A DNA stretch of 64,000 bases from Rhizobiales bacterium NRL2 (GTDB lineage: Bacteria; Pseudomonadota; Alphaproteobacteria; Minwuiales; Minwuiaceae), in contig CP016093.1 in NCBI GenBank assembly GCA_001664005.1, positions 2,873,001-2,937,000 on the forward strand, given 5' to 3'. Of this stretch, positions 1-64,000 are shown piece by piece (the stretch's first letter is position 1; every line of letters starts with the position of its first letter). The position numbers and the translations under genes were made by a program. The notes under the pieces were generated by a model that was not told the DNA's origin, ran no database searches, and saw only the letters and a program-made list of their open reading frames with translations.

Positions 1-275
1 CTCTCCGCGGCCAGGCTGTAATGGCCGTAGCGCTCCACCTCGTCGCGCATGGGCCGCACCATCTGGCTGTGGCAGTTGTAGCAGCCCTCGCGGACGTAGA
101 TGTTCCGCCCCGCCAGCTCGAGCGGGGAGTAGGGACGCACCCCCTCCACCTCCTCGATGGTGTTCTCCATGTAGAACAGCGGAGCGATTTCCACGATGCC
201 GCCGATGGACACCACGAGGAAGCTCAGGACGAGCATCAGCGTGGCGTTCTTCTCGATCTTTTCATGCTTGAACAT
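1..275 (-). CDS. ccoO: cbb3-type cytochrome c oxidase subunit II (CcoO), N-terminal part, cut by window edge
   Basis: This is the mono-heme c subunit of the high-affinity cbb3 oxidase in the inner membrane. It passes electrons to CcoN for oxygen reduction under low oxygen. The reading frame starts [13 protein letters not shown], followed by one hydrophobic anchor at about residues 11-30 and then the heme c motif CYNCH with the following SQMVRP, all typical of CcoO. The gene begins 16 bases after the ccoN stop, so the two are co-transcribed. The rest of the gene, and presumably ccoQ and ccoP, lie outside the window. The call is very secure from motifs and position. Confidence 0.96.
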
Positions 276-291
276 GTCTGCGCTCTCCGGT

Positions 292-1896
292 TCAGGCGGT
301 CTGGCTCTGGACCACAGGGTCCGGCCCGGCGGGTTCCCGCTCCGGCGAATGCATGATCGTCCGCCAGACGTTGTAGACCATGAGAACGGCGCCAGCGATG
401 TAGCAGAGGCCGCCGATGGCGCGGATGACATAGAAGGGATGCATCGCGTCCACGGTCTCGGCGAAGCTGTAGACCAGGAAACCGTTCTCGTTGTACTCGC
501 GCCACATCAGGCCCTGCATGATGCCGCTGACCCACATCGCCGCCGCGTAGATGACGATGCCGATGGTCGCGAGCCAGACGTGCCAGCTCACCAGCTTCAG
601 CGAGTACAGGCCCATGCGGTTCCACAGCCGCGGCACCAGGAAGTAGATGGCGCCGAAGCTGATCATGCCGACCCAGCCGAGCGCACCCGAATGCACGTGG
701 CCGATGGTCCAGTCGGTGTAGTGGCTGAGGCCGTTGACCGACTTGATCGACATCATCGGACCCTCGAAGGTCGACATGCCGTAGAACGCCAGCGCGATGA
801 CCATCATGCGGATGATCGGGTCGGTGCGCAGCTTGTCCCAGGCGCCCGAGAGCGTCATCAGGCCGTTGATCATGCCGCCCCAGGACGGCATCCACAGCAT
901 GATCGAGAACACCATGCCGAGCGTCTGCGCCCAGTCGGGCAGCGCGGTGTAGTGCAGGTGATGCGGGCCGGCCCAGATGTAGAGGAAGATCAGCGACCAG
1001 AAGTGCACGATCGACAGCCGGTAGCTGTAGATCGGCCGCTCCGCCTGCTTGGGCACGAAGTAGTACATCATGCCCAGGAAGCCCGCGGTCAGGAAGAATC
1101 CGACGGCGTTGTGGCCGTACCACCACTGGGTCAGGGCGTCCTGCACGCCGGCGAAGACCGAGTAGCTCTTGGAGCCCAGGGGCGACACCGGAATCGCCAT
1201 GTTGTTGACCACGTGGAGCATGGCCACCGTGACGATGAACGCCAGGTAGAACCAGTTCGCCACGTAGATATGGGGCTCCTTGCGCTTGATGATCGTCCCC
1301 AGGAAGACCGCGAGATAGGCCAACCAGACAATCGTCAGCCACAGGTCGACATACCACTCGGGCTCGGCGTACTCGCGCGACTGGGTCACGCCCATCAGAT
1401 AGCCGGTCGCCGCCAGCACGATGAAAAGCTGGTAGCCCCAGAAGACGAACCAGGCGAGACCGCCGAAGGCGAGCCGCGCGCGGCAGGTGCGCTGCACCAC
1501 ATAGAAGCTGGTGCAGATCAGCGCGTTGCCGCCGAAGGCGAAGATCACCGCCGAGGTGTGCAGCGGACGCAGCCGGCCGAAATTGGTGAAGGACCAGTCG
1601 AGGTTGAGTTCGGGGAAGGCGAGCTGCAGCGCGATGACCAGGCCGACCAGAAAACCGACCACGCCCCAGAACACGGTCGCGATCACGCCGTAGCGGATGA
1701 CGCCGTCGGCATAGCCGCTGGCATCTTCGCGCGCCGGGCGGTCGAAGTTCCGCAGCACGAAGTAGATGGCGATCAGGCTGGCGATGACGGCGACCCAGGC
1801 ATGAGCCTGGAATTGCGCGTCATGCCCCCTCGCGGCGCCGATCAGCCCGGCCAGGCCGGTCAGGCTGAGCAACCCCAACTGGACGACGTTTCCCAT
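292..1896 (-). CDS. ccoN: cbb3-type cytochrome c oxidase subunit I (CcoN)
   Basis: This is the catalytic subunit of the cbb3 oxidase, carrying heme b and the heme b3-CuB centre, with about 12 or more membrane segments. The start MGNVVQLG at 1896 is chosen over an earlier in-frame codon because GGAAGGGGA sits just before it, giving 534 residues. Diagnostic stretches include [29 protein letters not shown] and [10 protein letters not shown], which hold the histidine ligands expected for this family. It leads the ccoN-ccoO operon. A perfect FNR box lies 94 bases upstream, so induction at low oxygen by the FnrL encoded nearby is expected. Confidence 0.97.
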
Positions 1897-1989
1897 CGAT
1901 GTCCCCTTCCATTCTCGAATCCCGGCCGCTTCAAATCCCGGCGGCGCGGGCATCTAGCGGACAGCTACTGCAGTGCACAACGGGCAACC

Positions 1990-2003
1990 TTGATTTGGAT
2001 CAA
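1990..2003. promoter_or_regulatory. FNR box in the ccoN / hemerythrin divergent promoter region
   Basis: The 14-base sequence TTGATTTGGATCAA fits the FNR/Anr/FnrL consensus TTGAT-N4-ATCAA exactly. It lies 94 bases before the ccoN start on one side and 73 bases before the hemerythrin-like start on the other. Either or both genes could be controlled; the transcription starts are not known. Confidence 0.85.
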
Positions 2004-2075
2004 GATCGCGGGCGGCGCTCTGTGAGAGTCTTGGCCGCGATCAACAGCGTCAACTCAGGAATTGCCGGTTCGAAC

Positions 2076-2567
2076 ATGCGTATGCCCCTCCCCTATTCCC
2101 CGCTGAAGCGGGCGATTACCGAGCAATTGCGCAGTGAAGCGGAAACCGAGACGACGATTTCGGAAGAACACCGCCTCATCAGCGAACTCTGCGACCGTCT
2201 CGAACACGTCGCCGATGCGCTCCCCGGTCTTCCGGACCCGCAGCAGATGAGCGAACTTGTCGCACTGCTGAAAGTCGGCATTCCTGCCCATTGCGCGGCA
2301 GAGGAAGCGGCAATGGCCGAATTGCTTCAGAGGTCTCCCGAGCCGCCGGAAGCGGTCCGGGATGCCTTGGAGCTGATCCGTCAGGAGCATGCGGAGAACG
2401 AAGCGAACACGATGGAACTGGCGGACATGCTCGAGGAGATGAAGGGTCTGACCAAGGCAGACGATCCGAACACCCTCGGCTTCATGTTGCGTCAGGTCTT
2501 CGTCCTGATCAGACGGCATCTCGCCTGGGAGGAATATGTACTCGCCCACGTTCTGCCGGAGGGCTGA
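2076..2567 (+). CDS. hemerythrin-like (HHE) domain protein
   Basis: This is a soluble 163-residue helical protein of the hemerythrin/HHE cation-binding type, which usually binds a di-iron centre for oxygen or NO sensing, storage or repair. Visible features are a His in SEEHRLISELCDRL, AHCAAEEAAM, a QEHAENE segment and a C-terminal RRHLAWEEYVLAHVLP helix. The spacing of His and Glu over four helices fits the family, but I cannot confirm every ligand. The start at the MRMPLPYSP codon is chosen because the upstream frame reads like non-coding leader. It diverges from ccoN and shares the FNR box region, so a role in low-oxygen or nitrosative conditions is likely. The exact function is inferred. 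Confidence 0.8.
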   Translation: MRMPLPYSPLKRAITEQLRSEAETETTISEEHRLISELCDRLEHVADALPGLPDPQQMSELVALLKVGIPAHCAAEEAAMAELLQRSPEPPEAVRDALELIRQEHAENEANTMELADMLEEMKGLTKADDPNTLGFMLRQVFVLIRRHLAWEEYVLAHVLPEG

Positions 2568-2573
2568 GCCCGC

Positions 2574-3314
2574 CTATTCCTCGTCGATGTTGGCGGCTTC
2601 CCTGAGGGTGGCCATGTCCCGGACGGAGAACTCCCGGCTGGCATGAAGCCGAAGGATGCCGGCAGACTTCAGCTTGCCGATCTGGCGGCTCACCGTCTCG
2701 ATCGTCAGTCCCAGATAATCGGCGATCTCGCTGCGGCTGAGCGGCAGGAAGACGTGGACGTTGTCGGGATCCTCGTCTGTATGGCTGCAGCCGATCATGG
2801 GCGTGCGCCGTGCGATCATCTCGACGAAGCTCGCAACCTTTTCCGAGGCGGTCTTGCGGCCCAGCAGCAGCATCCAGTCGCGCGCGGCATCGAGCTCGTT
2901 CAGGGTGTCCTGGAACAGCCGCATTTCCAGACCCGGCTTTTCCTTGAGCAGACCTTCGAAAGCCTTCCGCGGGAAGAGGCAGAGCTCGACGTCGGTCGCC
3001 GCCTCGGCGAAATAGGGGCTCCGCTCCTTGTAGGCGCGGCCCAGAAAGTCGGGCGCGAACTGCAGGCCGACGATCTGCTGACGGCCATCGCCCAGCATCT
3101 TGGTCAGCTTGACGGCGCCGGAAACAATGTTGGCGAAGAAGTCGACATGGTCATCGGCGTTCAGGATCATGTCGCCGGGCTTGTATAGCCTGCGCTTGGC
3201 AATCGCGTTGATCGACGAAATTTCCTCGTCCGAAAGTGCGCCGCAAACCGCCCGATGACGGATCGCGCAAATCTGACATCTGAGATTAGAGCTGTCGAAA
3301 GGTGCGGACTGCAT
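2574..3314 (-). CDS. fnrL: FnrL-type oxygen-sensing Crp/Fnr family regulator
   Basis: This is a cytoplasmic transcription factor of 246 residues that senses oxygen through a labile [4Fe-4S] cluster and activates anaerobic or microaerobic genes. Near the N terminus it has Cys13, Cys16 and Cys24 (C-x2-C-x7-C, within CQICAIRHRAVC), and Cys112 supplies the fourth ligand. The cyclic-nucleotide-binding fold is followed by a helix-turn-helix with the ETVSR recognition segment known to read TTGAT half sites. The start MQSAPFD at 3314 is taken because it places the cysteines at the usual distance. A perfect FNR box 121 bases upstream suggests autoregulation. Neighbours (ccoNO, hemerythrin, Usp) are plausible targets. 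An older name in some alphaproteobacteria is fnrN or fixK. Confidence 0.93.
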   Translation of the reverse strand: MQSAPFDSSNLRCQICAIRHRAVCGALSDEEISSINAIAKRRLYKPGDMILNADDHVDFFANIVSGAVKLTKMLGDGRQQIVGLQFAPDFLGRAYKERSPYFAEAATDVELCLFPRKAFEGLLKEKPGLEMRLFQDTLNELDAARDWMLLLGRKTASEKVASFVEMIARRTPMIGCSHTDEDPDNVHVFLPLSRSEIADYLGLTIETVSRQIGKLKSAGILRLHASREFSVRDMATLREAANIDEE

Positions 3315-3434
3315 CACCCGATTTCCGAAAAAGGATCGCGTGGCCAACTTGTGCTCGAACGCGGAAGATGGTGACGCTGTTGGCCAGAACCCGCCACGCG
3401 ACGTTCTGACTATGCCCGCAATCTGGAATACTAT

Positions 3435-3448
3435 TTGATCCGGATCAA
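3435..3448. promoter_or_regulatory. FNR box between fnrL and the usp gene
   Basis: TTGATCCGGATCAA is a fully palindromic, perfect FNR site. It lies 121 bases upstream of fnrL (minus strand) and 60 bases upstream of the universal stress protein gene (plus strand). The second distance would suit an activating position for a start site about 20 bases before that gene. Confidence 0.87.
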
Positions 3449-3507
3449 GACATTCAGCGCGCGGGGCAGGCATGTTCGCGTGCGACCGACGGCAAAGGAG
3501 GACTGTC

Positions 3508-4353
3508 ATGGCGATCAAGGATATATTGCTGCATCTCGATCCGGCGACGGACATGGAGGCCGACATCGCGGCAGCCATCGGCATCGCCGAAACCAACGAC
3601 GCCCATCTCGCGGCGCTCTATACGGCGGCGTCGATGCCCGCTTGGCCGGCCTACACCTATGCGGGGCTGCCCGGCGACGTGCTGGACACGATCGAGAGCC
3701 ACGAGGCGCGGGCCGCCGAGGACATCCGCGCGACCTATGAGAAGGCCATCGCCGGATCCTCGCTCAGCGTCGATTTCCGCCATACGCGAGTCTACAGCGC
3801 CGAAGTGGCCGAAACGGTGGCGCGGCACGCCCGCCACGCAGACCTGCTGGTGATGGGCCAGTCGAAGCCCGACGAGCCCCGCGCCGGCGGCGCCGAGGTC
3901 GTCGAGGAAGCGGTGCTGGGCGCCGGGCGGCCCGTGCTGGTCCTGCCCTATGTCGGCAACCGCAAGTCCATGGGCACCAATGTCATCGTCGGCTGGGACG
4001 GCAGCCGGGAAGCCGCACGCGCGCTGAACGACGCCCTGCCCTTCATGAAGAACGCCAAGACCGTTCACGTCATGATCGTCAACCCCGATGCCAATGCCGT
4101 GAACTACAGCGAACTGCCCGGCGCGGACATCTCCCTGCATCTCGCCCGGCACGGCCTGAAGGTGGACCTGATCACGGAGAAGGCGTCCGGCATCGACCCG
4201 GCCAACCTGATCCTCTCGCGGGCCTCCGATATCGGCGCCGATCTGCTGGTCATGGGCGCGTTCGGGCACTCGCGCATCCGCGAATCCCTGTTCGGCGGCG
4301 TCAGCCGCAGCATCCTCCGGCAGATGACCCTGCCGGTCCTGATGTCCCACTAG
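3508..4353 (+). CDS. tandem-domain universal stress protein (UspA family)
   Basis: This cytoplasmic protein of 281 residues has two UspA folds in a row. The first covers about residues 1-145 and the second about 150-281. The second ends with the nucleotide-binding pattern around GAFGHSRIRESLFGG, close to G-x2-G-x9-G, so ATP binding is likely for that half. The first half lacks a clear copy of that motif. The ATG at 3508 follows a strong AAAGGAGGA site, which decides the start over an in-frame codon 36 bases earlier. The perfect FNR box 60 bases upstream suggests induction at low oxygen, as known for many alphaproteobacterial Usp genes. Its client or target is unknown. Confidence 0.92.
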   Translation: MAIKDILLHLDPATDMEADIAAAIGIAETNDAHLAALYTAASMPAWPAYTYAGLPGDVLDTIESHEARAAEDIRATYEKAIAGSSLSVDFRHTRVYSAEVAETVARHARHADLLVMGQSKPDEPRAGGAEVVEEAVLGAGRPVLVLPYVGNRKSMGTNVIVGWDGSREAARALNDALPFMKNAKTVHVMIVNPDANAVNYSELPGADISLHLARHGLKVDLITEKASGIDPANLILSRASDIGADLLVMGAFGHSRIRESLFGGVSRSILRQMTLPVLMSH

Positions 4354-4373
4354 AACTCCCAGCCGGGCGGTCG

Positions 4374-4718
4374 CTACGCCGGCGCCGGAAGCCGCACCTC
4401 TATCGCGGCGCTGGCGATGACCGCCCGGTCCTTTCCGTCCTCGTCGGGGACGTCCAGGCCGCCGGTCACGGCGCGCACGCTGACCCGGCCCACGGGCAGC
4501 GCCCGCTTCACCGCTTCCGTATCGACCTTGTCGGGACGCGCCACGCCGATGGTGACGTCGACCGCGAGGCTTGCCGGGTCGAGACCCAGCACGCGCACGA
4601 AGGTCAGCGAACTGTGCTGCAGCGCGTCCTGCACCGCGCGGACCGCCGCCTTGGTGTAGTCGCCGCCATGCAGGTCGGTGCCTGCGCCCATCTCCAGGAT
4701 CGCCCGCGGCCCGCTCAT
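4374..4718 (-). CDS. Lin0512 family conserved hypothetical protein, second copy
   Basis: This small soluble protein of 114 residues belongs to the Lin0512 conserved hypothetical family. The hallmark is the N-terminal stretch EMGAGTDLHGGDYTKAAVRA, followed by alternating strand and helix segments. No function is established for the family. It overlaps the upstream paralog by four bases (ATGA), so the two are translationally coupled and probably form a hetero-oligomer. The two proteins share the G-T-D-x-x-G-G-D-x-T-K-A-A-V-R-A core, showing duplication. It converges on the usp gene with only 20 bases between them. Confidence 0.8.
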   Translation of the reverse strand: MSGPRAILEMGAGTDLHGGDYTKAAVRAVQDALQHSSLTFVRVLGLDPASLAVDVTIGVARPDKVDTEAVKRALPVGRVSVRAVTGGLDVPDEDGKDRAVIASAAIEVRLPAPA

Positions 4719-5071
4719 GGCCGCGCTCCATTGTCGATGTCCAGATAGACGGCGGCGGCGGCATGCGCCATCACGGTGACGTCGTCGCCCGCGCCGTTCG
4801 AGATCTCCAGGCCGCCGGCCACGACCTCGACCGTGCCCGTACCATGCGGCAGCACCGCAAGTACCGCATCGCGGTCGACCGTTTCGGGCCGCGGCGCGCC
4901 GATGCGCACCTCGACGCGCATGGCGTCCGAACTCTGGCCCAGCGCGGGCGCCACCGTCAGCGAGTTCCGCCACAGCGCGTCCTTCAGCGCCCGCACGGCG
5001 GCCTTCGTGGCGTCACCGCCGCGGATGTCCGTCCCCATGCCGATTTCAAGAACCACCCGCCGCCACGCCAT
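4715..5071 (-). CDS. Lin0512 family conserved hypothetical protein, first copy
   Basis: This is the upstream member of a tandem pair, 118 residues. The N terminus reads VVLEIGMGTDIRGGDATKAA, matching its neighbour closely. The middle contains VRIGAPRPETVDRDAVLAVL, aligning with VTIGVARPDKVDTEAVKRAL of the second copy. No signal peptide or membrane segment is seen. The stop overlaps the next start as ATGA. It lies 35 bases downstream of the sulfotransferase gene stop on the same strand, so it may be part of that transcript, but no functional link is evident. The biochemical role is unknown. Confidence 0.8.
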   Translation of the reverse strand: MAWRRVVLEIGMGTDIRGGDATKAAVRALKDALWRNSLTVAPALGQSSDAMRVEVRIGAPRPETVDRDAVLAVLPHGTGTVEVVAGGLEISNGAGDDVTVMAHAAAAVYLDIDNGARP

Positions 5072-5106
5072 TGTCTTCCCCCTGCCCGTTGTCCCGGGGT
5101 CCGAAG

Positions 5107-7506
5107 CTAGCGCGCCTTGCGCCGTCCGCCTACACGCCCCTTTCCGCGCGCGACTTTCGCTGCGGCCTTCGGGGTCTCCGACGCGCCAATGTCACCGAAA
5201 TCGGCCTCGTAGCGGGCCATGAGAGCCTCGAACGCCGCCGACGCAGCGGGGTGCCCGGCGACCTTCCCGCTCTCGGCGATCTCGATCTCCTGGGTCTTTT
5301 CCGGAACCAGATTCGTCTTCTCCGGCCGGGCCGCGAATTGCTTGCGTACCTCGCCGTTGCCGCCGAAGAAATGCTGCTCGGCCTTGCGGTCTTTCAGGGC
5401 GCCGGCGTCGAACGGCAGGTCCAGCAGCTGACACAGCCGCTCCAGATGCTCTTCCGGACGGGCGGTGAAATTCTCCCACCTGAGACAGAGCAACCGGCCC
5501 TGCGGTTTGCCGAGGTTCAGAAAGCGAAAGTAGTTGGTTGCATAGGAGCGTCCGAACCGGATGCCGGAATAGGCGTATGCCGGGTTGTCGGGATTCGACT
5601 CCTCGCGCTTCCGCATGGAGCGATAGGCGTTGACCGGACTCTTGAACAGGATCACGCCGTCATAGCGCTCCAGCGGATCGAGCGTCGGCGCCATGTGCTT
5701 GTCGCCGCTGACCAGGATTTCAGTGTCCAGCCTGGCGGCCAGGCGCTGGAACCAGTTGGTCGGATCCTCCGCCAGCGCCGCACGGAAATCGAAATCGAAG
5801 ACCCGGCACTCGGGGCCGCAATGGACGCATGGCGTTAACATGCTCCGTGGATCGTTGGCGAAGTCGAAGGGCACCTCCTGCTGGCCGCCCTCGCCCATCG
5901 CAATGGACTTGGTCAGCCGGTGCGACTCGCCGACATGTTCGATACCCGGCAGCGAACCGAGGACCGATCCGAGGAAGGTGCTGCCGCAGAAGGAAATCCC
6001 CAGGAGGCTGACGACCCTGGCCTCCGGTTCGGGCGTGCCGGAGGACGCCGCCAGGTCCCCGGCGAGACGTTCGACGCGATCGGCCTCGTCGGCGACGGCG
6101 GAGTGCGCCGGCGCAATCTCCCGCAGGCGCTTCAGACGGTTCCGCGCCTTTCGGACATTGCGCTCCCTCGTTGCCGCCCGCACCAGACCGAGCATGGTCA
6201 TGAAATCCGTGACCGCCGAGACCTTCAGTCCAAGTTCCTCGATCTCGGCGACCCGGTGCTGATGAGAAAGGACCGAGGCGAGATGACCACGCGCGCGCGG
6301 TGATTCCTTCGGGAACCTGGTCATGCGTGCGCGCAGCAGGCGTTCGGCCGAGATCGGATCGTCCATGCCGAGATAGACGTGGACCATCGTCTCCCAATGC
6401 GCGGTTTCAGCCATCTCTTCGGGGCCGCGGCCGCCCTGGTTGACAAGCTCGACGGCTGTGGCCTGATCCTCGATCAGACTCGCGGACCGGATCGCCCTCA
6501 GTCGCGCGTTCTCGTTCGCGGGATCGGCGACAAGGGCTGCGCGGAACCACTCCAGTGCGGCGGCATAGTCGCGGCGGGCATAGCGGAGCTGGCCGAGCTG
6601 GACCAGGGGCTCCGCCGAGTCCGGCTCGATCCTCGCAATGTCACGCCAGAGTTCTTCGGCCCGATCCGCAAGACCGGCGTTCACCAGACTCCGGGCCATG
6701 GCCAGCTTCAACGTGCGGTTGCCCGGATCCCTCTTGAGGACCGGTCCGAGCGCCTCGACCGCCGCCTTGTAATCCCCCTGGCGGTAGAGGGCCATCGCCT
6801 CGTCCCGCATCTGATCGTGCCGCTGTCGGAGCTCCTGGCCACCGAACCGGCCGAACTGGATGACGACGTAGTCGTAGATCTCGAAATCCTGGGCCCAGAA
6901 ACGTCCCAGATTGGCCCGCCCCCGTTCGGACAGCTCGTCGGCGGACGATGGCCCCTCGGGACGGACGTGGACATGCTCCGGCTCGTTCGGCAATCCGCTC
7001 CGGGGAAGCGCCATGCGGCCCGCCATCTCCGGCAGCCTCTGGTCGAGTTCGTCCAGACCGGCCACGAAGAAAAGCCGATGGCGCACCTGCTCCAGATATT
7101 CCGGTGAACCCAGCGCCCAGGCGAAATTCCGCCGCAGGTGGCTGATCGCATTCATGGCGAAGAGCGCGGCCGATTTCAGCCGCTCATCCTCTGCTTCGAG
7201 CGCACACGCCAGCTCGTCGGGCGTCGCGAACCACCGGAAGGCCACGGCCTCCTCCGGCGACCACAGGGAATTCCGCTTCGGCCGACCGTTCCTGAGACGA
7301 CTCCAGAAAGCCGAGACGAAACGCTCCGCGGGATCGCGGACAACGAAGCTCATCTTCAGTTCCGGGTCGGCCGCCAGCGCGTCGCGCAACCTGACATCAT
7401 GGCCGAAACGGCGGAAATCCACGTTGTGTGCCGCCGCCAGAGGCCCGATGTGCTCCAGCACCGCGTTGCCACCGGTCTTGCCGATATGAAGAAATCCGAA
7501 CGACAC
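5107..7506 (-). CDS. large protein with two sulfotransferase domains flanking TPR repeats
   Basis: This 799-residue protein has an unusual build. Residues about 1-225 look like a sulfotransferase: a PAPS 5'-phosphosulfate loop at HIGKTGGNAV (7-16) and a 3'-phosphate site at VVRDPAERFVSAFW (55-68). Residues about 232-480 are helical repeats of TPR type, for example the YRQGDYKAAVEAL and YARRDYAAALEWF repeats. Residues about 495-745 form a second sulfotransferase with GISFCGSTFL (503-512) and LFKSPVNAYRSM (620-631), plus cysteines in CVHCGPEC (560-567). The tail is rich in Lys and Arg. No signal peptide or membrane span is visible, so it is probably cytoplasmic. The start is GTG. It could sulfate a surface polysaccharide, glycolipid or protein. 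The substrate is unknown, and no glycan genes lie beside it. Confidence 0.82.
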   Translation of the reverse strand: MSFGFLHIGKTGGNAVLEHIGPLAAAHNVDFRRFGHDVRLRDALAADPELKMSFVVRDPAERFVSAFWSRLRNGRPKRNSLWSPEEAVAFRWFATPDELACALEAEDERLKSAALFAMNAISHLRRNFAWALGSPEYLEQVRHRLFFVAGLDELDQRLPEMAGRMALPRSGLPNEPEHVHVRPEGPSSADELSERGRANLGRFWAQDFEIYDYVVIQFGRFGGQELRQRHDQMRDEAMALYRQGDYKAAVEALGPVLKRDPGNRTLKLAMARSLVNAGLADRAEELWRDIARIEPDSAEPLVQLGQLRYARRDYAAALEWFRAALVADPANENARLRAIRSASLIEDQATAVELVNQGGRGPEEMAETAHWETMVHVYLGMDDPISAERLLRARMTRFPKESPRARGHLASVLSHQHRVAEIEELGLKVSAVTDFMTMLGLVRAATRERNVRKARNRLKRLREIAPAHSAVADEADRVERLAGDLAASSGTPEPEARVVSLLGISFCGSTFLGSVLGSLPGIEHVGESHRLTKSIAMGEGGQQEVPFDFANDPRSMLTPCVHCGPECRVFDFDFRAALAEDPTNWFQRLAARLDTEILVSGDKHMAPTLDPLERYDGVILFKSPVNAYRSMRKREESNPDNPAYAYSGIRFGRSYATNYFRFLNLGKPQGRLLCLRWENFTARPEEHLERLCQLLDLPFDAGALKDRKAEQHFFGGNGEVRKQFAARPEKTNLVPEKTQEIEIAESGKVAGHPAASAAFEALMARYEADFGDIGASETPKAAAKVARGKGRVGGRRKAR

Positions 7507-7678
7507 GATACCCCCGCTGGAATCGGGGCCAGACTAGCCACCCGGCTGCCGGCGAAGCAACTCTCCGGACCCCGGCCCGTGGGGATCCATGTCGCATTCC
7601 GACCGCTGTACGGCACGGGGATTCATGGCATGCCATCGGAACTCTGATAGTCTCGCCATGCGAACCGGAGCATTGTCG

Positions 7679-9367
7679 ATGGCAACCGCAGATGAACGGA
7701 CCACGTCCCAGGGGCCCCGGGGAGACGAGACCGACAGGCTCGACTTCCTGCAGGCCATCGTCGAGACGACCGACGCCATCGTCGTCGCCGCCGACGCGGA
7801 TGGCCGCGTCATCTGGGTCAACGACGCCTTCACGCGCATCACCGGTTTCAGAGGCTCGGAAGCACGCGGCCGTTTTCTCTGGTCGTTCCGGGTTCCCGAG
7901 GAGCAGAAGCCCGGCCGCGAGGCGTTCCTCGAAGCGGTGGGACGTACGGACGAACGCCGTTTCGAGAGCCGCTGGCTGACCCGCGACGGCTCGGAACTCT
8001 GCCTCTCCTGGTCCACCCGCACCCTGTTCGACGAGAATGGCGCTGTCCGTTTCCGCGTCGGCACGGCGGTCGACGTTACCGCCGAAAGGCGGAACGCGGC
8101 GCGCGCGCTCGACCTGGGGGAGATGCTCGACCAGGTCGGCGAAGCGGTGATCCTCGTCGATCGGGACTCCGTCATTCAGTACGCCAACCGGGAAGCCGTC
8201 GAACTCTACAGGACACCGCTGAAGAAACTGATCGGCAAGTCGAACAGGGATTTCATCCCCGAGGCCGAGGCCGAGCGGTTCGAGAAGTTCCAGCAGACAT
8301 TGCGGGACAGCATGGAGCCGCAGGCCATCGAGACAACCCGGGTCCGCGGCGACGGCACGACGGTCCCCGTGGAGTTGCGTGTCTCTCCTATCCGCGATTC
8401 CGCCGGCAAACTCAGCGGGTTTGTCAGTGTGTCCTACGACATTTCCGACCAGATCCGGTTGCAGGAAAGCGCCCGCATCGCCGCCGACCGCAACGCGGTG
8501 CTGGTGCGGCTGCTGGAGAACCTGCCGGACCCCGTCTTCCACATGCGTCCCGACGGGACCCTCGGCTATGTCAATGACGCCGTCGAGGACGTCTATGGCT
8601 ACAAACCGGAAGAACTGCTCGACGGGCCCATGGCGCGGGTGCGGCCGCTCGACCGCGCGAAGCACATGGCCGAGTTCGTGGCCCGCGCCATCGAGACCGG
8701 CGAGCCCTGCATCATGGAGACTCAGGCGCTCCACAAGGACGGCCACCGGATCGAGGTCGAAGTCCGCGCCGTGCGCATCGACGACACGGATGGCAATTAT
8801 GCCGGTCTGGCCGGCTTCGCCCGCGACATCGGCGAGCGCAAGCGGATGGAGACCGAACTGCGCCGCCACGCCAGCACCGACACGCTGACCGGCCTGGCCA
8901 ACCGCCGGCATTTCGAGGCCATCGCTGCCGCCGAAGTCAAACGCGCCGCGCGCTACGGTCATCCCCTGTCGTTCATCATCTGCGACCTGGACCACTTCAA
9001 GCGCGTCAACGACAGCTTCGGTCATGACGGCGGCGACGTCGCGCTGCAGCGTTTCGCCCAGATCGTGAGCGCCAGCCTGCGTCTGCCGACAGACGTGGCG
9101 GCGCGCCTCGGCGGCGAGGAGTTCGGCGTGCTGCTGCCGGAAACCGATATTGAGAGCGCCGTGGCGGTGGCCGAGCGGATCCGCCGGCGCACCGAGGAGG
9201 CGGCAATCGAGTTCGGCGGCCGCCCGATGCGCCTGACCGTCAGCCTGGGCGTCAGTCAGCACGCGCCAGGCGAATCGTCCTTGGCAGCGGCGATGAAGCG
9301 GGCCGACCGCGCCCTCTACGAAGCCAAGGGCGCGGGACGTAACCGGACATGCACGGCCTCCGCCTGA
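7679..9367 (+). CDS. diguanylate cyclase with three PAS domains
   Basis: This 562-residue signalling protein makes cyclic di-GMP from two GTP. Three PAS domains follow one another (about residues 20-140, 145-265 and 275-390), then a GGDEF domain (about 395-560) with an intact active site RLGGEEFGVLL at 476-486. The product-inhibition site RxxD normally found just before this motif is not present in canonical form; RLPTD occupies that place. No membrane segment is seen, so the PAS domains probably sense a cytoplasmic signal such as redox state or a ligand. The start at 7679 is chosen for the GGAG eight bases before it; earlier in-frame ATG codons at 7625 and 7658 have no better site. It diverges from the sulfotransferase gene. 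Confidence 0.92.
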   Translation: MATADERTTSQGPRGDETDRLDFLQAIVETTDAIVVAADADGRVIWVNDAFTRITGFRGSEARGRFLWSFRVPEEQKPGREAFLEAVGRTDERRFESRWLTRDGSELCLSWSTRTLFDENGAVRFRVGTAVDVTAERRNAARALDLGEMLDQVGEAVILVDRDSVIQYANREAVELYRTPLKKLIGKSNRDFIPEAEAERFEKFQQTLRDSMEPQAIETTRVRGDGTTVPVELRVSPIRDSAGKLSGFVSVSYDISDQIRLQESARIAADRNAVLVRLLENLPDPVFHMRPDGTLGYVNDAVEDVYGYKPEELLDGPMARVRPLDRAKHMAEFVARAIETGEPCIMETQALHKDGHRIEVEVRAVRIDDTDGNYAGLAGFARDIGERKRMETELRRHASTDTLTGLANRRHFEAIAAAEVKRAARYGHPLSFIICDLDHFKRVNDSFGHDGGDVALQRFAQIVSASLRLPTDVAARLGGEEFGVLLPETDIESAVAVAERIRRRTEEAAIEFGGRPMRLTVSLGVSQHAPGESSLAAAMKRADRALYEAKGAGRNRTCTASA

Positions 9368-9488
9368 CAAGACCTCGTATTTCTCTTTGACATTCCCGGC
9401 ATCCCCGTGATCCGCTTCCACTTGAGAAAACAAGATCCCGGCGGCTGCGGGCTTGAACTCGTAACCGTCTCATGAAGGGAGGGGCAAG

Positions 9489-9905
9489 ATGTTCAAGAAG
9501 ATCATGGTTCCGGTGGATCTCAATCACGCCGACAAGCTGGAGAAGGCGCTGAATACTGCCGCCGATCTGGCCAACCACTATAGCGCGACGATCTGCTATG
9601 TCGGCGTGACGGCGGCGACGCCGGGCGCCGTCGCCCACAATCCCGAGGAGTTCGGCCGCAAATTGGCCGCCTTCGCCGACGAACAGGCGGGTGCACGCGG
9701 CGTGAAGACGGAATCGAAGCCGATGACCAGCCACGATCCCGCCATCGACCTGGACGATACCCTGATGGAGGCGCTGGAGCAGACCGGCTGCGACCTGGTG
9801 GTCATGGCGACCCACGTCCCCAATATCAGCGACTATCTCTGGTCGTCGAACGGCGGCCGGATCGCCAACCATTCCCGGGCTTCGGTCTTCCTCGTGCGTG
9901 ACTGA
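9489..9905 (+). CDS. single-domain universal stress protein (UspA family)
   Basis: A 138-residue single UspA fold. The N terminus FKKIMVPVDLNHADKLEKAL is the usual first strand and helix, and the end has DLVVMATHVPN followed by RASVFLVRD, the normal last strand. The G-x2-G-x9-G nucleotide loop is not clear, so it may not bind ATP. A strong AAGGGAGGGG site precedes the ATG. It stands alone between the diguanylate cyclase and the convergent aconitase gene, with 17 bases to the latter's stop. Function is general stress endurance by family; the trigger is unknown. Confidence 0.88.
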   Translation: MFKKIMVPVDLNHADKLEKALNTAADLANHYSATICYVGVTAATPGAVAHNPEEFGRKLAAFADEQAGARGVKTESKPMTSHDPAIDLDDTLMEALEQTGCDLVVMATHVPNISDYLWSSNGGRIANHSRASVFLVRD

Positions 9906-9922
9906 GCCCTCGGGGTTCCCGT

Positions 9923-11863
9923 TCAGCCGGCGCGCCACCAGTTGACCAGGCCGCCGGCCAGCAGCACCTCACGCTCGCGCGCACCGAGGTCGAGCCGGAG
10001 CACGATCTCCGCGCCCCGTCCCGTCCGCGCCGTGACCGAATCCGCGTCATCCACCGCGCCGCGCAGACCGGTCAGCGTCATCCGGCCATCCTGTTCCAGT
10101 TCCTCGGCATCATCCGCATCGTCCAGAAGCAGCGGCGCGACGCCGTAGTTGATCAGATTCTGGCGGTGGATGCGTGCAAAGCTGCGGGCGGCGACCGCAC
10201 GAAGCCCGAGTGCGCGCGGCGCGATGGCCGCGTGTTCCCGGCTGGAGCCCTGGCCATAATTGCCTCCGGCGACGATGACGTGACCGTCGCCCTCCTCCCG
10301 CGCCGCGGCGGCCCTGTCTGCATAGCTCTTGTCGATCACCCGGAAGGCGAACTCGGCGATCTTCGGGATATTGCTGCGATAGGGCAGGATGTCGGTGCCC
10401 GCGGGCATGATCTCGTCGGTGGAGATGTCGTCGCCCAGCTTGAGCAGCACCTGCAGATCCAGTTCATCCGGCAGGGCCTCGAAATCCGGAATGCTGGCGA
10501 TATTGGGGCCCTTCACCAGTTCGGTCTCCTCCGCCGCTTCGGACCGCGGCGGCACGGCGAAATTCTCCCAGTCGAAAGCGGGCCGGCGGGGCGGAGCGAT
10601 CTTCGGGTGCCCCATCTCCAGTTCGCGCGGATCGGTAATGCGCCCGGTCAGCGCCGCGGCGGCGGCCGTCTCCGGACTGCAGAGAAAGACGCTATCCTCC
10701 GGCGTGCCCGAGCGGTCGGGGAAGTTGCGCGGCACGGTGCGCAGGCTGTTGCGCCCCGTCGCCGGCGCCTGCCCCATGCCGATGCAGCCATTGCAGCCTG
10801 CCTGATGCAGCCGCGCGCCGGCCGCCAGCAGGGCCGAGAGATGGCCTTCGCCCGCCAGGTCGCGCAGGTCGTCGCGGCTGGTCGGATTGATGTCCAGCGA
10901 CACATTGGCCGGGCGGTTGCGGCCGCGCATCATTTGGGCGACGACGGCGAAGTCGCGGAATCCCGGATTGGCCGAGGATCCGATATAGGCCTGATAGACG
11001 TCCGCGCCCGCCACATCCCGCACGGGGACCACATTGCCGGGGCTCGACGGCTTCGCGATCAGCGGCTCCAGTTCCGAAAGGTCGATTTCCTCGTGATGGT
11101 CGTAGCCGGCGCCGTCGTCGGCGGTCCACGGCGCATGGTCCCCGTCCCGGCCGTGAAGGGAGAGATAGTCCCTGACCGCGGCGTCGGCGGGAAAGACGCT
11201 GGAAGTGGCGCCCAGTTCGGTGCCCATGTTGGCGATGACGTGGCGGTCCATGACACCGAGCGCTTCCAGCCCCGGGCCATGGTATTCGATGACCCGCCCG
11301 CGCCCTCCGGCGACGCCGTGGCGGCGGAGCATCTCGAGGATCACGTCCTTGGCGCTGACCCAGTCGGGCAGTTCGCCGGTGAGCCTGACGCCCCAGATCT
11401 CCGGCATGTCGAGGACGAAGGGTTCGCCGGCCATCGCCATGGCGACATCGATGCCGCCCGCACCCATCGCCAGCATGCCCATCGCGCCCGCGGCCGGCGT
11501 ATGGCTGTCGGCCCCCAGCAGGGTCCGTCCCGGCTTGCAGAAGTACCGGGTGTGCAGCGGGTGGCTGACCCCGTTGCCGGGCGGGCTGAACCAGACGCCG
11601 AAGCGCCGGCAGGCGCTTTCGAGGAACAGGTGATCGTCCGGGTTGCGGTTGTCGGTCTGGAGCAGGTTGTGGTCGACATACTGGACGGACACTTCGGTCT
11701 TCACCCGCTCCAGCCCCATCGCCTCCAGCGCCAGCATGACGAGCGTACCGGTGGCGTCCTGGGTCAGGGTCTGGTCGATGGCGAGGTGGATCGGCTCGCC
11801 GGGTTTCATGCGGCCTTCCAGCAGATGCTCTGCAATCAGCTTGCGGGCGAGATTCTCGGCCAT
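9923..11863 (-). CDS. aconitate hydratase, short (Aquifex-type) family
   Basis: This 646-residue enzyme is of the aconitase superfamily and would interconvert citrate and isocitrate. Visible are LGADSHTPAAGAMGML (116-131), the cysteine pair GCNGCIGMG (356-364, Cys357 and Cys360), PRNFPDR, and the swivel domain with GGNYGQGSSREHAA near 534. It is much shorter than the usual AcnA of about 890 residues. The first cluster cysteine, normally in IGSCTN, is Ser297 here (IGSSAN), while Cys395 appears in FLCSPETA where most relatives have another residue. It is the last gene of the fad operon, nine bases after the CoA-transferase gene, with AGGAG before its ATG. Acetyl-CoA from beta-oxidation would enter the TCA or glyoxylate cycle here. 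Another dehydratase substrate is possible. Confidence 0.83.
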   Translation of the reverse strand: MAENLARKLIAEHLLEGRMKPGEPIHLAIDQTLTQDATGTLVMLALEAMGLERVKTEVSVQYVDHNLLQTDNRNPDDHLFLESACRRFGVWFSPPGNGVSHPLHTRYFCKPGRTLLGADSHTPAAGAMGMLAMGAGGIDVAMAMAGEPFVLDMPEIWGVRLTGELPDWVSAKDVILEMLRRHGVAGGRGRVIEYHGPGLEALGVMDRHVIANMGTELGATSSVFPADAAVRDYLSLHGRDGDHAPWTADDGAGYDHHEEIDLSELEPLIAKPSSPGNVVPVRDVAGADVYQAYIGSSANPGFRDFAVVAQMMRGRNRPANVSLDINPTSRDDLRDLAGEGHLSALLAAGARLHQAGCNGCIGMGQAPATGRNSLRTVPRNFPDRSGTPEDSVFLCSPETAAAAALTGRITDPRELEMGHPKIAPPRRPAFDWENFAVPPRSEAAEETELVKGPNIASIPDFEALPDELDLQVLLKLGDDISTDEIMPAGTDILPYRSNIPKIAEFAFRVIDKSYADRAAAAREEGDGHVIVAGGNYGQGSSREHAAIAPRALGLRAVAARSFARIHRQNLINYGVAPLLLDDADDAEELEQDGRMTLTGLRGAVDDADSVTARTGRGAEIVLRLDLGAREREVLLAGGLVNWWRAG

Positions 11864-11872
11864 GGTGCGCTC

Positions 11873-13759
11873 CTATCCCGGTCCTGGCGAAGAGGGCTCC
11901 GGCCGGTCAAGCGCGCCATGAATGGCATGTCGCCAGAGCCGCTCCTTCAGGCCGGCGGGCTTCGACAGGCTCATGCGGGCCAGCGCGGCTTCGGCGGCCC
12001 GGTCGGGCCGGCCGCGGCGCAGCCCCCGCCAGACCAGTCCCGCCAGCCGAGCGGGTGAGCCCGACGACCGCTTCAGTTCCGCCAGCGCCGGCAGCAGCGC
12101 CTGTTCGGCTTCGGTGTATTCGGTGCCGAACGGATAGGTCGGCAACAGCCCCGCCTCCGCCGCCGGGCCGAGCGCTTCCGCCAGCGTAGCGGGCGTGTTC
12201 CGCCGCCAGGCGACGGGCAGGCGGAAATCGGACGGCAGCTTCCCCGCGGCCTTCGCCTGCCTGACCAGATCGTCCTGGAAGCGAGCGTCCGCGACCGACA
12301 GCATCTCACCGATCACCCGGGCGTCGGTCCGCCCCCGCATGTCGGCCACACCGTACTCGGTGACGACGATGTCGCGCATCTGCCGGGGCACGGTCTGATG
12401 GCCATAGGACCAGAGAATATTGCTCTCCGGCCCCTTTGGCGTCTGCCGCATGGCGTCGAGCATGAGCACGGAACGGGCGTCCGGCAGAGCGAAGGCCTGT
12501 TGCACGAAGTCGAACTGCCCGCCGACGCCGCTGACCACCTGACCGTTCTCCAGACCGTCGGAGACGGCCGCGCCGGTCAGGGTCGCCATCATCGCCTTGT
12601 TGATGAAGCGCGCCCCGGGCCGCTCCCGGCGCTTGCGCTCCAGGTCGGTCGCGGCGCCATTGACGAAGCCCACATCGGTCATGCCGATCAGGTCGCGTTC
12701 GGAGCGGGAGAGGTCCCGCAGTTCTGCCTGATAGGCGCGCGAACCGACGAAGAAGGCCGAATGCACCAGGCAGCCGTCGACTTCCCGGCGAATCACGCCG
12801 GCGCGGATCAGCCGGAGCAGGCCCTCGACCAGCATCTCGCTGGCGGCATAGATGCCCTGTTCGAAAGGGCCGTCATGGTACAGATCCTCACGGTCGTCGG
12901 CGGGACCGAGCCGGGCAACGATCTCCCGAAAACGGGCGTTGTCGCGGTGGCGCAGGATCAGCGCATTGGCCACCGCGTCGCCGATGGAGCCGATGCCGAT
13001 CTGGAGCGTGCCGCCATCGGGGACCAGTCTCGCCGCGTGAATGCCGGCGGCATGATCCGCCAGGCTGACCGGCCCTTTCGGTATGCCGAACAGCGCGAAG
13101 CCTTCGCCGTCGCGCAGCACGTCGTCGAACTCGGCCGCGTCGATCTCCGCATCACGGCCCATCCAGGGCATTTCGTCGTTCACTTCGGCGATGAACCGGA
13201 ACGCGGCCCGCCCGTCCCGGCGCGCCTGGAGCAGCGGCAGGGTGATATCGGGATTGCTGCCGAGATTGAATTGTCCGTCGTCGGTTTCCTGTTTTTCAGC
13301 AACGAGTTGTCCGACGACATTCACATCCGAATCGAGGATGTAACGGAGCACGTCGGTATAGTTCGCGGAAACATGGTTCTGCTGTGCCGCCGGCACGCCC
13401 AGCCACTGGCCGGCCGCCAGGAAGAACTCACGCACCTCGATGTTGTCCGGCACGTCGCCGCGGCGCATGTCGGCGGCGTAGTCCAGGGACACGTGTTCTG
13501 CGAACAGCCGCTCGGCGACCGGCTCGATGAAACGGCGTTCCAGTTCGCTGCGCCCTTCCGGCGGGTGGAGCGTCAGCGCGGTGAAAATGGTCAGCGACAC
13601 CGAGCGGTCGACGCGCGCGCGCCGATAGATCGCATTCACCAGGGTATTCGGCTTGCCGATGCCGAGAGGCAGCGCCAGCACGATCCGCCCGCCGGTTTCC
13701 CGGATGACGGACTCGGCCAGCGCATCGGCGTCGGACCAGCCCTGCGGCCGGCCCGCCAT
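11873..13759 (-). CDS. acetyl-CoA hydrolase/transferase family protein
   Basis: This 628-residue enzyme has the two-domain fold of acetyl-CoA hydrolase and 4-hydroxybutyrate CoA-transferase. Motifs are GIGKPNTLVNAI near the N terminus, GIGSIGDAVANAL in the middle, GGQFDFVQQA, and the C-terminal IVTEYGVADMRGRTDARV typical of the AcetylCoA_hyd_C domain. The family forms a glutamyl-CoA intermediate and moves CoA between acids or hydrolyses acyl-CoA. The ATG overlaps the previous stop by one base (TGATG), with AGAGG just before, so it is coupled to the beta-oxidation genes. It may recycle CoA or release short acids; the true acyl substrate cannot be told. It is longer than the common 430-500 residue members, with extra sequence before the C-terminal domain. 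Confidence 0.83.
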   Translation of the reverse strand: MAGRPQGWSDADALAESVIRETGGRIVLALPLGIGKPNTLVNAIYRRARVDRSVSLTIFTALTLHPPEGRSELERRFIEPVAERLFAEHVSLDYAADMRRGDVPDNIEVREFFLAAGQWLGVPAAQQNHVSANYTDVLRYILDSDVNVVGQLVAEKQETDDGQFNLGSNPDITLPLLQARRDGRAAFRFIAEVNDEMPWMGRDAEIDAAEFDDVLRDGEGFALFGIPKGPVSLADHAAGIHAARLVPDGGTLQIGIGSIGDAVANALILRHRDNARFREIVARLGPADDREDLYHDGPFEQGIYAASEMLVEGLLRLIRAGVIRREVDGCLVHSAFFVGSRAYQAELRDLSRSERDLIGMTDVGFVNGAATDLERKRRERPGARFINKAMMATLTGAAVSDGLENGQVVSGVGGQFDFVQQAFALPDARSVLMLDAMRQTPKGPESNILWSYGHQTVPRQMRDIVVTEYGVADMRGRTDARVIGEMLSVADARFQDDLVRQAKAAGKLPSDFRLPVAWRRNTPATLAEALGPAAEAGLLPTYPFGTEYTEAEQALLPALAELKRSSGSPARLAGLVWRGLRRGRPDRAAEAALARMSLSKPAGLKERLWRHAIHGALDRPEPSSPGPG

Positions 13760-15846
13760 CAGTCGCCTCTTTCCGTCCAGTATGAATCCGGCGCGAAGCG
13801 GTCGCCGTGATTCTCGCGCAGGCCGGCCAGGGCGTCGGCGACCTCGCCGAAGCCCCGCTCCCGGGCGTAGTGCATCGGCCCGCCGCGGAACGGCGCGAAC
13901 CCGGTGGCGAAGATCATCGCACCGTCCAGCACGTCCTCGTCGCCGACGACGCCCTCGCGCAGGCAGGTTGCGCAGGCATCCAGCATGGGCATCACCAGAC
14001 GGTCCGTCACGCCCTCGCCGGGGTCGGGCGCGTCGTCGTCCTTGTCGGCCTTGCCGTCCTTCCATTCGTAGAAGCCGCGTCCCGACTTCCGGCCCAGATC
14101 GCCGCCGTCGACCTTGCGGCGCAGCCAGTCCGGGGTTTCCGGGATCGGCCTGTCCAGCCGCTCCTGCAGTACGTCGGCCACGCTCAAGGCGATGTCGAGC
14201 CCGACCTGGTCGGCCAGCTCGATCGGCCCCATGGGCATACCGAAGCGCTCGGCGGCCCGATCGATGGTTTCGGGTTTCACGCCCTCGTCCATCATGATGA
14301 TGGCTTCCATCAGATAGGGCGTCAGGCAGCGGTTCACGAGGAAGCCGGGCGCGGTCCGAACCGGCGCCGGCAGCTTGCCGATCCGGCCGAGAAAGCCTCG
14401 CGCCTGCTCCAGGGCCGTGCCGTCGGCGCCGTCATGGCTGACAACTTCGACGAGATCCATCTTCGCCACCGGGTTGAAGAAATGGATACCGACGAAACGC
14501 TCCGGACGATCCAACGACTTCGCAAGCTGATCCAGCGGCAGAGACGAGGTGTTGGTGGCGAGCACCGCGTCCGCCTTCATCCGCGGCTCCAGTTCGCCAT
14601 AAATCTTCTGCTTGACCTCTGCCTTCTCCGGGCCGGCCTCGATCACCAGTTCGGCATGCGCAACGCCATCGCCGTTCGGGTCGGGAATCAGCCGGTCGAG
14701 CGCTGCGCGCACTTCGGCGGGCTTCATGTGTTTCGCCTTCGCCATCGCCGCGCAGCGCTTCACCGCATCGGCGATGACCCGGTTGTCGACGTCGCCCAGC
14801 GTCACTCTCAGCCCCTTGATGGCGCAAAGCCCGGCGATGTCGCCGCCCATGGTGCCGGCGCCCACGACATGAACCCGTCGAACGTCCGAGGAATCCGGCG
14901 CCTGTCCCTTCAGGTTCTCGCGCAGGAAGAAGACCCGGATCAGGTTGCGGGCGGTCTCCCCGGTCAGCAACTGCGCGAACGAGTCGGCTTCGGCCTCCCG
15001 CATTTCATCCCGGTCGCCGCCGTGACGCCGCCAGATCTCGATGAGCCGGTGCGGCGCAGGATAGTGCTCGGGCGGGGCCTTCTTCGCCGTCTTCGCCCGC
15101 ATCTGGCGCGCCGCGATCTCGCGTCCGGCCAGCGTGTTCAGCGCCGCATCCCTGAAATCCTGGCTGCGCTTCTCGATCTCGCCGCCGACGGCCGCCCGCA
15201 CGGCGGATGCCACGTGCCGCTCCTCGGTCACGGCGTCGACGATCCCCAGCTTGCGGGCTTTCGCCGTGTGGGCGGTCTTGCCCGTCAGCATCATGGTCAT
15301 CGCTTCGGTCGGATCGATCAGCCGCGTCAGCCGGACCGAACCACCCAGCCCCGGGTGCAGTCCCAGCAGGACCTCGGGAAAGCCGAAGCTGGCGCCGTCG
15401 ATAGCGATGCGATGATCGCAGGCCAGGGCGAGTTCGAGCCCCCCACCCAGGCAGGGGCCGTGAATGATCGCGACCGTCGGGAAGTCCGCCTTTTCCAGAC
15501 GGTCGAGCGCGGCATTGCCGCGGTCGATCTCTTCGCGCACGCGGGCGGGATCGTCCATCCCCCGGAACTGGGCGATATCGGCGCCGACGCAGAAGCCGCC
15601 CGGCTTCGCGGAGCGGATCACCAGCCCCTTCGGCCGATCCGCCTCCAGACGCTCGAGGATCGTGGAGAACTCTTCCAGCACCGCGCCGTCCAGCGTGTTG
15701 GCCGATGAGCCGGCCTTGTCGAGCCGGGCCCAGGCAATTCCCTGTCCGTCAACGGCGAAGCGCCAGTGCCGGAAGCCGCTGCCGTCATCCTCCGGCCCCG
15801 GCGTCATGAACCGGCTCTCGAGCGTCTGCAGGATCTGTCCCGTCAT
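13759..15846 (-). CDS. fadJ: bifunctional enoyl-CoA hydratase / 3-hydroxyacyl-CoA dehydrogenase (FadB/FadJ-like)
   Basis: This 695-residue protein carries out the second and third steps of fatty acid beta-oxidation. The N-terminal hydratase domain has GGGLELALAC and FGFPEVLLGLHPGLGG, holding both catalytic glutamates. The dehydrogenase half begins with the NAD-binding VVGAGTMGGDIAGLCA and has GIHFFNPVAKMDLVEVV with the catalytic His. The C-terminal domain contains GRGFYEWKDGK. The start at 15846 follows GAGGAGT. It sits 11 bases after the thiolase gene and is coupled to the next gene. FadB and FadJ cannot be separated from the sequence alone; the pairing with a FadI-like thiolase favours FadJ. 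Confidence 0.92.
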   Translation of the reverse strand: MTGQILQTLESRFMTPGPEDDGSGFRHWRFAVDGQGIAWARLDKAGSSANTLDGAVLEEFSTILERLEADRPKGLVIRSAKPGGFCVGADIAQFRGMDDPARVREEIDRGNAALDRLEKADFPTVAIIHGPCLGGGLELALACDHRIAIDGASFGFPEVLLGLHPGLGGSVRLTRLIDPTEAMTMMLTGKTAHTAKARKLGIVDAVTEERHVASAVRAAVGGEIEKRSQDFRDAALNTLAGREIAARQMRAKTAKKAPPEHYPAPHRLIEIWRRHGGDRDEMREAEADSFAQLLTGETARNLIRVFFLRENLKGQAPDSSDVRRVHVVGAGTMGGDIAGLCAIKGLRVTLGDVDNRVIADAVKRCAAMAKAKHMKPAEVRAALDRLIPDPNGDGVAHAELVIEAGPEKAEVKQKIYGELEPRMKADAVLATNTSSLPLDQLAKSLDRPERFVGIHFFNPVAKMDLVEVVSHDGADGTALEQARGFLGRIGKLPAPVRTAPGFLVNRCLTPYLMEAIIMMDEGVKPETIDRAAERFGMPMGPIELADQVGLDIALSVADVLQERLDRPIPETPDWLRRKVDGGDLGRKSGRGFYEWKDGKADKDDDAPDPGEGVTDRLVMPMLDACATCLREGVVGDEDVLDGAMIFATGFAPFRGGPMHYARERGFGEVADALAGLRENHGDRFAPDSYWTERGD

Positions 15847-15857
15847 CGCGATACTCC

Positions 15858-17144
15858 TCACGCCGCCCGGATGAGCATGGCGCCGCCCTGGCCGCCGCCG
15901 ATGCACTCGGTAGCCACCCCCAGCGACTTGCCTTCGCGCCGCATGGCGTTGGCGAGGTGGAGCACGATGCGGTTGCCGCTGGTGCCCACCGGATGGCCGA
16001 GGCTGATCGCACCGCCGTCGATATTGAGACGCGCGGCGTCGAGGCTGCCCATCGGTTCGTCCAGGCCCAAAGCGTCCCGGCAGAAGGTTTCGTCCTCCCA
16101 GGCCGCGACGCACGCCAGCACCTGTGCGGCGAAGGCCTCGTTGATCTCCCAGAGTTCGATGTCGTCCAGATCGCGGTCGTTGCGGTTCAGCAGCGGCGTT
16201 GCGCTCATGACCGGCCCCAGGCCCATGATCGACGGGTCGAGCGCCGCCCATTCGCTGTCGGCGATCTCGGCGATCGGCTCCAGTCCGTGCGCCTTCACGG
16301 CTTCTTCCGACGCCAGCACCACCCAGCTGGCGCCATCGGTGATCTGGGAGCTGTTGCCGGCCGTGACCTTGCCCCAGGGCGGTTCGAACACGGGCTTCAA
16401 TCCGGCCAGCTTGTCCTCCGAGCTTTCCGGCCGCACACCGTCGTCGCTCTCGAAGACCTCGCCATCAGCCGAGAAGGCCGGCGTGACCTCGCCGTCGAGC
16501 CAGCCCTCACTCTGGGCGCGGGCCAGCCGGAGATGGCTTCGGACGGCGTAGCTGTCCGCGGCTTCCCGGGATATATCGAACAGGTGGGCAAGCACTTCGG
16601 CGGTCTGGCCCATGTTGAGTTCGACGATCGGGTCCGTCAGGCCCTTCTCCAGGCCGATCAGCGGCTTGAAATGACCGGGGCGGAAATCGGCCAGGGCTTC
16701 GGCCGTGTCGCTCAGGCCCCGGGCCCGGTTCAGCTCGGAGAACCATTCCACCGCCTCGTCGCGGAAGACGAGCGGGGCATGGCTCAGCGATTCCGCGCCA
16801 CCCGCCAGGATCAGGTCGGCCTTGCCCTCCCGGATGTAGCGGAAGCCCGTGTCGATGGATTGCATGCCCGAGCCGCAGTTGATCTGCACGGTGAAGGCGG
16901 TCATCGCCTCCCCCATGCCGAGCCGGAGCGCGGCGACGCGCGCCGGGTTCATCTCGTCGGGGACGACGTTGACGCAGCCGAGAATGACCTGGTCGAAGCT
17001 CTCCGGCGCGAAGGGCTGACGCAGCAGCAGCGGCCGCCCGCACTGCACGGCAAGGTCGACGGGCGAGAACGGACCCGGCCCGCCGCGCGCTTTCAGGAAC
17101 GGCGTGCGGGCGCCATCGGCGATGTAGACGGGACGGCCGCTCAT
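15858..17144 (-). CDS. fadI: acetyl-CoA acyltransferase (thiolase, FadI-like)
   Basis: This 428-residue thiolase cleaves 3-ketoacyl-CoA to acetyl-CoA and a shortened acyl-CoA. The nucleophilic Cys is in INCGSGMQSID, the active-site His in SLGHPVGTSGNRIV, and the second Cys in ECIGGGQGGAML. Length fits FadI (about 430) rather than the shorter FadA. The ATG overlaps the fadE stop as ATGA and has GGAGG in front, so it is translated together with fadE. It supplies the final step for the hydratase/dehydrogenase encoded next. A purely biosynthetic acetoacetyl-CoA thiolase is less likely given the neighbours. Confidence 0.92.
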   Translation of the reverse strand: MSGRPVYIADGARTPFLKARGGPGPFSPVDLAVQCGRPLLLRQPFAPESFDQVILGCVNVVPDEMNPARVAALRLGMGEAMTAFTVQINCGSGMQSIDTGFRYIREGKADLILAGGAESLSHAPLVFRDEAVEWFSELNRARGLSDTAEALADFRPGHFKPLIGLEKGLTDPIVELNMGQTAEVLAHLFDISREAADSYAVRSHLRLARAQSEGWLDGEVTPAFSADGEVFESDDGVRPESSEDKLAGLKPVFEPPWGKVTAGNSSQITDGASWVVLASEEAVKAHGLEPIAEIADSEWAALDPSIMGLGPVMSATPLLNRNDRDLDDIELWEINEAFAAQVLACVAAWEDETFCRDALGLDEPMGSLDAARLNIDGGAISLGHPVGTSGNRIVLHLANAMRREGKSLGVATECIGGGQGGAMLIRAA

Positions 17145-19435
17145 GCCAGACCTCCGCTGCCGGCGCCGCCGACCAGACGCAATGGCTGATCGGCCGGGTC
17201 GCGGTCGGGAGCGTCTTCGCCGCTGCGGCGGAAGGCGTCCGGCGCGAAGTCATCTACCGCAATGGCCGCTGCGACCGCCTCACGGGCGCGTCGCACCAGT
17301 TCGGCCTCTTCCTCGCTCAACACGCCCTTGCGCTGGCCCTTCTGCCAGTCGGGTTCCTTCGCCTCGCGCAGCTTCTTCTCGGCCGACGCCGCCTCGTTGA
17401 CCAGGGCATAGGCCTTCTCCAGCCGGGCAACGCCGCGGTCCTCGCCCGGCGCGCCGAGATAGACGCCCTCGGTCAGGCGGTCGCGAGTCTCGCCGGGCTC
17501 CAGCAGCAACGCGGCGCAGCGGCCGATCAACCGGTCGTCGGGACCATGCGCGCGGACGCCGCGCGGCATGATGACGAACCGCAGGAAACCTGCCGCGAAG
17601 CGGTTCGGGAAGTTGCGGAAGACCTCGTCCAGCCGCGTCTCGATGGTGCGAAAGCCGCTCGCCATGCAGTAGTCCAGAACCGGGCGGTCGGCTTCGGGGC
17701 TGCCTTCATCCTCGAAGCGCTTCAGCGCGCCCGAAAGCAGATAGAGCTCGGACAGGACGTCGCCCAGCCGCGCGGAGATCATCTCCTTGCGCTTCAGCGC
17801 GCCGCCCATGGTCAGCAGGGCCAGATCCGACGCGAGGGCGAGTGCGGCGGCGTAGCGGCTGAGCCGGCGATAATGGCCGCGCGTCGCCGGCGCATCGGGC
17901 GCGCGCGACGGGCGAAGGCCGAGCCAGCTCCGCGACCACGCACGGCCCAGCGTCCGCAGGCTGTGGCCGACATGACCCCAGAAGGCCTTGTCGAATTCGT
18001 CCAGCGCCGCCTCGCGGTCGTTCTGCTCCAATGCCAGCATTTCCTTCAGCAGCCAGGGATGGCAGCGGATGGCGCCCTGACCGAAGATGATCAGGTTGCG
18101 GGTCAGGATGTTCGCGCCTTCCACGGTGATGGCGACAGGCACGGCGCGATAGAGATTGCCGAGATAGTTCAGCGGCCCGTCGATCACTGCCTTGCCGGCA
18201 TGCACGTCCATGGCGTCGTCCACCGCCTCGCGCAGGCGGTAGGTGGCGTGCGCCTTCATGATGGCGGAGATCACCGCGGGCTGGTGGCCCTGGTCGAGCC
18301 CGGCGCAGGTGAGCCGGCGCGCGGCATCGAGCTGATAGGCGTGGCCGGCCAGCCGCGCCAGCCGGTCCTGAACGCCTTCGAAGCGGCCGATGGGAATGCC
18401 GAACTGCTCGCGGATACGGGCGTAGGCGCCGGTGGTGCGGGCGCAGAACGCGGCGCCGGCGGCGGAAAGCGACGGCAGGGAGATGCCGCGTCCGGCGGCC
18501 AGCGCGCTCATCAGCATCTGCCAGCCCTTCCCCGCGTTGTCGGCGCCGCCGATGATGTGGTCGATGGGGATGAAGACGTCGTGGCCCTTGTTGGGACCGT
18601 TCTGGAACATCTGGTGCGACGGCAGGTGACGCCGGCCGATCTCGACGCCGTCCAGATCGGTGGGCACCAGGGCGACGGTAATGCCGAGATCCATCGCGCC
18701 GCCCAGCAGTCCGTCCGGATCCTTCAGCTTGAAGGCGAGGCCGAGCACCGTCGCGACGGGGCCGAGCGTGATGTAGCGCTTGTGCCAGTTCAGGCGGATG
18801 CCGAGCACTTCCTCGCCCTGGAAACGCCCGCGGCAGACAACCCCCGTATCCTCCATCGAGGCGGCGTCGGAGCCGGCCTCGGGACTGGTCAGGCCGAAGC
18901 AGGGTACTTCGCGGCCATCGGCCAGGCGGGGCAGCCAGTAATCGCGCTGTTCGTCGGTGCCGAACTCCATCAGCAGTTCGCCGGGACCGAGCGAATTGGG
19001 CACCATGACGGTGACGGCGGCGTCGGCGCTGCGCGTGGAGATGCGGCGGACGACCTCCGACTGGGCCCAGGCGGAGAACTCGAGGCCGCCATAAGCCTTC
19101 GGAATGATCATGCCGAAGAAGCCCTTCTCCTTCATGAAGCGCCAGACCTCGTCGGGCAGATCGCCGTCTTCCCAGGAAATGCGCCAGTCGTCGATCATGG
19201 CGCAGAGCTCGTCGACGGGGCCGTCGATAAAGGCGCGCTCCTCGGCGCTCAGCTCCGGTTTCGGCACATTCTGAAGCGTCTTCCAATCGGGATCGCCGGA
19301 GAACAGCGCCGCGTCCCACCAGACGTCGCCGGCGTCGAGCGCCTCGCGTTCGGTCGCGGACATGCCGGGCAGCACGCCTTTGGCCCATTTGAACAGGGGC
19401 CTGGTGAGCAGCTTCTTTCTGACGGTTCCGAGCAT
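17141..19435 (-). CDS. fadE: acyl-CoA dehydrogenase (FadE)
   Basis: This FAD-dependent enzyme of 764 residues makes the first double bond in acyl-CoA during beta-oxidation. It has the long FadE build: an N-terminal segment with TRPLFKWAKGVLPGMSATER, the acyl-CoA dehydrogenase core (LTSPEAGSDAASMEDTG and the VEGANILTRNLIIFGQG stretch), and a long C-terminal domain not found in short-chain dehydrogenases. The start MLGTVRKKLL at 19435 is chosen because the earlier frame has leader-like composition; its ribosome site is weak (GAAGG). It is the first gene of a five-gene operon and diverges from the 2-oxoacid dehydrogenase genes. The membrane helix of E. coli FadE seems to be missing, so it may be soluble or peripheral. 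Confidence 0.92.
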   Translation of the reverse strand: MLGTVRKKLLTRPLFKWAKGVLPGMSATEREALDAGDVWWDAALFSGDPDWKTLQNVPKPELSAEERAFIDGPVDELCAMIDDWRISWEDGDLPDEVWRFMKEKGFFGMIIPKAYGGLEFSAWAQSEVVRRISTRSADAAVTVMVPNSLGPGELLMEFGTDEQRDYWLPRLADGREVPCFGLTSPEAGSDAASMEDTGVVCRGRFQGEEVLGIRLNWHKRYITLGPVATVLGLAFKLKDPDGLLGGAMDLGITVALVPTDLDGVEIGRRHLPSHQMFQNGPNKGHDVFIPIDHIIGGADNAGKGWQMLMSALAAGRGISLPSLSAAGAAFCARTTGAYARIREQFGIPIGRFEGVQDRLARLAGHAYQLDAARRLTCAGLDQGHQPAVISAIMKAHATYRLREAVDDAMDVHAGKAVIDGPLNYLGNLYRAVPVAITVEGANILTRNLIIFGQGAIRCHPWLLKEMLALEQNDREAALDEFDKAFWGHVGHSLRTLGRAWSRSWLGLRPSRAPDAPATRGHYRRLSRYAAALALASDLALLTMGGALKRKEMISARLGDVLSELYLLSGALKRFEDEGSPEADRPVLDYCMASGFRTIETRLDEVFRNFPNRFAAGFLRFVIMPRGVRAHGPDDRLIGRCAALLLEPGETRDRLTEGVYLGAPGEDRGVARLEKAYALVNEAASAEKKLREAKEPDWQKGQRKGVLSEEEAELVRRAREAVAAAIAVDDFAPDAFRRSGEDAPDRDPADQPLRLVGGAGSGGLA

Positions 19436-19647
19436 GACGCCTTCGGCCTGTTCCTGTTCCTGGGTCTGCACGGCGCGTCGGTGGTGCGCGCCTGTTACAG
19501 ACGTGCGCAGGCGGCGTGGCCATTTCAAGCGGGCGGGCTTCCCCTGCCGGCAAGGGTCCGCGGTTGATATGGCTGTCGCCCGCTCCCAAGTCATCGACAG
19601 TGCCGCCAGGCACATGTGCACCCGAAAGAACAAGAAAGAACAGGCAC

Positions 19648-20811
19648 ATGACCCGCGAACCCGTGGACTACGGGGACGAGATCCCGTTCATTTCGGTCCT
19701 GGACGAGAACGGCGACATCGACGACGACCTGATGCCCGATCTCGGTCCCGAGGTCGTGCTGAAGGGCTACCGCACCATGCTGAAGGCGCGGCGCTTCGAC
19801 GAGCGCCGCCTGAAGCTGCAACGCTCGGGGCGGATCGGCACCTTCGCGCCGGTCGTCGGACAGGAAGCCTCGCAGATCGGCACCATCTCCACCCTGCGCA
19901 AGGACGACTGGTTCGTCCCCTCCTACCGCGAGACGGCGGCGGGCTTCTGGCGGGGTCTCGACCCGGCCGACATCCTGGTCTTCGACGCCGGCTACAATGA
20001 GGGGATCAGCATTCCCGACGACGCGCGCGACCTGCCCAACGCGGTGCCCGTCGGCACCCAGATGCTGCAGGCCGCGGGCATTGCCCATGCCGGCCGGCTG
20101 CGCGGCGAGGACGCCATCGCCATGACCTATTTCGGCGACGGCGCCACCTCCCAGGGCGACTTCCACGAGGCCCTGAACTTCGCCGCCGTCTACGGTGCGC
20201 CGGTCGTGTTCGTCTGCCAGAACAACCAGTACGCCATCTCCGTCTCCCGCGAGAAACAGACCGCTTCGAAAACCCTGGCGCAGAAGGCGGTGGCCAACGG
20301 CCTGCCGGCGGTCCAGGTGGACGGCAACGACCTGTTCGCCGTCTACACCGCCGCCCGCGACGCGGTGAAGCGCGCGCGCGAGGACGGTCAGCCCGGCATG
20401 ATCGAATGCGTCACCTACCGCATCGAGATGCACACCACCGCGGACGACCCCACCCGCTACCGCGAGGACGACGAGGTCGAGGCCTGGCGCGATCGCGATC
20501 CGCTGGACCGGCTGGGCGACTACCTGCGCGACCGCGACGCGCTGGACGACGGCAAGCTGGAGAAGATGGAGAAGGAGATCGAGGACGAGATCGCCGACGC
20601 CTGGAAACGCGCGGAAGCGCGGATCGAGGAACTGGAAGGCAGCGACCCCATGTTCGCCCACATCTACGCCGAGCCCACGCCGGAACTGGAACGCCAGCGC
20701 AAGGCGATGGCCGAACGGGCGCCGCAGGAAGTTCATGCCGGCGAGGACTCGGAGGACGAAGAGAACGGAGAAGACGAGGCGGAAGGCGACGGGGAGAAGG
20801 ACGATGGCTGA
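19648..20811 (+). CDS. pdhA: 2-oxoacid dehydrogenase E1 component alpha subunit (PdhA type)
   Basis: This 387-residue subunit binds thiamine diphosphate and decarboxylates pyruvate or a branched-chain 2-oxoacid. The cofactor motif runs from FGDGATSQGDFHEALNF to CQNNQYAIS. The pattern GIAHAGRLRG and the HTTADDPTRYR loop resemble the Gram-positive-type PdhA more than branched-chain E1. The last 25 or so residues are strikingly acidic (EDSEDEENGEDEAEGDGE), which is not usual for the family. The start MTREPVDYG at 19648 is preferred over an upstream in-frame codon because homology begins near here. The end overlaps the next gene by eight bases. Pyruvate as substrate is likely but not certain. Confidence 0.88.
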   Translation: MTREPVDYGDEIPFISVLDENGDIDDDLMPDLGPEVVLKGYRTMLKARRFDERRLKLQRSGRIGTFAPVVGQEASQIGTISTLRKDDWFVPSYRETAAGFWRGLDPADILVFDAGYNEGISIPDDARDLPNAVPVGTQMLQAAGIAHAGRLRGEDAIAMTYFGDGATSQGDFHEALNFAAVYGAPVVFVCQNNQYAISVSREKQTASKTLAQKAVANGLPAVQVDGNDLFAVYTAARDAVKRAREDGQPGMIECVTYRIEMHTTADDPTRYREDDEVEAWRDRDPLDRLGDYLRDRDALDDGKLEKMEKEIEDEIADAWKRAEARIEELEGSDPMFAHIYAEPTPELERQRKAMAERAPQEVHAGEDSEDEENGEDEAEGDGEKDDG

Positions 20812-21781
20812 ACTCACCATGGTCGAGGCCATCAACCTGGCGCTGCACCAGGAGATGGCGCGCGACGAGACCGTGCTGGTGCTGGGCGAGGACGTCGGCG
20901 TCGACGGCGGGATCTTCCGTGTCACCAGGGATCTGATCGAGGAATATGGCGAGGACCGGGTGATGGACACGCCGCTGGCGGAGTCCGGCATTCTCGGATT
21001 CTCCATCGGCATGGCCATGAACGGCATGAAGCCGGTGCCGGAAATGCAGTTCTCAGGCTTCGCCTATCTCGGTTTCCACCAGCTCGAATCCCACGCCTCC
21101 CGCATGCGCTGGCGCAGCCAGGGCCGCTTCAGCGTGCCGATGACGGTGCGTATGCCCTATGGCGGCGGCGTCCGCGCGCTGGAACACCATTCGGAGAGCC
21201 GCGAGGTCTTCTACACCCACATGCCGGGCATGAAACTGGTCATCCCGTCGGGCCCGCGGAACGCGCGCGCGCTGCTGCTCGCGGCGATCCGCGACCCGGA
21301 TCCGGTGGTGTTCTTCGAGCCCAAGGCGAGCTACCGCGCCTTCCGCGAGGAAGTCCCGGACGACGAGGAAGTCATGGAAATCGGACGCGCCCGTACCGCG
21401 CGCGAGGGCAGCGACCTGACAGTCGTTGCCTACGGGGCAATGCTACCGCGCGCGATGGAGGCGGCGGAACGGCTGTCGGAAGACGGCATCGAGGCCGACG
21501 TGATCGACCTGCTCACGCTCTCGCCGCTGGACTACGAGACGGTCGTCGACTCGGTCGCGCGAACGGGACGCTGCGTCGTGGTCCACGAGGCGCCGCTGAG
21601 CTACGGCCCGGCCGGCGAGATCGTCGCGCGGGTCAACGAGGGCTGTTTCCTGTCGCTGGAAGCGCCGGTCGCCCGTGTCGCCGGCCCGGACGTCCACATG
21701 CCCTATTTCGCGCGTGAACAGCTCTACCTGCCGGACGCAGACCGCATTCTCGACGCCTGCCGCCGCACGCTCGACTTCTGA
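20804..21781 (+). CDS. pdhB: 2-oxoacid dehydrogenase E1 component beta subunit (PdhB type)
   Basis: This 325-residue transketolase-like subunit forms the alpha2-beta2 E1 enzyme with the product of the preceding gene. Motifs include VLGEDVGVDGGIFRVT at the cofactor site, the PEMQFSGFAYLGF stretch, MPYGGGVRALEHHSES and IDLLTLSPLDYETV in the C-terminal domain. The start MAELTMVEA lies inside the end of the alpha gene (eight-base overlap) and has GGAGAAGG before it. The earlier in-frame start reads a Lys/Arg-rich stretch that is the alpha gene's acidic tail in another frame, so it is not used. Confidence 0.92.
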   Translation: MAELTMVEAINLALHQEMARDETVLVLGEDVGVDGGIFRVTRDLIEEYGEDRVMDTPLAESGILGFSIGMAMNGMKPVPEMQFSGFAYLGFHQLESHASRMRWRSQGRFSVPMTVRMPYGGGVRALEHHSESREVFYTHMPGMKLVIPSGPRNARALLLAAIRDPDPVVFFEPKASYRAFREEVPDDEEVMEIGRARTAREGSDLTVVAYGAMLPRAMEAAERLSEDGIEADVIDLLTLSPLDYETVVDSVARTGRCVVVHEAPLSYGPAGEIVARVNEGCFLSLEAPVARVAGPDVHMPYFAREQLYLPDADRILDACRRTLDF

Positions 21782-21804
21782 TCATCCGCCAGGGAGACGC
21801 CGTC

Positions 21805-23211
21805 ATGGCATTCGAATTCAAGCTGCAGGATCCCGGCGAGGGCATCCACGAGGCCGAGATCGTCGAACTGCTCGTCAGCGAGGGCGACACGGTGAGTGAG
21901 GGCGATGACGTGCTGGTCGCCGAAACCGACAAGGCCGCGGTCGAAATCCCCTCCCCTGTCGGCGGCGAGATCGCCGAGATCCGGGTCGCGGAAGGCGACA
22001 CCGTCGAAGTCGGCGACGTGCTGATGACCATCGAGACGGGCGACGAGGCCGAAGTCGCCGCCGATGACAGTGACGATGACGACGAAGCGGCGGACGATCA
22101 GGAAGACGACAGCGACGGGGAAGCGAAGGAAGAGGCAGAGGATGACGAGGCGACCGCCGGAGACGCCGAGGCAGAGGCAGACGCCGGCGATGACGAAGAG
22201 GAAAGCGAAGGCCGCGCCACCGGCGCCGGCAAGGCGAAGGACGAGGAAACCGCCAGGGCCGCCGGAAAGGGTGGCCGCAGCGAAGGCGGCGACAGCGGCG
22301 AACGTCCGGCCAGGGCCACGCCGGCGGTCCGCAATCTCGCCCGGGAACTGGATGTCGACCTGAAGTCGATCGAAGGCAGCGGCGAGGACGGCCGCGTGCT
22401 GAAGCGCGATGTGCGCGCCGCCGCCGGCGAAACAGACGAAGAAGCCGAAGGGGGCCGCGAAAGGAAGACGGAAAGGCCGCAGGACGCCGGCGGACCTGTC
22501 GAGGAGCGGCGCGAGCCCCTCCGGTCCATCCGCCGCGCCACCGCCCGGCGCATGAGCCAGGCCTGGTCCGAGATTCCCCACGTCACCCACCACGAACGGA
22601 TCGACATCACCGCGCTGGAGCGGGTGCGGCGCGAGCATGCCGTCAGCGTCGAGGCCGAGGGCGGCAAGCTGACGCTCACCCCCTTCCTGATGAAGGCGCT
22701 GGGCGTGGCCCTGCGCCAGCACCCCCGCTTCAACGCCCGCCTGGATGCCGAGGCCGAGGAGATTGTCTATCTGGAGACGATCAACATGGGGGTCGCCATC
22801 GACACGCCGCGCGGCCTGATCGTACCGGTGATCCGCGACGCCGACCGCAAGAGCGTGCTCGACCTGGCGCTGGAACTGGGCGAACTGGCCGCCGAACTCC
22901 GCGAAAAGCGGCCGGCGCGGGAGACACTTTCGGGCGGAACCTTCACGCTGACCAATGTCGGCGCACTGGGCGGTTCGGGCTTCACGCCGATCATCAACCC
23001 GCCGCAGGTGGGCATTTTCGGCGCCGCGCGGGCGCGCCTCGAGCCGTTGATCGAAGGCGACATCGAAAACGCGGAGACCCGCGCCGCGCTGATCCTGCCC
23101 GTCTGCCTGGGGTTCGACCACCGGGTCAACGACGGTGCGGACGGCGCACGGTTCATGAACAGCGTCAGGCAGATGCTGGAGGAGCCGGCGGAACTTCTGA
23201 TCCGCAACTGA
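21805..23211 (+). CDS. pdhC: dihydrolipoamide acyltransferase (E2) of the 2-oxoacid dehydrogenase complex
   Basis: This 468-residue core enzyme moves the acyl group from lipoamide to CoA. A single lipoyl domain (about 1-80) has the lipoylated Lys43 in AETDKAAVEIPSP. Residues about 80-137 are an almost purely Asp/Glu linker, where most E2 proteins have Ala/Pro. The E1/E3-binding domain follows (about 170-205, RATPAVRNLARELDVDL), then the catalytic domain ending with GFDHRVNDGADGARF holding the active His and Asp. No E3 (dihydrolipoamide dehydrogenase) gene follows, so E3 must come from elsewhere. The gene starts 23 bases after the E1 beta stop. Confidence 0.92.
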   Translation: MAFEFKLQDPGEGIHEAEIVELLVSEGDTVSEGDDVLVAETDKAAVEIPSPVGGEIAEIRVAEGDTVEVGDVLMTIETGDEAEVAADDSDDDDEAADDQEDDSDGEAKEEAEDDEATAGDAEAEADAGDDEEESEGRATGAGKAKDEETARAAGKGGRSEGGDSGERPARATPAVRNLARELDVDLKSIEGSGEDGRVLKRDVRAAAGETDEEAEGGRERKTERPQDAGGPVEERREPLRSIRRATARRMSQAWSEIPHVTHHERIDITALERVRREHAVSVEAEGGKLTLTPFLMKALGVALRQHPRFNARLDAEAEEIVYLETINMGVAIDTPRGLIVPVIRDADRKSVLDLALELGELAAELREKRPARETLSGGTFTLTNVGALGGSGFTPIINPPQVGIFGAARARLEPLIEGDIENAETRAALILPVCLGFDHRVNDGADGARFMNSVRQMLEEPAELLIRN

Positions 23212-23256
23212 GCGGCAGCGCCGCCCGAGGGCGGCTTCCGACGCCGGAAGGGCGGC

Positions 23257-24723
23257 ATGTTCGTACCCAGCAGATTGCAGCCTGCCCACTTCGCCGTCCG
23301 ATTCGCGGTGGTGGCGAAATATCTCGGACAGATCGTCGCCGTCGTCGCGGCGCTGACCGCCGTGCCTCTGCTGGTGTCGCTCGCCCTGGGTCGCTGGGAG
23401 ACAGCCGCCTGGTACGCCGGCGTGATCGGTGCCATCCTGGCGCTGGCCCTGCCGGCGGCACGCCTGCCGGCCAGCAGCCATCTGCAGCGCAACGAGGCGC
23501 TGGTGATCTCGGCCCTGACCTTCGCGCTGCCCCCCTTCGCCCTGGCCCTGCCGCTGACGACCTACGGCCTCTCCTACTCCGACGCCGTCTTCGAAGTGAT
23601 TTCGGGTGTCACCACCACGGGGCTGAGCGTCGTGGCAAACGTCGAGTCCCTGCCCTTCCCCTTCCATTTCGCGCGCGCCTGGCTGCAATGGGTCGGCGGC
23701 CTCGGCGTCGTCGTGCTCTCCGTCGCCTTTCTGCTGGAACCCGGCACGGCGACACGCCATCTCGGCTTCGAGAAGGCGGAAGTCGATGACGTCGTGGGCG
23801 GCATGCGCGCCCATGCGCGCCGGGTCCTTGCGGTCTACGCCGCCGTCACGCTCGCCGGCATTGCGCTGCTGCTGGCCACGGGACTGAGCCCGGGCGACGC
23901 AGTGCTGCACGGGCTTGCCGCCATCTCCACCGGCGGCTTCTCCAGCTACGATCAGGGCCTGGGCGCCCTGCCCGCCGGTGCGCGGGCCGCCGTCAGCGTC
24001 CTCTGTCTGGCCGGCGCCATACCGTTCTTCCTCTACTACAGCGCCAGCATGAGGCGCTGGCGGACGGTGCTGCGCGACGCGCAGCTCAGGGCGCTCATCA
24101 TCATGGTCCTGATGGTGGCGGCGGCCCTGTTCGCCTTCCAGTGGGCCGCCAACCCGGCGGCGCCGCTCCGCAGCCTGGAGATCGCAGCGCTCGCCGCCAT
24201 CTCGGCCCAGAGCACGGCCGGCTTCGCCGTCGCCGATTTCGCCGAATTGGACAACGCCAGCGTCGGCGTGCTGATCGGAGCAATGCTGGTCGGCGGCGGT
24301 CTCGGCTCGACGGCCGGCGGGATCAAGCTGCTGCGTCTGCTGATCCTGCTCCACTTCCTTCATCTGCTTGTGCTGCGCTGCTCCGTATCGGCATCCGCCT
24401 ATGTTTCCGCCCGCATCGGCGGCCGAAAGCTGCAGGACCGGGAAATCGAGTCCGCCGCGGCCATCGCGCTGGCCTATTTCGGCGTCGCCTTCGCGTCGGT
24501 CATTGTCTTCCTCGCCCACGACCAGCCGGCCCTTCCATCGATCTTCGAAGTCGCTTCGGCTGTCGGGACCGTGGGTCTGAGCAGCGGCCTGACGGGTCCG
24601 GAGATGCCCGCCGTCCTGAAGGCGACGCTTTGCGCCGGGATGCTGATGGGGCGCGTCGAAACCATCGCCCTGATCGTGCTGCTTTTCCCCGGCACCTGGA
24701 TCGGCAGGAGGTACCGTACATGA
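23257..24723 (+). CDS. trkH: TrkH-family potassium uptake channel subunit
   Basis: This inner-membrane protein of 488 residues has about 10 hydrophobic segments arranged as four pore-loop repeats. The four filter segments can be seen as TTTGLS, STGGFS, STAGFA and GTVGLSSG, each with the glycine that lines the potassium path. Together with the TrkA-like regulator encoded next it would import potassium, driven by the membrane potential. It follows the E2 gene by 45 bases and overlaps trkA by four bases. The family also contains KtrB sodium-dependent channels, which are usually shorter. Confidence 0.92.
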   Translation: MFVPSRLQPAHFAVRFAVVAKYLGQIVAVVAALTAVPLLVSLALGRWETAAWYAGVIGAILALALPAARLPASSHLQRNEALVISALTFALPPFALALPLTTYGLSYSDAVFEVISGVTTTGLSVVANVESLPFPFHFARAWLQWVGGLGVVVLSVAFLLEPGTATRHLGFEKAEVDDVVGGMRAHARRVLAVYAAVTLAGIALLLATGLSPGDAVLHGLAAISTGGFSSYDQGLGALPAGARAAVSVLCLAGAIPFFLYYSASMRRWRTVLRDAQLRALIIMVLMVAAALFAFQWAANPAAPLRSLEIAALAAISAQSTAGFAVADFAELDNASVGVLIGAMLVGGGLGSTAGGIKLLRLLILLHFLHLLVLRCSVSASAYVSARIGGRKLQDREIESAAAIALAYFGVAFASVIVFLAHDQPALPSIFEVASAVGTVGLSSGLTGPEMPAVLKATLCAGMLMGRVETIALIVLLFPGTWIGRRYRT

Positions 24724-25400
24724 GGATCGTCATCATCGGCGCCGGCTCTCTTACCGTAGCCGCGGCCGAACAGTTCATCGAACACGGCCATGACGTGGTC
24801 ATTGTCGAGAAGGACGAAGCCCGCGTCGAGACGCTGGGCGAAACCATCGATTGCAGCTTCGTCATCGGCGACGGCAGCCGTCCGTCGATCCTGAAGGAGG
24901 TCGGGCCGAGGAACACCGACTACCTCTTCTGCCTTACCGAGGACGACCAGGACAACATCATCGCCTCGCTGGTGGGGCGGAGCCTGGGCTTCGGGCGGGT
25001 CGTCACCTCCATCCGCGACATCGAGTTCGAACCGATCGTGACCGAGCTCGGGCTTGAAAGCCCGATCTTCCTCGACGCCACGATCTCGCAGCGTCTCTCG
25101 GACATGGTCCAGGGAATCGAGACCGCGGGCCTTTCAGGCGTCCTGCGCGGCGGCCTGCGCTTTTTCGCCCTGAGTGTGGGCGAGGACCAGGCCGGCCGGC
25201 TGGACGGGCTCGACCTGCCGGCCGAAGTGCGGCCCATCGCGCTGACGCGGGAAGGCGAGTCGCGGGTGGTCACCGCCGACTCGGAAGTCAGAAAGGGCGA
25301 CCAGGTGCTCGTCGTCGGTCCCGAGAAACACATTCGCGAACTGCGTCGGAACTACGCCGCCAGCACCGAAGGCGACGACGACCCGGAAAGCGACGGCTGA
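24720..25400 (+). CDS. trkA: TrkA-like potassium channel regulatory subunit (RCK)
   Basis: This 226-residue cytoplasmic protein has one NAD/ATP-binding RCK_N fold (VIIGAGSLTVAAAEQF at the N terminus, then VIVEKD and VIGDGS) and one RCK_C domain (about 140-215). It is half the length of E. coli TrkA (458), resembling KtrA/CglK-like single-unit regulators that form octameric rings under the channel. The start overlaps the trkH stop as ATGA, so the pair is made together. The end is acidic (EGDDDPESDG), as in the preceding operon. Confidence 0.9.
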   Translation: MRIVIIGAGSLTVAAAEQFIEHGHDVVIVEKDEARVETLGETIDCSFVIGDGSRPSILKEVGPRNTDYLFCLTEDDQDNIIASLVGRSLGFGRVVTSIRDIEFEPIVTELGLESPIFLDATISQRLSDMVQGIETAGLSGVLRGGLRFFALSVGEDQAGRLDGLDLPAEVRPIALTREGESRVVTADSEVRKGDQVLVVGPEKHIRELRRNYAASTEGDDDPESDG

Positions 25401-25411
25401 CGCCCGCGCGG

Positions 25412-25984
25412 TCAGTCGGGCGGGGCGTTCTCCGCGCGGACCGCACCGAACCCGGGCTCCCATTCGTAGCGGAAACTGGGCCCGATCAGCGCCACCATGT
25501 AGCGCGCATCGCCATCATCGCTGAGCAGCGGCAACAACAGACGCGTGCGGATCGACGTCGGCAGCTCGTCCCAGATCACCGCCCGTTCCACCAGGGAATA
25601 GACGCCGCCTTGCGCGACGCCGTCGAACTCGTCCCAGGCGTCATGGTCGGTGTCACCGTAGAGGTCGCTCAGCAGACAGCCGCTCAGTTCCTTCTCCGAC
25701 CGCACCCGCAGGCCGGTGCCCGCCAGGCGGCAGAGATAGTCGTCCTCCAGGATCTCCCAGAGCATGATGTTGGGCAGCAGGCGCGCGGGTATGGAAAAGG
25801 GGCCGATATCGCGCTTCAGCGGCGCCGCGCGGTCGCCGCGCAACTTCAGCCAGACATCGGCGAACTCCCGCAGATCCGCCGGCAGGCGCGCCTCGGGAAG
25901 CCTGTCGATGCTGTCGCGCTCCAGATGGAGAACCTCGGTCGTATACCGCAACAACCGACGTTGCCGATGCTCGTTGGCAGACAT
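25412..25984 (-). CDS. PAS-domain protein of the PAS_5 family
   Basis: This 190-residue protein resembles the single-domain PAS_5 group common in alphaproteobacteria. It has LPNIMLWEILEDDYLCRLAG, the characteristic stretch in which a ligand pocket is built, then GTGLRVRSEKELSGCLLSDL. No output domain, signal peptide or membrane segment is seen. Members are often linked to polar or stalk-related regulation, but a role is not established here. It converges on trkA with 11 bases between the stops. Confidence 0.78.
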   Translation of the reverse strand: MSANEHRQRRLLRYTTEVLHLERDSIDRLPEARLPADLREFADVWLKLRGDRAAPLKRDIGPFSIPARLLPNIMLWEILEDDYLCRLAGTGLRVRSEKELSGCLLSDLYGDTDHDAWDEFDGVAQGGVYSLVERAVIWDELPTSIRTRLLLPLLSDDGDARYMVALIGPSFRYEWEPGFGAVRAENAPPD

Positions 25985-26108
25985 CGCTTCATCCGATCCC
26001 AGTTACTTGTCCGGCGCTACACTTGGTCATCGGGGAAGATCACGATAGCCCGATCGTTAAGTTACTGTTTCATTTATTCGCCATTGAATGCAACGGCCTT
26101 TTGTCCCT

Positions 26109-26858
26109 TCAGACCGCCTGCGCCGTGCCCGTCCGCTGTTCCGAAGCGGCCGTCTCATCGGGAAACAGGGCCTGCCCCTTGGTCAGCCAGGCGAACCCGA
26201 ACGCCCAGATCGCGATCGTCTCCAGCCAGGTCACCAGCGCCCTGGTGCCGATGGCCTCGCCCAGTCCCACCTCGCCGTCGATGATGATCAGGGCCAGCAT
26301 CGCCACCATGACCACCGCACAGGTCCGGTAGATGCGGTTACGGCGCGCCTTCTGCCGCGGCAACCTTGCCTCGCTCGGCAGGCCCGACAGCGTGAAGCGG
26401 AAATAGGCCAGAAAGGCCAGCGTCAGGAAGAAGACGGCGGCAGCCGCGAGATGAACATAGTCGCCGGCGACGAACTGCGGCACACAGCTTGGCGGCGGCA
26501 GCCCGTCGACCGCCGCGCAGCGCGCGCCTTCGGGGAGATGGTCGGGATACCCGGTCGGAAACAGCGCGACGCCGATCGCGCCGAGGCCGGCGATCCGGCC
26601 GGGCACGCGGTCCTCCCCCTTCGGTCCGCGATAGGCGAGCAGGAACACGCCGATCGCGAACAGGGTGCCGACAAGCACCGCGTCCGCGTTGGTATAATAG
26701 TACGCGCTGATCGATGAGGGGATATCCAGACCGAACTCCAGGAAGCCCCGCACCACGACGGCCACCGGCAGGATCATTCCCAGCAGACCGACCAGCTTTC
26801 GCAGGTCGCGGTAACTCAGGAAGTACTGGCGGCTGTGCGCCGAACCGTTCTCGTCCAT
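26109..26858 (-). CDS. multi-pass membrane protein, DUF998-like
   Basis: This protein of 249 residues has about six hydrophobic segments (roughly 20-40, 50-72, 78-95, 140-162, 180-200 and 210-232). Between the third and fourth it has an exposed loop with two cysteines in the GARCAAVDGLPPPSC stretch, which might form a disulfide outside the cell. I do not recognise a transport or enzyme motif. The start MDENGSAHS at 26858 is chosen because the upstream frame is non-coding in character. It lies on the same strand as the PAS gene with a 124-base AT-rich gap, which could hold a promoter for the PAS gene. Confidence 0.7.
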   Translation of the reverse strand: MDENGSAHSRQYFLSYRDLRKLVGLLGMILPVAVVVRGFLEFGLDIPSSISAYYYTNADAVLVGTLFAIGVFLLAYRGPKGEDRVPGRIAGLGAIGVALFPTGYPDHLPEGARCAAVDGLPPPSCVPQFVAGDYVHLAAAAVFFLTLAFLAYFRFTLSGLPSEARLPRQKARRNRIYRTCAVVMVAMLALIIIDGEVGLGEAIGTRALVTWLETIAIWAFGFAWLTKGQALFPDETAASEQRTGTAQAV

Positions 26859-27046
26859 CGCCGTCTCTCCACGCCGGTTCCGCAGGTTTCGAATCGCGAC
26901 GGTCGGGCCAGAAACCCGATCATGCCATAGTTTCCCCTGGGGAAGAATGGAGGAGCCGAACGACCGCAGGCCGGCAGGAGCCCGGCGTCGACCCGCATGC
27001 AGCCAGGGACCGCCAATTGGCGTCCGCTCGAACTGGCAAAAAAGGC

Positions 27047-27137
27047 TGGCGGAGAGGATGGGATTCGAACCCACGAGGGAGGATTAGTCCCTACTCCCTT
27101 AGCAGGGGAGCGCCTTCGACCACTCGGCCACCTCTCC
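27047..27137 (-). tRNA. tRNA-Ser(GCU)
   Basis: Read on the minus strand, the acceptor stem GGAGAGG pairs with CCTCTCC, and the 3' end GCCA is encoded. The anticodon arm is CTCCC-CTGCTAA-GGGAG with anticodon GCU, reading AGC and AGU. The long variable arm (GTAGGGACTAATCCTCCCTC region) marks it as a class II tRNA, and the T arm has GGGTTCGAATCCC. All class II serine features are present. No repeat of its 3' end is seen nearby, so there is no sign of integration at this site. Confidence 0.97.
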
Positions 27138-27387
27138 GCCGCCGGGTATAAAGCGCGAGGGCAGGCCAACGCAACCCGCTTGGCGCAGCCCGGCCCGGCT
27201 GGCAACCGCATCCGCCGCCGAGGGCAGCTCTGTGACCTGTCGGGGACCTTGTGCGCCGGAACCGCACAGCCCGCTTCATCGCGCCCCCTGCGCCCCCATA
27301 TCGACCTCCATCAAGCCTGTAGCGTACCTGTCAAGCACAGGAACAGGGCAAGAGCCGGGTCGAACCGGCCAGACATGGAGTCCGACA

Positions 27388-27699
27388 ATGAGAAAGATCG
27401 CCACTGGACTGATCGCGGCCGCCGGAATCGTCGCGGCCGCGACCGCGGCCAACGCCCAGTTGCTGTGCGGCGAACGCGAGAACGTGGTCGAGAAGCTGTC
27501 CCGCGGCTACCAGGAGAAGCCTGTCGCCATGGGGCTGACCTCCTCCGGCGCGGTGGTCGAGATCCTTTCTTCCGGCGAGAACGGCCAGACCTGGACCATG
27601 ATCGCCACCCGCCCCGACGGCGTATCCTGCGTCATGGCCACCGGCGAAAGCTGGCAGCCCGTCGAGAGCGAACTCGCCATGAACGAGGAATCCCTGTAA
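27388..27699 (+). CDS. small exported protein of unknown function
   Basis: This 103-residue protein has a signal peptide (about 1-23: a basic start, hydrophobic core and a cut near ATAANA-Q). The mature part begins LLCGERENVVEKLSRGYQEK, a phrase seen in small hypothetical periplasmic proteins of alphaproteobacteria, and has a second cysteine in GVSCVMATGESW, so one disulfide is possible. GGAG precedes the ATG by about 10 bases. It is alone, 250 bases after the tRNA, and converges on the CaiB-like gene. No function can be given. Confidence 0.75.
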   Translation: MRKIATGLIAAAGIVAAATAANAQLLCGERENVVEKLSRGYQEKPVAMGLTSSGAVVEILSSGENGQTWTMIATRPDGVSCVMATGESWQPVESELAMNEESL

Positions 27700-27720
27700 C
27701 GCCGGGGGCCGCCGCGGCTG

Positions 27721-28908
27721 TCAGGAACGCCGCTGTTCCAGCGCGATGCCGGCGGCGTAGAGCTTGTCGATGGCCTCCTCGTCCAGACCCGCTTCCCTGA
27801 GGATGTCGCGGCCCTGCTCGCCGAAGCCGGGCGGAATGCGCCGCACCTGGCCCGGCGTACGGGACAGCTTCACCGGGATGCCCGTGCCGGTATAGGGGCC
27901 GCTCCGGACCACCATCTCCCGCGCCACCGTGTGCGGGTGTTCGGCGACATCGGGGACCGTGAGCGCCGCGCCCGCGGGCACCCCGTTGCGCATCAGCGTC
28001 GTCGCCAGTTCCTCGCCGTCCCATTCGGCGATCAGCGGTATCAGGATGGCATTCAGCGTCTCGCGATGGCCGGAACGCTCCGCGTTGTTGCCGAAGCGCG
28101 GATCGCCGGCCACCTCGGGCCGGCCCAGCACGTCCATCAGGCGGCGGAACTGCCGGTCATTGCCAACCGCCAGAAAGACGTCGCGCCCCTTCGTCCTGTA
28201 GAGGTCGTAGGGAAAGACGTTGGGATGGCCGTTGCCGGTCAGCTTCGGCGCGTTGCCGGACTGGTAGAAATTCGGCGCATGCGGGTGCTGCAGCGCAAAA
28301 CCGCAGTCGTAGAGCGTCGCCTCGATGAACTGGCCCCGGCCGGAGCGTTCGCGCTCGTAGAGTGCGGAGAGGATGCCGATGGCGGCATAGAGACCGGTGC
28401 CGAGATCCACCAGCGGAATGCCGAGGCGCATCGCCCCCGATTCGGGCGAGCCGTTGACCGACAGCAGCCCGGCCCAGGCCTGGATCGCGGCATCATAGCC
28501 CGGCTGGCCGCCGAAAGGGCCATTGCCGCCGAATCCGGAGATCTGGCAATGCACCAGTTTCGGAAAGCGCTCGGCCAGCACCTCGCGGTAGCCGAGCCCC
28601 CATTTCTCGAGGCTGCCCGGCTTGAAGTTCTCGATCAGGACATCGGCGCCTTCCAGCAGGGTGAACAGCACCTCCCGCCCCTCCGGCTTGCCGAGATCGA
28701 GGCCGAGTGAGCGCTTGTTGCGGTTGACGCCGGAGAAATAGGCCGAGAGACCGGCCTTGAACGGCGGGCCCCAGTCTCGGGTCTCGTCGCCCTGCGGCGG
28801 TTCCAGCTTGATCACGTCCGCGCCGTGATCGGCCAGGATCTGGGTGCAGTAGGGTCCGCCCAGCACGCGGGTCAGGTCGATGACTTTCAGGCCGTCCAGC
28901 GCGCCCAT
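27721..28908 (-). CDS. CaiB/BaiF family CoA-transferase (type III)
   Basis: This 395-residue enzyme moves CoA between acids, using an aspartate as the acyl carrier. It shows the family start LKVIDLTRVLGGPYCTQIL, VNRNKRSLGLDLGKPEG, the catalytic Asp in GYDAAIQAWAGL, and the IPLVDLGTGLYAAIGI motif. It follows the acyl-CoA ligase gene by 48 bases with GGAGGAA before its start, forming a tetR-ligase-CoA transferase operon. Likely substrates are a catabolised carboxylic acid and its CoA ester, such as a carnitine-like or dicarboxylic acid. The actual substrate cannot be read from the sequence. Confidence 0.9.
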   Translation of the reverse strand: MGALDGLKVIDLTRVLGGPYCTQILADHGADVIKLEPPQGDETRDWGPPFKAGLSAYFSGVNRNKRSLGLDLGKPEGREVLFTLLEGADVLIENFKPGSLEKWGLGYREVLAERFPKLVHCQISGFGGNGPFGGQPGYDAAIQAWAGLLSVNGSPESGAMRLGIPLVDLGTGLYAAIGILSALYERERSGRGQFIEATLYDCGFALQHPHAPNFYQSGNAPKLTGNGHPNVFPYDLYRTKGRDVFLAVGNDRQFRRLMDVLGRPEVAGDPRFGNNAERSGHRETLNAILIPLIAEWDGEELATTLMRNGVPAGAALTVPDVAEHPHTVAREMVVRSGPYTGTGIPVKLSRTPGQVRRIPPGFGEQGRDILREAGLDEEAIDKLYAAGIALEQRRS

Positions 28909-28956
28909 GCGTTCCTCCAGCGTTCGATGTTCCGTCGGCCCCGGATGGCCGCGCCG

Positions 28957-30471
28957 TCAGTCCCGCGGCAGTTGGTGCTTGGTGACCTTGCCGGTGGCGT
29001 TGTGCGGCAGCTCGTCCATGAAGCGGACCGACTTCGGCACCTTGAACTTCGCCAGGTTGTCGCGGCAATGGCCGATGATCGCGTCCTCGGTCAGGTTCGA
29101 ACCCTGCCGGGTGACCACGAAGGCGCGTCCTACCTCCCCCCAGCGGTCGTCCGCCACCCCGATCACCGCGGTCTCGGCGACGCCGTCCAACCCGTAGATC
29201 ACGTTCTCGATCTCGGCCGGATAGACGTTCTCGCCGCCGGAGATGAACATGTCCTTGTAGCGGTCGACGATGGTGACGAAGCCTTCCTCGTCCATGCAGG
29301 CGGCGTCGCCGGTATGGAACCAGCCGTCGGTGAACTCGGTCGCGTTGGCGTCCGGCCGGTTCCAGTAGCCCGGCGTGATCGTCGGCCCCTTGATCCAGAG
29401 TTCGCCGTTGACGCCGGCGGGGACGTCCCGGCCCTGCTCGTCGACGACGCGCACCGAGGTATGCATCACCGCCTGCCCGGCCGAGCCGATCTTCTCCATG
29501 GCCCGATGCCTGGGCAGAAGCGTGCCCAGCGTGCAGGTCTCGGTCATGCCCCAACCGTTCTGCAAGATGATGTCCCGCTCGGCATAGGTCTCCAGCAGGC
29601 TCTGCGGGCAGGCCGCGCCGCCGATGCCGAGGCAGACGATGCGCGAGAGGTCGGCGTCCGCGAATTCCTCCAGCTGGGAGGCGAAGAGAAAGTTTGTGGG
29701 CACGCCGAAGGCGTGGCTGACGCCCAGCTCCGGATCCGACAGCACGTTCAGGAAGTGCAGCGGATCGAAGGTGCGCATCACGACGTTGGTGGCGCCGATG
29801 TGGAAGTTCGGATTGGCGAAGAGTTGCAGACCGCCGACGTGAAAGAGCGGCAGGAAGACCAGCCCGACCGAGCGGCAGGTCAGCTCGCACTTCATCGCCG
29901 CGTTCACGGCGTTGAAGAAGGCCTGGCCATGGGTGATGCGCGCGCCCTTCGGCCGCCCCGTGGTGCCGGAGGTGTAGACCAGCGCCCAGGTGTCATCGTG
30001 GACCAGCGGCTCGATCGGGCACTTGCCGCGGGTGGCCGCGAGCCCCTTTTCGTAGTCGCTGGGTTCGCCGTCGGCGCACTGGACCAGATGCGGCGTGCCG
30101 ACCGTCTTCGCGACCACGCGGGCGGCATCCATGAACTCGGCGCCGGCGATCAGCGCCTTCGGGTCGGCGTCGCCGACGATGAATTCCAGCTCCGGTACAG
30201 CGAGGCGCCAGTTCAGCGGCAGGAAGATCGCACCGATCCGCCGGCAGGCGAACTCCACCTCGAAATGGTCCGACGAGTTGTGGGCGAGCATCGCCACCCT
30301 GTCGCCCTTGCCGACGCCCAGGCCGTCGCGCAGGTAGAGCGCGCAGGCGTCCACCCTGGCGTCGAAGTCCCGGTAGGTCTGCCGCCGCCCGGAATACAGG
30401 TCGATGACGGCCATCGCCTCGGGCGTCACCCCGGCGTGGTGGGAAATCCAGTCATAGACGGGCAGGGTCAT
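28957..30471 (-). CDS. AMP-forming acyl-CoA synthetase
   Basis: This 504-residue ANL-family enzyme activates an acid with ATP and joins it to CoA. Signature segments are VYTSGTTGRPKGARITH (P-loop), GWGMTETCT, DGWFHTGDAACMDEEGF, the hinge DRYKDMFISGGENVYP and the C-terminal catalytic Lys in ATGKVTKHQL. No membrane or signal segment. The start lies three bases after the tetR stop with GGAG in front. Long-chain, medium-chain or aromatic acid use cannot be separated by eye; the CaiB-like partner suggests a specific catabolic acid. Confidence 0.91.
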   Translation of the reverse strand: MTLPVYDWISHHAGVTPEAMAVIDLYSGRRQTYRDFDARVDACALYLRDGLGVGKGDRVAMLAHNSSDHFEVEFACRRIGAIFLPLNWRLAVPELEFIVGDADPKALIAGAEFMDAARVVAKTVGTPHLVQCADGEPSDYEKGLAATRGKCPIEPLVHDDTWALVYTSGTTGRPKGARITHGQAFFNAVNAAMKCELTCRSVGLVFLPLFHVGGLQLFANPNFHIGATNVVMRTFDPLHFLNVLSDPELGVSHAFGVPTNFLFASQLEEFADADLSRIVCLGIGGAACPQSLLETYAERDIILQNGWGMTETCTLGTLLPRHRAMEKIGSAGQAVMHTSVRVVDEQGRDVPAGVNGELWIKGPTITPGYWNRPDANATEFTDGWFHTGDAACMDEEGFVTIVDRYKDMFISGGENVYPAEIENVIYGLDGVAETAVIGVADDRWGEVGRAFVVTRQGSNLTEDAIIGHCRDNLAKFKVPKSVRFMDELPHNATGKVTKHQLPRD

Positions 30472-30474
30472 CGG

Positions 30475-31080
30475 TCAGGCTCCAACGCTGGCGCGCAGCA
30501 TGTTCATGACCAGTTCGAGCATGTTGGCCCGCACCTCGGCGTCGGAAAGCCGCCCGCCGGGCCGGTGCCATGTGTACATCCAGGAGATCATGCCACCGAG
30601 CGCCAGCGTCGCCATGCCCACGTCGCGCACGCGGAACTGGCCCTTGTCGACCCCTTCCTGGATGAGCGCCGCCAGCTTCGTGTCGAACTCCGCACGCATG
30701 TCGTCGATCTTCCGGGCCGATTCCTCGGGAACGTACTGCTGTTCGCGGAAGTAGACGGCGACATTGGCGCGATGGTCGATCAGCACCTGCACGAATTCCT
30801 CGACGGCGTCGGCCAGACGCATCTTCGGATCGCCCTCGCGGTCATGCGCCCTGGTGATCGCTTCCAGCGACCTGGCCGTGCCGCGCTCGGAAATCTCGCC
30901 CAGCAGCGCCGCCTTGTTCTCGAAGTGGGAGTAGATGAAGGGCTTGGTGACCTCCAAACGCTTGGCCACGGCGTCGAGCGTCGTCCCCTGGTAGCCTCTC
31001 TCGAAGAAGAGCTGGCGCGCCTCTTCCAGAATACGCTCGCGCTTCAGCCGCGCGATCTCCTCCCGCATCGCGGACCGCAT
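30475..31080 (-). CDS. TetR family transcriptional regulator
   Basis: This 201-residue regulator has an N-terminal helix-turn-helix (RILEEARQLFFERGYQGTTL, then the VAKRLEVTKPFIYSHF recognition segment) and a helical ligand-binding domain. The start at 31080 is chosen for GGGGAG seven bases before the ATG; the longer frame has only a TTG start. It is the first gene of a tetR-ligase-CaiB operon, so it probably represses the operon until an acyl-CoA or acid ligand binds. A short imperfect dyad at 31168-31187 may be its operator. Confidence 0.88.
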   Translation of the reverse strand: MRSAMREEIARLKRERILEEARQLFFERGYQGTTLDAVAKRLEVTKPFIYSHFENKAALLGEISERGTARSLEAITRAHDREGDPKMRLADAVEEFVQVLIDHRANVAVYFREQQYVPEESARKIDDMRAEFDTKLAALIQEGVDKGQFRVRDVGMATLALGGMISWMYTWHRPGGRLSDAEVRANMLELVMNMLRASVGA

Positions 31081-31167
31081 TCGCAATCTCCCCGCCTCTG
31101 ACGGCTTTGCGCCGTCCTTCTTGAACAATCCGCCCCCACTCACCCTCGGCGGCAACGAAGTAGGCCC

Positions 31168-31187
31168 GGATACTAACAGGTACGTCC
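31168..31187 (-). promoter_or_regulatory. possible TetR operator or promoter upstream of the tetR operon
   Basis: The imperfect dyad begins GGATAC and ends GTACGTCC around TAACAG. On the minus strand it contains TAGTAT, which could serve as a -10 box. It lies about 90 bases before the tetR start. This is only a visual candidate. Confidence 0.22.
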
Positions 31188-31206
31188 CGAAACCGAACCC
31201 CGTTCT

Positions 31207-32544
<1,338 letters not shown>

Positions 32545-32595
32545 GGCGGCGACCTCCCCTGTTGCCACGGTCGAGCACGGCAGTTGCAGCCGTCT

Positions 32596-32667
32596 CGGCC
32601 CGCCCCGGGACTCGATCCCGGGGCGGGCCGACATTGCCGCATTACTGCGTTCCGGGATCAAGTCCCG
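32596..32667. repeat. REP-like palindrome pair, copy 1
   Basis: Two hairpins lie in the 199-base gap between the aminotransferase and hyuA. The first (32596-32630) has a perfect 15-base stem starting CGGCCCGCCCC with loop CTCGA. The second (32653-32667) has a 5-base stem CGGGA/TCCCG with loop TCAAG, extended by CGTT/AACG. The loops are close to reverse complements of each other, as in three other intergenic spaces of this window. Confidence 0.75.
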
Positions 32668-32743
32668 CAACGACAGAAGGCACTGCATTGAAGTCGGGGC
32701 GGCCGCGCGCGACACTGCCGGCCACGCGAGGGGGAGGACAGGC

Positions 32744-34819
32744 TTGAAGGACGACAGCATTCGACCGCCATGGCGCATCGGCGTCGATGTCGGCGGCACG
32801 TTCACGGACATGGCGCTCGTGGACGCCGCGGGCGCGCTGCGCGTCTTCAAGTCGCCCTCGGTGCCGAGCGACCCGGCCGCCGGCGTCATCGGCGTGCTGG
32901 AACACGCCGCCGGGGAACTTGGCGCGCCGCTGGGAGAACTGCTCGCCGGCTGCCGCCTGTTCGTCCACGGCTCCACCATCGCCACCAACACGATCCTGGA
33001 AAGGAAGGGCGCCCGCATCGGCATGATCGTCAGCGACGGGCTGCGCGACGCCCTGGAGATCCGCCGCGGCTTCCGCGCCGACCAGTGGGACCACCGCGCG
33101 CCAAACCCGCCGGTGCTGGCGCCGCGCTTTCTCCGGCGTCCGGTCAAGGCGCGGCTCGACAAGGACGGCCGCGTCGACACGCCCCTGGACGAGGACGATG
33201 TCGGGGCCGCCGCCGAGGTCTTCGCGCGCGAAGGCGTGGAGAGCGTCGCCGTCTGCCTGCACAACGCCTATGCCGACGGCGTCCAGGAGCGGCGGGTCGC
33301 GGAACTGCTCGCCGACCGCTGGAGCGGCGAGCGGATGTCGCTCTCCCACGTGGTCAACCCGGTGGTGGGCGAATACGAACGCGGCTCGACGGTCGCCATG
33401 AATGCCTATGTAGCCCCGAAAGTCGTCGGCTACCTGCAGCGCCTCAACGACCGCCTGCTGGATCTCGGGCTGCCGAACCCGATCCTGCTGGTGCAGTCGA
33501 ACGGCGGCGTCGTATCCGTCCGGGAAGCGGCGGAACGTCCCGTCAATCTGACACTTTCCGGACCCGCGGCCGGCGTGGGCGCGCTGAAGCTCTACCGACA
33601 GCTCACGGGTCTCGATGACCTGGTGGCCATGGAAATCGGCGGCACCAGTTGCGACGTCACCCTGATGGCGGGCGGCGAGGCCCCGGTTTCCGACCAGCTC
33701 GAGATCGACGGCTATCACCTGGCGACGCCCGCAATCGACATTCACACCGTCGGCGCGGGCGGCGGGACGCTGGCCGGCGTCGACACCGGCGGCATGCTCC
33801 GCGTGGGCCCGGAAGGCGCCGGCGCGGACCCCGGACCCGCGGCCTACGGAAAGGGCAACGACCGGCCAACGGCGACCGATGCGCATCTGGCGCTGGGCCG
33901 GCTGCGCCCCGGGCCGATGGGCGGCGGCGCGGTCTCCCTCGACCCCGACCGCGCCCGGCGCGCCATCGAGACCCATGTCGCGAAGCCCCTCGGCCTGTCG
34001 ATCGAGGACGCGGCGATCGGCATCCTTCGCCTGCTGGAGCAGAACCTGCTGCACGCGGTCGAGCGGCTGTCGGTCGAGCGCGGCTACGATCCCAAGGCGT
34101 TCACGCTCGTCGCCGCCGGCGGCGCGGGCCCGATGCACGGCGCGGCAGTGGCCAGGACGCTGGGCTGCCGACGGGTCTTCGCGCCGCAGCAGGCCGGCGC
34201 GTTCTGTGCGCTCGGCATGCTCTGGTCGGACGTTCGTCTGGACTCGCTCAGGGTCATGGACGGCGATCTGGATGCCACGCCGGACGCCGAACTGGAGGCA
34301 GGTTTCGCGCCGCTGCTGGAGGAGGGCCGCGCCGCACTGGCCAGGGAAGGCTTCGAGGGCGCGGCGGCGGATCTCCAGCGCGTGCTCGACCTCCGCTACA
34401 AGGGCCAGCAATGGTCTCTGCGCACCGCCATCGACGGCTTCGACCGCGCTGCGATCCGGCGCGCCTTCGAGGCCGATCACGAACGCCGCTTCGGCCATAT
34501 CCAGCCCGGCGGCACGATCCTGATCACGGCGCTGCGGCTGGTCGCGACGGGCCGCATCGACCGTCAGCCGCCCGCCCCGGCGTCAGGCGCTGCGGACGCC
34601 GTTCCGGCGCCGATCGACCACCGGCGGTGTTTCGTCGACGCCCGCACGAGCTGGCAGGAAGTCCCCGTCTACCGCGCCGAAGACATGACGCCCGGCTCGA
34701 CGATCGAAGGTCCGCTGATCATCGAGGCGCCCACCACCACCATCCTGGCCGGCGACGGCGACCGCGTCAGTGTCGACACCCATGGCCACTACATGATCGA
34801 GATCGGAGAGAACCGATGA
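32744..34819 (+). CDS. hyuA: hydantoinase/5-oxoprolinase A subunit (HyuA type)
   Basis: This 691-residue ATP-dependent cyclic-amide hydrolase subunit begins with the ATP-binding IGVDVGGTFTDMALVDAAG. Other family marks are VHGSTIATNTILERKGA, GPAAGVGAL, EIGGTSCDVTL, VGAGGGTLAGVD and the GPMHGAAVARTLG stretch. No ATG fits: the frame starts with TTG at 32744, six bases after the strong GGGGGAGG. The stop overlaps hyuB as ATGA. Together they may open hydantoins, 5-oxoproline or a related ring; the substrate is not visible. The absence of acetone-carboxylase gamma or N-carbamoyl hydrolase genes nearby leaves the pathway open. Confidence 0.92.
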   Translation: MKDDSIRPPWRIGVDVGGTFTDMALVDAAGALRVFKSPSVPSDPAAGVIGVLEHAAGELGAPLGELLAGCRLFVHGSTIATNTILERKGARIGMIVSDGLRDALEIRRGFRADQWDHRAPNPPVLAPRFLRRPVKARLDKDGRVDTPLDEDDVGAAAEVFAREGVESVAVCLHNAYADGVQERRVAELLADRWSGERMSLSHVVNPVVGEYERGSTVAMNAYVAPKVVGYLQRLNDRLLDLGLPNPILLVQSNGGVVSVREAAERPVNLTLSGPAAGVGALKLYRQLTGLDDLVAMEIGGTSCDVTLMAGGEAPVSDQLEIDGYHLATPAIDIHTVGAGGGTLAGVDTGGMLRVGPEGAGADPGPAAYGKGNDRPTATDAHLALGRLRPGPMGGGAVSLDPDRARRAIETHVAKPLGLSIEDAAIGILRLLEQNLLHAVERLSVERGYDPKAFTLVAAGGAGPMHGAAVARTLGCRRVFAPQQAGAFCALGMLWSDVRLDSLRVMDGDLDATPDAELEAGFAPLLEEGRAALAREGFEGAAADLQRVLDLRYKGQQWSLRTAIDGFDRAAIRRAFEADHERRFGHIQPGGTILITALRLVATGRIDRQPPAPASGAADAVPAPIDHRRCFVDARTSWQEVPVYRAEDMTPGSTIEGPLIIEAPTTTILAGDGDRVSVDTHGHYMIEIGENR

Positions 34820-36543
34820 GCATCGATCCCGTCACGCTCGCGCTGGTGCAGAACCGGCTGGATCACATCTCCCGCCAGATGGGCTTCGTCATGACCCGCA
34901 CGGCGCGCAGCCCGATCTTCAACCAGAGCCACGACTTCTCCTGCTTCATCGCGGACGCCGCCGGCACGCTGATCAGCCAGGCCGACGGGATCCCGATCCA
35001 CACCGGCGGCGGCGGCTTCACCGTGCGGGCGCTGATCGAGGCGTTCGAGGGGCGCATCCGCCCCGATGATGTCTTTCTCTCCAACGACCCCTATGTCGCC
35101 GGCGGCAACCACCTGCCCGACTGGGTGATTTCCCGGCCGGTCTTCGTCGAAGGCGAACTGGCGGCCTGGGCCTGCAATCGGGCCCACCAGTCCGACATCG
35201 GCGGCGGGGCCGCCGGCACCTACAACCCGGAAGCGACGGAGATCTTCCACGAGGGGCTGCGCCTGCCCCCGCTCCGGCTGATCGAGAAGGGCGAGACCCG
35301 CGACGATCTCTGGCAGCTTCTGCTGCTCAACAGCCGCACGCCAGAACTGATGGACGGCGACCTGCGCGCCATGATCGGCTCAACGCGGATCGGTGCGGAG
35401 CGGATCGAGGAACTGCTGCGCGACCTGGGCCGGGCCGAGGGCGCGGGCTATTTCGATGCGCTGCTCGACTATGCCGACATGCGTTTCCGGGAGGCCTGCG
35501 CCGAAATTCCGCCCGGCCGCTACGAGGCCGAGGAGATCACCGACAACGACTGCTTCGAGAAGCGCGACATCCATATCCGCGTCCGCATCGACCGGACGGC
35601 CGACGGGCTGACCGTCGACTTCACCGGCACCGACCCGCAGATGAAGGGGTTCAAGAACTCCTCGATCGCCAACACCTACTCCGCGGTCTACATGGCCCTT
35701 TCCTCCTTTTTCGATCCCGATCTGCCGCGCAACGAAGGCGCCTTCCGCTCGGTGAAGATCGTCGCGCCGCTGGGCACGGTGGTGAACCCGCGCCCGCCGG
35801 CGCCGATGACCATGTGCACGGTCTTCGTCGCGCACGAAATCGTCCACGCCATCTGGAAGGCGCTGGGCGACGCCGTGCCGTCCCGGGCCTGCGCCGGATG
35901 GGGCAAGACCATCCACAACATCACCTCGGGCCGGGCGGCGGGCAGCGCCGAGCCCTTCGTGATGTACAACTGGGCCGCCAACGCCGCCGGCGGCGCGGTC
36001 CGGGGCCGGGACGGATTCAACCAGATCGGCCTGCTGATCGCACTGGGCGGGCTGCACCTGCCCAATGCCGAGACCTACGAACGGATCTATCCGGTGCGCA
36101 TCCTGCAGCAGGAATTCCGCACCGACGGCGGCGGCGCCGGCGAATTCCGTGGCGGCACCGGCGTGGACTACCGCGTCGAGACCCTGACCGAGGCGACCTA
36201 CTCCTTCCGGGGCGAGGGAATCGGCCAGGTCTCCGGTTTCGGCATCAAGGGCGGCGGCGGCGGACTGACCGGCTCGATGACCCTCCATCCTGCCGGGGCT
36301 GAGGATTTCGAGGCGCCGCAATACGGCGTGCGCCACTTCCCGCCGGCCCTGCTGGAAGCCCACTCACCCGGCGGCGGCGGCTATGGCGATCCGCGGACGC
36401 GGTCCGTCGAGGCGGTGCTGCGCGACGTGATGGACGGCGTGGTCAGCCCGGAAGCGGCCGAGCGGGCCTATGGCGTCGCCATCGCACCGGACGGCCGCTC
36501 GGTCGACGCCCGGCGGACCTCCGAACTTCGCGGCGCGGCCTGA
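34816..36543 (+). CDS. hyuB: hydantoinase/5-oxoprolinase B subunit (HyuB type)
   Basis: This 575-residue subunit forms the hydrolase with HyuA. Typical segments are NRLDHISRQMGFVMTRTARS, FNQSHDFSCFI, GDVF-like DDVFLSNDPYVAGGNHLPD, GGTGVDYRVETL and the C-terminal SPGGGGYGDPRTRS loop. The start at 34816 lies within the last codon of hyuA (ATGA) with GGAGAG before it. The stop lies two bases from the convergent small exported protein gene, so there is no room for a separate terminator. Confidence 0.92.
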   Translation: MSIDPVTLALVQNRLDHISRQMGFVMTRTARSPIFNQSHDFSCFIADAAGTLISQADGIPIHTGGGGFTVRALIEAFEGRIRPDDVFLSNDPYVAGGNHLPDWVISRPVFVEGELAAWACNRAHQSDIGGGAAGTYNPEATEIFHEGLRLPPLRLIEKGETRDDLWQLLLLNSRTPELMDGDLRAMIGSTRIGAERIEELLRDLGRAEGAGYFDALLDYADMRFREACAEIPPGRYEAEEITDNDCFEKRDIHIRVRIDRTADGLTVDFTGTDPQMKGFKNSSIANTYSAVYMALSSFFDPDLPRNEGAFRSVKIVAPLGTVVNPRPPAPMTMCTVFVAHEIVHAIWKALGDAVPSRACAGWGKTIHNITSGRAAGSAEPFVMYNWAANAAGGAVRGRDGFNQIGLLIALGGLHLPNAETYERIYPVRILQQEFRTDGGGAGEFRGGTGVDYRVETLTEATYSFRGEGIGQVSGFGIKGGGGGLTGSMTLHPAGAEDFEAPQYGVRHFPPALLEAHSPGGGGYGDPRTRSVEAVLRDVMDGVVSPEAAERAYGVAIAPDGRSVDARRTSELRGAA

Positions 36544-36545
36544 CC

Positions 36546-37016
36546 TCAGTCGTCCTCGAAGATCTGGAACGGCGTGCGCATGCGGACGCCCCAGTACTCG
36601 TAGATCAGGTAGTAGCGCTGGCCGACCGCCAGATCGTTGGATCGCAGCATGATCGAGTTGCCGCCCTTCAGCGTGCCGCCGGCCTCGATCACGGTTTCCA
36701 CGGTCTCGCCCTTGCAGTCCGGTTCGACGCCGTAGAGCACCGGGTCGTTGTTCGGCAGGGCGATGATCCAGTTGTGGACGGCGCAATCCGCCGGCGCGCG
36801 CAGGATCAGATCCTCCGCGCCGGTATTGGTGATGGCGAGATCGACATGCATGCGCGCCGACGCGCCGCCCTGGGGCAGACGGATCCGGCGCTCGACCGAA
36901 ATCTCGCCGGTCAGGAATTCGTCGGTTTCGGCGACCCGGGCCGCCCTGGCGTCTGTCATGGCGGCCGTGGCAACGGCGAGACCGAGCAGGCAGGGTGCAA
37001 GAAGGCGACGGATCAT
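36546..37016 (-). CDS. small exported protein with an Ig-like (BsuPI-like) fold
   Basis: This 156-residue protein has a signal peptide of about 25 residues (MIRRLLAPCLLGLAVATA... cut near ARA-ARV). The mature part is beta-rich: VDLAITNTGAEDLILRAPA, NWIIALPNNDPVLYG, GGTLKGGNSIMLRSNDL and a YYLIYEYWGVRMRTPF end. This pattern is like the BsuPI proteinase-inhibitor fold, but similarity by eye is weak. Two cysteines (ADCAVHNW, PDCKGET) may form a disulfide. GGAG precedes the ATG at the right distance. Function unknown; convergence with hyuB carries no meaning by itself. Confidence 0.65.
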   Translation of the reverse strand: MIRRLLAPCLLGLAVATAAMTDARAARVAETDEFLTGEISVERRIRLPQGGASARMHVDLAITNTGAEDLILRAPADCAVHNWIIALPNNDPVLYGVEPDCKGETVETVIEAGGTLKGGNSIMLRSNDLAVGQRYYLIYEYWGVRMRTPFQIFEDD

Positions 37017-37170
37017 GACGTGCTCCACGGGTGTGTCGGTTTCGTCCTGAAGTGTGGGGAGGCGGCGCGTTGCCGGCAAGTGACCGCCGCAACCATTGCC
37101 GCAGTATTGCGGCCCGAAGCCCCAGACGGCACTCTCGCCGCGCATCGGTTCCGACATGGAGGGGGAGCGC

Positions 37171-38151
37171 GTGACCCGACTATTGCTGCTCGCGGGCAAG
37201 CAGAGCATGAAGAAGGCCAATTTTCTGGCCGGACACCTTGAGACCGACTGGCGCATCGAAGCCTGCGATCCGGCCGCGGACCGGGCGGCTTTCGAGCGGC
37301 TGGCGCCGGAGGCAGAGGCCATCGTGGGCGGCTACATCGCCCGGCCGTGGCCGGCGACGCCCAGACTGAAGCTCTACCAGATACCCTTCACCGGCCATGA
37401 TTTCCTGGAACCGGAGGTTCTCCCCGCGGGCTGCCGCGTCTGCAACACCTACGAACACGAAACCTCGATCGCGGAGTACATCCTGCTGGCCATGCTGGAA
37501 TGGGAAATCGGCCTGTCGAAGACCGCCGCCCGGTTCCGCGAGAGAAGCTGGGACGGCAAGGGCCCCGCCGAGGGACCGGTGCATGGCGAGGTGCGCGGCA
37601 AGACCGTTGGCATCGTGGGTTACGGCCATATCGGGCGCGAGGTCGCGATCCGCGCCCGCGCTTTCGGCATGAACGTGATCGGCATCGGCCGGCGCAAGCA
37701 GCCGACGCCGGACCTTCTCGACTGGTACGGCACGACCATGGAGATCGACCGGCTGATGGCGGAGGCGGACTACGTGGTCGTCGCCTGCCCGCTGAACGAA
37801 GCCACGCGGGGCCTGCTCGACGCCGACCGCCTTGGCGCGATGAAGCCGACAGGAGTTGTCATCAATGTCGGACGGGGCGCCATCATCGACGAGGACGCGA
37901 TCTACGACGCCCTGAAGAACGGCCGTATCGGCGGCGCGGTCATCGACGTGTGGTGGCGCTACCCCGGGCGGGACGAGCCGAATCCCCGGCCCTCGCGCCA
38001 TCCCTTGCACGAACTCGACAACGTCATCATGACGCCGCACAACTCCGGCTGGACGCAGGAGCAGATCGACCGCCGCTGGGTCTTCGTCGCCTCGAACCTG
38101 GACAGGATCGCCCGCGGCGAGACGCCGGAGAACGTGGTCATGACGATCTGA
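37171..38151 (+). CDS. D-2-hydroxyacid dehydrogenase (NAD-dependent)
   Basis: This 326-residue enzyme reduces 2-oxo acids to D-2-hydroxy acids, or the reverse. The NAD-binding loop is VGIVGYGHIGREVAIRARAF; the catalytic set is NVGRGAIIDEDA (Arg), the Glu region of the GGAVIDVWWR segment and TPHNSGW (His). The GTG at 37171 has GGAGG eight bases before it, better than the ATG at 37156, which has no site. The N-terminal domain is the short, variable substrate part. Candidate substrates include glyoxylate, hydroxypyruvate or phosphonopyruvate; no neighbour narrows this. Confidence 0.87.
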   Translation: MTRLLLLAGKQSMKKANFLAGHLETDWRIEACDPAADRAAFERLAPEAEAIVGGYIARPWPATPRLKLYQIPFTGHDFLEPEVLPAGCRVCNTYEHETSIAEYILLAMLEWEIGLSKTAARFRERSWDGKGPAEGPVHGEVRGKTVGIVGYGHIGREVAIRARAFGMNVIGIGRRKQPTPDLLDWYGTTMEIDRLMAEADYVVVACPLNEATRGLLDADRLGAMKPTGVVINVGRGAIIDEDAIYDALKNGRIGGAVIDVWWRYPGRDEPNPRPSRHPLHELDNVIMTPHNSGWTQEQIDRRWVFVASNLDRIARGETPENVVMTI

Positions 38152-38222
38152 ACGGGCGCACGGCTCCCGGCCCGGCGCGGTACGGCCACCGCGCCGGCGC
38201 ATCGTCGGAACCGGAATGGCGG

Positions 38223-38242
38223 GGGGCGGCCGAAGCCGCCCC
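38223..38242. terminator. strong hairpin after the FKBP isomerase gene
   Basis: GGGGCGGC and GCCGCCCC form a perfect 8-base stem around loop CGAA, 5 bases past the stop of the FKBP gene on the minus strand. No T-tract follows, so termination would rely on the stem alone or be Rho-aided. Confidence 0.5.
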
Positions 38243-38247
38243 GCCCC

Positions 38248-38679
38248 TCACTTGACGATTTCGACGACCTTCACGTCGAAAGTCAGATCCTGGCCGGCCA
38301 GCGGATGGTTGGCGTCCAGGGTGACGGTGCTGTCGTCGAAATCGGCGACGGTCAGCGCGATCACCTGGCCCTGACGGTCCGTGGCCTGGAGCTGCGCGCC
38401 GACCTGCAGGTCGATCTCGTCGGGCACCTGTTCCCGGTCCACCTTGTGCAGCAGGTTCGGATCGTGCGGGCCATAGCCTTCCTCGGGCGGAACGGTGACG
38501 GTCCTGGAGTCGCCTTCCTCCATGCCCACGACGGCATTCTCGAAGCCGGAAATCACCTGGCCGGATCCCACCGTGAGCTCGATCGGCTCGCGGTCGAGGG
38601 AACTGTCGAACTTGCGACCGTCCTCCAGAGATCCTTCATAGTGCACTCGGACGGTATCGCCGGTCTTTACCTCAGCCAT
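38248..38679 (-). CDS. FKBP-type peptidyl-prolyl isomerase (SlyD/FkpB-like)
   Basis: This 143-residue cytoplasmic protein is a prolyl isomerase and chaperone. It starts AEVKTGDTVRVHYEGSLEDG, followed by the FDSSLDREPIELTVGSGQVI active-site strand and an insert-in-flap chaperone domain with VPPEEGYGPHDPNLLHKVDR. NHPLAGQDLTFDV closes the fold, as in SlyD. The metal-binding His/Cys tail of E. coli SlyD is missing, so it is closer to the short form. AAGGAAAGGG precedes the start. Single gene. Confidence 0.92.
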   Translation of the reverse strand: MAEVKTGDTVRVHYEGSLEDGRKFDSSLDREPIELTVGSGQVISGFENAVVGMEEGDSRTVTVPPEEGYGPHDPNLLHKVDREQVPDEIDLQVGAQLQATDRQGQVIALTVADFDDSTVTLDANHPLAGQDLTFDVKVVEIVK

Positions 38680-38861
38680 GTGCGATGCCCTTTCCTTGGT
38701 AGTTGCGCCGGCTGGGAAGCCCGGTCCCGCTATCGCCGGAAAAAGCCAACGGCACATCTCGTTCCTGCGGGATTGAGACGTGCCGTTCAGCCAGTTCAGA
38801 GATTTCGCGGGATGGTCGGCGGGGACCGCCGGCATCGTCCCCTGGTCGTGTCAGTCGACGA

Positions 38862-39071
38862 TCAGTCGATCACCTTCAGATCCTGTGCGGACATTCGGTT
38901 GTCACGGCCCTTCGCGAGTTCGTACTCAAGCTTCTGACCGTCACGAAGACCATCGAGGCCCGCGCGCTCGGCAGCGGAGATGTGCACGAACACATCCTGC
39001 GACCCGTCTTCCGGAGCAATGAAGCCATAGCCCTTGACGGTGTTGAACCATTTCACAGTTCCGATCGGCAT
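38862..39071 (-). CDS. cold-shock protein (CspA family)
   Basis: This 69-residue single-domain nucleic-acid chaperone has the RNA-binding motifs KGYGFI (RNP1) and VFVHIS (RNP2) in the usual order. It melts RNA structure at low temperature or during stationary phase. The start MPIGTVKWF is chosen over an upstream in-frame codon because CspA proteins start here. A good promoter lies about 140 bases upstream, giving a long leader that could act as an RNA thermosensor. Confidence 0.95.
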   Translation of the reverse strand: MPIGTVKWFNTVKGYGFIAPEDGSQDVFVHISAAERAGLDGLRDGQKLEYELAKGRDNRMSAQDLKVID

Positions 39072-39212
39072 AGTCAGTTCACCCAGTCTCATGGATCACC
39101 GGAAAACAGCTCCGGCGTTTGGTCAGTTCTTTCAGGAACATCGACGAGTAGTCTGGCTCATGCATGTGGCAGGTCCATTACCCGGCGAGAGGTTCGTGCC
39201 AAAACCTTCTAA

Positions 39213-39240
39213 AACCTAGGCGACGCAAGGCTGTTGTCAA
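39213..39240 (-). promoter_or_regulatory. candidate cspA-type promoter with long leader
   Basis: On the minus strand a perfect -35 TTGACA (39240-39235) is followed after 16 bases by TAGGTT (39218-39213). Transcription from about 39206 would give a leader of about 135 bases before the csp ATG at 39071, similar to the long leaders of cold-inducible csp genes. The 317-base space 39072-39388 otherwise holds the promoter of the plus-strand fusion gene and no gene. Confidence 0.5.
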
Positions 39241-39288
39241 TGCCGGACTACGTCGGACGCATGAATCCGCAGCGTCTGTCACAACCGC

Positions 39289-39316
39289 TTGCAAGCCGGA
39301 AAAAACGGCGTATATG
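39289..39316 (+). promoter_or_regulatory. candidate promoter of the methyltransferase/ATP-grasp gene
   Basis: TTGCAA (39289-39294) and TATATG (39311-39316) with a 16-base spacer look like a sigma-70 promoter, though neither hexamer is perfect. It would give a leader of about 66 bases to the GTG start at 39389. Confidence 0.4.
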
Positions 39317-39388
39317 GCGCCATCAAGCTGCACGGATCCACAGACGCTCACGGCAGCGAAACCGTTTGAGCGCAAGGAGAGACCGTCC

Positions 39389-41356
39389 GTGTCCAGCTCC
39401 CCTACCCGCCGTGGCGTCACGGCGAAATCCCCTTCGCAGCCTCAGGGCCGCGGCGCGCGCGCGCGGACCTTTCTCGGCCCGATCGCGGACCTGGAAAGCC
39501 ATCTCCCCGCCGAGTGGTGGCGCGACCTTTTCGACGACATCTATCTGAAGACCGACGGCGACGTGGTGGAGAACGCAGCCGCCACGACCGCCGAGATCGA
39601 CCTGCTGCTCTCGGCCACCGGCGTCGGCGTCTCGGACCGCGTGCTCGATCTGTGCTGCGGCCAGGGCCGCCACGCCATCGAGCTGGCCCGGCGCGGCTTC
39701 CGCCATGTCACGGGCGTCGACCGCTCCCATTACCTGATCCGTCTGGCGCGCCAGCGCGCCGAGGCAGCCGCGCTGCCGATCCAGTTTCGGGAGGGCGATG
39801 CGCGCCAGCTTCGTGTGGCCGAGATGAGCCAGGACCTGGTGATGCTGATGGGCAATTCCTTCGGCTACTTCGCCAGCGAGGATGACGACCTGAAAGTGCT
39901 GAAGCGCGCGCTGCGCGCCCTGGCACCCGGCGGGCGCGTCTATCTGGACCTCACGGACGGCGACTGGATTCGGGAGCACTTCGAGAAGCGCTCCTGGGAA
40001 TGGATCGACCAGAACCATTTCGTCTGCCGCGAGCGCGGCCTTTCCGCCGACGGCAGCCGGCTGATCAGCCGCGAGGTGGTGGTCCACGACGAACGCGGCG
40101 TGCTTGCCGACCAGTTCTACGCCGAACGGCTCTACAACCGCGCCGGCATCGCCGCGCTGCTGGAAAGGGCGGGTTTCGGCGACGTCCGCTTTCACGGCCG
40201 CCTGTCGGGCAGTTCGGAGCGCAATCAGGACCTCGGCATGATGGCCCACCGGGAGATCGTCACGGCGATCGCGCCGCGGCGGCAACCGACCCGGCGCAAG
40301 CGCGACCGGGCGCTGGAGGTCGCGGTCCTGCTCGGCGATCCCGCCCTGCCGGATTCGGTGAAGTTGAACGGGCAGTTCAATGCCGAGGACTTCGCAACCG
40401 TCGACCGGCTGAAGAATGCGCTGGCGGAGCTGGAGGGCTACCGCTTCAGCTATCTGGACAACCACGCCGCCTTCGACACCGCGCTGGAGGCCGCCCATTG
40501 CGACCTGGTGCTGAACCTGTGCGACGAGGGCTGGAACAACGACGCCTTCCAGGAACTGCACGTCCCGGCGCGCCTCGATCTGCTGAAGCTGCCCTATACG
40601 GGAGCGGGTCCGGCCTGTCTCGCCGCCTGCTACGACAAGGCGCTGGTGCGCGCGGTCGCGGCCTCTCTCGATATCCCGGTGCCGGCGGAGACCTATCTCA
40701 GGCCGGGGGATCAGGCCGCCAATCTGCCCGGCATCTTCCCGGCGATCCTGAAACCCAATTTCGGCGACAGTTCCATCGGCATCACCAAGGACGCCATCGT
40801 CCACGACACCACGGGCCTGATCCAGCGCCTCGACACGCTGAAGCGGGAGTTCGGCGAACGTCCCATTCTCATCCAGGAGTTCCTGACGGGAGCCGAATAC
40901 ACCGTCGGCCTGATCGGCAACCCGGGCGGGGAGTTCCATGTCCTGCCCGTGCTGGAAGTCGACTACGGGCGCCTCGACCAGGGTCTGCCGCGGATTCTGG
41001 GCTATGAATCGAAGTACGAGCCCGACTCGCCCTACTGGAACGACATCCGCTATGTGGGCGCGCGGCTTTCCGCCGACGACCAGCGTGCGCTGGTGAGCCA
41101 TGCCAGCCGGCTGTTCGACCGGCTGGGCTGCCGCGACTATGCCCGCTTCGACTTCCGCGCCGATGCGGCCGGCCAGATCCGGCTGCTGGAGGTGAATCCC
41201 AATCCGGGCTGGTGCTGGGACGGAAAGATGAACCTCGCCGCGGGCCTGGAGGGGCTGCGCTATTCGGAGTTCCTCGCCCGCATCCTGGAGGCGGCCTGCC
41301 AGCGGCTGGGGATCGAAGCCGTCGAGCCCCGGCAGACCAGGGCGCGCCGGGCCTGA
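39389..41356 (+). CDS. fusion of a SAM methyltransferase and a D-Ala-D-Ala-ligase-like ATP-grasp enzyme
   Basis: This 655-residue protein joins two enzymes. Residues about 30-295 are a class I SAM methyltransferase with motif I VLDLCCGQGRH (85-95) and VTGVDRS (107-113). Residues about 305-640 resemble D-alanine-D-alanine ligase: an N-terminal domain with DLVLNLCDEGWNNDAFQELH (372-391) and LPYTGAG, the ATP-grasp strand AILKPNFGDSSIGI (452-465), LIQEFLTGAEYTVGLIG (494-510) and the metal-binding RFDFRADAAGQ...LLEVNPNPG end (586-607). It would methylate one substrate and ligate an amino acid or acid in one polypeptide. GTG at 39389 has AAGGAGAG seven bases before it and a good length fit. It stands alone next to ileS. 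True Ddl seems unlikely since it lies outside the cell-wall cluster; a modified amino acid or small peptide product is an inference. Confidence 0.85.
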   Translation: MSSSPTRRGVTAKSPSQPQGRGARARTFLGPIADLESHLPAEWWRDLFDDIYLKTDGDVVENAAATTAEIDLLLSATGVGVSDRVLDLCCGQGRHAIELARRGFRHVTGVDRSHYLIRLARQRAEAAALPIQFREGDARQLRVAEMSQDLVMLMGNSFGYFASEDDDLKVLKRALRALAPGGRVYLDLTDGDWIREHFEKRSWEWIDQNHFVCRERGLSADGSRLISREVVVHDERGVLADQFYAERLYNRAGIAALLERAGFGDVRFHGRLSGSSERNQDLGMMAHREIVTAIAPRRQPTRRKRDRALEVAVLLGDPALPDSVKLNGQFNAEDFATVDRLKNALAELEGYRFSYLDNHAAFDTALEAAHCDLVLNLCDEGWNNDAFQELHVPARLDLLKLPYTGAGPACLAACYDKALVRAVAASLDIPVPAETYLRPGDQAANLPGIFPAILKPNFGDSSIGITKDAIVHDTTGLIQRLDTLKREFGERPILIQEFLTGAEYTVGLIGNPGGEFHVLPVLEVDYGRLDQGLPRILGYESKYEPDSPYWNDIRYVGARLSADDQRALVSHASRLFDRLGCRDYARFDFRADAAGQIRLLEVNPNPGWCWDGKMNLAAGLEGLRYSEFLARILEAACQRLGIEAVEPRQTRARRA

Positions 41357-41363
41357 AGCCGGT

Positions 41364-44168
41364 TCAGGCGGCGGCGGCGTCGTGGACGGCCACGGCGTCG
41401 CTGCAGCGGTTGCACAGCGCACCCTCCTCGGGCACTTCCTCCAGCACCATCCAGCAGCGCCCGCACTTGGCACCGGTGGCCCGGCGCGGGCTCACGGCCA
41501 CGCCGTCGACGTCTTCCAGGCGGAAGGCGTCGGCCGGCGCGGGTTCGGTGGAAACCGCCGCGCCCGAGGTGATGAACAGGCCCGCCATGTCCAGACCCTC
41601 CAGCTTCGACGCGTCGTCCGCGGACAGGTAGACGACCGGCGAGGCCTGCAGGCTGGCACCGATGCGCTTCTCGCGCCGCTCCACCTCCAGCGCGCCGGTG
41701 ACGACCCGGCGGATCTCGAAGATGCGGTTCCACTTCTCCGCCAGCGTGTCGTCCAGCCAGCCGGACGGCGCCTCGGGGAACAGCTTCAGGTGAACGCTGT
41801 CGTTCTCGTCCGGATAGCGCGACTGCCAGGCTTCCTCGGCGGTGAAGGCGAGGATCGGCGCGAACCAGGTCACCAGGCAGTGATAGAGCCGGTCGAGCAC
41901 CGTGCGCGTCGCGCGGCGGCGGATCGAATCCGGACGGTCGCAATAGAGCACGTCCTTGCGGATGTCGAAGTAGAACGACGACAGCTCGATGGCGCAGAAA
42001 TTGTGCAGCGCGACGAAGACATCGTGGAAGTCGTAGACCGCCAGCGCCTCCCGCACCGTCCGGTCCATCACCGCCAGGCGATGCAGCAGGTAGCGGTCCA
42101 GTTCCGGCATCTCCGCCGGGTCCAGACGCTCGCTCTCCTCGAAGTCATGCAGATTGCCCAGCAGGAAGCGCAGCGTGTTGCGCAGCCGGCGGTAGGAATC
42201 GGCGGTCGCCTTCAGGATGCCGGGGCCGAACCGCAGATCCTCGGTATAGTCGGCGGCGGCCACCCAGAGCCGCAGGATATCGGCGCCGTACTGGCCGAAC
42301 ACGTCCTTCGGCCCCAGCGCGTTGCCGGACGACTTCGACATCTTCTCGGCCTTCTCGTCGAGGATGAAGCCGTGGGTCAGCACCGCGTCATAGGGCGCGC
42401 GGCCGCGCGTGCCGCAGCTTTCCAGCAGCGACGAATGGAACCAGCCGCGATGCTGGTCCGTGCCCTCCAGATAAAGGTCGGCGGGCCATTTCAGGTCGTC
42501 GCGCATCTCCAGGCAGAAGGCGTGCGTGGTGCCTGAATCGAACCAGACGTCCAGGATGTCGCTGGCCTTCTCGTAGTCGTCGGCGCTGTAGTCGTCGCCT
42601 AGGAAGAAGGCGGCGTCATTGCCGAACCAGGCGTCGCAGCCTTCGGCCTGGATCGCCTCGAGGATCCTTTCGTTGACCCTTTCGTCGCGCAGCGGCTCGC
42701 CGGTGCGCTTGTCGACGAAGACGGTGATCGGCACGCCCCAGACGCGCTGGCGCGAGAGCAGCCAGTCAGGACGGTTCTCGATCATCCCGTTCAGCCGGCG
42801 CTGGCCGGATTTCGGATAGAACGCCGTTTCCGAGATCGCCTTCAGCGCCTTCTCCCGGATGCCGGTCTTCTCCATGGAGATGAACCACTGCGGCGCGTTG
42901 CGGAAGATCAGCGGCGCCTTGGAGCGCCAGCTGTGCGGATAGGAGTGGGTGATCTTGCCGTGCGCCAGCAGGCCGCCATGCCCGGTCAGCGTCTCGATCA
43001 TCGGACCGTCGACCTTGAAGACATGCATTCCGGCGAAGTGCGGCACATGCGGATAGTAGAGACCATCTTCGGCAACGGTATCAGGCACTTCGACGCCGTT
43101 TTCGACACCCAGATCGAAGTCCTCCGCGCCGTGGCCCGGTGCGATGTGGACGAACCCCGTGCCCTGGTCGGTGGTGACGTAGTCCGCCGGCAGCAGCCGG
43201 TCCTCGTAGGTGTAGCCCAGATCGCTCAGCGGATGGCGGCAGACGGTGCCGGCCGGCTTCGTGACCTCTGCCACCTTCGTCCAGCTCTCGATGCCGGCGG
43301 CCTCGCGCACGCTCTCCGCCAGCGCGTCGGCCAGCGCCAGCTTCTCGCCCGCCTTCGCCAGCGAGCCTTCCGCCACGGCCTCCACCTGGTAGACGCCGTA
43401 ATCGATCTCCTCGCCATAGGCGAGCGCGCGGTTGCCCGGGATCGTCCAGGGCGTGGTGGTCCAGATCACGATCGAGGCGCCTTCCAGCGCCGGATCCTCG
43501 GTCCGGATGACGGGAAAGCGCACCCAGATCGTCGTCGAGGTGTGGTCGTGGTACTCGATCTCCGCCTCGGCCAAGCTGGTCTTCTCGACCACTGACCACA
43601 TCACCGCCTTGGAGCCCTTGTAGAGACTGCCGTCCATCAGGAACTTGAGCAGTTCGGCCACGGTGACGGCCTCGGACTTGTAGTCCATCGTCAGATAGGG
43701 CCGCTCCCAGTCGCCGAAGACGCCGAGGCGCTTGAAGCCCTCGCGCTGCACGTCGATCCAGTGATCGGCGAACTCGCGGCATTCGCGGCGGAACTCGTTG
43801 ACCGGCACCTCGTCCTTGTTGCGGCCGGCCTTGCGGTACTTCTCCTCGATCTTCCACTCGATGGGCAGGCCGTGACAGTCCCAGCCGGGGACGTAGTTGG
43901 CGTCATAGCCCATCATCTGCCGTGAGCGGTTGATGACGTCCTTCAGCACCTTATTGAGGACGTGGCCCATGTGGATGTCGCCATTGGCGTAGGGCGGGCC
44001 GTCGTGGAGGATGAACTTCTCGCGGCCCTTCGAGCTCTCGCGCAGCTTCTTCCAGATCTCCATCCGCTCCCAGCGCTCGAGCATCTCCGGCTCCTTCTGG
44101 GGCAGGCCGGCACGCATGGGGAAGTCGGTCTTCGGCAGGAAGACGGTGTCTTTGTAGTCTCGGGTCAT
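41364..44168 (-). CDS. ileS: isoleucyl-tRNA synthetase
   Basis: This 934-residue class I synthetase attaches isoleucine to tRNA-Ile and edits valine. The HIGH-equivalent region is YANGDIHMGHVLNK, the KMSKS loop is EKMSKSSGNAL, and the C-terminal zinc domain has GAKCGRCWMVLEE and ALCNRCSD. The editing domain lies between about 200 and 400. The length matches bacterial IleS. It converges on the fusion gene with only seven bases between stops. The next gene on the strand upstream is cueR, 150 bases away. Confidence 0.98.
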   Translation of the reverse strand: MTRDYKDTVFLPKTDFPMRAGLPQKEPEMLERWERMEIWKKLRESSKGREKFILHDGPPYANGDIHMGHVLNKVLKDVINRSRQMMGYDANYVPGWDCHGLPIEWKIEEKYRKAGRNKDEVPVNEFRRECREFADHWIDVQREGFKRLGVFGDWERPYLTMDYKSEAVTVAELLKFLMDGSLYKGSKAVMWSVVEKTSLAEAEIEYHDHTSTTIWVRFPVIRTEDPALEGASIVIWTTTPWTIPGNRALAYGEEIDYGVYQVEAVAEGSLAKAGEKLALADALAESVREAAGIESWTKVAEVTKPAGTVCRHPLSDLGYTYEDRLLPADYVTTDQGTGFVHIAPGHGAEDFDLGVENGVEVPDTVAEDGLYYPHVPHFAGMHVFKVDGPMIETLTGHGGLLAHGKITHSYPHSWRSKAPLIFRNAPQWFISMEKTGIREKALKAISETAFYPKSGQRRLNGMIENRPDWLLSRQRVWGVPITVFVDKRTGEPLRDERVNERILEAIQAEGCDAWFGNDAAFFLGDDYSADDYEKASDILDVWFDSGTTHAFCLEMRDDLKWPADLYLEGTDQHRGWFHSSLLESCGTRGRAPYDAVLTHGFILDEKAEKMSKSSGNALGPKDVFGQYGADILRLWVAAADYTEDLRFGPGILKATADSYRRLRNTLRFLLGNLHDFEESERLDPAEMPELDRYLLHRLAVMDRTVREALAVYDFHDVFVALHNFCAIELSSFYFDIRKDVLYCDRPDSIRRRATRTVLDRLYHCLVTWFAPILAFTAEEAWQSRYPDENDSVHLKLFPEAPSGWLDDTLAEKWNRIFEIRRVVTGALEVERREKRIGASLQASPVVYLSADDASKLEGLDMAGLFITSGAAVSTEPAPADAFRLEDVDGVAVSPRRATGAKCGRCWMVLEEVPEEGALCNRCSDAVAVHDAAAA

Positions 44169-44318
44169 GATCGGAGCCCCTGGCTCAATATCGGCAATAC
44201 GGATCGGAAAAGGCGGCGGTATCCCGGCCCCGGCGTCACAGGACCGGGCAGGTAATTCGATCGATCGTCCGTATCTGGCGGCTGCCGGTGCGCATGGGCC
44301 GCGCTTATAGCGCCGGGC

Positions 44319-44723
44319 TCAGGCCTTGTCGAGAAGGCCCGCCGACAGCCCGTCCAGGATCGGGCAGTCGGGCCGGTGATCGCCCGAGCAGCAGTCGGCG
44401 AGATGCTTCAGTTCGTCGTGCAGCTTCTGCAGTTCCGCCATCTTGGCCTCGATCTCGGCGATGCGCTCCAGCGCGATGGCCTTGACGTCGGCGCTGGCGC
44501 GGCTGCGGTCCTCGTAGAGCGCCAGCAGCTCCCGGCACTCCTCGATGGAGAAGCCGAAGCTGCGTGCGCGCTGGACGAAGCGGAGCTTGCTCACTTCCGG
44601 CGCGCCATAGTCTCGGTAGCCGTTGTCGCGCCGCGCCGACGGGCCCACGAGCCCGATATCGGCGTAATAGCGCACCGTCTTGGTGGGAAGCCCGGCCGCC
44701 CGGGCCGCGTCGCCTATGTTCAT
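44319..44723 (-). CDS. cueR: CueR-type copper(I)-sensing MerR family regulator
   Basis: This 134-residue regulator senses monovalent copper (and likely silver or gold) and twists promoter DNA to activate transcription. It has the MerR helix-turn-helix start NIGDAARAAGLPTKTVRYYA and the long dimer helix. Two metal-binding cysteines, Cys112 and Cys120 (CCSGDHRPDCPILD), fall at the same positions as in E. coli CueR, and Ser77 is the residue that marks +1-ion sensors. The start at 44723 is chosen by homology. A fitting target promoter lies upstream of the cytochrome c gene of the copper operon (53162-53192), 8 kb away. Confidence 0.93.
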   Translation of the reverse strand: MNIGDAARAAGLPTKTVRYYADIGLVGPSARRDNGYRDYGAPEVSKLRFVQRARSFGFSIEECRELLALYEDRSRASADVKAIALERIAEIEAKMAELQKLHDELKHLADCCSGDHRPDCPILDGLSAGLLDKA

Positions 44724-44802
44724 CGCCTGCTGTCCTCGATGTCGCATGTCCCGCACTGGGATTTACATTCGCGCCGATTGTGCCTACTTCGCACCATCAT
44801 GA

Positions 44803-46026
<1,224 letters not shown>

Positions 46027-46107
46027 ACCGGCAGCGCCATCGCGACCGAACGATCCGCTACCCGTCGTTTCGATCGAATGCCACACGAAGCGATTGAATG
46101 ACTTGGC

Positions 46108-46172
46108 GTCCTGGGGCTTGACCCCAGGACCCAGTTCGACGTTTTGCTGGCCCCTTGGATCAAGTCCAAGGG
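46108..46172. repeat. REP-like palindrome pair, copy 2
   Basis: Between asd and the copper ATPase gene. First hairpin 46108-46130: GTCCTGGGG, loop CTTGA, CCCCAGGAC, a perfect 9-base stem. Second hairpin 46152-46172: CCCTTGGA, loop TCAAG, TCCAAGGG, a perfect 8-base stem. The second loop is the exact reverse complement of the first, so the two units face opposite ways. Both genes end toward this gap, so it may also act as a bidirectional terminator. Confidence 0.8.
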
Positions 46173-46210
46173 CGACAAGTCTGGACGGTTCGATCGAACA
46201 TTGGGTCACT

Positions 46211-48544
46211 CTAGAGCTTCAGCGCCCGCAGCCTGAGGGCGTTGGAGATCACCGAGACCGACGACAGGCTCATCGCCGCCGCCGCGATCATCGGCGACAG
46301 CAGCGTGCCGGTGACGGGATAGAGGATGCCTGCCGCGATCGGCACGCCGGCGGCGTTGTAGATGAAGGCGAAGAACAGGTTCTGGCGGATATTGGCGATG
46401 GTCGCCCGGGCGAGCCGATGCGCCCGCACCACGCCGGACAGGTCGCCCTTCACCAGCGTGAAGCCGGCGCTCTCCACGGCGACGTCCGCGCCCGTGCCCA
46501 TGGCGATCCCGACATCGGCCGCCGCCAGCGCCGGGGCGTCGTTGACGCCGTCGCCGGCCATGGCGACCCGCCGCCCCCGGCCATGCAGTTCGTCGACCAG
46601 CGCTTTCTTGTCTTCCGGCAGCACGTCGGCGCGCACCTCGTCGATACCGAGTTCGTCGGCCACGGCTTTGGCCGTCCGCGCGTTGTCGCCGGTCGCCATG
46701 ATGATTTCCAGGCCGGCTTCCCTGAGTTGCCGGATGGCGTCCTTTGCATTCGCCTTGATCGGATCCGCCACGGCGACAAGGCCGGCGAGCCCGCCATCAG
46801 CGGCGACGTACATCACGGTTCGGCCCGCATCGCGCAGGTCGTCGCCCGTCGCCTGCCAGGCGCCGACGTCGATACCGGCGTCGTCCATCATGGCGCGGTT
46901 GCCCATCAGGATGGCCCGGCCGTCCACCCGGCCCTTCACGCCCTTGCCGGTGACGGCTTCGAAGTCCGACGTCGCGCCGGCCGCCACGCCGCGTGCTTCG
47001 GCGCCCTTCAGGACCGCTTCGGCCAGCGGATGCTCGGAACCCTTCTCCAGCGCGGCGGCCAGACCCAGGACGTCCGCTTCCGACCAGCCGTCCGCGGCGA
47101 CCACGTCGGTCAGTTCCGGCCGGCCCTCGGTCAGCGTACCCGTCTTGTCGACCACCAGCGTGTCGACGCGGGCGAAGCGTTCCAGCGCCTCGGCATCGCG
47201 GACCAGCACGCCCGCCTGGGCGCCGCGGCCGGTGGCCGTCATGATCGACATGGGCGTCGCCAGGCCCAGCGCACATGGACAGGCGATGATGAGGACGGAG
47301 ACGGCTGCCACCAGGGCGTAGACCATGGCCGGCGAAGGACCGAACACCGACCAGACGATGAATGCAACAATCGCCACCAGAACCACGGCGGGCACGAACC
47401 ATGACGCAACCCTGTCGGCGAGGCCCTGGATCGGCGCCCGCGAGCGCTGGGCCTGGGCGACCATGTCGACAATGCGCGACAGCATGGTGTCGGCGCCGAC
47501 CCGCTCGGCCCGGATAACCAGTCCGCCGTTGCGGTTCAGCGTGCCGCCGGTGACGGCGTCGCCCTCGGTTTTCTCCACCGGCACCGGCTCGCCGGAGATC
47601 ATGCTTTCGTCAACCGCCGAGCGCCCTTCCAGCACGACGCCGTCGACGGGCACGCTTTCGCCCGGACGGACGCGCAGCCGGTCGCCTTCCAGGATGTTCT
47701 CCAGCGGAACCTCGCGCTCGGTCCCGTTCTCGTTGATCCGCCGCGCGGTCTTCGGCGCCAGGTCGAGCAGCGCACGGATCGCGCTGCCGGTCCGCTCCCG
47801 GGCCCGCAGTTCCAGCACCTGACCCAGGAAGACCAGCGCGATGATCACGGCCGCAGCCTCGAAGTAGACAGGGACGGTGCCGTCGGCGCGGACAAAGGAG
47901 GGCGGGAAGATCCCCGGGGCGACGGCCGCCACGACGCTGTAGGCGTAGGCCGCGCCGGTGCCGATGGCGATCAGCGTCCACATGTTGGGACTGCGGTTGA
48001 CGATCGAGTTCCAGCCCCGCTTGAAGAAGGGCAGCGCCGCCCAGAGCACGACCGGCGTCGCCAGCGCCAGCTCGAGCCAGATCGCAGGACGCTCGCCCAG
48101 CCAGTGGCGGAAGGGTAGCCCCAACATGTGGCTCATCGCGAGAAAGAAGATCGGCACGGCAAGCGCCGCGCTGACGATGAAGCGCCTGGTGAAATCCACC
48201 AGTTCCGGGTTGGGACCGTCAGCGGGTACCCCCATGGGCTCCAGCGCCATGCCGCATTTGGGGCAATCGCCGGGATGATCCTGCACGATCTCCGGGTGCA
48301 TCGGACAGGTGTACTGCGTGCCTTTCGGCGCGGCCTTCGGGCGGCGCTTGTGTGCGCCGGTCAGGTAGAACTCGGGGTCCGCCTCGAAGCGGTCGTGACA
48401 GCGCCGCCCACAGAAGTGATAGGTCTCGCCCTCATGGACGAGGCTGGGCTTGCCGGCGGCTGTGTCGACCGACATACCGCAGACCGGATCGGTCACGACG
48501 TCACCCGATGCGGTGGCGTGGACATGATGTGCGTGGCTGCTCAT
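46211..48544 (-). CDS. copA: copper-transporting P1B-type ATPase with YHS and zinc-ribbon-like N-terminal domains
   Basis: This 777-residue inner-membrane pump exports Cu(I) from the cytoplasm. It has the ion-path motif [15 protein letters not shown], phosphorylation site [10 protein letters not shown], and the [18 protein letters not shown] hinge. Instead of the usual HMA domain it starts with a His-rich tail ([11 protein letters not shown]), a YHS domain ([20 protein letters not shown], then CGRRC) and a [14 protein letters not shown] metal-ribbon, as in SilP-like pumps. It is the last gene of the copper operon, 34 bases after the DUF411 gene. Ag(I) may also be a substrate. Confidence 0.93.
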
Positions 48545-48578
48545 GGAATTCCAACCTTGGAAGGGCGTCCTGGCCGCC

Positions 48579-49052
48579 TCAGTAGCGGGCGTAGACCTCG
48601 CGGCTCTCGCCCGTGAAAAGGATCACCGAATAGGGATCGTTGCCCCCGCCCTGCTCCATGCCGGGGGAACCGACGGGCATGCCGGGCACGGCGAGACCGC
48701 GCGCCGCAGGCTTCTCTTCCAGCAGCCGCTTGACCTCCCGCGCAGGCACATGGCCCTCGATGACATAGCCGCCCACGCCGGCGGTGTGGCAGGAGGCCAG
48801 ATCGGGATCGACACCGAACATGCGCTTCGCCGGCTCGAGATCTTCCATCTCGATAACCTTCACGTCGAAGCCATGGCGGCGCATGTGCTCCACCCATTTG
48901 GCGCAACAGCCGCACCAGGGCGACTTGTAGACGGTCATGGTTGGCGCGGCGGCGTGCGCATCGTGGGGAGCGGCGAACATGCCGCCCGCGAAGAGCACGG
49001 ACAGCGCCACCAGCAGCGTGGCAAGGGAACGGCGGAGGGATCGGACGGGCAT
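48579..49052 (-). CDS. DUF411 periplasmic metal-binding protein
   Basis: This exported protein of 157 residues has a signal peptide of about 35 residues (cut near AHA). The mature part contains the DUF411 hallmark [17 protein letters not shown], where two to three cysteines could bind Cu(I), plus [18 protein letters not shown] and [11 protein letters not shown], Met-rich. Such proteins accompany copper-resistance and cation-efflux genes and are thought to be metal chaperones. The start at 49052 is taken because GGAG lies nine bases before it; an earlier GTG is possible. Fourth from the end of the operon is CopB; this gene is 125 bases downstream of copB. Confidence 0.88.
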
Positions 49053-49177
49053 GAAGGCATTCTCCACTGGCAGGCGAAGCGCGGGACGGACCCCGCAATT
49101 CTCAAGATGGTGTTTCCAGTAACTGGAAGGTCAGGCGGATTCCCCGGCGCGCGCGAAGGCGCCGGGGAAATGGCCGG

Positions 49178-49882
49178 TCAGAACATGAAGCGCGTGCCGA
49201 TGACGAAGAAGACGGTGCCGGCCTCTTCGCCATCCGCCCGCGCAAGATCGGCGGTTTCGCCGAACTTCCGTTCGTAGTGGACGCCGACATAGGGCGAGAC
49301 GAGCCGGTCCACCAGGTCGTAGCTGATGCGTCCGCCCACCTCCAGCGTCGGACCGAACGCGCCCTGCCCCGCCGCCGCGTCATCGGTGAACGGCAGATCG
49401 ATTTCGATCGACGGCACGAAGACGATCCGGTTGGTGATCAGGCCCTCGTACTCCACCTCGAACCGGAGGGACGGATGGTCCGAGACGAACAGATCCGCGT
49501 CGACCTCGAACCACTGCCGGGTCAGACCGTGCAGACCGATCACGCCGTGGAGCCGGTTCGGGCCCTTGGGCGTATCCAGCCGCACGCCGGCGACGGCGTC
49601 GAAGAAATCCGTCACCGGCGTCTGAAGCCGAAGCTGGTTCTCCAGCGTCTCGAAGGCTTCTTCGCCCGTGGCGTATTCCCCTTCGCTGCGCCAGACGACC
49701 TTCAACTCGTCGCTGCCGGCCAGCACGTCGAAATCCCACGCGGCAACGTCCGAACCCTCATCGATGCGGTATTCGGCCTGTTCGACCTGAATGCCCCAGA
49801 TCAGCGGTTCCGCCTCGGCGGCAGGCACCACCAGGACGGCCGGGACCAGCGCCCCGGTCAGTCTTTTCCAGAATGTGCGCAT
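49178..49882 (-). CDS. copB: outer-membrane copper resistance protein CopB
   Basis: This 234-residue protein has a signal peptide (about 1-24, cut near AEA-EPL) and alternating hydrophobic strands of an outer-membrane barrel, ending in Phe (GTRFMF) as expected for BAM insertion. Phrases such as FDVLAGSDELKVVWRSEGEY, GVRLDTPKGPNRLHGVIGL and GLITNRIVFVPSIEIDLP are typical of CopB. The Met/His-rich N-terminal stretch of the Pseudomonas protein is missing, so the protein is shorter than usual. It starts three bases after the copA oxidase stop, so the two are coupled. Role: copper handling at the cell surface. Confidence 0.92.
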   Translation of the reverse strand: MRTFWKRLTGALVPAVLVVPAAEAEPLIWGIQVEQAEYRIDEGSDVAAWDFDVLAGSDELKVVWRSEGEYATGEEAFETLENQLRLQTPVTDFFDAVAGVRLDTPKGPNRLHGVIGLHGLTRQWFEVDADLFVSDHPSLRFEVEYEGLITNRIVFVPSIEIDLPFTDDAAAGQGAFGPTLEVGGRISYDLVDRLVSPYVGVHYERKFGETADLARADGEEAGTVFFVIGTRFMF

Positions 49883-49885
49883 GGT

Positions 49886-51580
49886 TCAGCCGCGCTCCCT
49901 TGCATCCAGTTCCGCGGCCTTGTCCTGCGGACCGCCCTCGACGATGACCTTCCGGAACATGCCGGCGTCGGCGTGATAGGACAGGTGACAGTGGAACGCC
50001 CACTGGCCCGGCGCGTCGACCTCGGTCTCCATATAGACCGTGGTCCCCGGCGCCACGCTGATGACGTGCTTGACCGGGTTCCATTCGCCGCTGCCGTTGT
50101 CGAGGATCGACCACATGCCGTGCAGGTGCATGGGATGGGTCATCATGGTCGTGTTGACGAACCTGAAGCGCACACGCTCGCCGTACTGCAGCCGGATCGG
50201 CTCGGCGTCGGCGTATTTCACGCCGTTGATGGACCACATGTAACGCTCCATGTTGCCCGTCAGCTTCAATTCGATTTCCCGCGTGGCCGGACGATGCGGG
50301 TAGAGCGGCGTCCGGGCCTTAAGATCGGCATAGGACAGAAACCGTCCGCCATCCGCCGCCTCAGGGGCGAGGCCGCTGCCCGGCGCATAGAAGGGATCGG
50401 GGCCCCGCAGCGGCTCGGTTTCTCCGTGGCCCATTGCCGCGTGGTCCATCTTCGAGTGGTCCATCGTCTCCGGCTTCGGCGCATCGTGCCCCATCGCGGC
50501 GTGGTCCATCTCACCATGTTCGCCATGTGCCATGCCCATATCGGCCATGGTCAGCAGGGGCGCGTCGCGCAGCGCCGGCACCTCGGCCGCCATGCCTTCC
50601 CTGGGCGCGAGCGTCCCCCGGCCATAGGCCGTGCGGCCCATGGATTCGGCGAAGATGGTGTAGGCGCGGTCGTCCTTCGGCTCCACGATGACGTCGAAGG
50701 TTTCGGCCACGGCGATGCGGAACTCGTCGACGGCGACCGGCTGGACCTCGTTGCCGTCGGCCTGCACCACGGTCATCTCCAGGCCGGGAATGCGGATGTC
50801 GAAATAGGTCATCGCGGAGGAGTTGATGAAGCGGAGCCGGACCCGTTCGCCGGGCTCGAACAGACCCGTCCAGTTCTGCGCCGGGCCCTTGCCGTTGATC
50901 AGCGGCGTGAAGCCCTGCAGATCCTCGATGTCCGTCGGCATCATCCGCATGTCGCCCCAGGCCTTGCGGTCGCTCAGGGCCGCACCGAAGCCCTTGTCCT
51001 CGGCATCGCCCAGGAAGTCGAACAGCGTCCGCTGTTTCCGGTTGTAGTAGTCCGGCATCATCTTGAGATTGCGCATGATGCGGTCGCCCGAATGGGGGTG
51101 CGCGTCGGCCAGTTGCACGACGTACTCCCGGTCCCAGACGTAGGGTTCGGGCTCCTTCGGCTCGATGACGATGGCGCCATAAGCGCCGTCGGGTTCCTGG
51201 AATCCGGTGTGGCTGTGGAACCAGTAGGTGCCGCTCTGCACGATGGGAAAGCGGTAGGTGAAGGTCTCGCCGGCCGGAATGCCGGGATAGCTGATACCCG
51301 GCACGCCGTCCTGCTGGTAGGGCAGGATCAGCCCGTGCCAGTGGATCGAGGTGCTTTCGGTGAGGTTGTTGGTGACTCTGATGGTCACGTCCTCGCCCTC
51401 CCTGAACCGGAGGACAGGCCCGGGGCTGGCCCCGTTGAAACCGACACCCGTGCGGGTGAAATCTCCGGTGTCGATCCCGACCCGGTCGACGGTGATCTCG
51501 TACTCGCCCGCCGAGACGGCGCCGGCGCCGGCGCCCAGGACGAGCGTTGCCGCGGCGAGCGCGATTGCGAAATTGCGCAT
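49886..51580 (-). CDS. pcoA: periplasmic multicopper oxidase CopA (PcoA-like)
   Basis: This 564-residue multicopper oxidase oxidises Cu(I) or siderophore-like phenols in the periplasm. It has a signal peptide (about 1-24) and three cupredoxin domains with the four copper motifs: SIHWHG, WFHSHT, HPMHLHGM and HCHLSYHADAGMF. The middle contains a Met/His-rich insert (GMAHGEHGEMDHAAMGH and MDHSKMDHAAMGH), which likely collects Cu. The start MRNFAIALAAA follows GGGAAGA. The Tat twin-arginine motif is not evident: the start has only one Arg (MRNF). Pair with CopB encoded next. Confidence 0.94.
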   Translation of the reverse strand: MRNFAIALAAATLVLGAGAGAVSAGEYEITVDRVGIDTGDFTRTGVGFNGASPGPVLRFREGEDVTIRVTNNLTESTSIHWHGLILPYQQDGVPGISYPGIPAGETFTYRFPIVQSGTYWFHSHTGFQEPDGAYGAIVIEPKEPEPYVWDREYVVQLADAHPHSGDRIMRNLKMMPDYYNRKQRTLFDFLGDAEDKGFGAALSDRKAWGDMRMMPTDIEDLQGFTPLINGKGPAQNWTGLFEPGERVRLRFINSSAMTYFDIRIPGLEMTVVQADGNEVQPVAVDEFRIAVAETFDVIVEPKDDRAYTIFAESMGRTAYGRGTLAPREGMAAEVPALRDAPLLTMADMGMAHGEHGEMDHAAMGHDAPKPETMDHSKMDHAAMGHGETEPLRGPDPFYAPGSGLAPEAADGGRFLSYADLKARTPLYPHRPATREIELKLTGNMERYMWSINGVKYADAEPIRLQYGERVRFRFVNTTMMTHPMHLHGMWSILDNGSGEWNPVKHVISVAPGTTVYMETEVDAPGQWAFHCHLSYHADAGMFRKVIVEGGPQDKAAELDARERG

Positions 51581-51612
51581 GTGTTGTCTTCCCTGTTTCG
51601 GATGAAGAGCGA

Positions 51613-52212
51613 TCATTGGTGCAGCCGGATCGGGCCCTTCATGCCGGATTCGTAATGCCCGGGTACATTGCAGGCGAATTCCAGTTCGGCGTCCGTGTCG
51701 AAGGTCCAGACGACCTCACCGCTCTCGCCCGGCTCCAGCAGGATGCTGTTGGCGTGATCGTGGCGCATGCCGTGCTCGCCCATCCTGTCATGATGGATCG
51801 TGTCGGCGCCCAGCACGCCCTTCTGCATCATCTCCATCATTTCTTCCTGGTGGGCGCTGTGCATCGCCGCCGTGGCGATGTTGAACTCGTGAACCAGATT
51901 GCCCTTGTTGGTGACGACGAAGCGGACGGTCTGGCCCTCCTGGATACTCAGCTTCTCCGGTTCAAACCGGTTGTCGAGCATGATGACGTCGACCGTACGA
52001 TCCAACTCGCTCGGATCGCCGGCATGCCCGATATCGGGGCGGCTGGCATGGCCGTGTTCGCCCGTGCCATGGCCACGATCGGCCTGCTTCTCGCCGTGCC
52101 CATGACCGCCACCGTGGTCACCCGCGGCCAGCGCTGCGTGCCCGCCAGCCGTCAGGGCCGCGGCAGAAAGAAGAGCCATGGCGAGGCCACGAAGATTTTG
52201 GATGGATTTCAT
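51613..52212 (-). CDS. His-rich periplasmic cupredoxin (CopI-like)
   Basis: This 199-residue protein has a signal peptide (about 1-30), a His/Gly-rich N-terminal segment (GDHGGGHGHGEK...) and one cupredoxin domain. Type I copper ligands can be placed as His in NLVHEFNIAT and Cys, His and Met in FACNVPGHYESGM. A segment MHSAHQEEMMEMMQKG and IHHDRMGEHGMRHDH adds more His and Met. The AGGAG at eight bases before the second ATG sets the start at 52212. It resembles periplasmic CopI proteins that protect cytochrome c maturation and other targets against copper in some purple bacteria. It lies 32 bases upstream of the oxidase gene. Confidence 0.86.
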   Translation of the reverse strand: MKSIQNLRGLAMALLSAAALTAGGHAALAAGDHGGGHGHGEKQADRGHGTGEHGHASRPDIGHAGDPSELDRTVDVIMLDNRFEPEKLSIQEGQTVRFVVTNKGNLVHEFNIATAAMHSAHQEEMMEMMQKGVLGADTIHHDRMGEHGMRHDHANSILLEPGESGEVVWTFDTDAELEFACNVPGHYESGMKGPIRLHQ

Positions 52213-52305
52213 TTTCATGTCTCCTGAACACACGCCATCTATCGCGCGAATGCGGCGCGTGGATTGATAGGTCGGGTCGCCGGAGAACCGGCGGTAGTCG
52301 GGGCT

Positions 52306-52656
52306 TCAGGAGAGCGGTCTGGGCGGCGGTGGCATGGGCCGCGACGCGAGTCCGTCGACAAGCGCGTCGACGGCGCCGTCATGGCGCGCCGCCTTCGGCG
52401 TCCGAACGGACACCGGTTCCGGCAGGGCGAGGCTGGCGCAGAAGCCGTGGTCGCACGGCGTGGCGACCGAACAGCCAACGCGGTCATGGTCGTCGATCGC
52501 GGACGGGACAGCCGCGCCCCCGTGCCGATGAAAGACATGGCCATCGTCATGATTCATATGGCCTGTCCCCAGGGCGAACGCGCCCAGCGGGGCCAGCAGC
52601 CCGATCAGCATCGCGAGGACGAGCAGAAAACGGATATCGGCGGCGGGGAACTTCAT
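52306..52656 (-). CDS. small His-rich membrane-anchored or exported protein of the copper operon
   Basis: This 116-residue protein has an N-terminal hydrophobic helix (about 8-30) that may be an anchor or signal peptide, then a His-rich stretch (GHMNHDDGHVFHRHGG) and three cysteines in GCSVATPCDHGFCAS. It resembles short hypothetical proteins near copper genes (DUF2946-like) but the match is loose. The GGAG at six bases before the ATG is good. It lies between the cytochrome c and cupredoxin genes, 67 and 93 bases away. Copper binding in the periplasm is plausible. Confidence 0.72.
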   Translation of the reverse strand: MKFPAADIRFLLVLAMLIGLLAPLGAFALGTGHMNHDDGHVFHRHGGAAVPSAIDDHDRVGCSVATPCDHGFCASLALPEPVSVRTPKAARHDGAVDALVDGLASRPMPPPPRPLS

Positions 52657-52723
52657 GACGACTCCAGCTCGGACCGACAGGCCGCCGGAATCAAGTCAAT
52701 GACGCGTGAAACGGGGGACACCG

Positions 52724-53131
52724 CTATTCGATCCCGTTGGCGCGCTGGAGTTCGCGGACATAGGCGATGATCTGCGCGAGTTCCTGATCGCTGACGCCGG
52801 GTACCGGCGCCATGTCGCCGAAGTTCCAGTGATGCTGACGAACGCCCTGCCGGACGGCGCGAACGAAGGCCCCGTCGCCATGGTGTGAGGGCTCGTAGAT
52901 CCGGTGGACCAGCGGCGGGCCGCCCGGGCCCCCGGCCGCATTGGCGCCGTGGCAGACGACGCAGCTCCGCTTGAACACCGCTGCGCCGGCTTCGGCCTCG
53001 GCTGACAGATCCGGTACGTCAACGGCCACCTGCGCGCCGCCGCCGGAATCGGGACTCTGGCCGAGCCACCAGATGCCGGCCAGGGTCGCCGCGATCACCG
53101 CGGCCGCAAAGGCAAGAGAAACCAGCCTCAT
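52724..53131 (-). CDS. membrane-anchored mono-heme cytochrome c
   Basis: This 135-residue protein has an N-terminal hydrophobic anchor (about 4-24) and one class I heme c domain, with CVVCH at the heme site and the axial Met in FGDMAPVPGVSDQEL. The end ELAQIIAYVRELQ is the last helix of the cytochrome. It is the first gene of the copper operon, 31 bases after a CueR-type -10 box. Its electron donor or acceptor may be the multicopper oxidase, the cupredoxin or the respiratory chain; this is an inference from position. Confidence 0.9.
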   Translation of the reverse strand: MRLVSLAFAAAVIAATLAGIWWLGQSPDSGGGAQVAVDVPDLSAEAEAGAAVFKRSCVVCHGANAAGGPGGPPLVHRIYEPSHHGDGAFVRAVRQGVRQHHWNFGDMAPVPGVSDQELAQIIAYVRELQRANGIE

Positions 53132-53161
53132 GTCGATTCCGGATACTGCTTTGGAAGATGC

Positions 53162-53192
53162 AGTCTCATCCCTCCCGCAGGGGGAAGGTCAA
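53162..53192 (-). promoter_or_regulatory. CueR-type promoter of the copper operon
   Basis: On the minus strand: -35 TTGACC (53192-53187), a 19-base spacer and GAGACT (53167-53162) as -10. The spacer holds a dyad, CCTTCCC (53188-53182) against GGGAGGG (53176-53170), one mismatch, five bases between. Long spacers with such dyads are the mark of MerR/CueR activation. Start of RNA would be near 53155, 24 bases before the cytochrome c ATG. Confidence 0.75.
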
Positions 53193-53216
53193 GCCGGCGG
53201 CCGCGCGGCCGCCGGC
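53193..53216. terminator. 24-base perfect palindrome after clpA, directly before the copper promoter
   Basis: GCCGGCGGCCGC and GCGGCCGCCGGC pair perfectly without a loop in DNA; in RNA the centre would open. It begins eight bases past the clpA stop and abuts the -35 box of the copper operon, so it can block read-through from clpA into the copper genes. There is no T-tract. Confidence 0.6.
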
Positions 53217-53223
53217 CGGGACC

Positions 53224-55593
<2,370 letters not shown>

Positions 55594-55595
55594 GC

Positions 55596-55919
55596 CTATT
55601 CAGCCTTTTCTAGTGTGCATTGCAGGGGGTGCTGGTTCTCCCGCGCCAGGTTGATGACCTGGGTGACCTTGGTCTCGGCGACCTCGTAGGGGTAGACGCC
55701 ACAGACGCCCACTCCCTTCTGGTGTACGTGCAGCATGATCTGCGTCGCCGCTTCCTGATCCTTGTTGAAATAGCGCTGCAGGACGTAGACGACAAATTCC
55801 ATCGGAGTGTAATCGTCGTTCAGCATCAGCACGCGCCAGAGCGACGGCTTCTTGGTCTTCGGCTTCGCCTTTGTGACGACGCCCGTCTCGCTGTCGTTAT
55901 CGATACGTTTGTCGGCCAT
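55596..55919 (-). CDS. clpS: ClpS adaptor protein
   Basis: This 107-residue adaptor brings N-degron substrates to ClpAP. It has a flexible start (about 1-25) and the core with [20 protein letters not shown] and the [18 protein letters not shown] segment, holding the residues of the N-degron pocket. The start at 55919 is the family start. It forms a two-gene operon with clpA, whose TTG start comes two bases after the clpS stop. Confidence 0.97.
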
Positions 55920-56119
55920 GGTGTCCAGATGGTAGCAGCAAGCTCGGAAGGGAAGATTAACGGAGAATCGTCGCGGGACGAAAGCGTCTCGTGGACCCGA
56001 TCGCCCATCGCCTCGGGCAAATATAGGTATTGATCGCACCATCACATAGACCCGGCCGCCTCAACCCGGTAAGGTATTGACGAATCGCTTCGAATCGGCC
56101 CGCAGGCAGAGGTAGCCAT

Positions 56120-57361
56120 ATGACCCTCGAGAGATTCGCCCGACTCGGCCCGCAGATGCTGGCGCCCCTCCTTCTGGCGGCGGCGCTGGTTCTCGTCGGC
56201 CTGTCCGGGCCAGCGCACGCAAAGCGCCAGTACACCGGCATCGTGGTGGACGCCGCGACCGGTCAGGTGCTCTACGACTACAGGCCCGACACGCTCATAT
56301 ATCCGGCCTCGCTGACCAAGCTGATGACGCTCTATCTCACGTTCGAGGCGCTGCGGGACGGCCGCCTCGGCATGGAACAGCGTCTGCCCGTATCGCAACG
56401 CGCCGCGGGCATGCCCGCCTCCAAGCTGGGTCTGAAACGGGGCGGGTCGATCAAGGTGCGCGACGCCATCCTTTCGCTGATCGTCAAGTCGGCCAACGAC
56501 GCTGCGGTCGTGCTGGCGGAATCCATGGCGAAAACCGAAATCCTGTTCGCCCGCGAGATGACCGAGAAGGCGCAGGAACTGGGCATGATCCGCACCAGCT
56601 TCCGCAACGCCAACGGCCTGCCCAACCGCCATCAGAAATCCACCGCCCGCGACATCTCGACCCTGGCGCTGGCGCTGATCCGCGACTTCCCCGAGTACTA
56701 TGACCTGTTCGCGACCCGGAAATTCACCTGGGAAGGCCGCACCTATACCTCGACCAACAAGCTGCTGAACGGCTATCCGGGGGTCGACGGCCTCAAGACC
56801 GGCTACATCAACGCGTCCGGCTTCAACCTGGCGGCCTCCTCGGTGCGTTATGGCCGCCGGCTCGTCGCCGTGGTGATCGGCGGTCAGACCGGCGCACGGC
56901 GCAACCGGCAGATGAAGAAAATTCTCGGCATCGGTTTCCAGCGGGCGCTCGAGCGGGAAAAGGCGCGACAGCTCGTCGCCATGCCGCTGCCCCCGGGCCG
57001 GCCCGGAACGGGCGCGCCGTCCTCGGCGCTTGCCGGCATCGACCTTTCCGTCGTCTCCAGCGCCCACGCGGCGGTACCGCCGCCGCCGGCGCGGCGCGCC
57101 GACGACGCCCCCTATGGCGTCCAGGTGGGCGCTTTCAGTTCCCAGAAGCGGGCGACCGCTGGCGCGCGCCTCGCCGTCTCCGCCGCGCCGACCTATCTGC
57201 AGAACCGGCCGGTGGCGATCGAATCGATACCCGATACGGTGCGCTCCATCTACCGGGCGCGGATCCTGGAGCTGACCCGGGACGAGGCGCGAGAAACCTG
57301 CGAAACCCTCAAGAGCAAGCGCCTCGACTGTCTGGTGGTGAAGGCCGCCGCCGGGGGCTGA
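56120..57361 (+). CDS. D-alanyl-D-alanine carboxypeptidase with C-terminal SPOR domain (DacA family)
   Basis: This 413-residue periplasmic enzyme trims D-Ala from peptidoglycan stem peptides. It has a signal peptide (about 1-34, cut near AHA-KRQ), the catalytic SxxK in PASLTKLMTL, SxN in KSANDAAV, and the KTG triad in GLKTGYINASGF. After a Pro-rich linker the last 75 or so residues are a SPOR domain (YGVQVGAFSSQKRATAGARL), which binds denuded glycan at the septum. So it may act at cell division. AGAGG precedes the ATG. It diverges from clpS. Confidence 0.93.
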   Translation: MTLERFARLGPQMLAPLLLAAALVLVGLSGPAHAKRQYTGIVVDAATGQVLYDYRPDTLIYPASLTKLMTLYLTFEALRDGRLGMEQRLPVSQRAAGMPASKLGLKRGGSIKVRDAILSLIVKSANDAAVVLAESMAKTEILFAREMTEKAQELGMIRTSFRNANGLPNRHQKSTARDISTLALALIRDFPEYYDLFATRKFTWEGRTYTSTNKLLNGYPGVDGLKTGYINASGFNLAASSVRYGRRLVAVVIGGQTGARRNRQMKKILGIGFQRALEREKARQLVAMPLPPGRPGTGAPSSALAGIDLSVVSSAHAAVPPPPARRADDAPYGVQVGAFSSQKRATAGARLAVSAAPTYLQNRPVAIESIPDTVRSIYRARILELTRDEARETCETLKSKRLDCLVVKAAAGG

Positions 57362-57367
57362 CGCCGC

Positions 57368-58267
57368 TCAAGCCGCGGCGAACGCCACCGCGATCTCCGC
57401 TCCCAGACGGGCGTTGGCGATCGCCAGGGCGCGGTTGACCCGCGTCGTTTCGCCCTCCGAAAGCGTGTCCAGCCGGCGCAGCAGCCATGGCGTCAGGCCC
57501 GCGCCGCCGATCCCGGCGGCCGCGGCCTCTGCGCCCGCCCTGGCGATCCAGCCGTCCAGCCGCTCCCGGGCGATAGCGAATTCCGCCGGCGGCGGATTGG
57601 CGATCAGCACCGCCGACGGCGCCTCGACCCTCCGCTGGGCGCGCAGCAGGGCTGCAGCCTCCGCCGGGCTGTCGACGCGATGGCGGAGCACGAGGCCGCT
57701 GTCAGCGGTGTGGAAGGCGGGCAGGATATCGACGCCATAGCCCGCGAGGGCCACCCCTTCGGTTTCCAGCACCTCGAGCGTCGCAGGCAGATCGAGGATG
57801 GATTTCGCACCCGAGGCGACGACCAGCAGACAGGTTCGGCCCAGTGCAGGCAGGTCGGCCGAGATGTCGGGCGCGTCGTCGCCGGTGCGGGGATGCACCC
57901 CACCGATCCCGCCCGTGGCGAAGACGTCGATGCCCGCCCTGCGCGCCAGATGGGCCGTGGCCGAGACCGTCGTGGCGCCGTCCCCGGCCGCCGCGATCGC
58001 CGCCGCCACATCGCCGAGCGCGCATTTGGCGACGCCGCCGCCGGCCAGTCGTTCCGTTTCTGCGGGCGCGAGACCGATCCGGACCTCGCCGTCGAGGATG
58101 GCGATCGTCGCCGGCGCGGCCCCGGCCGCGCGCACGGCGTCTTCCATCTCCCGCGCCAGTTCGAGGTTGTCCGGCCACGGAAAGCCATGGGCGATAATCG
58201 TGGATTCCAGCGCCACCACCGGCGCGCCGCGGGCTTTGGCCTCAGCCACTTCCGGCGCTAGTCTCAC
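57368..58267 (-). CDS. psuG: pseudouridine-5'-phosphate glycosidase (PsuG)
   Basis: This 299-residue enzyme splits pseudouridine 5'-phosphate into ribose 5-phosphate and uracil. It has the family start with VVALESTIIAHGFPWPDN (active Glu), KCALGDV and GAKSILDL (lysines at the sugar site), GGIGGVHP and the NRALAIANARLG end. GTG at 58267 places the protein at the length and N terminus of E. coli PsuG and follows a GGGGAG site; a GTG at 58312 would add 15 residues. The usual partner pseudouridine kinase gene is not beside it. Confidence 0.92.
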   Translation of the reverse strand: MRLAPEVAEAKARGAPVVALESTIIAHGFPWPDNLELAREMEDAVRAAGAAPATIAILDGEVRIGLAPAETERLAGGGVAKCALGDVAAAIAAAGDGATTVSATAHLARRAGIDVFATGGIGGVHPRTGDDAPDISADLPALGRTCLLVVASGAKSILDLPATLEVLETEGVALAGYGVDILPAFHTADSGLVLRHRVDSPAEAAALLRAQRRVEAPSAVLIANPPPAEFAIARERLDGWIARAGAEAAAAGIGGAGLTPWLLRRLDTLSEGETTRVNRALAIANARLGAEIAVAFAAA

Positions 58268-58326
58268 CCCTCCGCTCTCCCCTGTCCGGTCCAGACCGCC
58301 GGACAAGACCACGGTCCGGTCCCGCC

Positions 58327-59367
58327 ATGCAACGACGAACGCGCCAGCAACTCCGCATCTCGCTCCTCATCATCGGCATCGCCGCCAGCCTCGGTGCGGT
58401 GTTCGGTCTCGCCATCGCCGGCGCCGGCGATGGTGACGGGGAGACCCGCGCCTACGCCCGCGCCGCGCTGCGCGGCGTCTGGACCGGCGGGCTCATTGCC
58501 GGGCTGCTGACCGCCTGGGAATACACCTACGTCAATCGCGCCGCAGGCCTGTGGGTCCGGCGGCTGAACTTCCTCGGCAATGTGGGTGTGCGTTCGCTGA
58601 TCTACCTCGCCGCCATCATGCTGAGTATCTGGTCGGGCGCGACGGTATTTTCGATCGAAGGCGCCGATCCCTTCGGCTGGAACGCCCAGACGGTCATCCA
58701 GGTGGGCTTCTCGGTCCTGTTCAGCATCGGGGTGAACTTCGCCATGGCGATCAACGGCCTGCTGGGTCAGGCGGTGTTCCTGAACTTCCTGACCGGGCGC
58801 TATCACCGCCCCGTGGTGGAGAATCGGGTGCTGTTGTTCGCCGACGTCGTCGGCTCCACGGCGATCGCCGAACGCATCGGGGATCTTGGCTTCCACCGCT
58901 TCCTGAACGACGTCTACCGCGATCTGTCCGCACCGGTGATCGAGTTGGGCGGCGTCATTCACAAGTATGTCGGCGATGAGATTATCGTGTCCTGGCCCGA
59001 CACGGCCGCCGGCCGGAGCCGCGCGTTGCAATGCGGGATTGAATTTCACGCGCTACTGGCCGCGGCGGAAGCGCGCTACAAGGACATCCATGGTGCAGTG
59101 CCGGCGCTGCGCATCGGCATCCACGCCGGACCGGTGGTGATCGGAGAGATGGGCGATGTCCGTCAGGAGATCGTCTTCCTCGGCGACGCCATGAACACGG
59201 CCTCGCGGCTGGTCGACATGTGCCGTACACTCGGCCGGCCGCTGCTGGTCAGCGAGGCCCTGCACGACGCCGGGGCCAGCGAAGACGGCTCCGCCCTTGA
59301 ACCCATGGGGGAGACCGGGGTACGGGGAAAAACAAGACCGGTCGCCGTCTACGCGCCGGCGCCATAG
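58327..59367 (+). CDS. membrane-bound class III adenylate/guanylate cyclase
   Basis: This 346-residue protein has about four hydrophobic segments in residues 8-155 followed by a class III cyclase domain. The metal sites are in LLFADVVGSTAIAER and KYVGDEIIVSWPD, both with the needed Asp. The LRIGIHAGPVVIGEMG stretch and DAMNTASRLVD complete the fold. It makes cAMP most likely; the residue deciding ATP or GTP cannot be named with certainty. The membrane part has no known sensor motif. It diverges from psuG and is followed by the MFS gene after 28 bases. Confidence 0.9.
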   Translation: MQRRTRQQLRISLLIIGIAASLGAVFGLAIAGAGDGDGETRAYARAALRGVWTGGLIAGLLTAWEYTYVNRAAGLWVRRLNFLGNVGVRSLIYLAAIMLSIWSGATVFSIEGADPFGWNAQTVIQVGFSVLFSIGVNFAMAINGLLGQAVFLNFLTGRYHRPVVENRVLLFADVVGSTAIAERIGDLGFHRFLNDVYRDLSAPVIELGGVIHKYVGDEIIVSWPDTAAGRSRALQCGIEFHALLAAAEARYKDIHGAVPALRIGIHAGPVVIGEMGDVRQEIVFLGDAMNTASRLVDMCRTLGRPLLVSEALHDAGASEDGSALEPMGETGVRGKTRPVAVYAPAP

Positions 59368-59395
59368 GTTGCAGCGGATCCGGGGAGGATCGGAC

Positions 59396-60673
59396 GTGTC
59401 AGGACGGGCGGCGGTCGACAGCGAGCGGCCGGGATCGGGCTACTGGATCAGGATCGTCGCGACGGTATTCCTGCCCTTCGCCAGCGGCTATTTCCTTTCC
59501 TATCTCTACCGCGCCCTGCCCTCGCTGATCGGCGACCGCATCCGCGAGGAACTGGTGCTCGACGCCGGCGTGCTCGGACTGGTGGGCGCGGCGTATTTCC
59601 TCGCCTTCGGCCTGGCGCAGCTGCCGGTCGGCATGGCCCTCGACCGTTACGGCCCCCGGCGGGTGCAGACGGTGCTGCTGCTGATCGCCGGCGCGGGCGC
59701 AGTGATCTTCGGCCTGGGCACGAACCCGGAGACGCTGATCGTCGGGCGGGCGCTGATCGGCCTCGGCTGCGCCGCCGGCCTGATGGGCTCGTTCAAGGCG
59801 ATCACGCTGTGGTTCCCCCAGAACCGCTGGCCGCTGGTCAACGGCTGCCTGCTGGGCATGGGCGGGCTCGGTGCGCTGATGGCGACGACGCCGGTGGAGC
59901 ACCTGCTCACCTTCATTTCCTGGCACGATCTCTTCTTCTGGATCGCGGGCGCATCCGCCGCCTCCTCGCTGCTGATCTTCACCGTGGTCCCGGAAAAGCC
60001 GGGCAGCGCCAACCCCATTCCCGTCAGCGAGCTGCTGGGCAGCCTGAAGCGGGTCTACTCCAGCCGCGCCTACTGGCGCATCGCGCCGATGGCGGTGATG
60101 ACCATGGCGACCGGCATGGCGATCCACAACCAGTGGGCCGGCCTGTGGCTGAAGGACGTGGCGCTGTTCGATCAGGCGACGGTGGCGATCTATCTGCAGA
60201 CGCTGGGCATCGCCCTGACGGCCGGTTTCGTGCTGGGCGGCGTGGTCGCCGACGTACTGACCCGCTACGGCATCCCGCTGCACGCCATCATGGCCGGCGG
60301 CGTCTCGGTGCTGATCTTCTCGCAGATATCGATCGCGCTGGGCTGGGACCCTTCGGGCCACTGGCCGTGGATCCTGCTGGGGCTGAGCTCCAACATGTCG
60401 GCGCTGGCCTTCCCCTGGCTCTGCGGTCAGTTTCCGCTCAACCTGGCCGGCCGGGTGAACTCGGCGCTCAACGTCTTCGTCTTCCTGGGCGTCTTCGCCA
60501 TCGCCTCGGGCCTGGGCTGGATCATCGACCGGTTCCCGCTGACCGAGGCCGGCGGCTATGCCCGCGAAGGTTACGAGACGGGACTTCTCATCATCATCGC
60601 CGTGGAAACACTGGCGTTCATCTGGTTCCTGGTACCGGGAGGAAAGAAGAAGAATGCAGGATCTGAAGGGTAA
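59396..60673 (+). CDS. MFS transporter
   Basis: This 425-residue protein has 12 hydrophobic segments and the motif ALDRYGPRRVQTVLLL between segments 2 and 3, characteristic of the major facilitator superfamily. GTG at 59396 has GGGGAGGAT in front; an ATG 99 bases earlier lies within the cyclase gene and has poor context. The end overlaps the following SDR gene by 20 bases. The substrate is unknown; the oxidoreductase partner suggests uptake and use of a small organic compound. Confidence 0.87.
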   Translation: MSGRAAVDSERPGSGYWIRIVATVFLPFASGYFLSYLYRALPSLIGDRIREELVLDAGVLGLVGAAYFLAFGLAQLPVGMALDRYGPRRVQTVLLLIAGAGAVIFGLGTNPETLIVGRALIGLGCAAGLMGSFKAITLWFPQNRWPLVNGCLLGMGGLGALMATTPVEHLLTFISWHDLFFWIAGASAASSLLIFTVVPEKPGSANPIPVSELLGSLKRVYSSRAYWRIAPMAVMTMATGMAIHNQWAGLWLKDVALFDQATVAIYLQTLGIALTAGFVLGGVVADVLTRYGIPLHAIMAGGVSVLIFSQISIALGWDPSGHWPWILLGLSSNMSALAFPWLCGQFPLNLAGRVNSALNVFVFLGVFAIASGLGWIIDRFPLTEAGGYAREGYETGLLIIIAVETLAFIWFLVPGGKKKNAGSEG

Positions 60674-61439
60674 GGCCGCCATCGTCACGGGTTCGGCGAC
60701 CGGCGTCGGCGCGGCGACCGCGAAGCTGCTGGCCGCGCAGGGCTGCAACGTCGTCGTCAACTACACCAAGTCCAAGGCCGAGGCCGAGGAGACCATGGAG
60801 GCGTGCCGCGCCGAGGGCGTGAAGGCCATCGCCGTGCAGGCCAATGTCGCCGAGGACGACGACTGCAGGAAGCTGGTCGACGCCTGCATCGGCGAATTCG
60901 GCCGCCTCGATCATCTGGTCAACAATGCGGGAACCACGAAGTTCGTCGCCCATTCGGACCTCGAGGGTCTGGACGCCGACGATTTCCGCTGGATCTACTC
61001 GGTCAACGTCGTCGGCCCCTACCAGATGATCAAGCACGCCGCGCCGCACATGCGCAAGAACGGCGGCAGCGTCACCAACGTCTCCTCCATCGCCGGCGTC
61101 ACCGGCCTCGGCTCCTGCGTGGCCTACGCCGCCTCCAAGGGCGCGCTGAACACCATGACGCTGTCGCTGGCCCGCGCGCTGGGTCCGGAGATCCGCGTCA
61201 ACGCCATCTGCCCGGGGATGATCCAGGGCAAGTGGCTGCGCGAAGGCATGGGCGAGGACCGCTATGACGGTGTTCTCCAGCACCAGTTGAAGACCAACCC
61301 GCTGCAGAAGGTCTCGACGCCGGAGGACAACGCCCGCGCGATCCTGATGTTCATCCAGGGTTCCGACCTGATCACCGGCGAGACCCTGCTGGTCGACGGC
61401 GGCTTCCACCTCGGCTTCGCGCCCACCGTCGCGCGGTAA
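60654..61439 (+). CDS. short-chain dehydrogenase/reductase
   Basis: This 261-residue enzyme has the SDR Rossmann start AIVTGSATGVGAATAKLLAA, the NNAGT motif, the Ser of NVSSIAGVTG and the catalytic YAASK. The end LLVDGGFHLGF fits the FabG-like classical group. NADP or NAD preference cannot be decided: the segment VVVNYTKSKAEAE after strand 2 hints at NADP. It overlaps the MFS gene by 20 bases, so the pair is coupled. Substrate unknown. Confidence 0.9.
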   Translation: MQDLKGKAAIVTGSATGVGAATAKLLAAQGCNVVVNYTKSKAEAEETMEACRAEGVKAIAVQANVAEDDDCRKLVDACIGEFGRLDHLVNNAGTTKFVAHSDLEGLDADDFRWIYSVNVVGPYQMIKHAAPHMRKNGGSVTNVSSIAGVTGLGSCVAYAASKGALNTMTLSLARALGPEIRVNAICPGMIQGKWLREGMGEDRYDGVLQHQLKTNPLQKVSTPEDNARAILMFIQGSDLITGETLLVDGGFHLGFAPTVAR

Positions 61440-61467
61440 TCCTCGACAAAAGGCTGATGACTGGCGC

Positions 61468-61560
61468 CCCCGCCTTGTGCGGGGGTCCGGTCGGCTGCCG
61501 CGCCGGCACGGTCGGAGCAGGATGCCCTGCTGAACCAGATGCCCGCACAAGGCGGGCATG
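61468..61560. repeat. REP-like palindrome pair, copy 3
   Basis: Between the SDR gene and def. First hairpin 61468-61486: CCCCCGC, loop CTTGT, GCGGGGG. Second hairpin 61540-61560: ATGCCCGC, loop ACAAG, GCGGGCAT. The two loops are exact reverse complements of each other. A GACA tail follows the second unit. Confidence 0.8.
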
Positions 61561-61654
61561 ACATGAAAGATGGGGGCCCTTCCCGCCACTTGACGCTCCG
61601 GCTGCGGCGACCTAACTCCATGCGGCTTCCGCAACTTTCGAGTAGAATTGGTCC

Positions 61655-62173
61655 ATGGCCCTCTTGCCCATCATCACCGCGCCCGACCCGCGTCTGCGGG
61701 TGAAGTCCGAGCCCGTCGGGACCGTCGACGACGATCTCCGCCGGCTGATGGATGACATGCTGGAGACCATGTACGACGCCCCCGGCGTCGGCCTTTCGGC
61801 CATCCAGGTCGGCGTGCCCAAGAGGGTGATGGTCGTGGACTGTGCGTCCGATGACGCCGCCCCCGAGCCGATCCATCTCGTCAACCCGGTGATCCGCGAG
61901 GCTTCGCCCGACTTGCGCGCCTACGAGGAAGGCTGCCTGTCGCTGCCCGAGCAGTACGCCGAGGTGGAGCGCCACGACCGCATCACCGTCGACTATCTGG
62001 ACCGGGACGGCCGGGCCCAGACGCTGGAGGCGGATGGCCTGCTGTCCACCTGCATCCAGCACGAGATGGACCATTTCGACGGCGTGCTCTTCGTCGACCA
62101 CATCTCGGCGCTGAAACGGTCGATGATCATGAAGCGGCTGAAGAAGGCGAAGAAGCTGAAGGCGACGGGGTGA
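61655..62173 (+). CDS. def: peptide deformylase
   Basis: This 172-residue metalloenzyme removes formyl groups from new proteins. Motif [11 protein letters not shown], motif II EGCLSLP and motif III QHEMDH are all present, giving the iron ligands Cys and two His. The basic tail ([11 protein letters not shown]) is common in this family and may bind the ribosome. It is the first gene of def-fmt-truA; the fmt start overlaps its stop as GTGA. Confidence 0.97.
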
Positions 62174-63105
62174 CCGCCGCCCTCCGCATCGTCTTCATGG
62201 GCACGCCGGATTTCGCCGTGCCAGCGCTCCGCGCGCTGCACGAGGCCGGCCACGAGATCGCCGCGGTCTATTCCCAGCCGCCGCGCGCCGCGGGCCGGAG
62301 GGGGCGGAAGACGATACCCGGCCCCGTCCACGCCGCCGCCGAGGCGCTGGGGCTGAAGGTTCTGACCCCGGTGTCGCTGAAGAAGCCGGAAGCGCAGGCG
62401 GAATTCGCGGCGCACGAGGCGGACGTCGCCGTGGTCGCCGCCTATGGCCTGATCCTGCCGCAGGCGATTCTCGACGCGCCGCGGCTCGGCTGTTTCAACA
62501 TCCACGCCTCGCTGCTGCCGCGCTGGCGCGGCGCCGCGCCGATCCAACGCGCGGTCATGGCGGGCGACGAAAAGACCGGCGTCACCATCATGCAGATGGA
62601 CGCCGGCCTGGACACCGGCGACATGGCGCTGAAGGCGGAGACAGCCATCGGCCCGTGCGACACCACCCAGAGCCTGCACGACCGGCTGGCCGAGATGGGC
62701 GCGGCGCTGATCGTCGACGCGCTGCGGCGGCTGATCGAAGGCACGCTGGAACTGACGCCCCAGCCCGAAGATGGCGTGACCTACGCCGGCAAGATCGACA
62801 AGGCGGAGGCGCATGTCGACTGGACCCGACCGGTCGCGGATATCGACCGGCTGATCCGCGGCCTCGCCCCCTTCCCCGGCGCCTGGTTCGAGCATGAGGG
62901 CGAGCGGGTCAAGGTTCACATGGCCACGCCCGCCGCCGGCGCCGCCGAGGCCGCGCCCGGCACGGTGGTCGACGGGGAACTGACGGTGCAGTGCGGCGAC
63001 GGGCTGATCCGGCTGGAGGTCCTGCAGCGCGCCGGCGGCAAGCCGATGGACGCCGCCACCTTCCAGCGCGGCCGGGCGATCCCCGCCGGCGCCGTGCTGG
63101 GCTGA
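62170..63105 (+). CDS. fmt: methionyl-tRNA formyltransferase
   Basis: This 311-residue enzyme formylates initiator Met-tRNA using 10-formyl-tetrahydrofolate. It has the N-terminal [18 protein letters not shown], the folate-binding [15 protein letters not shown], and DTGDMAL. The start codon is GTG at 62170, overlapping the def stop. The stop overlaps truA by one base (TGATG). Gene order with def is conserved in bacteria. Confidence 0.97.
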
Positions 63106-63851
63106 TGCCGCGCTATCGCCTGATGCTGGAATATGACGGCGCGGGCTTCGTCGGCTGGCAACGCCAGACCAATGGCCTCGCCGTCCAGCAGGTGATCGAA
63201 GAAGGCATCCACGCCTTCACCGGGGAAACGGTGACGGCGATCGCCGCGGGCCGGACGGATTCGGGCGTTCACGCCCTCGCCATGACCGTCCATGCCGACA
63301 TCGCCCGGGAGATGCCGGCGTCCAAGATCCGCGACGCGCTGGCCCACCATGTCCGCCCCCATCCGGTGACCGTGCTCTCGGTCGAGGCCGTCCACGAGGG
63401 TTTCAGCGCCCGCTTCGACTGCGTGAAGCGGCAATACCTCTATCGCATCCTCAACCGCGCCGCCGTCCCGGCGCTGAATCGGGGCCGCGTCTGGCACGTC
63501 GCCCAGCCGCTCGACGTCGACGCGATGAACCGGGCGGCGGCGCATCTTCACGGCCACCACGACTTCGAGAGCTTCCGTTCCGCCCACTGCCAGGCCGATA
63601 CGGCGGTGAAGACGCTCGACACGCTGGAAGTGACGCGGGAAGGCGAGGAAGTGCGGATCGTCTGTTCCGCGCGGTCGTTCCTGCACAACCAGGTCCGCAT
63701 CATGGCCGGCACATTGGTGGACGTGGGCAAGGGCCGATGGACGCCGGCCGAAGTCAGGGCCGCGCTCAAGGCCCGTGACCGCACCGCCGCCGGCCCCACC
63801 GCGCCGGCTCACGGGCTCTATTTCGTCAAAGCAGAATATCCGCCGCGGTAG
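63105..63851 (+). CDS. truA: tRNA pseudouridine(38-40) synthase TruA
   Basis: This 248-residue enzyme makes pseudouridine at positions 38-40 in the anticodon arm. It begins YRLMLEYDGAGFVGWQRQTN, has the catalytic Asp in AGRTDSGVHALA and the FLHNQVRIMAGTLVDVG region. The ATG at 63105 shares one base with the fmt stop; earlier frame is within fmt. It is the end of the def-fmt-truA operon. The following 149 bases hold repeats and no gene that I can support. Confidence 0.96.
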   Translation: MPRYRLMLEYDGAGFVGWQRQTNGLAVQQVIEEGIHAFTGETVTAIAAGRTDSGVHALAMTVHADIAREMPASKIRDALAHHVRPHPVTVLSVEAVHEGFSARFDCVKRQYLYRILNRAAVPALNRGRVWHVAQPLDVDAMNRAAAHLHGHHDFESFRSAHCQADTAVKTLDTLEVTREGEEVRIVCSARSFLHNQVRIMAGTLVDVGKGRWTPAEVRAALKARDRTAAGPTAPAHGLYFVKAEYPPR

Positions 63852-63871
63852 CCGCCCGGCGCGCCGACGTC

Positions 63872-63940
63872 ATTGCCTGGTTCAGCCGGGCAATCCATCG
63901 ACCGGCATCTCTCATGGGCTGCCCGGACAAGCCGGGCAGC
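63872..63940. repeat. REP-like palindrome pair, copy 4
   Basis: Downstream of truA. First hairpin 63872-63894: ATTGCCTGG, loop TTCAG, CCGGGCAAT (one G-T pair). Second hairpin 63918-63940: GCTGCCCGG, loop ACAAG, CCGGGCAGC, a perfect 9-base stem. A GACGA tail follows, as after other copies. Here the loops are not exact reverse complements, unlike copies 2 and 3. Confidence 0.75.
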
Positions 63941-64000
63941 GACGAAGGGGGAAGACGCCCCCGCGTGCGTGCGGCAATTTCAGCTATGCCGGAGCCGCGC

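Follow-up and report, generated by a model that had tools for sequence, protein, structure and literature searches.

The window analysed here, a 64,000-nucleotide stretch of the genome of Rhizobiales bacterium NRL2, encodes a protein in which a class I SAM methyltransferase (MT) is fused to an ATP-grasp ligase with the fold of D-Ala-D-Ala ligase (Ddl). The preferred explanation, which we hold with middling confidence, is that this protein is a self-contained bifunctional enzyme whose Ddl-type ligase and SAM methyltransferase would together make an N-methylated dipeptide-like amide. Ddl-type ATP-grasp ligases and class I N-methyltransferases are both known kinds of enzyme; the widespread fusion of the two appears to be new. 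Conservation was counted over 90 fusion rows, which hold 87 distinct sequences, some of the genomes being the same assemblies as the named loci. The features, in window coordinates, are as follows.

39374..39379 (+): ribosome-binding site AAGGAG, 9 nt before the GTG at 39389, read directly
39389..41356 (+): gene of the fusion protein, 655 aa, GTG start and TGA stop; the same in-frame fusion occurs in the best 80 of at least 554 relatives
39473..40279 (+): class I SAM methyltransferase half, residues 29-297, from Pfam, the AlphaFold2 model (mean pLDDT 88.9) and fold matches
39641..39673 (+): SAM motif I VLDLCCGQGRH, residues 85-95; D87, G91 and G93 kept in 87 of 90 fusion rows, the other 3 being gapped
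39989..40129 (+): putative substrate-cap segment R201-R247 (RSWEWID...CRER...SREV...DQFYAERL), from residue conservation, its role being suggested by the MT fold
40280..40312 (+): variable linker, residues 298-308, of low conservation, with pLDDT below 50 at 302-304
40313..41353 (+): ATP-grasp ligase half with the Ddl fold, residues 309-655, from Pfam; best Z 29.9 to the Ddl family
40751..40753 (+): K455, equivalent of DdlB K144 by alignment, in 90 of 90 fusion rows
41012..41017 (+): K542-Y543, equivalent of the DdlB omega-loop K215-Y216 by alignment; Trp at 543 in 88 of 90 rows
41144..41152 (+): R586-F-D588, with the equivalents of DdlB R255 and D257, by alignment and conservation
41189..41227 (+): EVNPNPGWCWDGK, residues 601-613, with the metal ligands E601 and N603 and the changed acceptor loop, by alignment and conservation

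The open frame spans 39164-41356 on the forward strand, and similarity of the fusion protein to its relatives starts near residue 29, in agreement with the GTG start at 39389. The preliminary description, made from the DNA letters, had called this a real gene with a GTG start and a good ribosome-binding site, and both the AAGGAG element and the conservation among relatives bear this out. No terminator was predicted near the gene in a scan of 38600-41700, and all four matches listed in a search for RNA elements in 34000-46500 score below their gathering scores. The gene is flanked by a cold-shock gene and a class I tRNA synthetase gene, the latter presumably isoleucyl. The ten window neighbours scanned with Pfam include, besides the cold-shock protein and the synthetase, an FKBP isomerase, a MerR regulator, a semialdehyde dehydrogenase and a metal P-type ATPase; none is a van or mur gene and there is no obvious partner among them. 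A separate ddl above its NCBIfam cut-off sits in murB-ddl-ftsQ of the same genome, which also has a glutathione synthetase (GshB). The placement of the gene outside any cell-wall or antibiotic cluster, as described earlier, is thus upheld.

Both domains assigned in the preliminary description, a methyltransferase and a D-Ala-D-Ala-ligase-like ATP-grasp enzyme, were recovered by Pfam, as Methyltransf_25 at residues 85-182 (E 4e-21) and Dala_Dala_lig_C at residues 449-634 (E 3e-19). Among the NCBIfam matches listed (25 models), none reaches its cut-off for the fusion protein, the best being the Ddl models PRK01372 (111 vs. 243 bits) and TIGR01205 (97 vs. 246 bits). The AlphaFold2 model of the whole protein has a mean pLDDT of 85.3 and a pTM of 0.59; in this model both halves are well defined, and their placement relative to each other is not.

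The ligase half matches Ddl-family structures with Z up to 29.9 over 309 residues. DdlB of the alignment is the E. coli enzyme, whose K144 lies in the ATP site and whose S281-L282 belong to the loop that holds the D-Ala2 carboxylate. By alignment, DdlB K144, E187, K215, R255 and D257 correspond to K455, E503, K542, R586 and D588, and the alignment pairs E270 and N272 with E601 and N603. All seven of these fusion residues, and K613 as well, are present in 90 of 90 fusion rows. DdlB S150 corresponds to S461, which is kept in 88 of 90 rows, and DdlB Y216, a residue marked by entry 1iow (Y216F), corresponds to Y543 in the window protein and to Trp in 88 of 90 rows. In place of the acceptor pair S281-L282 the fusion has G612-K613, near the invariant W608 and W610. 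The ATP and metal residues are retained and the acceptor loop is altered, suggesting that the ATP chemistry is kept and that the acceptor site is different. Thus, the ligase half shares with Ddl the fold over its whole length, the equivalents of K144, E187, R255, D257, E270 and N272 and the omega-loop lysine, whereas it stays far below both curated cut-offs, has a different acceptor loop, lies outside any cell-wall gene context, and carries an N-lobe NLCDEG, W608 and W610, and a fused methyltransferase. With a separate ddl in murB-ddl-ftsQ and a different acceptor loop, the fusion is not the cell-wall Ddl.

In the methyltransferase half, the SAM-site positions 87, 91, 93, 111, 137, 156 and 157 are kept in 86 to 90 of the 90 fusion rows, the deviations being gaps (in at most 3 rows), three Glu for Asp at 137 and one Ala for Ser at 157. 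Loss of ATP- or SAM-binding residues in relatives, which would have spoken against the earlier description, was therefore looked for and found in a single fused protein outside the 90 rows, the L035 paralogue discussed below; both halves are complete as originally described, from motif I (85-95) to the ATP-grasp end EVNPNPGWCWDGK (601-613). Eleven cap residues (W203, W205, D207, R214, E215, R216, R228, E229, D241, E246 and R247) are present in 90 of 90 rows and, together with the retained SAM site, look as expected for a narrow, polar substrate site.

By sequence, the solved protein nearest to the METHYLTRANSFERASE half is 9RI2, which is NmbA, the bacillithiol methyltransferase of Chlorobaculum tepidum (E 5.6e-25, the next solved methyltransferase being at 3.9e-12). 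The NmbA profile match (E 1.1e-30) covers positions 26-259, the cap included, and residues 13-243 of the 266-residue chain, whereas the other solved methyltransferases among the matches listed mostly cover the SAM core only, with the exception of 9rfr (52-254). NmbA is 29% identical to the MT half and ranks 24th by fold (Z 22.6). The top two fold matches, 3d2l and 1wzn, are methyltransferases without known function; TylM1, YunM, CgnL, CypM and DesVI come next, and CcbJ and GSMT/GNMT lower. TylM1, DesVI, CypM, YunM, CcbJ, GSMT and GNMT are known or titled as N-methyltransferases. However, the C-methyltransferases PsmD, SeMT and SgMT (Z about 23) are interspersed and rank above NmbA, so that N-methylation is the majority reading. 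Fold and sequence thus favour an amine over an acid as the methylation target. The relevant parts of PMC12719100 and PMC6282198 describe NmbA as N-methylating the cysteine amine of bacillithiol. A portion of PMC12719100 also reports that AlphaFold misplaced the cap strands of NmbA, which makes the cap detail of the present model untrustworthy.

The gene had been described as standing alone, which holds for its surroundings and fails for its distribution: the fusion is widespread, and not peculiar to the window's genome. Among 9 genomes of the same order, the full fusion was found in 2, the window's own and one congener at 99%. Across 385 Alphaproteobacteria genomes, 12 match over both halves (the window's own included; one lacks the N-terminus), and another 6 matches are ligases at 39-51% identity that no MT match accompanies, one of these being an extra gene of a genome that also carries the fusion. 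In one genome, part of an MT lies close to the end of a contig. A set of 398 genomes of the phylum added one unfused ligase at the same threshold. A scan of named genomes, with 18 aligned ligase halves as the query, gave at least 554 confirmed relatives, the best 80 of which were kept, so that weaker or unfused relatives are under-represented. All 80 of these best loci carry the in-frame fusion, at 58-75% identity and in seven named phyla (53 Pseudomonadota, 16 Planctomycetota, 4 Hydrogenedentota, 2 Sumerlaeota, one each of Omnitrophota, Gemmatimonadota and Chloroflexota, and 2 without phylum assignment), a recurrence that argues against a chance joining. Most carriers are metagenome bins, and isolated odd phylum assignments may therefore be contamination; isolates carrying the fusion are Hyphomicrobium zavarzinii ATCC 27496, Woodsholea maritima DSM 17123, Filomicrobium insigne, Methylohalomonas lacus HMT 1 and Euryhalocaulis caribicus JL2009.

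A quick-method tree was built from 54 rows, comprising 7 free-standing ligases, the L035 paralogue, the window protein and every second other fusion. The phyla are intermixed among the fusions, which suggests transfer between lineages, with good support for few branches of the tree (9 of 50 inner ones starred, 20 drawn open). None of 72,556 plasmid records held 80% of the protein in one place; 475 had partial matches below 60% identity, 401 of these from Enterococcus. Viral contigs gave one pattern match and no relative of the fusion protein. ATP-grasp amidoligases are reportedly the subject of a 2009 study by Iyer et al. PMC2922099 describes operons that encode an amino-acid methylase and, separately, operons that encode ATP-grasp ligases; its sections on these operons do not mention an MT-ligase fusion. 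Likewise, in literature that covers few subscription journals and includes sections of PMC8939145, no description of the fusion was found.

The surroundings of the fusion gene in relatives were compared over the same best 80 of at least 554 loci. With a simple gene caller, a same-strand gene lies within 60 nt upstream in 1 of the 75 loci with a called upstream gene, and within 60 nt downstream in 18 of 72; neighbours vary, and none is universal. The fusion gene thus mostly begins its own transcription unit, without a fixed partner. The promoter that the preliminary description had given to the gene is supported by this comparison only, as no sigma-70-like site was found between 38600 and 41700 (shuffled sequence gives 0.3). 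An exception, outside the 75-locus count, is the L035 paralogue, which an S9 peptidase gene precedes by 19 nt. In Hyphomicrobiaceae the fusion lies among guaB-, MAPEG-, rsmB-, TspO- and guaA-like genes (so named from their sequences as read), and in the f30 group a methylmalonyl-CoA mutase gene comes after it; a function drawn from these neighbours was set aside, their recurrence not being seen beyond a few lineages. In one Rhodospirillales lineage (L040/L099, together with the near-identical L095 and L101) the gene after the fusion encodes a CitMHS transporter, and such a gene is also found close to the L035 paralogue and to two free-standing ligases.

One neighbour recurs between distant groups, an AstE_AspA_cat deacylase gene. 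It adjoins the fusion in three genomes, a Phycisphaerae bin (L086, with a called 60-codon frame between the two), a Pirellulales bin (L111) and the gammaproteobacterium Methylohalomonas lacus (L074, the two genes being convergent), and the three deacylases are 56-58% alike. A search with the L111 protein covered 36 fusion genomes, 26 of them from outside Pseudomonadota and the other 10 selected by hand. Ten of the 36 hold the deacylase with at least 50% identity, in one case as a fragment where a contig ends; an eleventh hit is a relative with 36% identity. In the six other genomes whose surroundings were read, no fusion was seen beside the deacylase. If gene position were random and 4 places among 4500 genes counted as adjacent, 3 adjacent cases in 10 would have a probability near 1e-7, a figure uncorrected for joint transfer of the pair or for the many families from which this one was picked. 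The nearest named model is DoeB, an N-acetyl-diaminobutyrate deacetylase, at 63 vs. a cut-off of 403 bits. Enzymes of the AstE/AspA type cleave amides of amino acids, which is consistent with an amide product of the fusion. The L074 protein as query (E 1e-30) gave 0 of 385 genomes of the window's class, in a search that had no positive control of its own; the deacylase thus appears to lie outside the system in the window's genome, and with 10 of 36 selected fusion genomes and 0 of 385 class genomes it was rejected as an obligate partner.

In the preferred explanation, the ligase half would use ATP to phosphorylate one amino acid, or an acid resembling one, on its carboxylate, and would couple the activated acid to the amine of a second partner to give a dipeptide-like amide. 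The MT half would use SAM to N-methylate an amine, on one of the partners or on the product, and the fusion would let one half pass its product to the other. Where present, the adjoining AstE/AspA-type deacylase would hydrolyse the amide again. The 74 of 75 loci without a close upstream gene and the lack of a universal neighbour suggest that one gene may be the whole pathway, and since the gene is mostly solitary, the substrates are probably common metabolites. The earlier suggestion of a small-molecule ligase with a methyltransferase remains plausible, and the modified-dipeptide signal offered with it stands as a conjecture.

The least unlikely of the alternatives, though still unlikely, is that a protein or peptide is modified, the ligase attaching an amino acid to the end or a side chain of a protein in the manner of RimK, with methylation of that amine by the MT. 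Close fold matches of the MT half include YunM and CypM, the latter an N-terminal peptide methyltransferase by its title, and the top NCBIfam model for this half is daptide_MTase, yet at 59 vs. a cut-off of 175 bits. However, by both sequence and fold the ligase half is of the Ddl type, a family that joins small molecules, and no small neighbour gene recurs across lineages in the best 80 of at least 554 loci, where genes of 50 codons or more were called. In a graspetide or other RiPP-modifying ATP-grasp system a precursor peptide gene would lie beside the ligase; on this point, too, the 80 loci show no small gene of that length range recurring between lineages.

We give somewhat less credence to a pathway in which the ligase alone is catalytic and the MT domain serves as a SAM sensor or scaffold. 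Free-standing ligases do occur (39-51% identity), and the L035 paralogue (G061, L035 8601-10493), although still fused, has lost SAM-site residues (C89W, Q92P, H95R, N156G, S157A, F158L, G159A and Y160I, with DLGMM gone) yet retains the 11 cap residues checked. However, over 58 fusion rows the MT half is conserved like the ligase half (mean 0.73 vs. 0.74), with its SAM-site residues retained. 

A comparison within the ligase half counts towards the preferred explanation. Seven ligases count as free-standing, that is, no MT match precedes the ligase; one of them, L049, is partial and divergent, with a long branch and an unsure place in the tree. Compared with the 90 fusion rows, these seven differ at several positions, including E380, S461 and N615 (Thr, Gly and Ala, respectively, in six sequences each), G607 (Ala in five), G459 (Ala, Ser or Thr) and W543, where none is aromatic. 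Positions 380, 461, 543 and 607 are off the fusion type in 7 of 7 free-standing ligases and in the SAM-decayed L035 paralogue, which has the free-standing type at 380, 459, 461, 543 and 607 and the fusion type at 534, 609, 610 and 615. Such a pattern, seen in this single case, would be expected if the ligase pocket were tuned to a methylated compound. However, the paralogue lies near the base of the fusions in the tree, and an inherited older pocket explains the pattern equally well.

That the MT makes a carboxyl methyl ester is improbable. Such a blocking group would steer the ligation and be removed later by a hydrolase, as in cystargolide assembly, and cryptic methyl esters are known in an ATP-grasp ligase pathway, according to the portion of PMC11427300 that treats it. 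An amidase gene lies upstream in L034, an alpha/beta hydrolase gene downstream in L055 and the S9 peptidase gene beside the L035 paralogue; however, nearby hydrolases vary between loci, and the MT half resembles N-methyltransferases, by sequence NmbA above all.

A little further down still, we regard as quite doubtful a methylated low-molecular-weight thiol, for which the ligase would join cysteine to an amino acid and the NmbA-like half would N-methylate. The nearest solved MT by sequence acts on the cysteine amine of bacillithiol (PMC12719100, in its relevant part), and Planctomycetes appear in a passage of PMC6282198 as having no such thiol documented or predicted. Among the 29 other fusion genomes, 16 have neither BshC nor GshB over the cut-off. 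However, 10 of the 29 have BshC (two of them Planctomycetota) and 3 have GshB over the cut-off; GshB-like proteins at 193-197 bits (cut-off 299) occur in 4, three of these without BshC, so that only 13 lack BshC, GshB and GshB-like proteins. Most of the 29 are metagenome bins and possibly incomplete. Within the window's class, GshB exceeds the cut-off in 12 of 13 fusion genomes, and also in 15 of 15 other genomes of the same search. The known thiol genes coexist with the fusion in many carriers, suggesting that it does not replace known thiols; replacement of glutathione or bacillithiol is unsupported by the GshB and BshC model searches. Any N-methylated cysteine dipeptide thiol made by this one gene, an equally doubtful product, would stand beside glutathione in Alphaproteobacteria and perhaps be a main thiol in the Planctomycetota and candidate phyla in which the searches gave no known thiol pathway; if real, this low-molecular-weight thiol would be new and distinct from glutathione, bacillithiol and mycothiol.

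A cell-wall or Van-type ligase that makes a D-Ala-D-X terminus, with an MT added, is very improbable: VanA and Ddl are the best solved relatives of the ligase half, but the genome's ddl over the NCBIfam cut-off lies in murB-ddl-ftsQ, the fusion reaches 111 of 243 bits, the D-Ala2 loop is changed and the ten window neighbours include no van or mur gene.

An N-methylated dipeptide-like amide remains the preferred product. A fusion that keeps about 60% identity between Alphaproteobacteria and Planctomycetota, Hydrogenedentota, Sumerlaeota and Chloroflexota, and that mostly lacks fixed neighbours, should make an overlooked metabolite of general use; the likeness of such proteins to D-Ala-D-Ala ligase or to a generic methyltransferase may be why it was overlooked. 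The chemical logic is shared with carnosine synthase, also an ATP-grasp enzyme, and carnosine N-methyltransferase. In this route to anserine, two amino acids are ligated and a nitrogen is methylated; however, the two enzymes are separate animal proteins, of families other than those of the fusion. TylM1/DesVI, CypM/YunM and GSMT/GNMT, which act on a sugar-amine, a peptide or glycine, share the MT-half fold (Z about 21-24) at 17-21% identity and have no fused ligase. NmbA is likewise a class I MT with SAM motif I and a cap, aligned over most of its length, but it is a stand-alone enzyme whose substrate comes from the Bsh enzymes, whereas the fusion MT carries its own ligase, and BshC is absent in 19 of 29 fusion genomes (a search that the window's genome stood outside). 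The identity of 29% to CtNmbA is below the 35% or more of the similarity network in the relevant part of PMC12719100; under the looser BLAST limits given there (above 25% identity, E 1e-20) the MT half passes, and it departs from the demand for similar length. Finally, CysG/BelI, as described in part of PMC11427300, also combine methylation and ATP-grasp ligation within one pathway, that of beta-lactone peptides, but with carboxyl O-methylation, a dedicated gene cluster and, in that part of the source, no such fusion.

At locus L035 of a relative, a paralogue of the fusion has retained the fused arrangement and its cap residues with a decayed SAM site, and its gene is flanked by an S9 prolyl oligopeptidase gene and by the gene of a 320-residue protein, which was also located at three other loci:

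L035:8601-10493, fusion paralogue, SAM site decayed, cap residues intact
L035:10519-11484, gene of the 320-residue protein
L044:1120-2097, gene of the 320-residue protein
L046:10015-10968, gene of the 320-residue protein
L048:4252-5202, gene of the 320-residue protein

The L035 member of this protein has no match in Pfam, NCBIfam or PDB sequences, and ATP-grasp-like motifs are visible in it by eye. The protein is present in 19 of 372 genomes of the Alphaproteobacteria, and is carried by five of the seven genomes that have either the decayed paralogue or a free-standing ligase (a relative of the ligase half with no methyltransferase match before it). Fisher's test gives p 4e-6 for this, a value that pools two draws and takes as negative two genomes whose inclusion in the draws is uncertain. 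Nearby genes code for CitMHS transporters and for peptidases of the S9 or S15 family. A peptide pathway with two ligases and a dedicated peptidase is a candidate reading of these loci.

Beside the true fusion, a CitMHS-family transporter gene (L099:11129-12358) follows after 36 nt, the family assignment having been made on the copy at L040, which, with L095 and L101, belongs to the same lineage as L099. In a genome labelled Rickettsiales, the end of the fusion gene and a 2OG-Fe(II) oxygenase gene (L100:11031-11666) overlap, and this oxygenase might oxidise the fusion product.

Within the window itself, these features were noted:

32810-36543, hydantoinase/oxoprolinase A and B pair
37156-38151, 2-hydroxyacid dehydrogenase
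38902-39137, minus strand, where the cold-shock gene 38862-39056 lies: weak cspA thermoregulator match (24.5 of 78 bits, E 0.005)

On rhizobial plasmids (NZ_CP017104.1, NC_000914.2 and others), ATP-grasp proteins with about 30% identity to the ligase half recur. Three genes lying 6 kb from a fusion (L039:16443-18872) resemble a RimB-RimK-AstE set; their ligase gave a hit with the GshB model, and the third protein is 28% like the AstE_AspA_cat deacylases that adjoin the fusion elsewhere. They look like a further instance of an ATP-grasp ligase accompanied by an AstE-type protein, and a similar pair occurs in contig 132 of genome G756 (L172).
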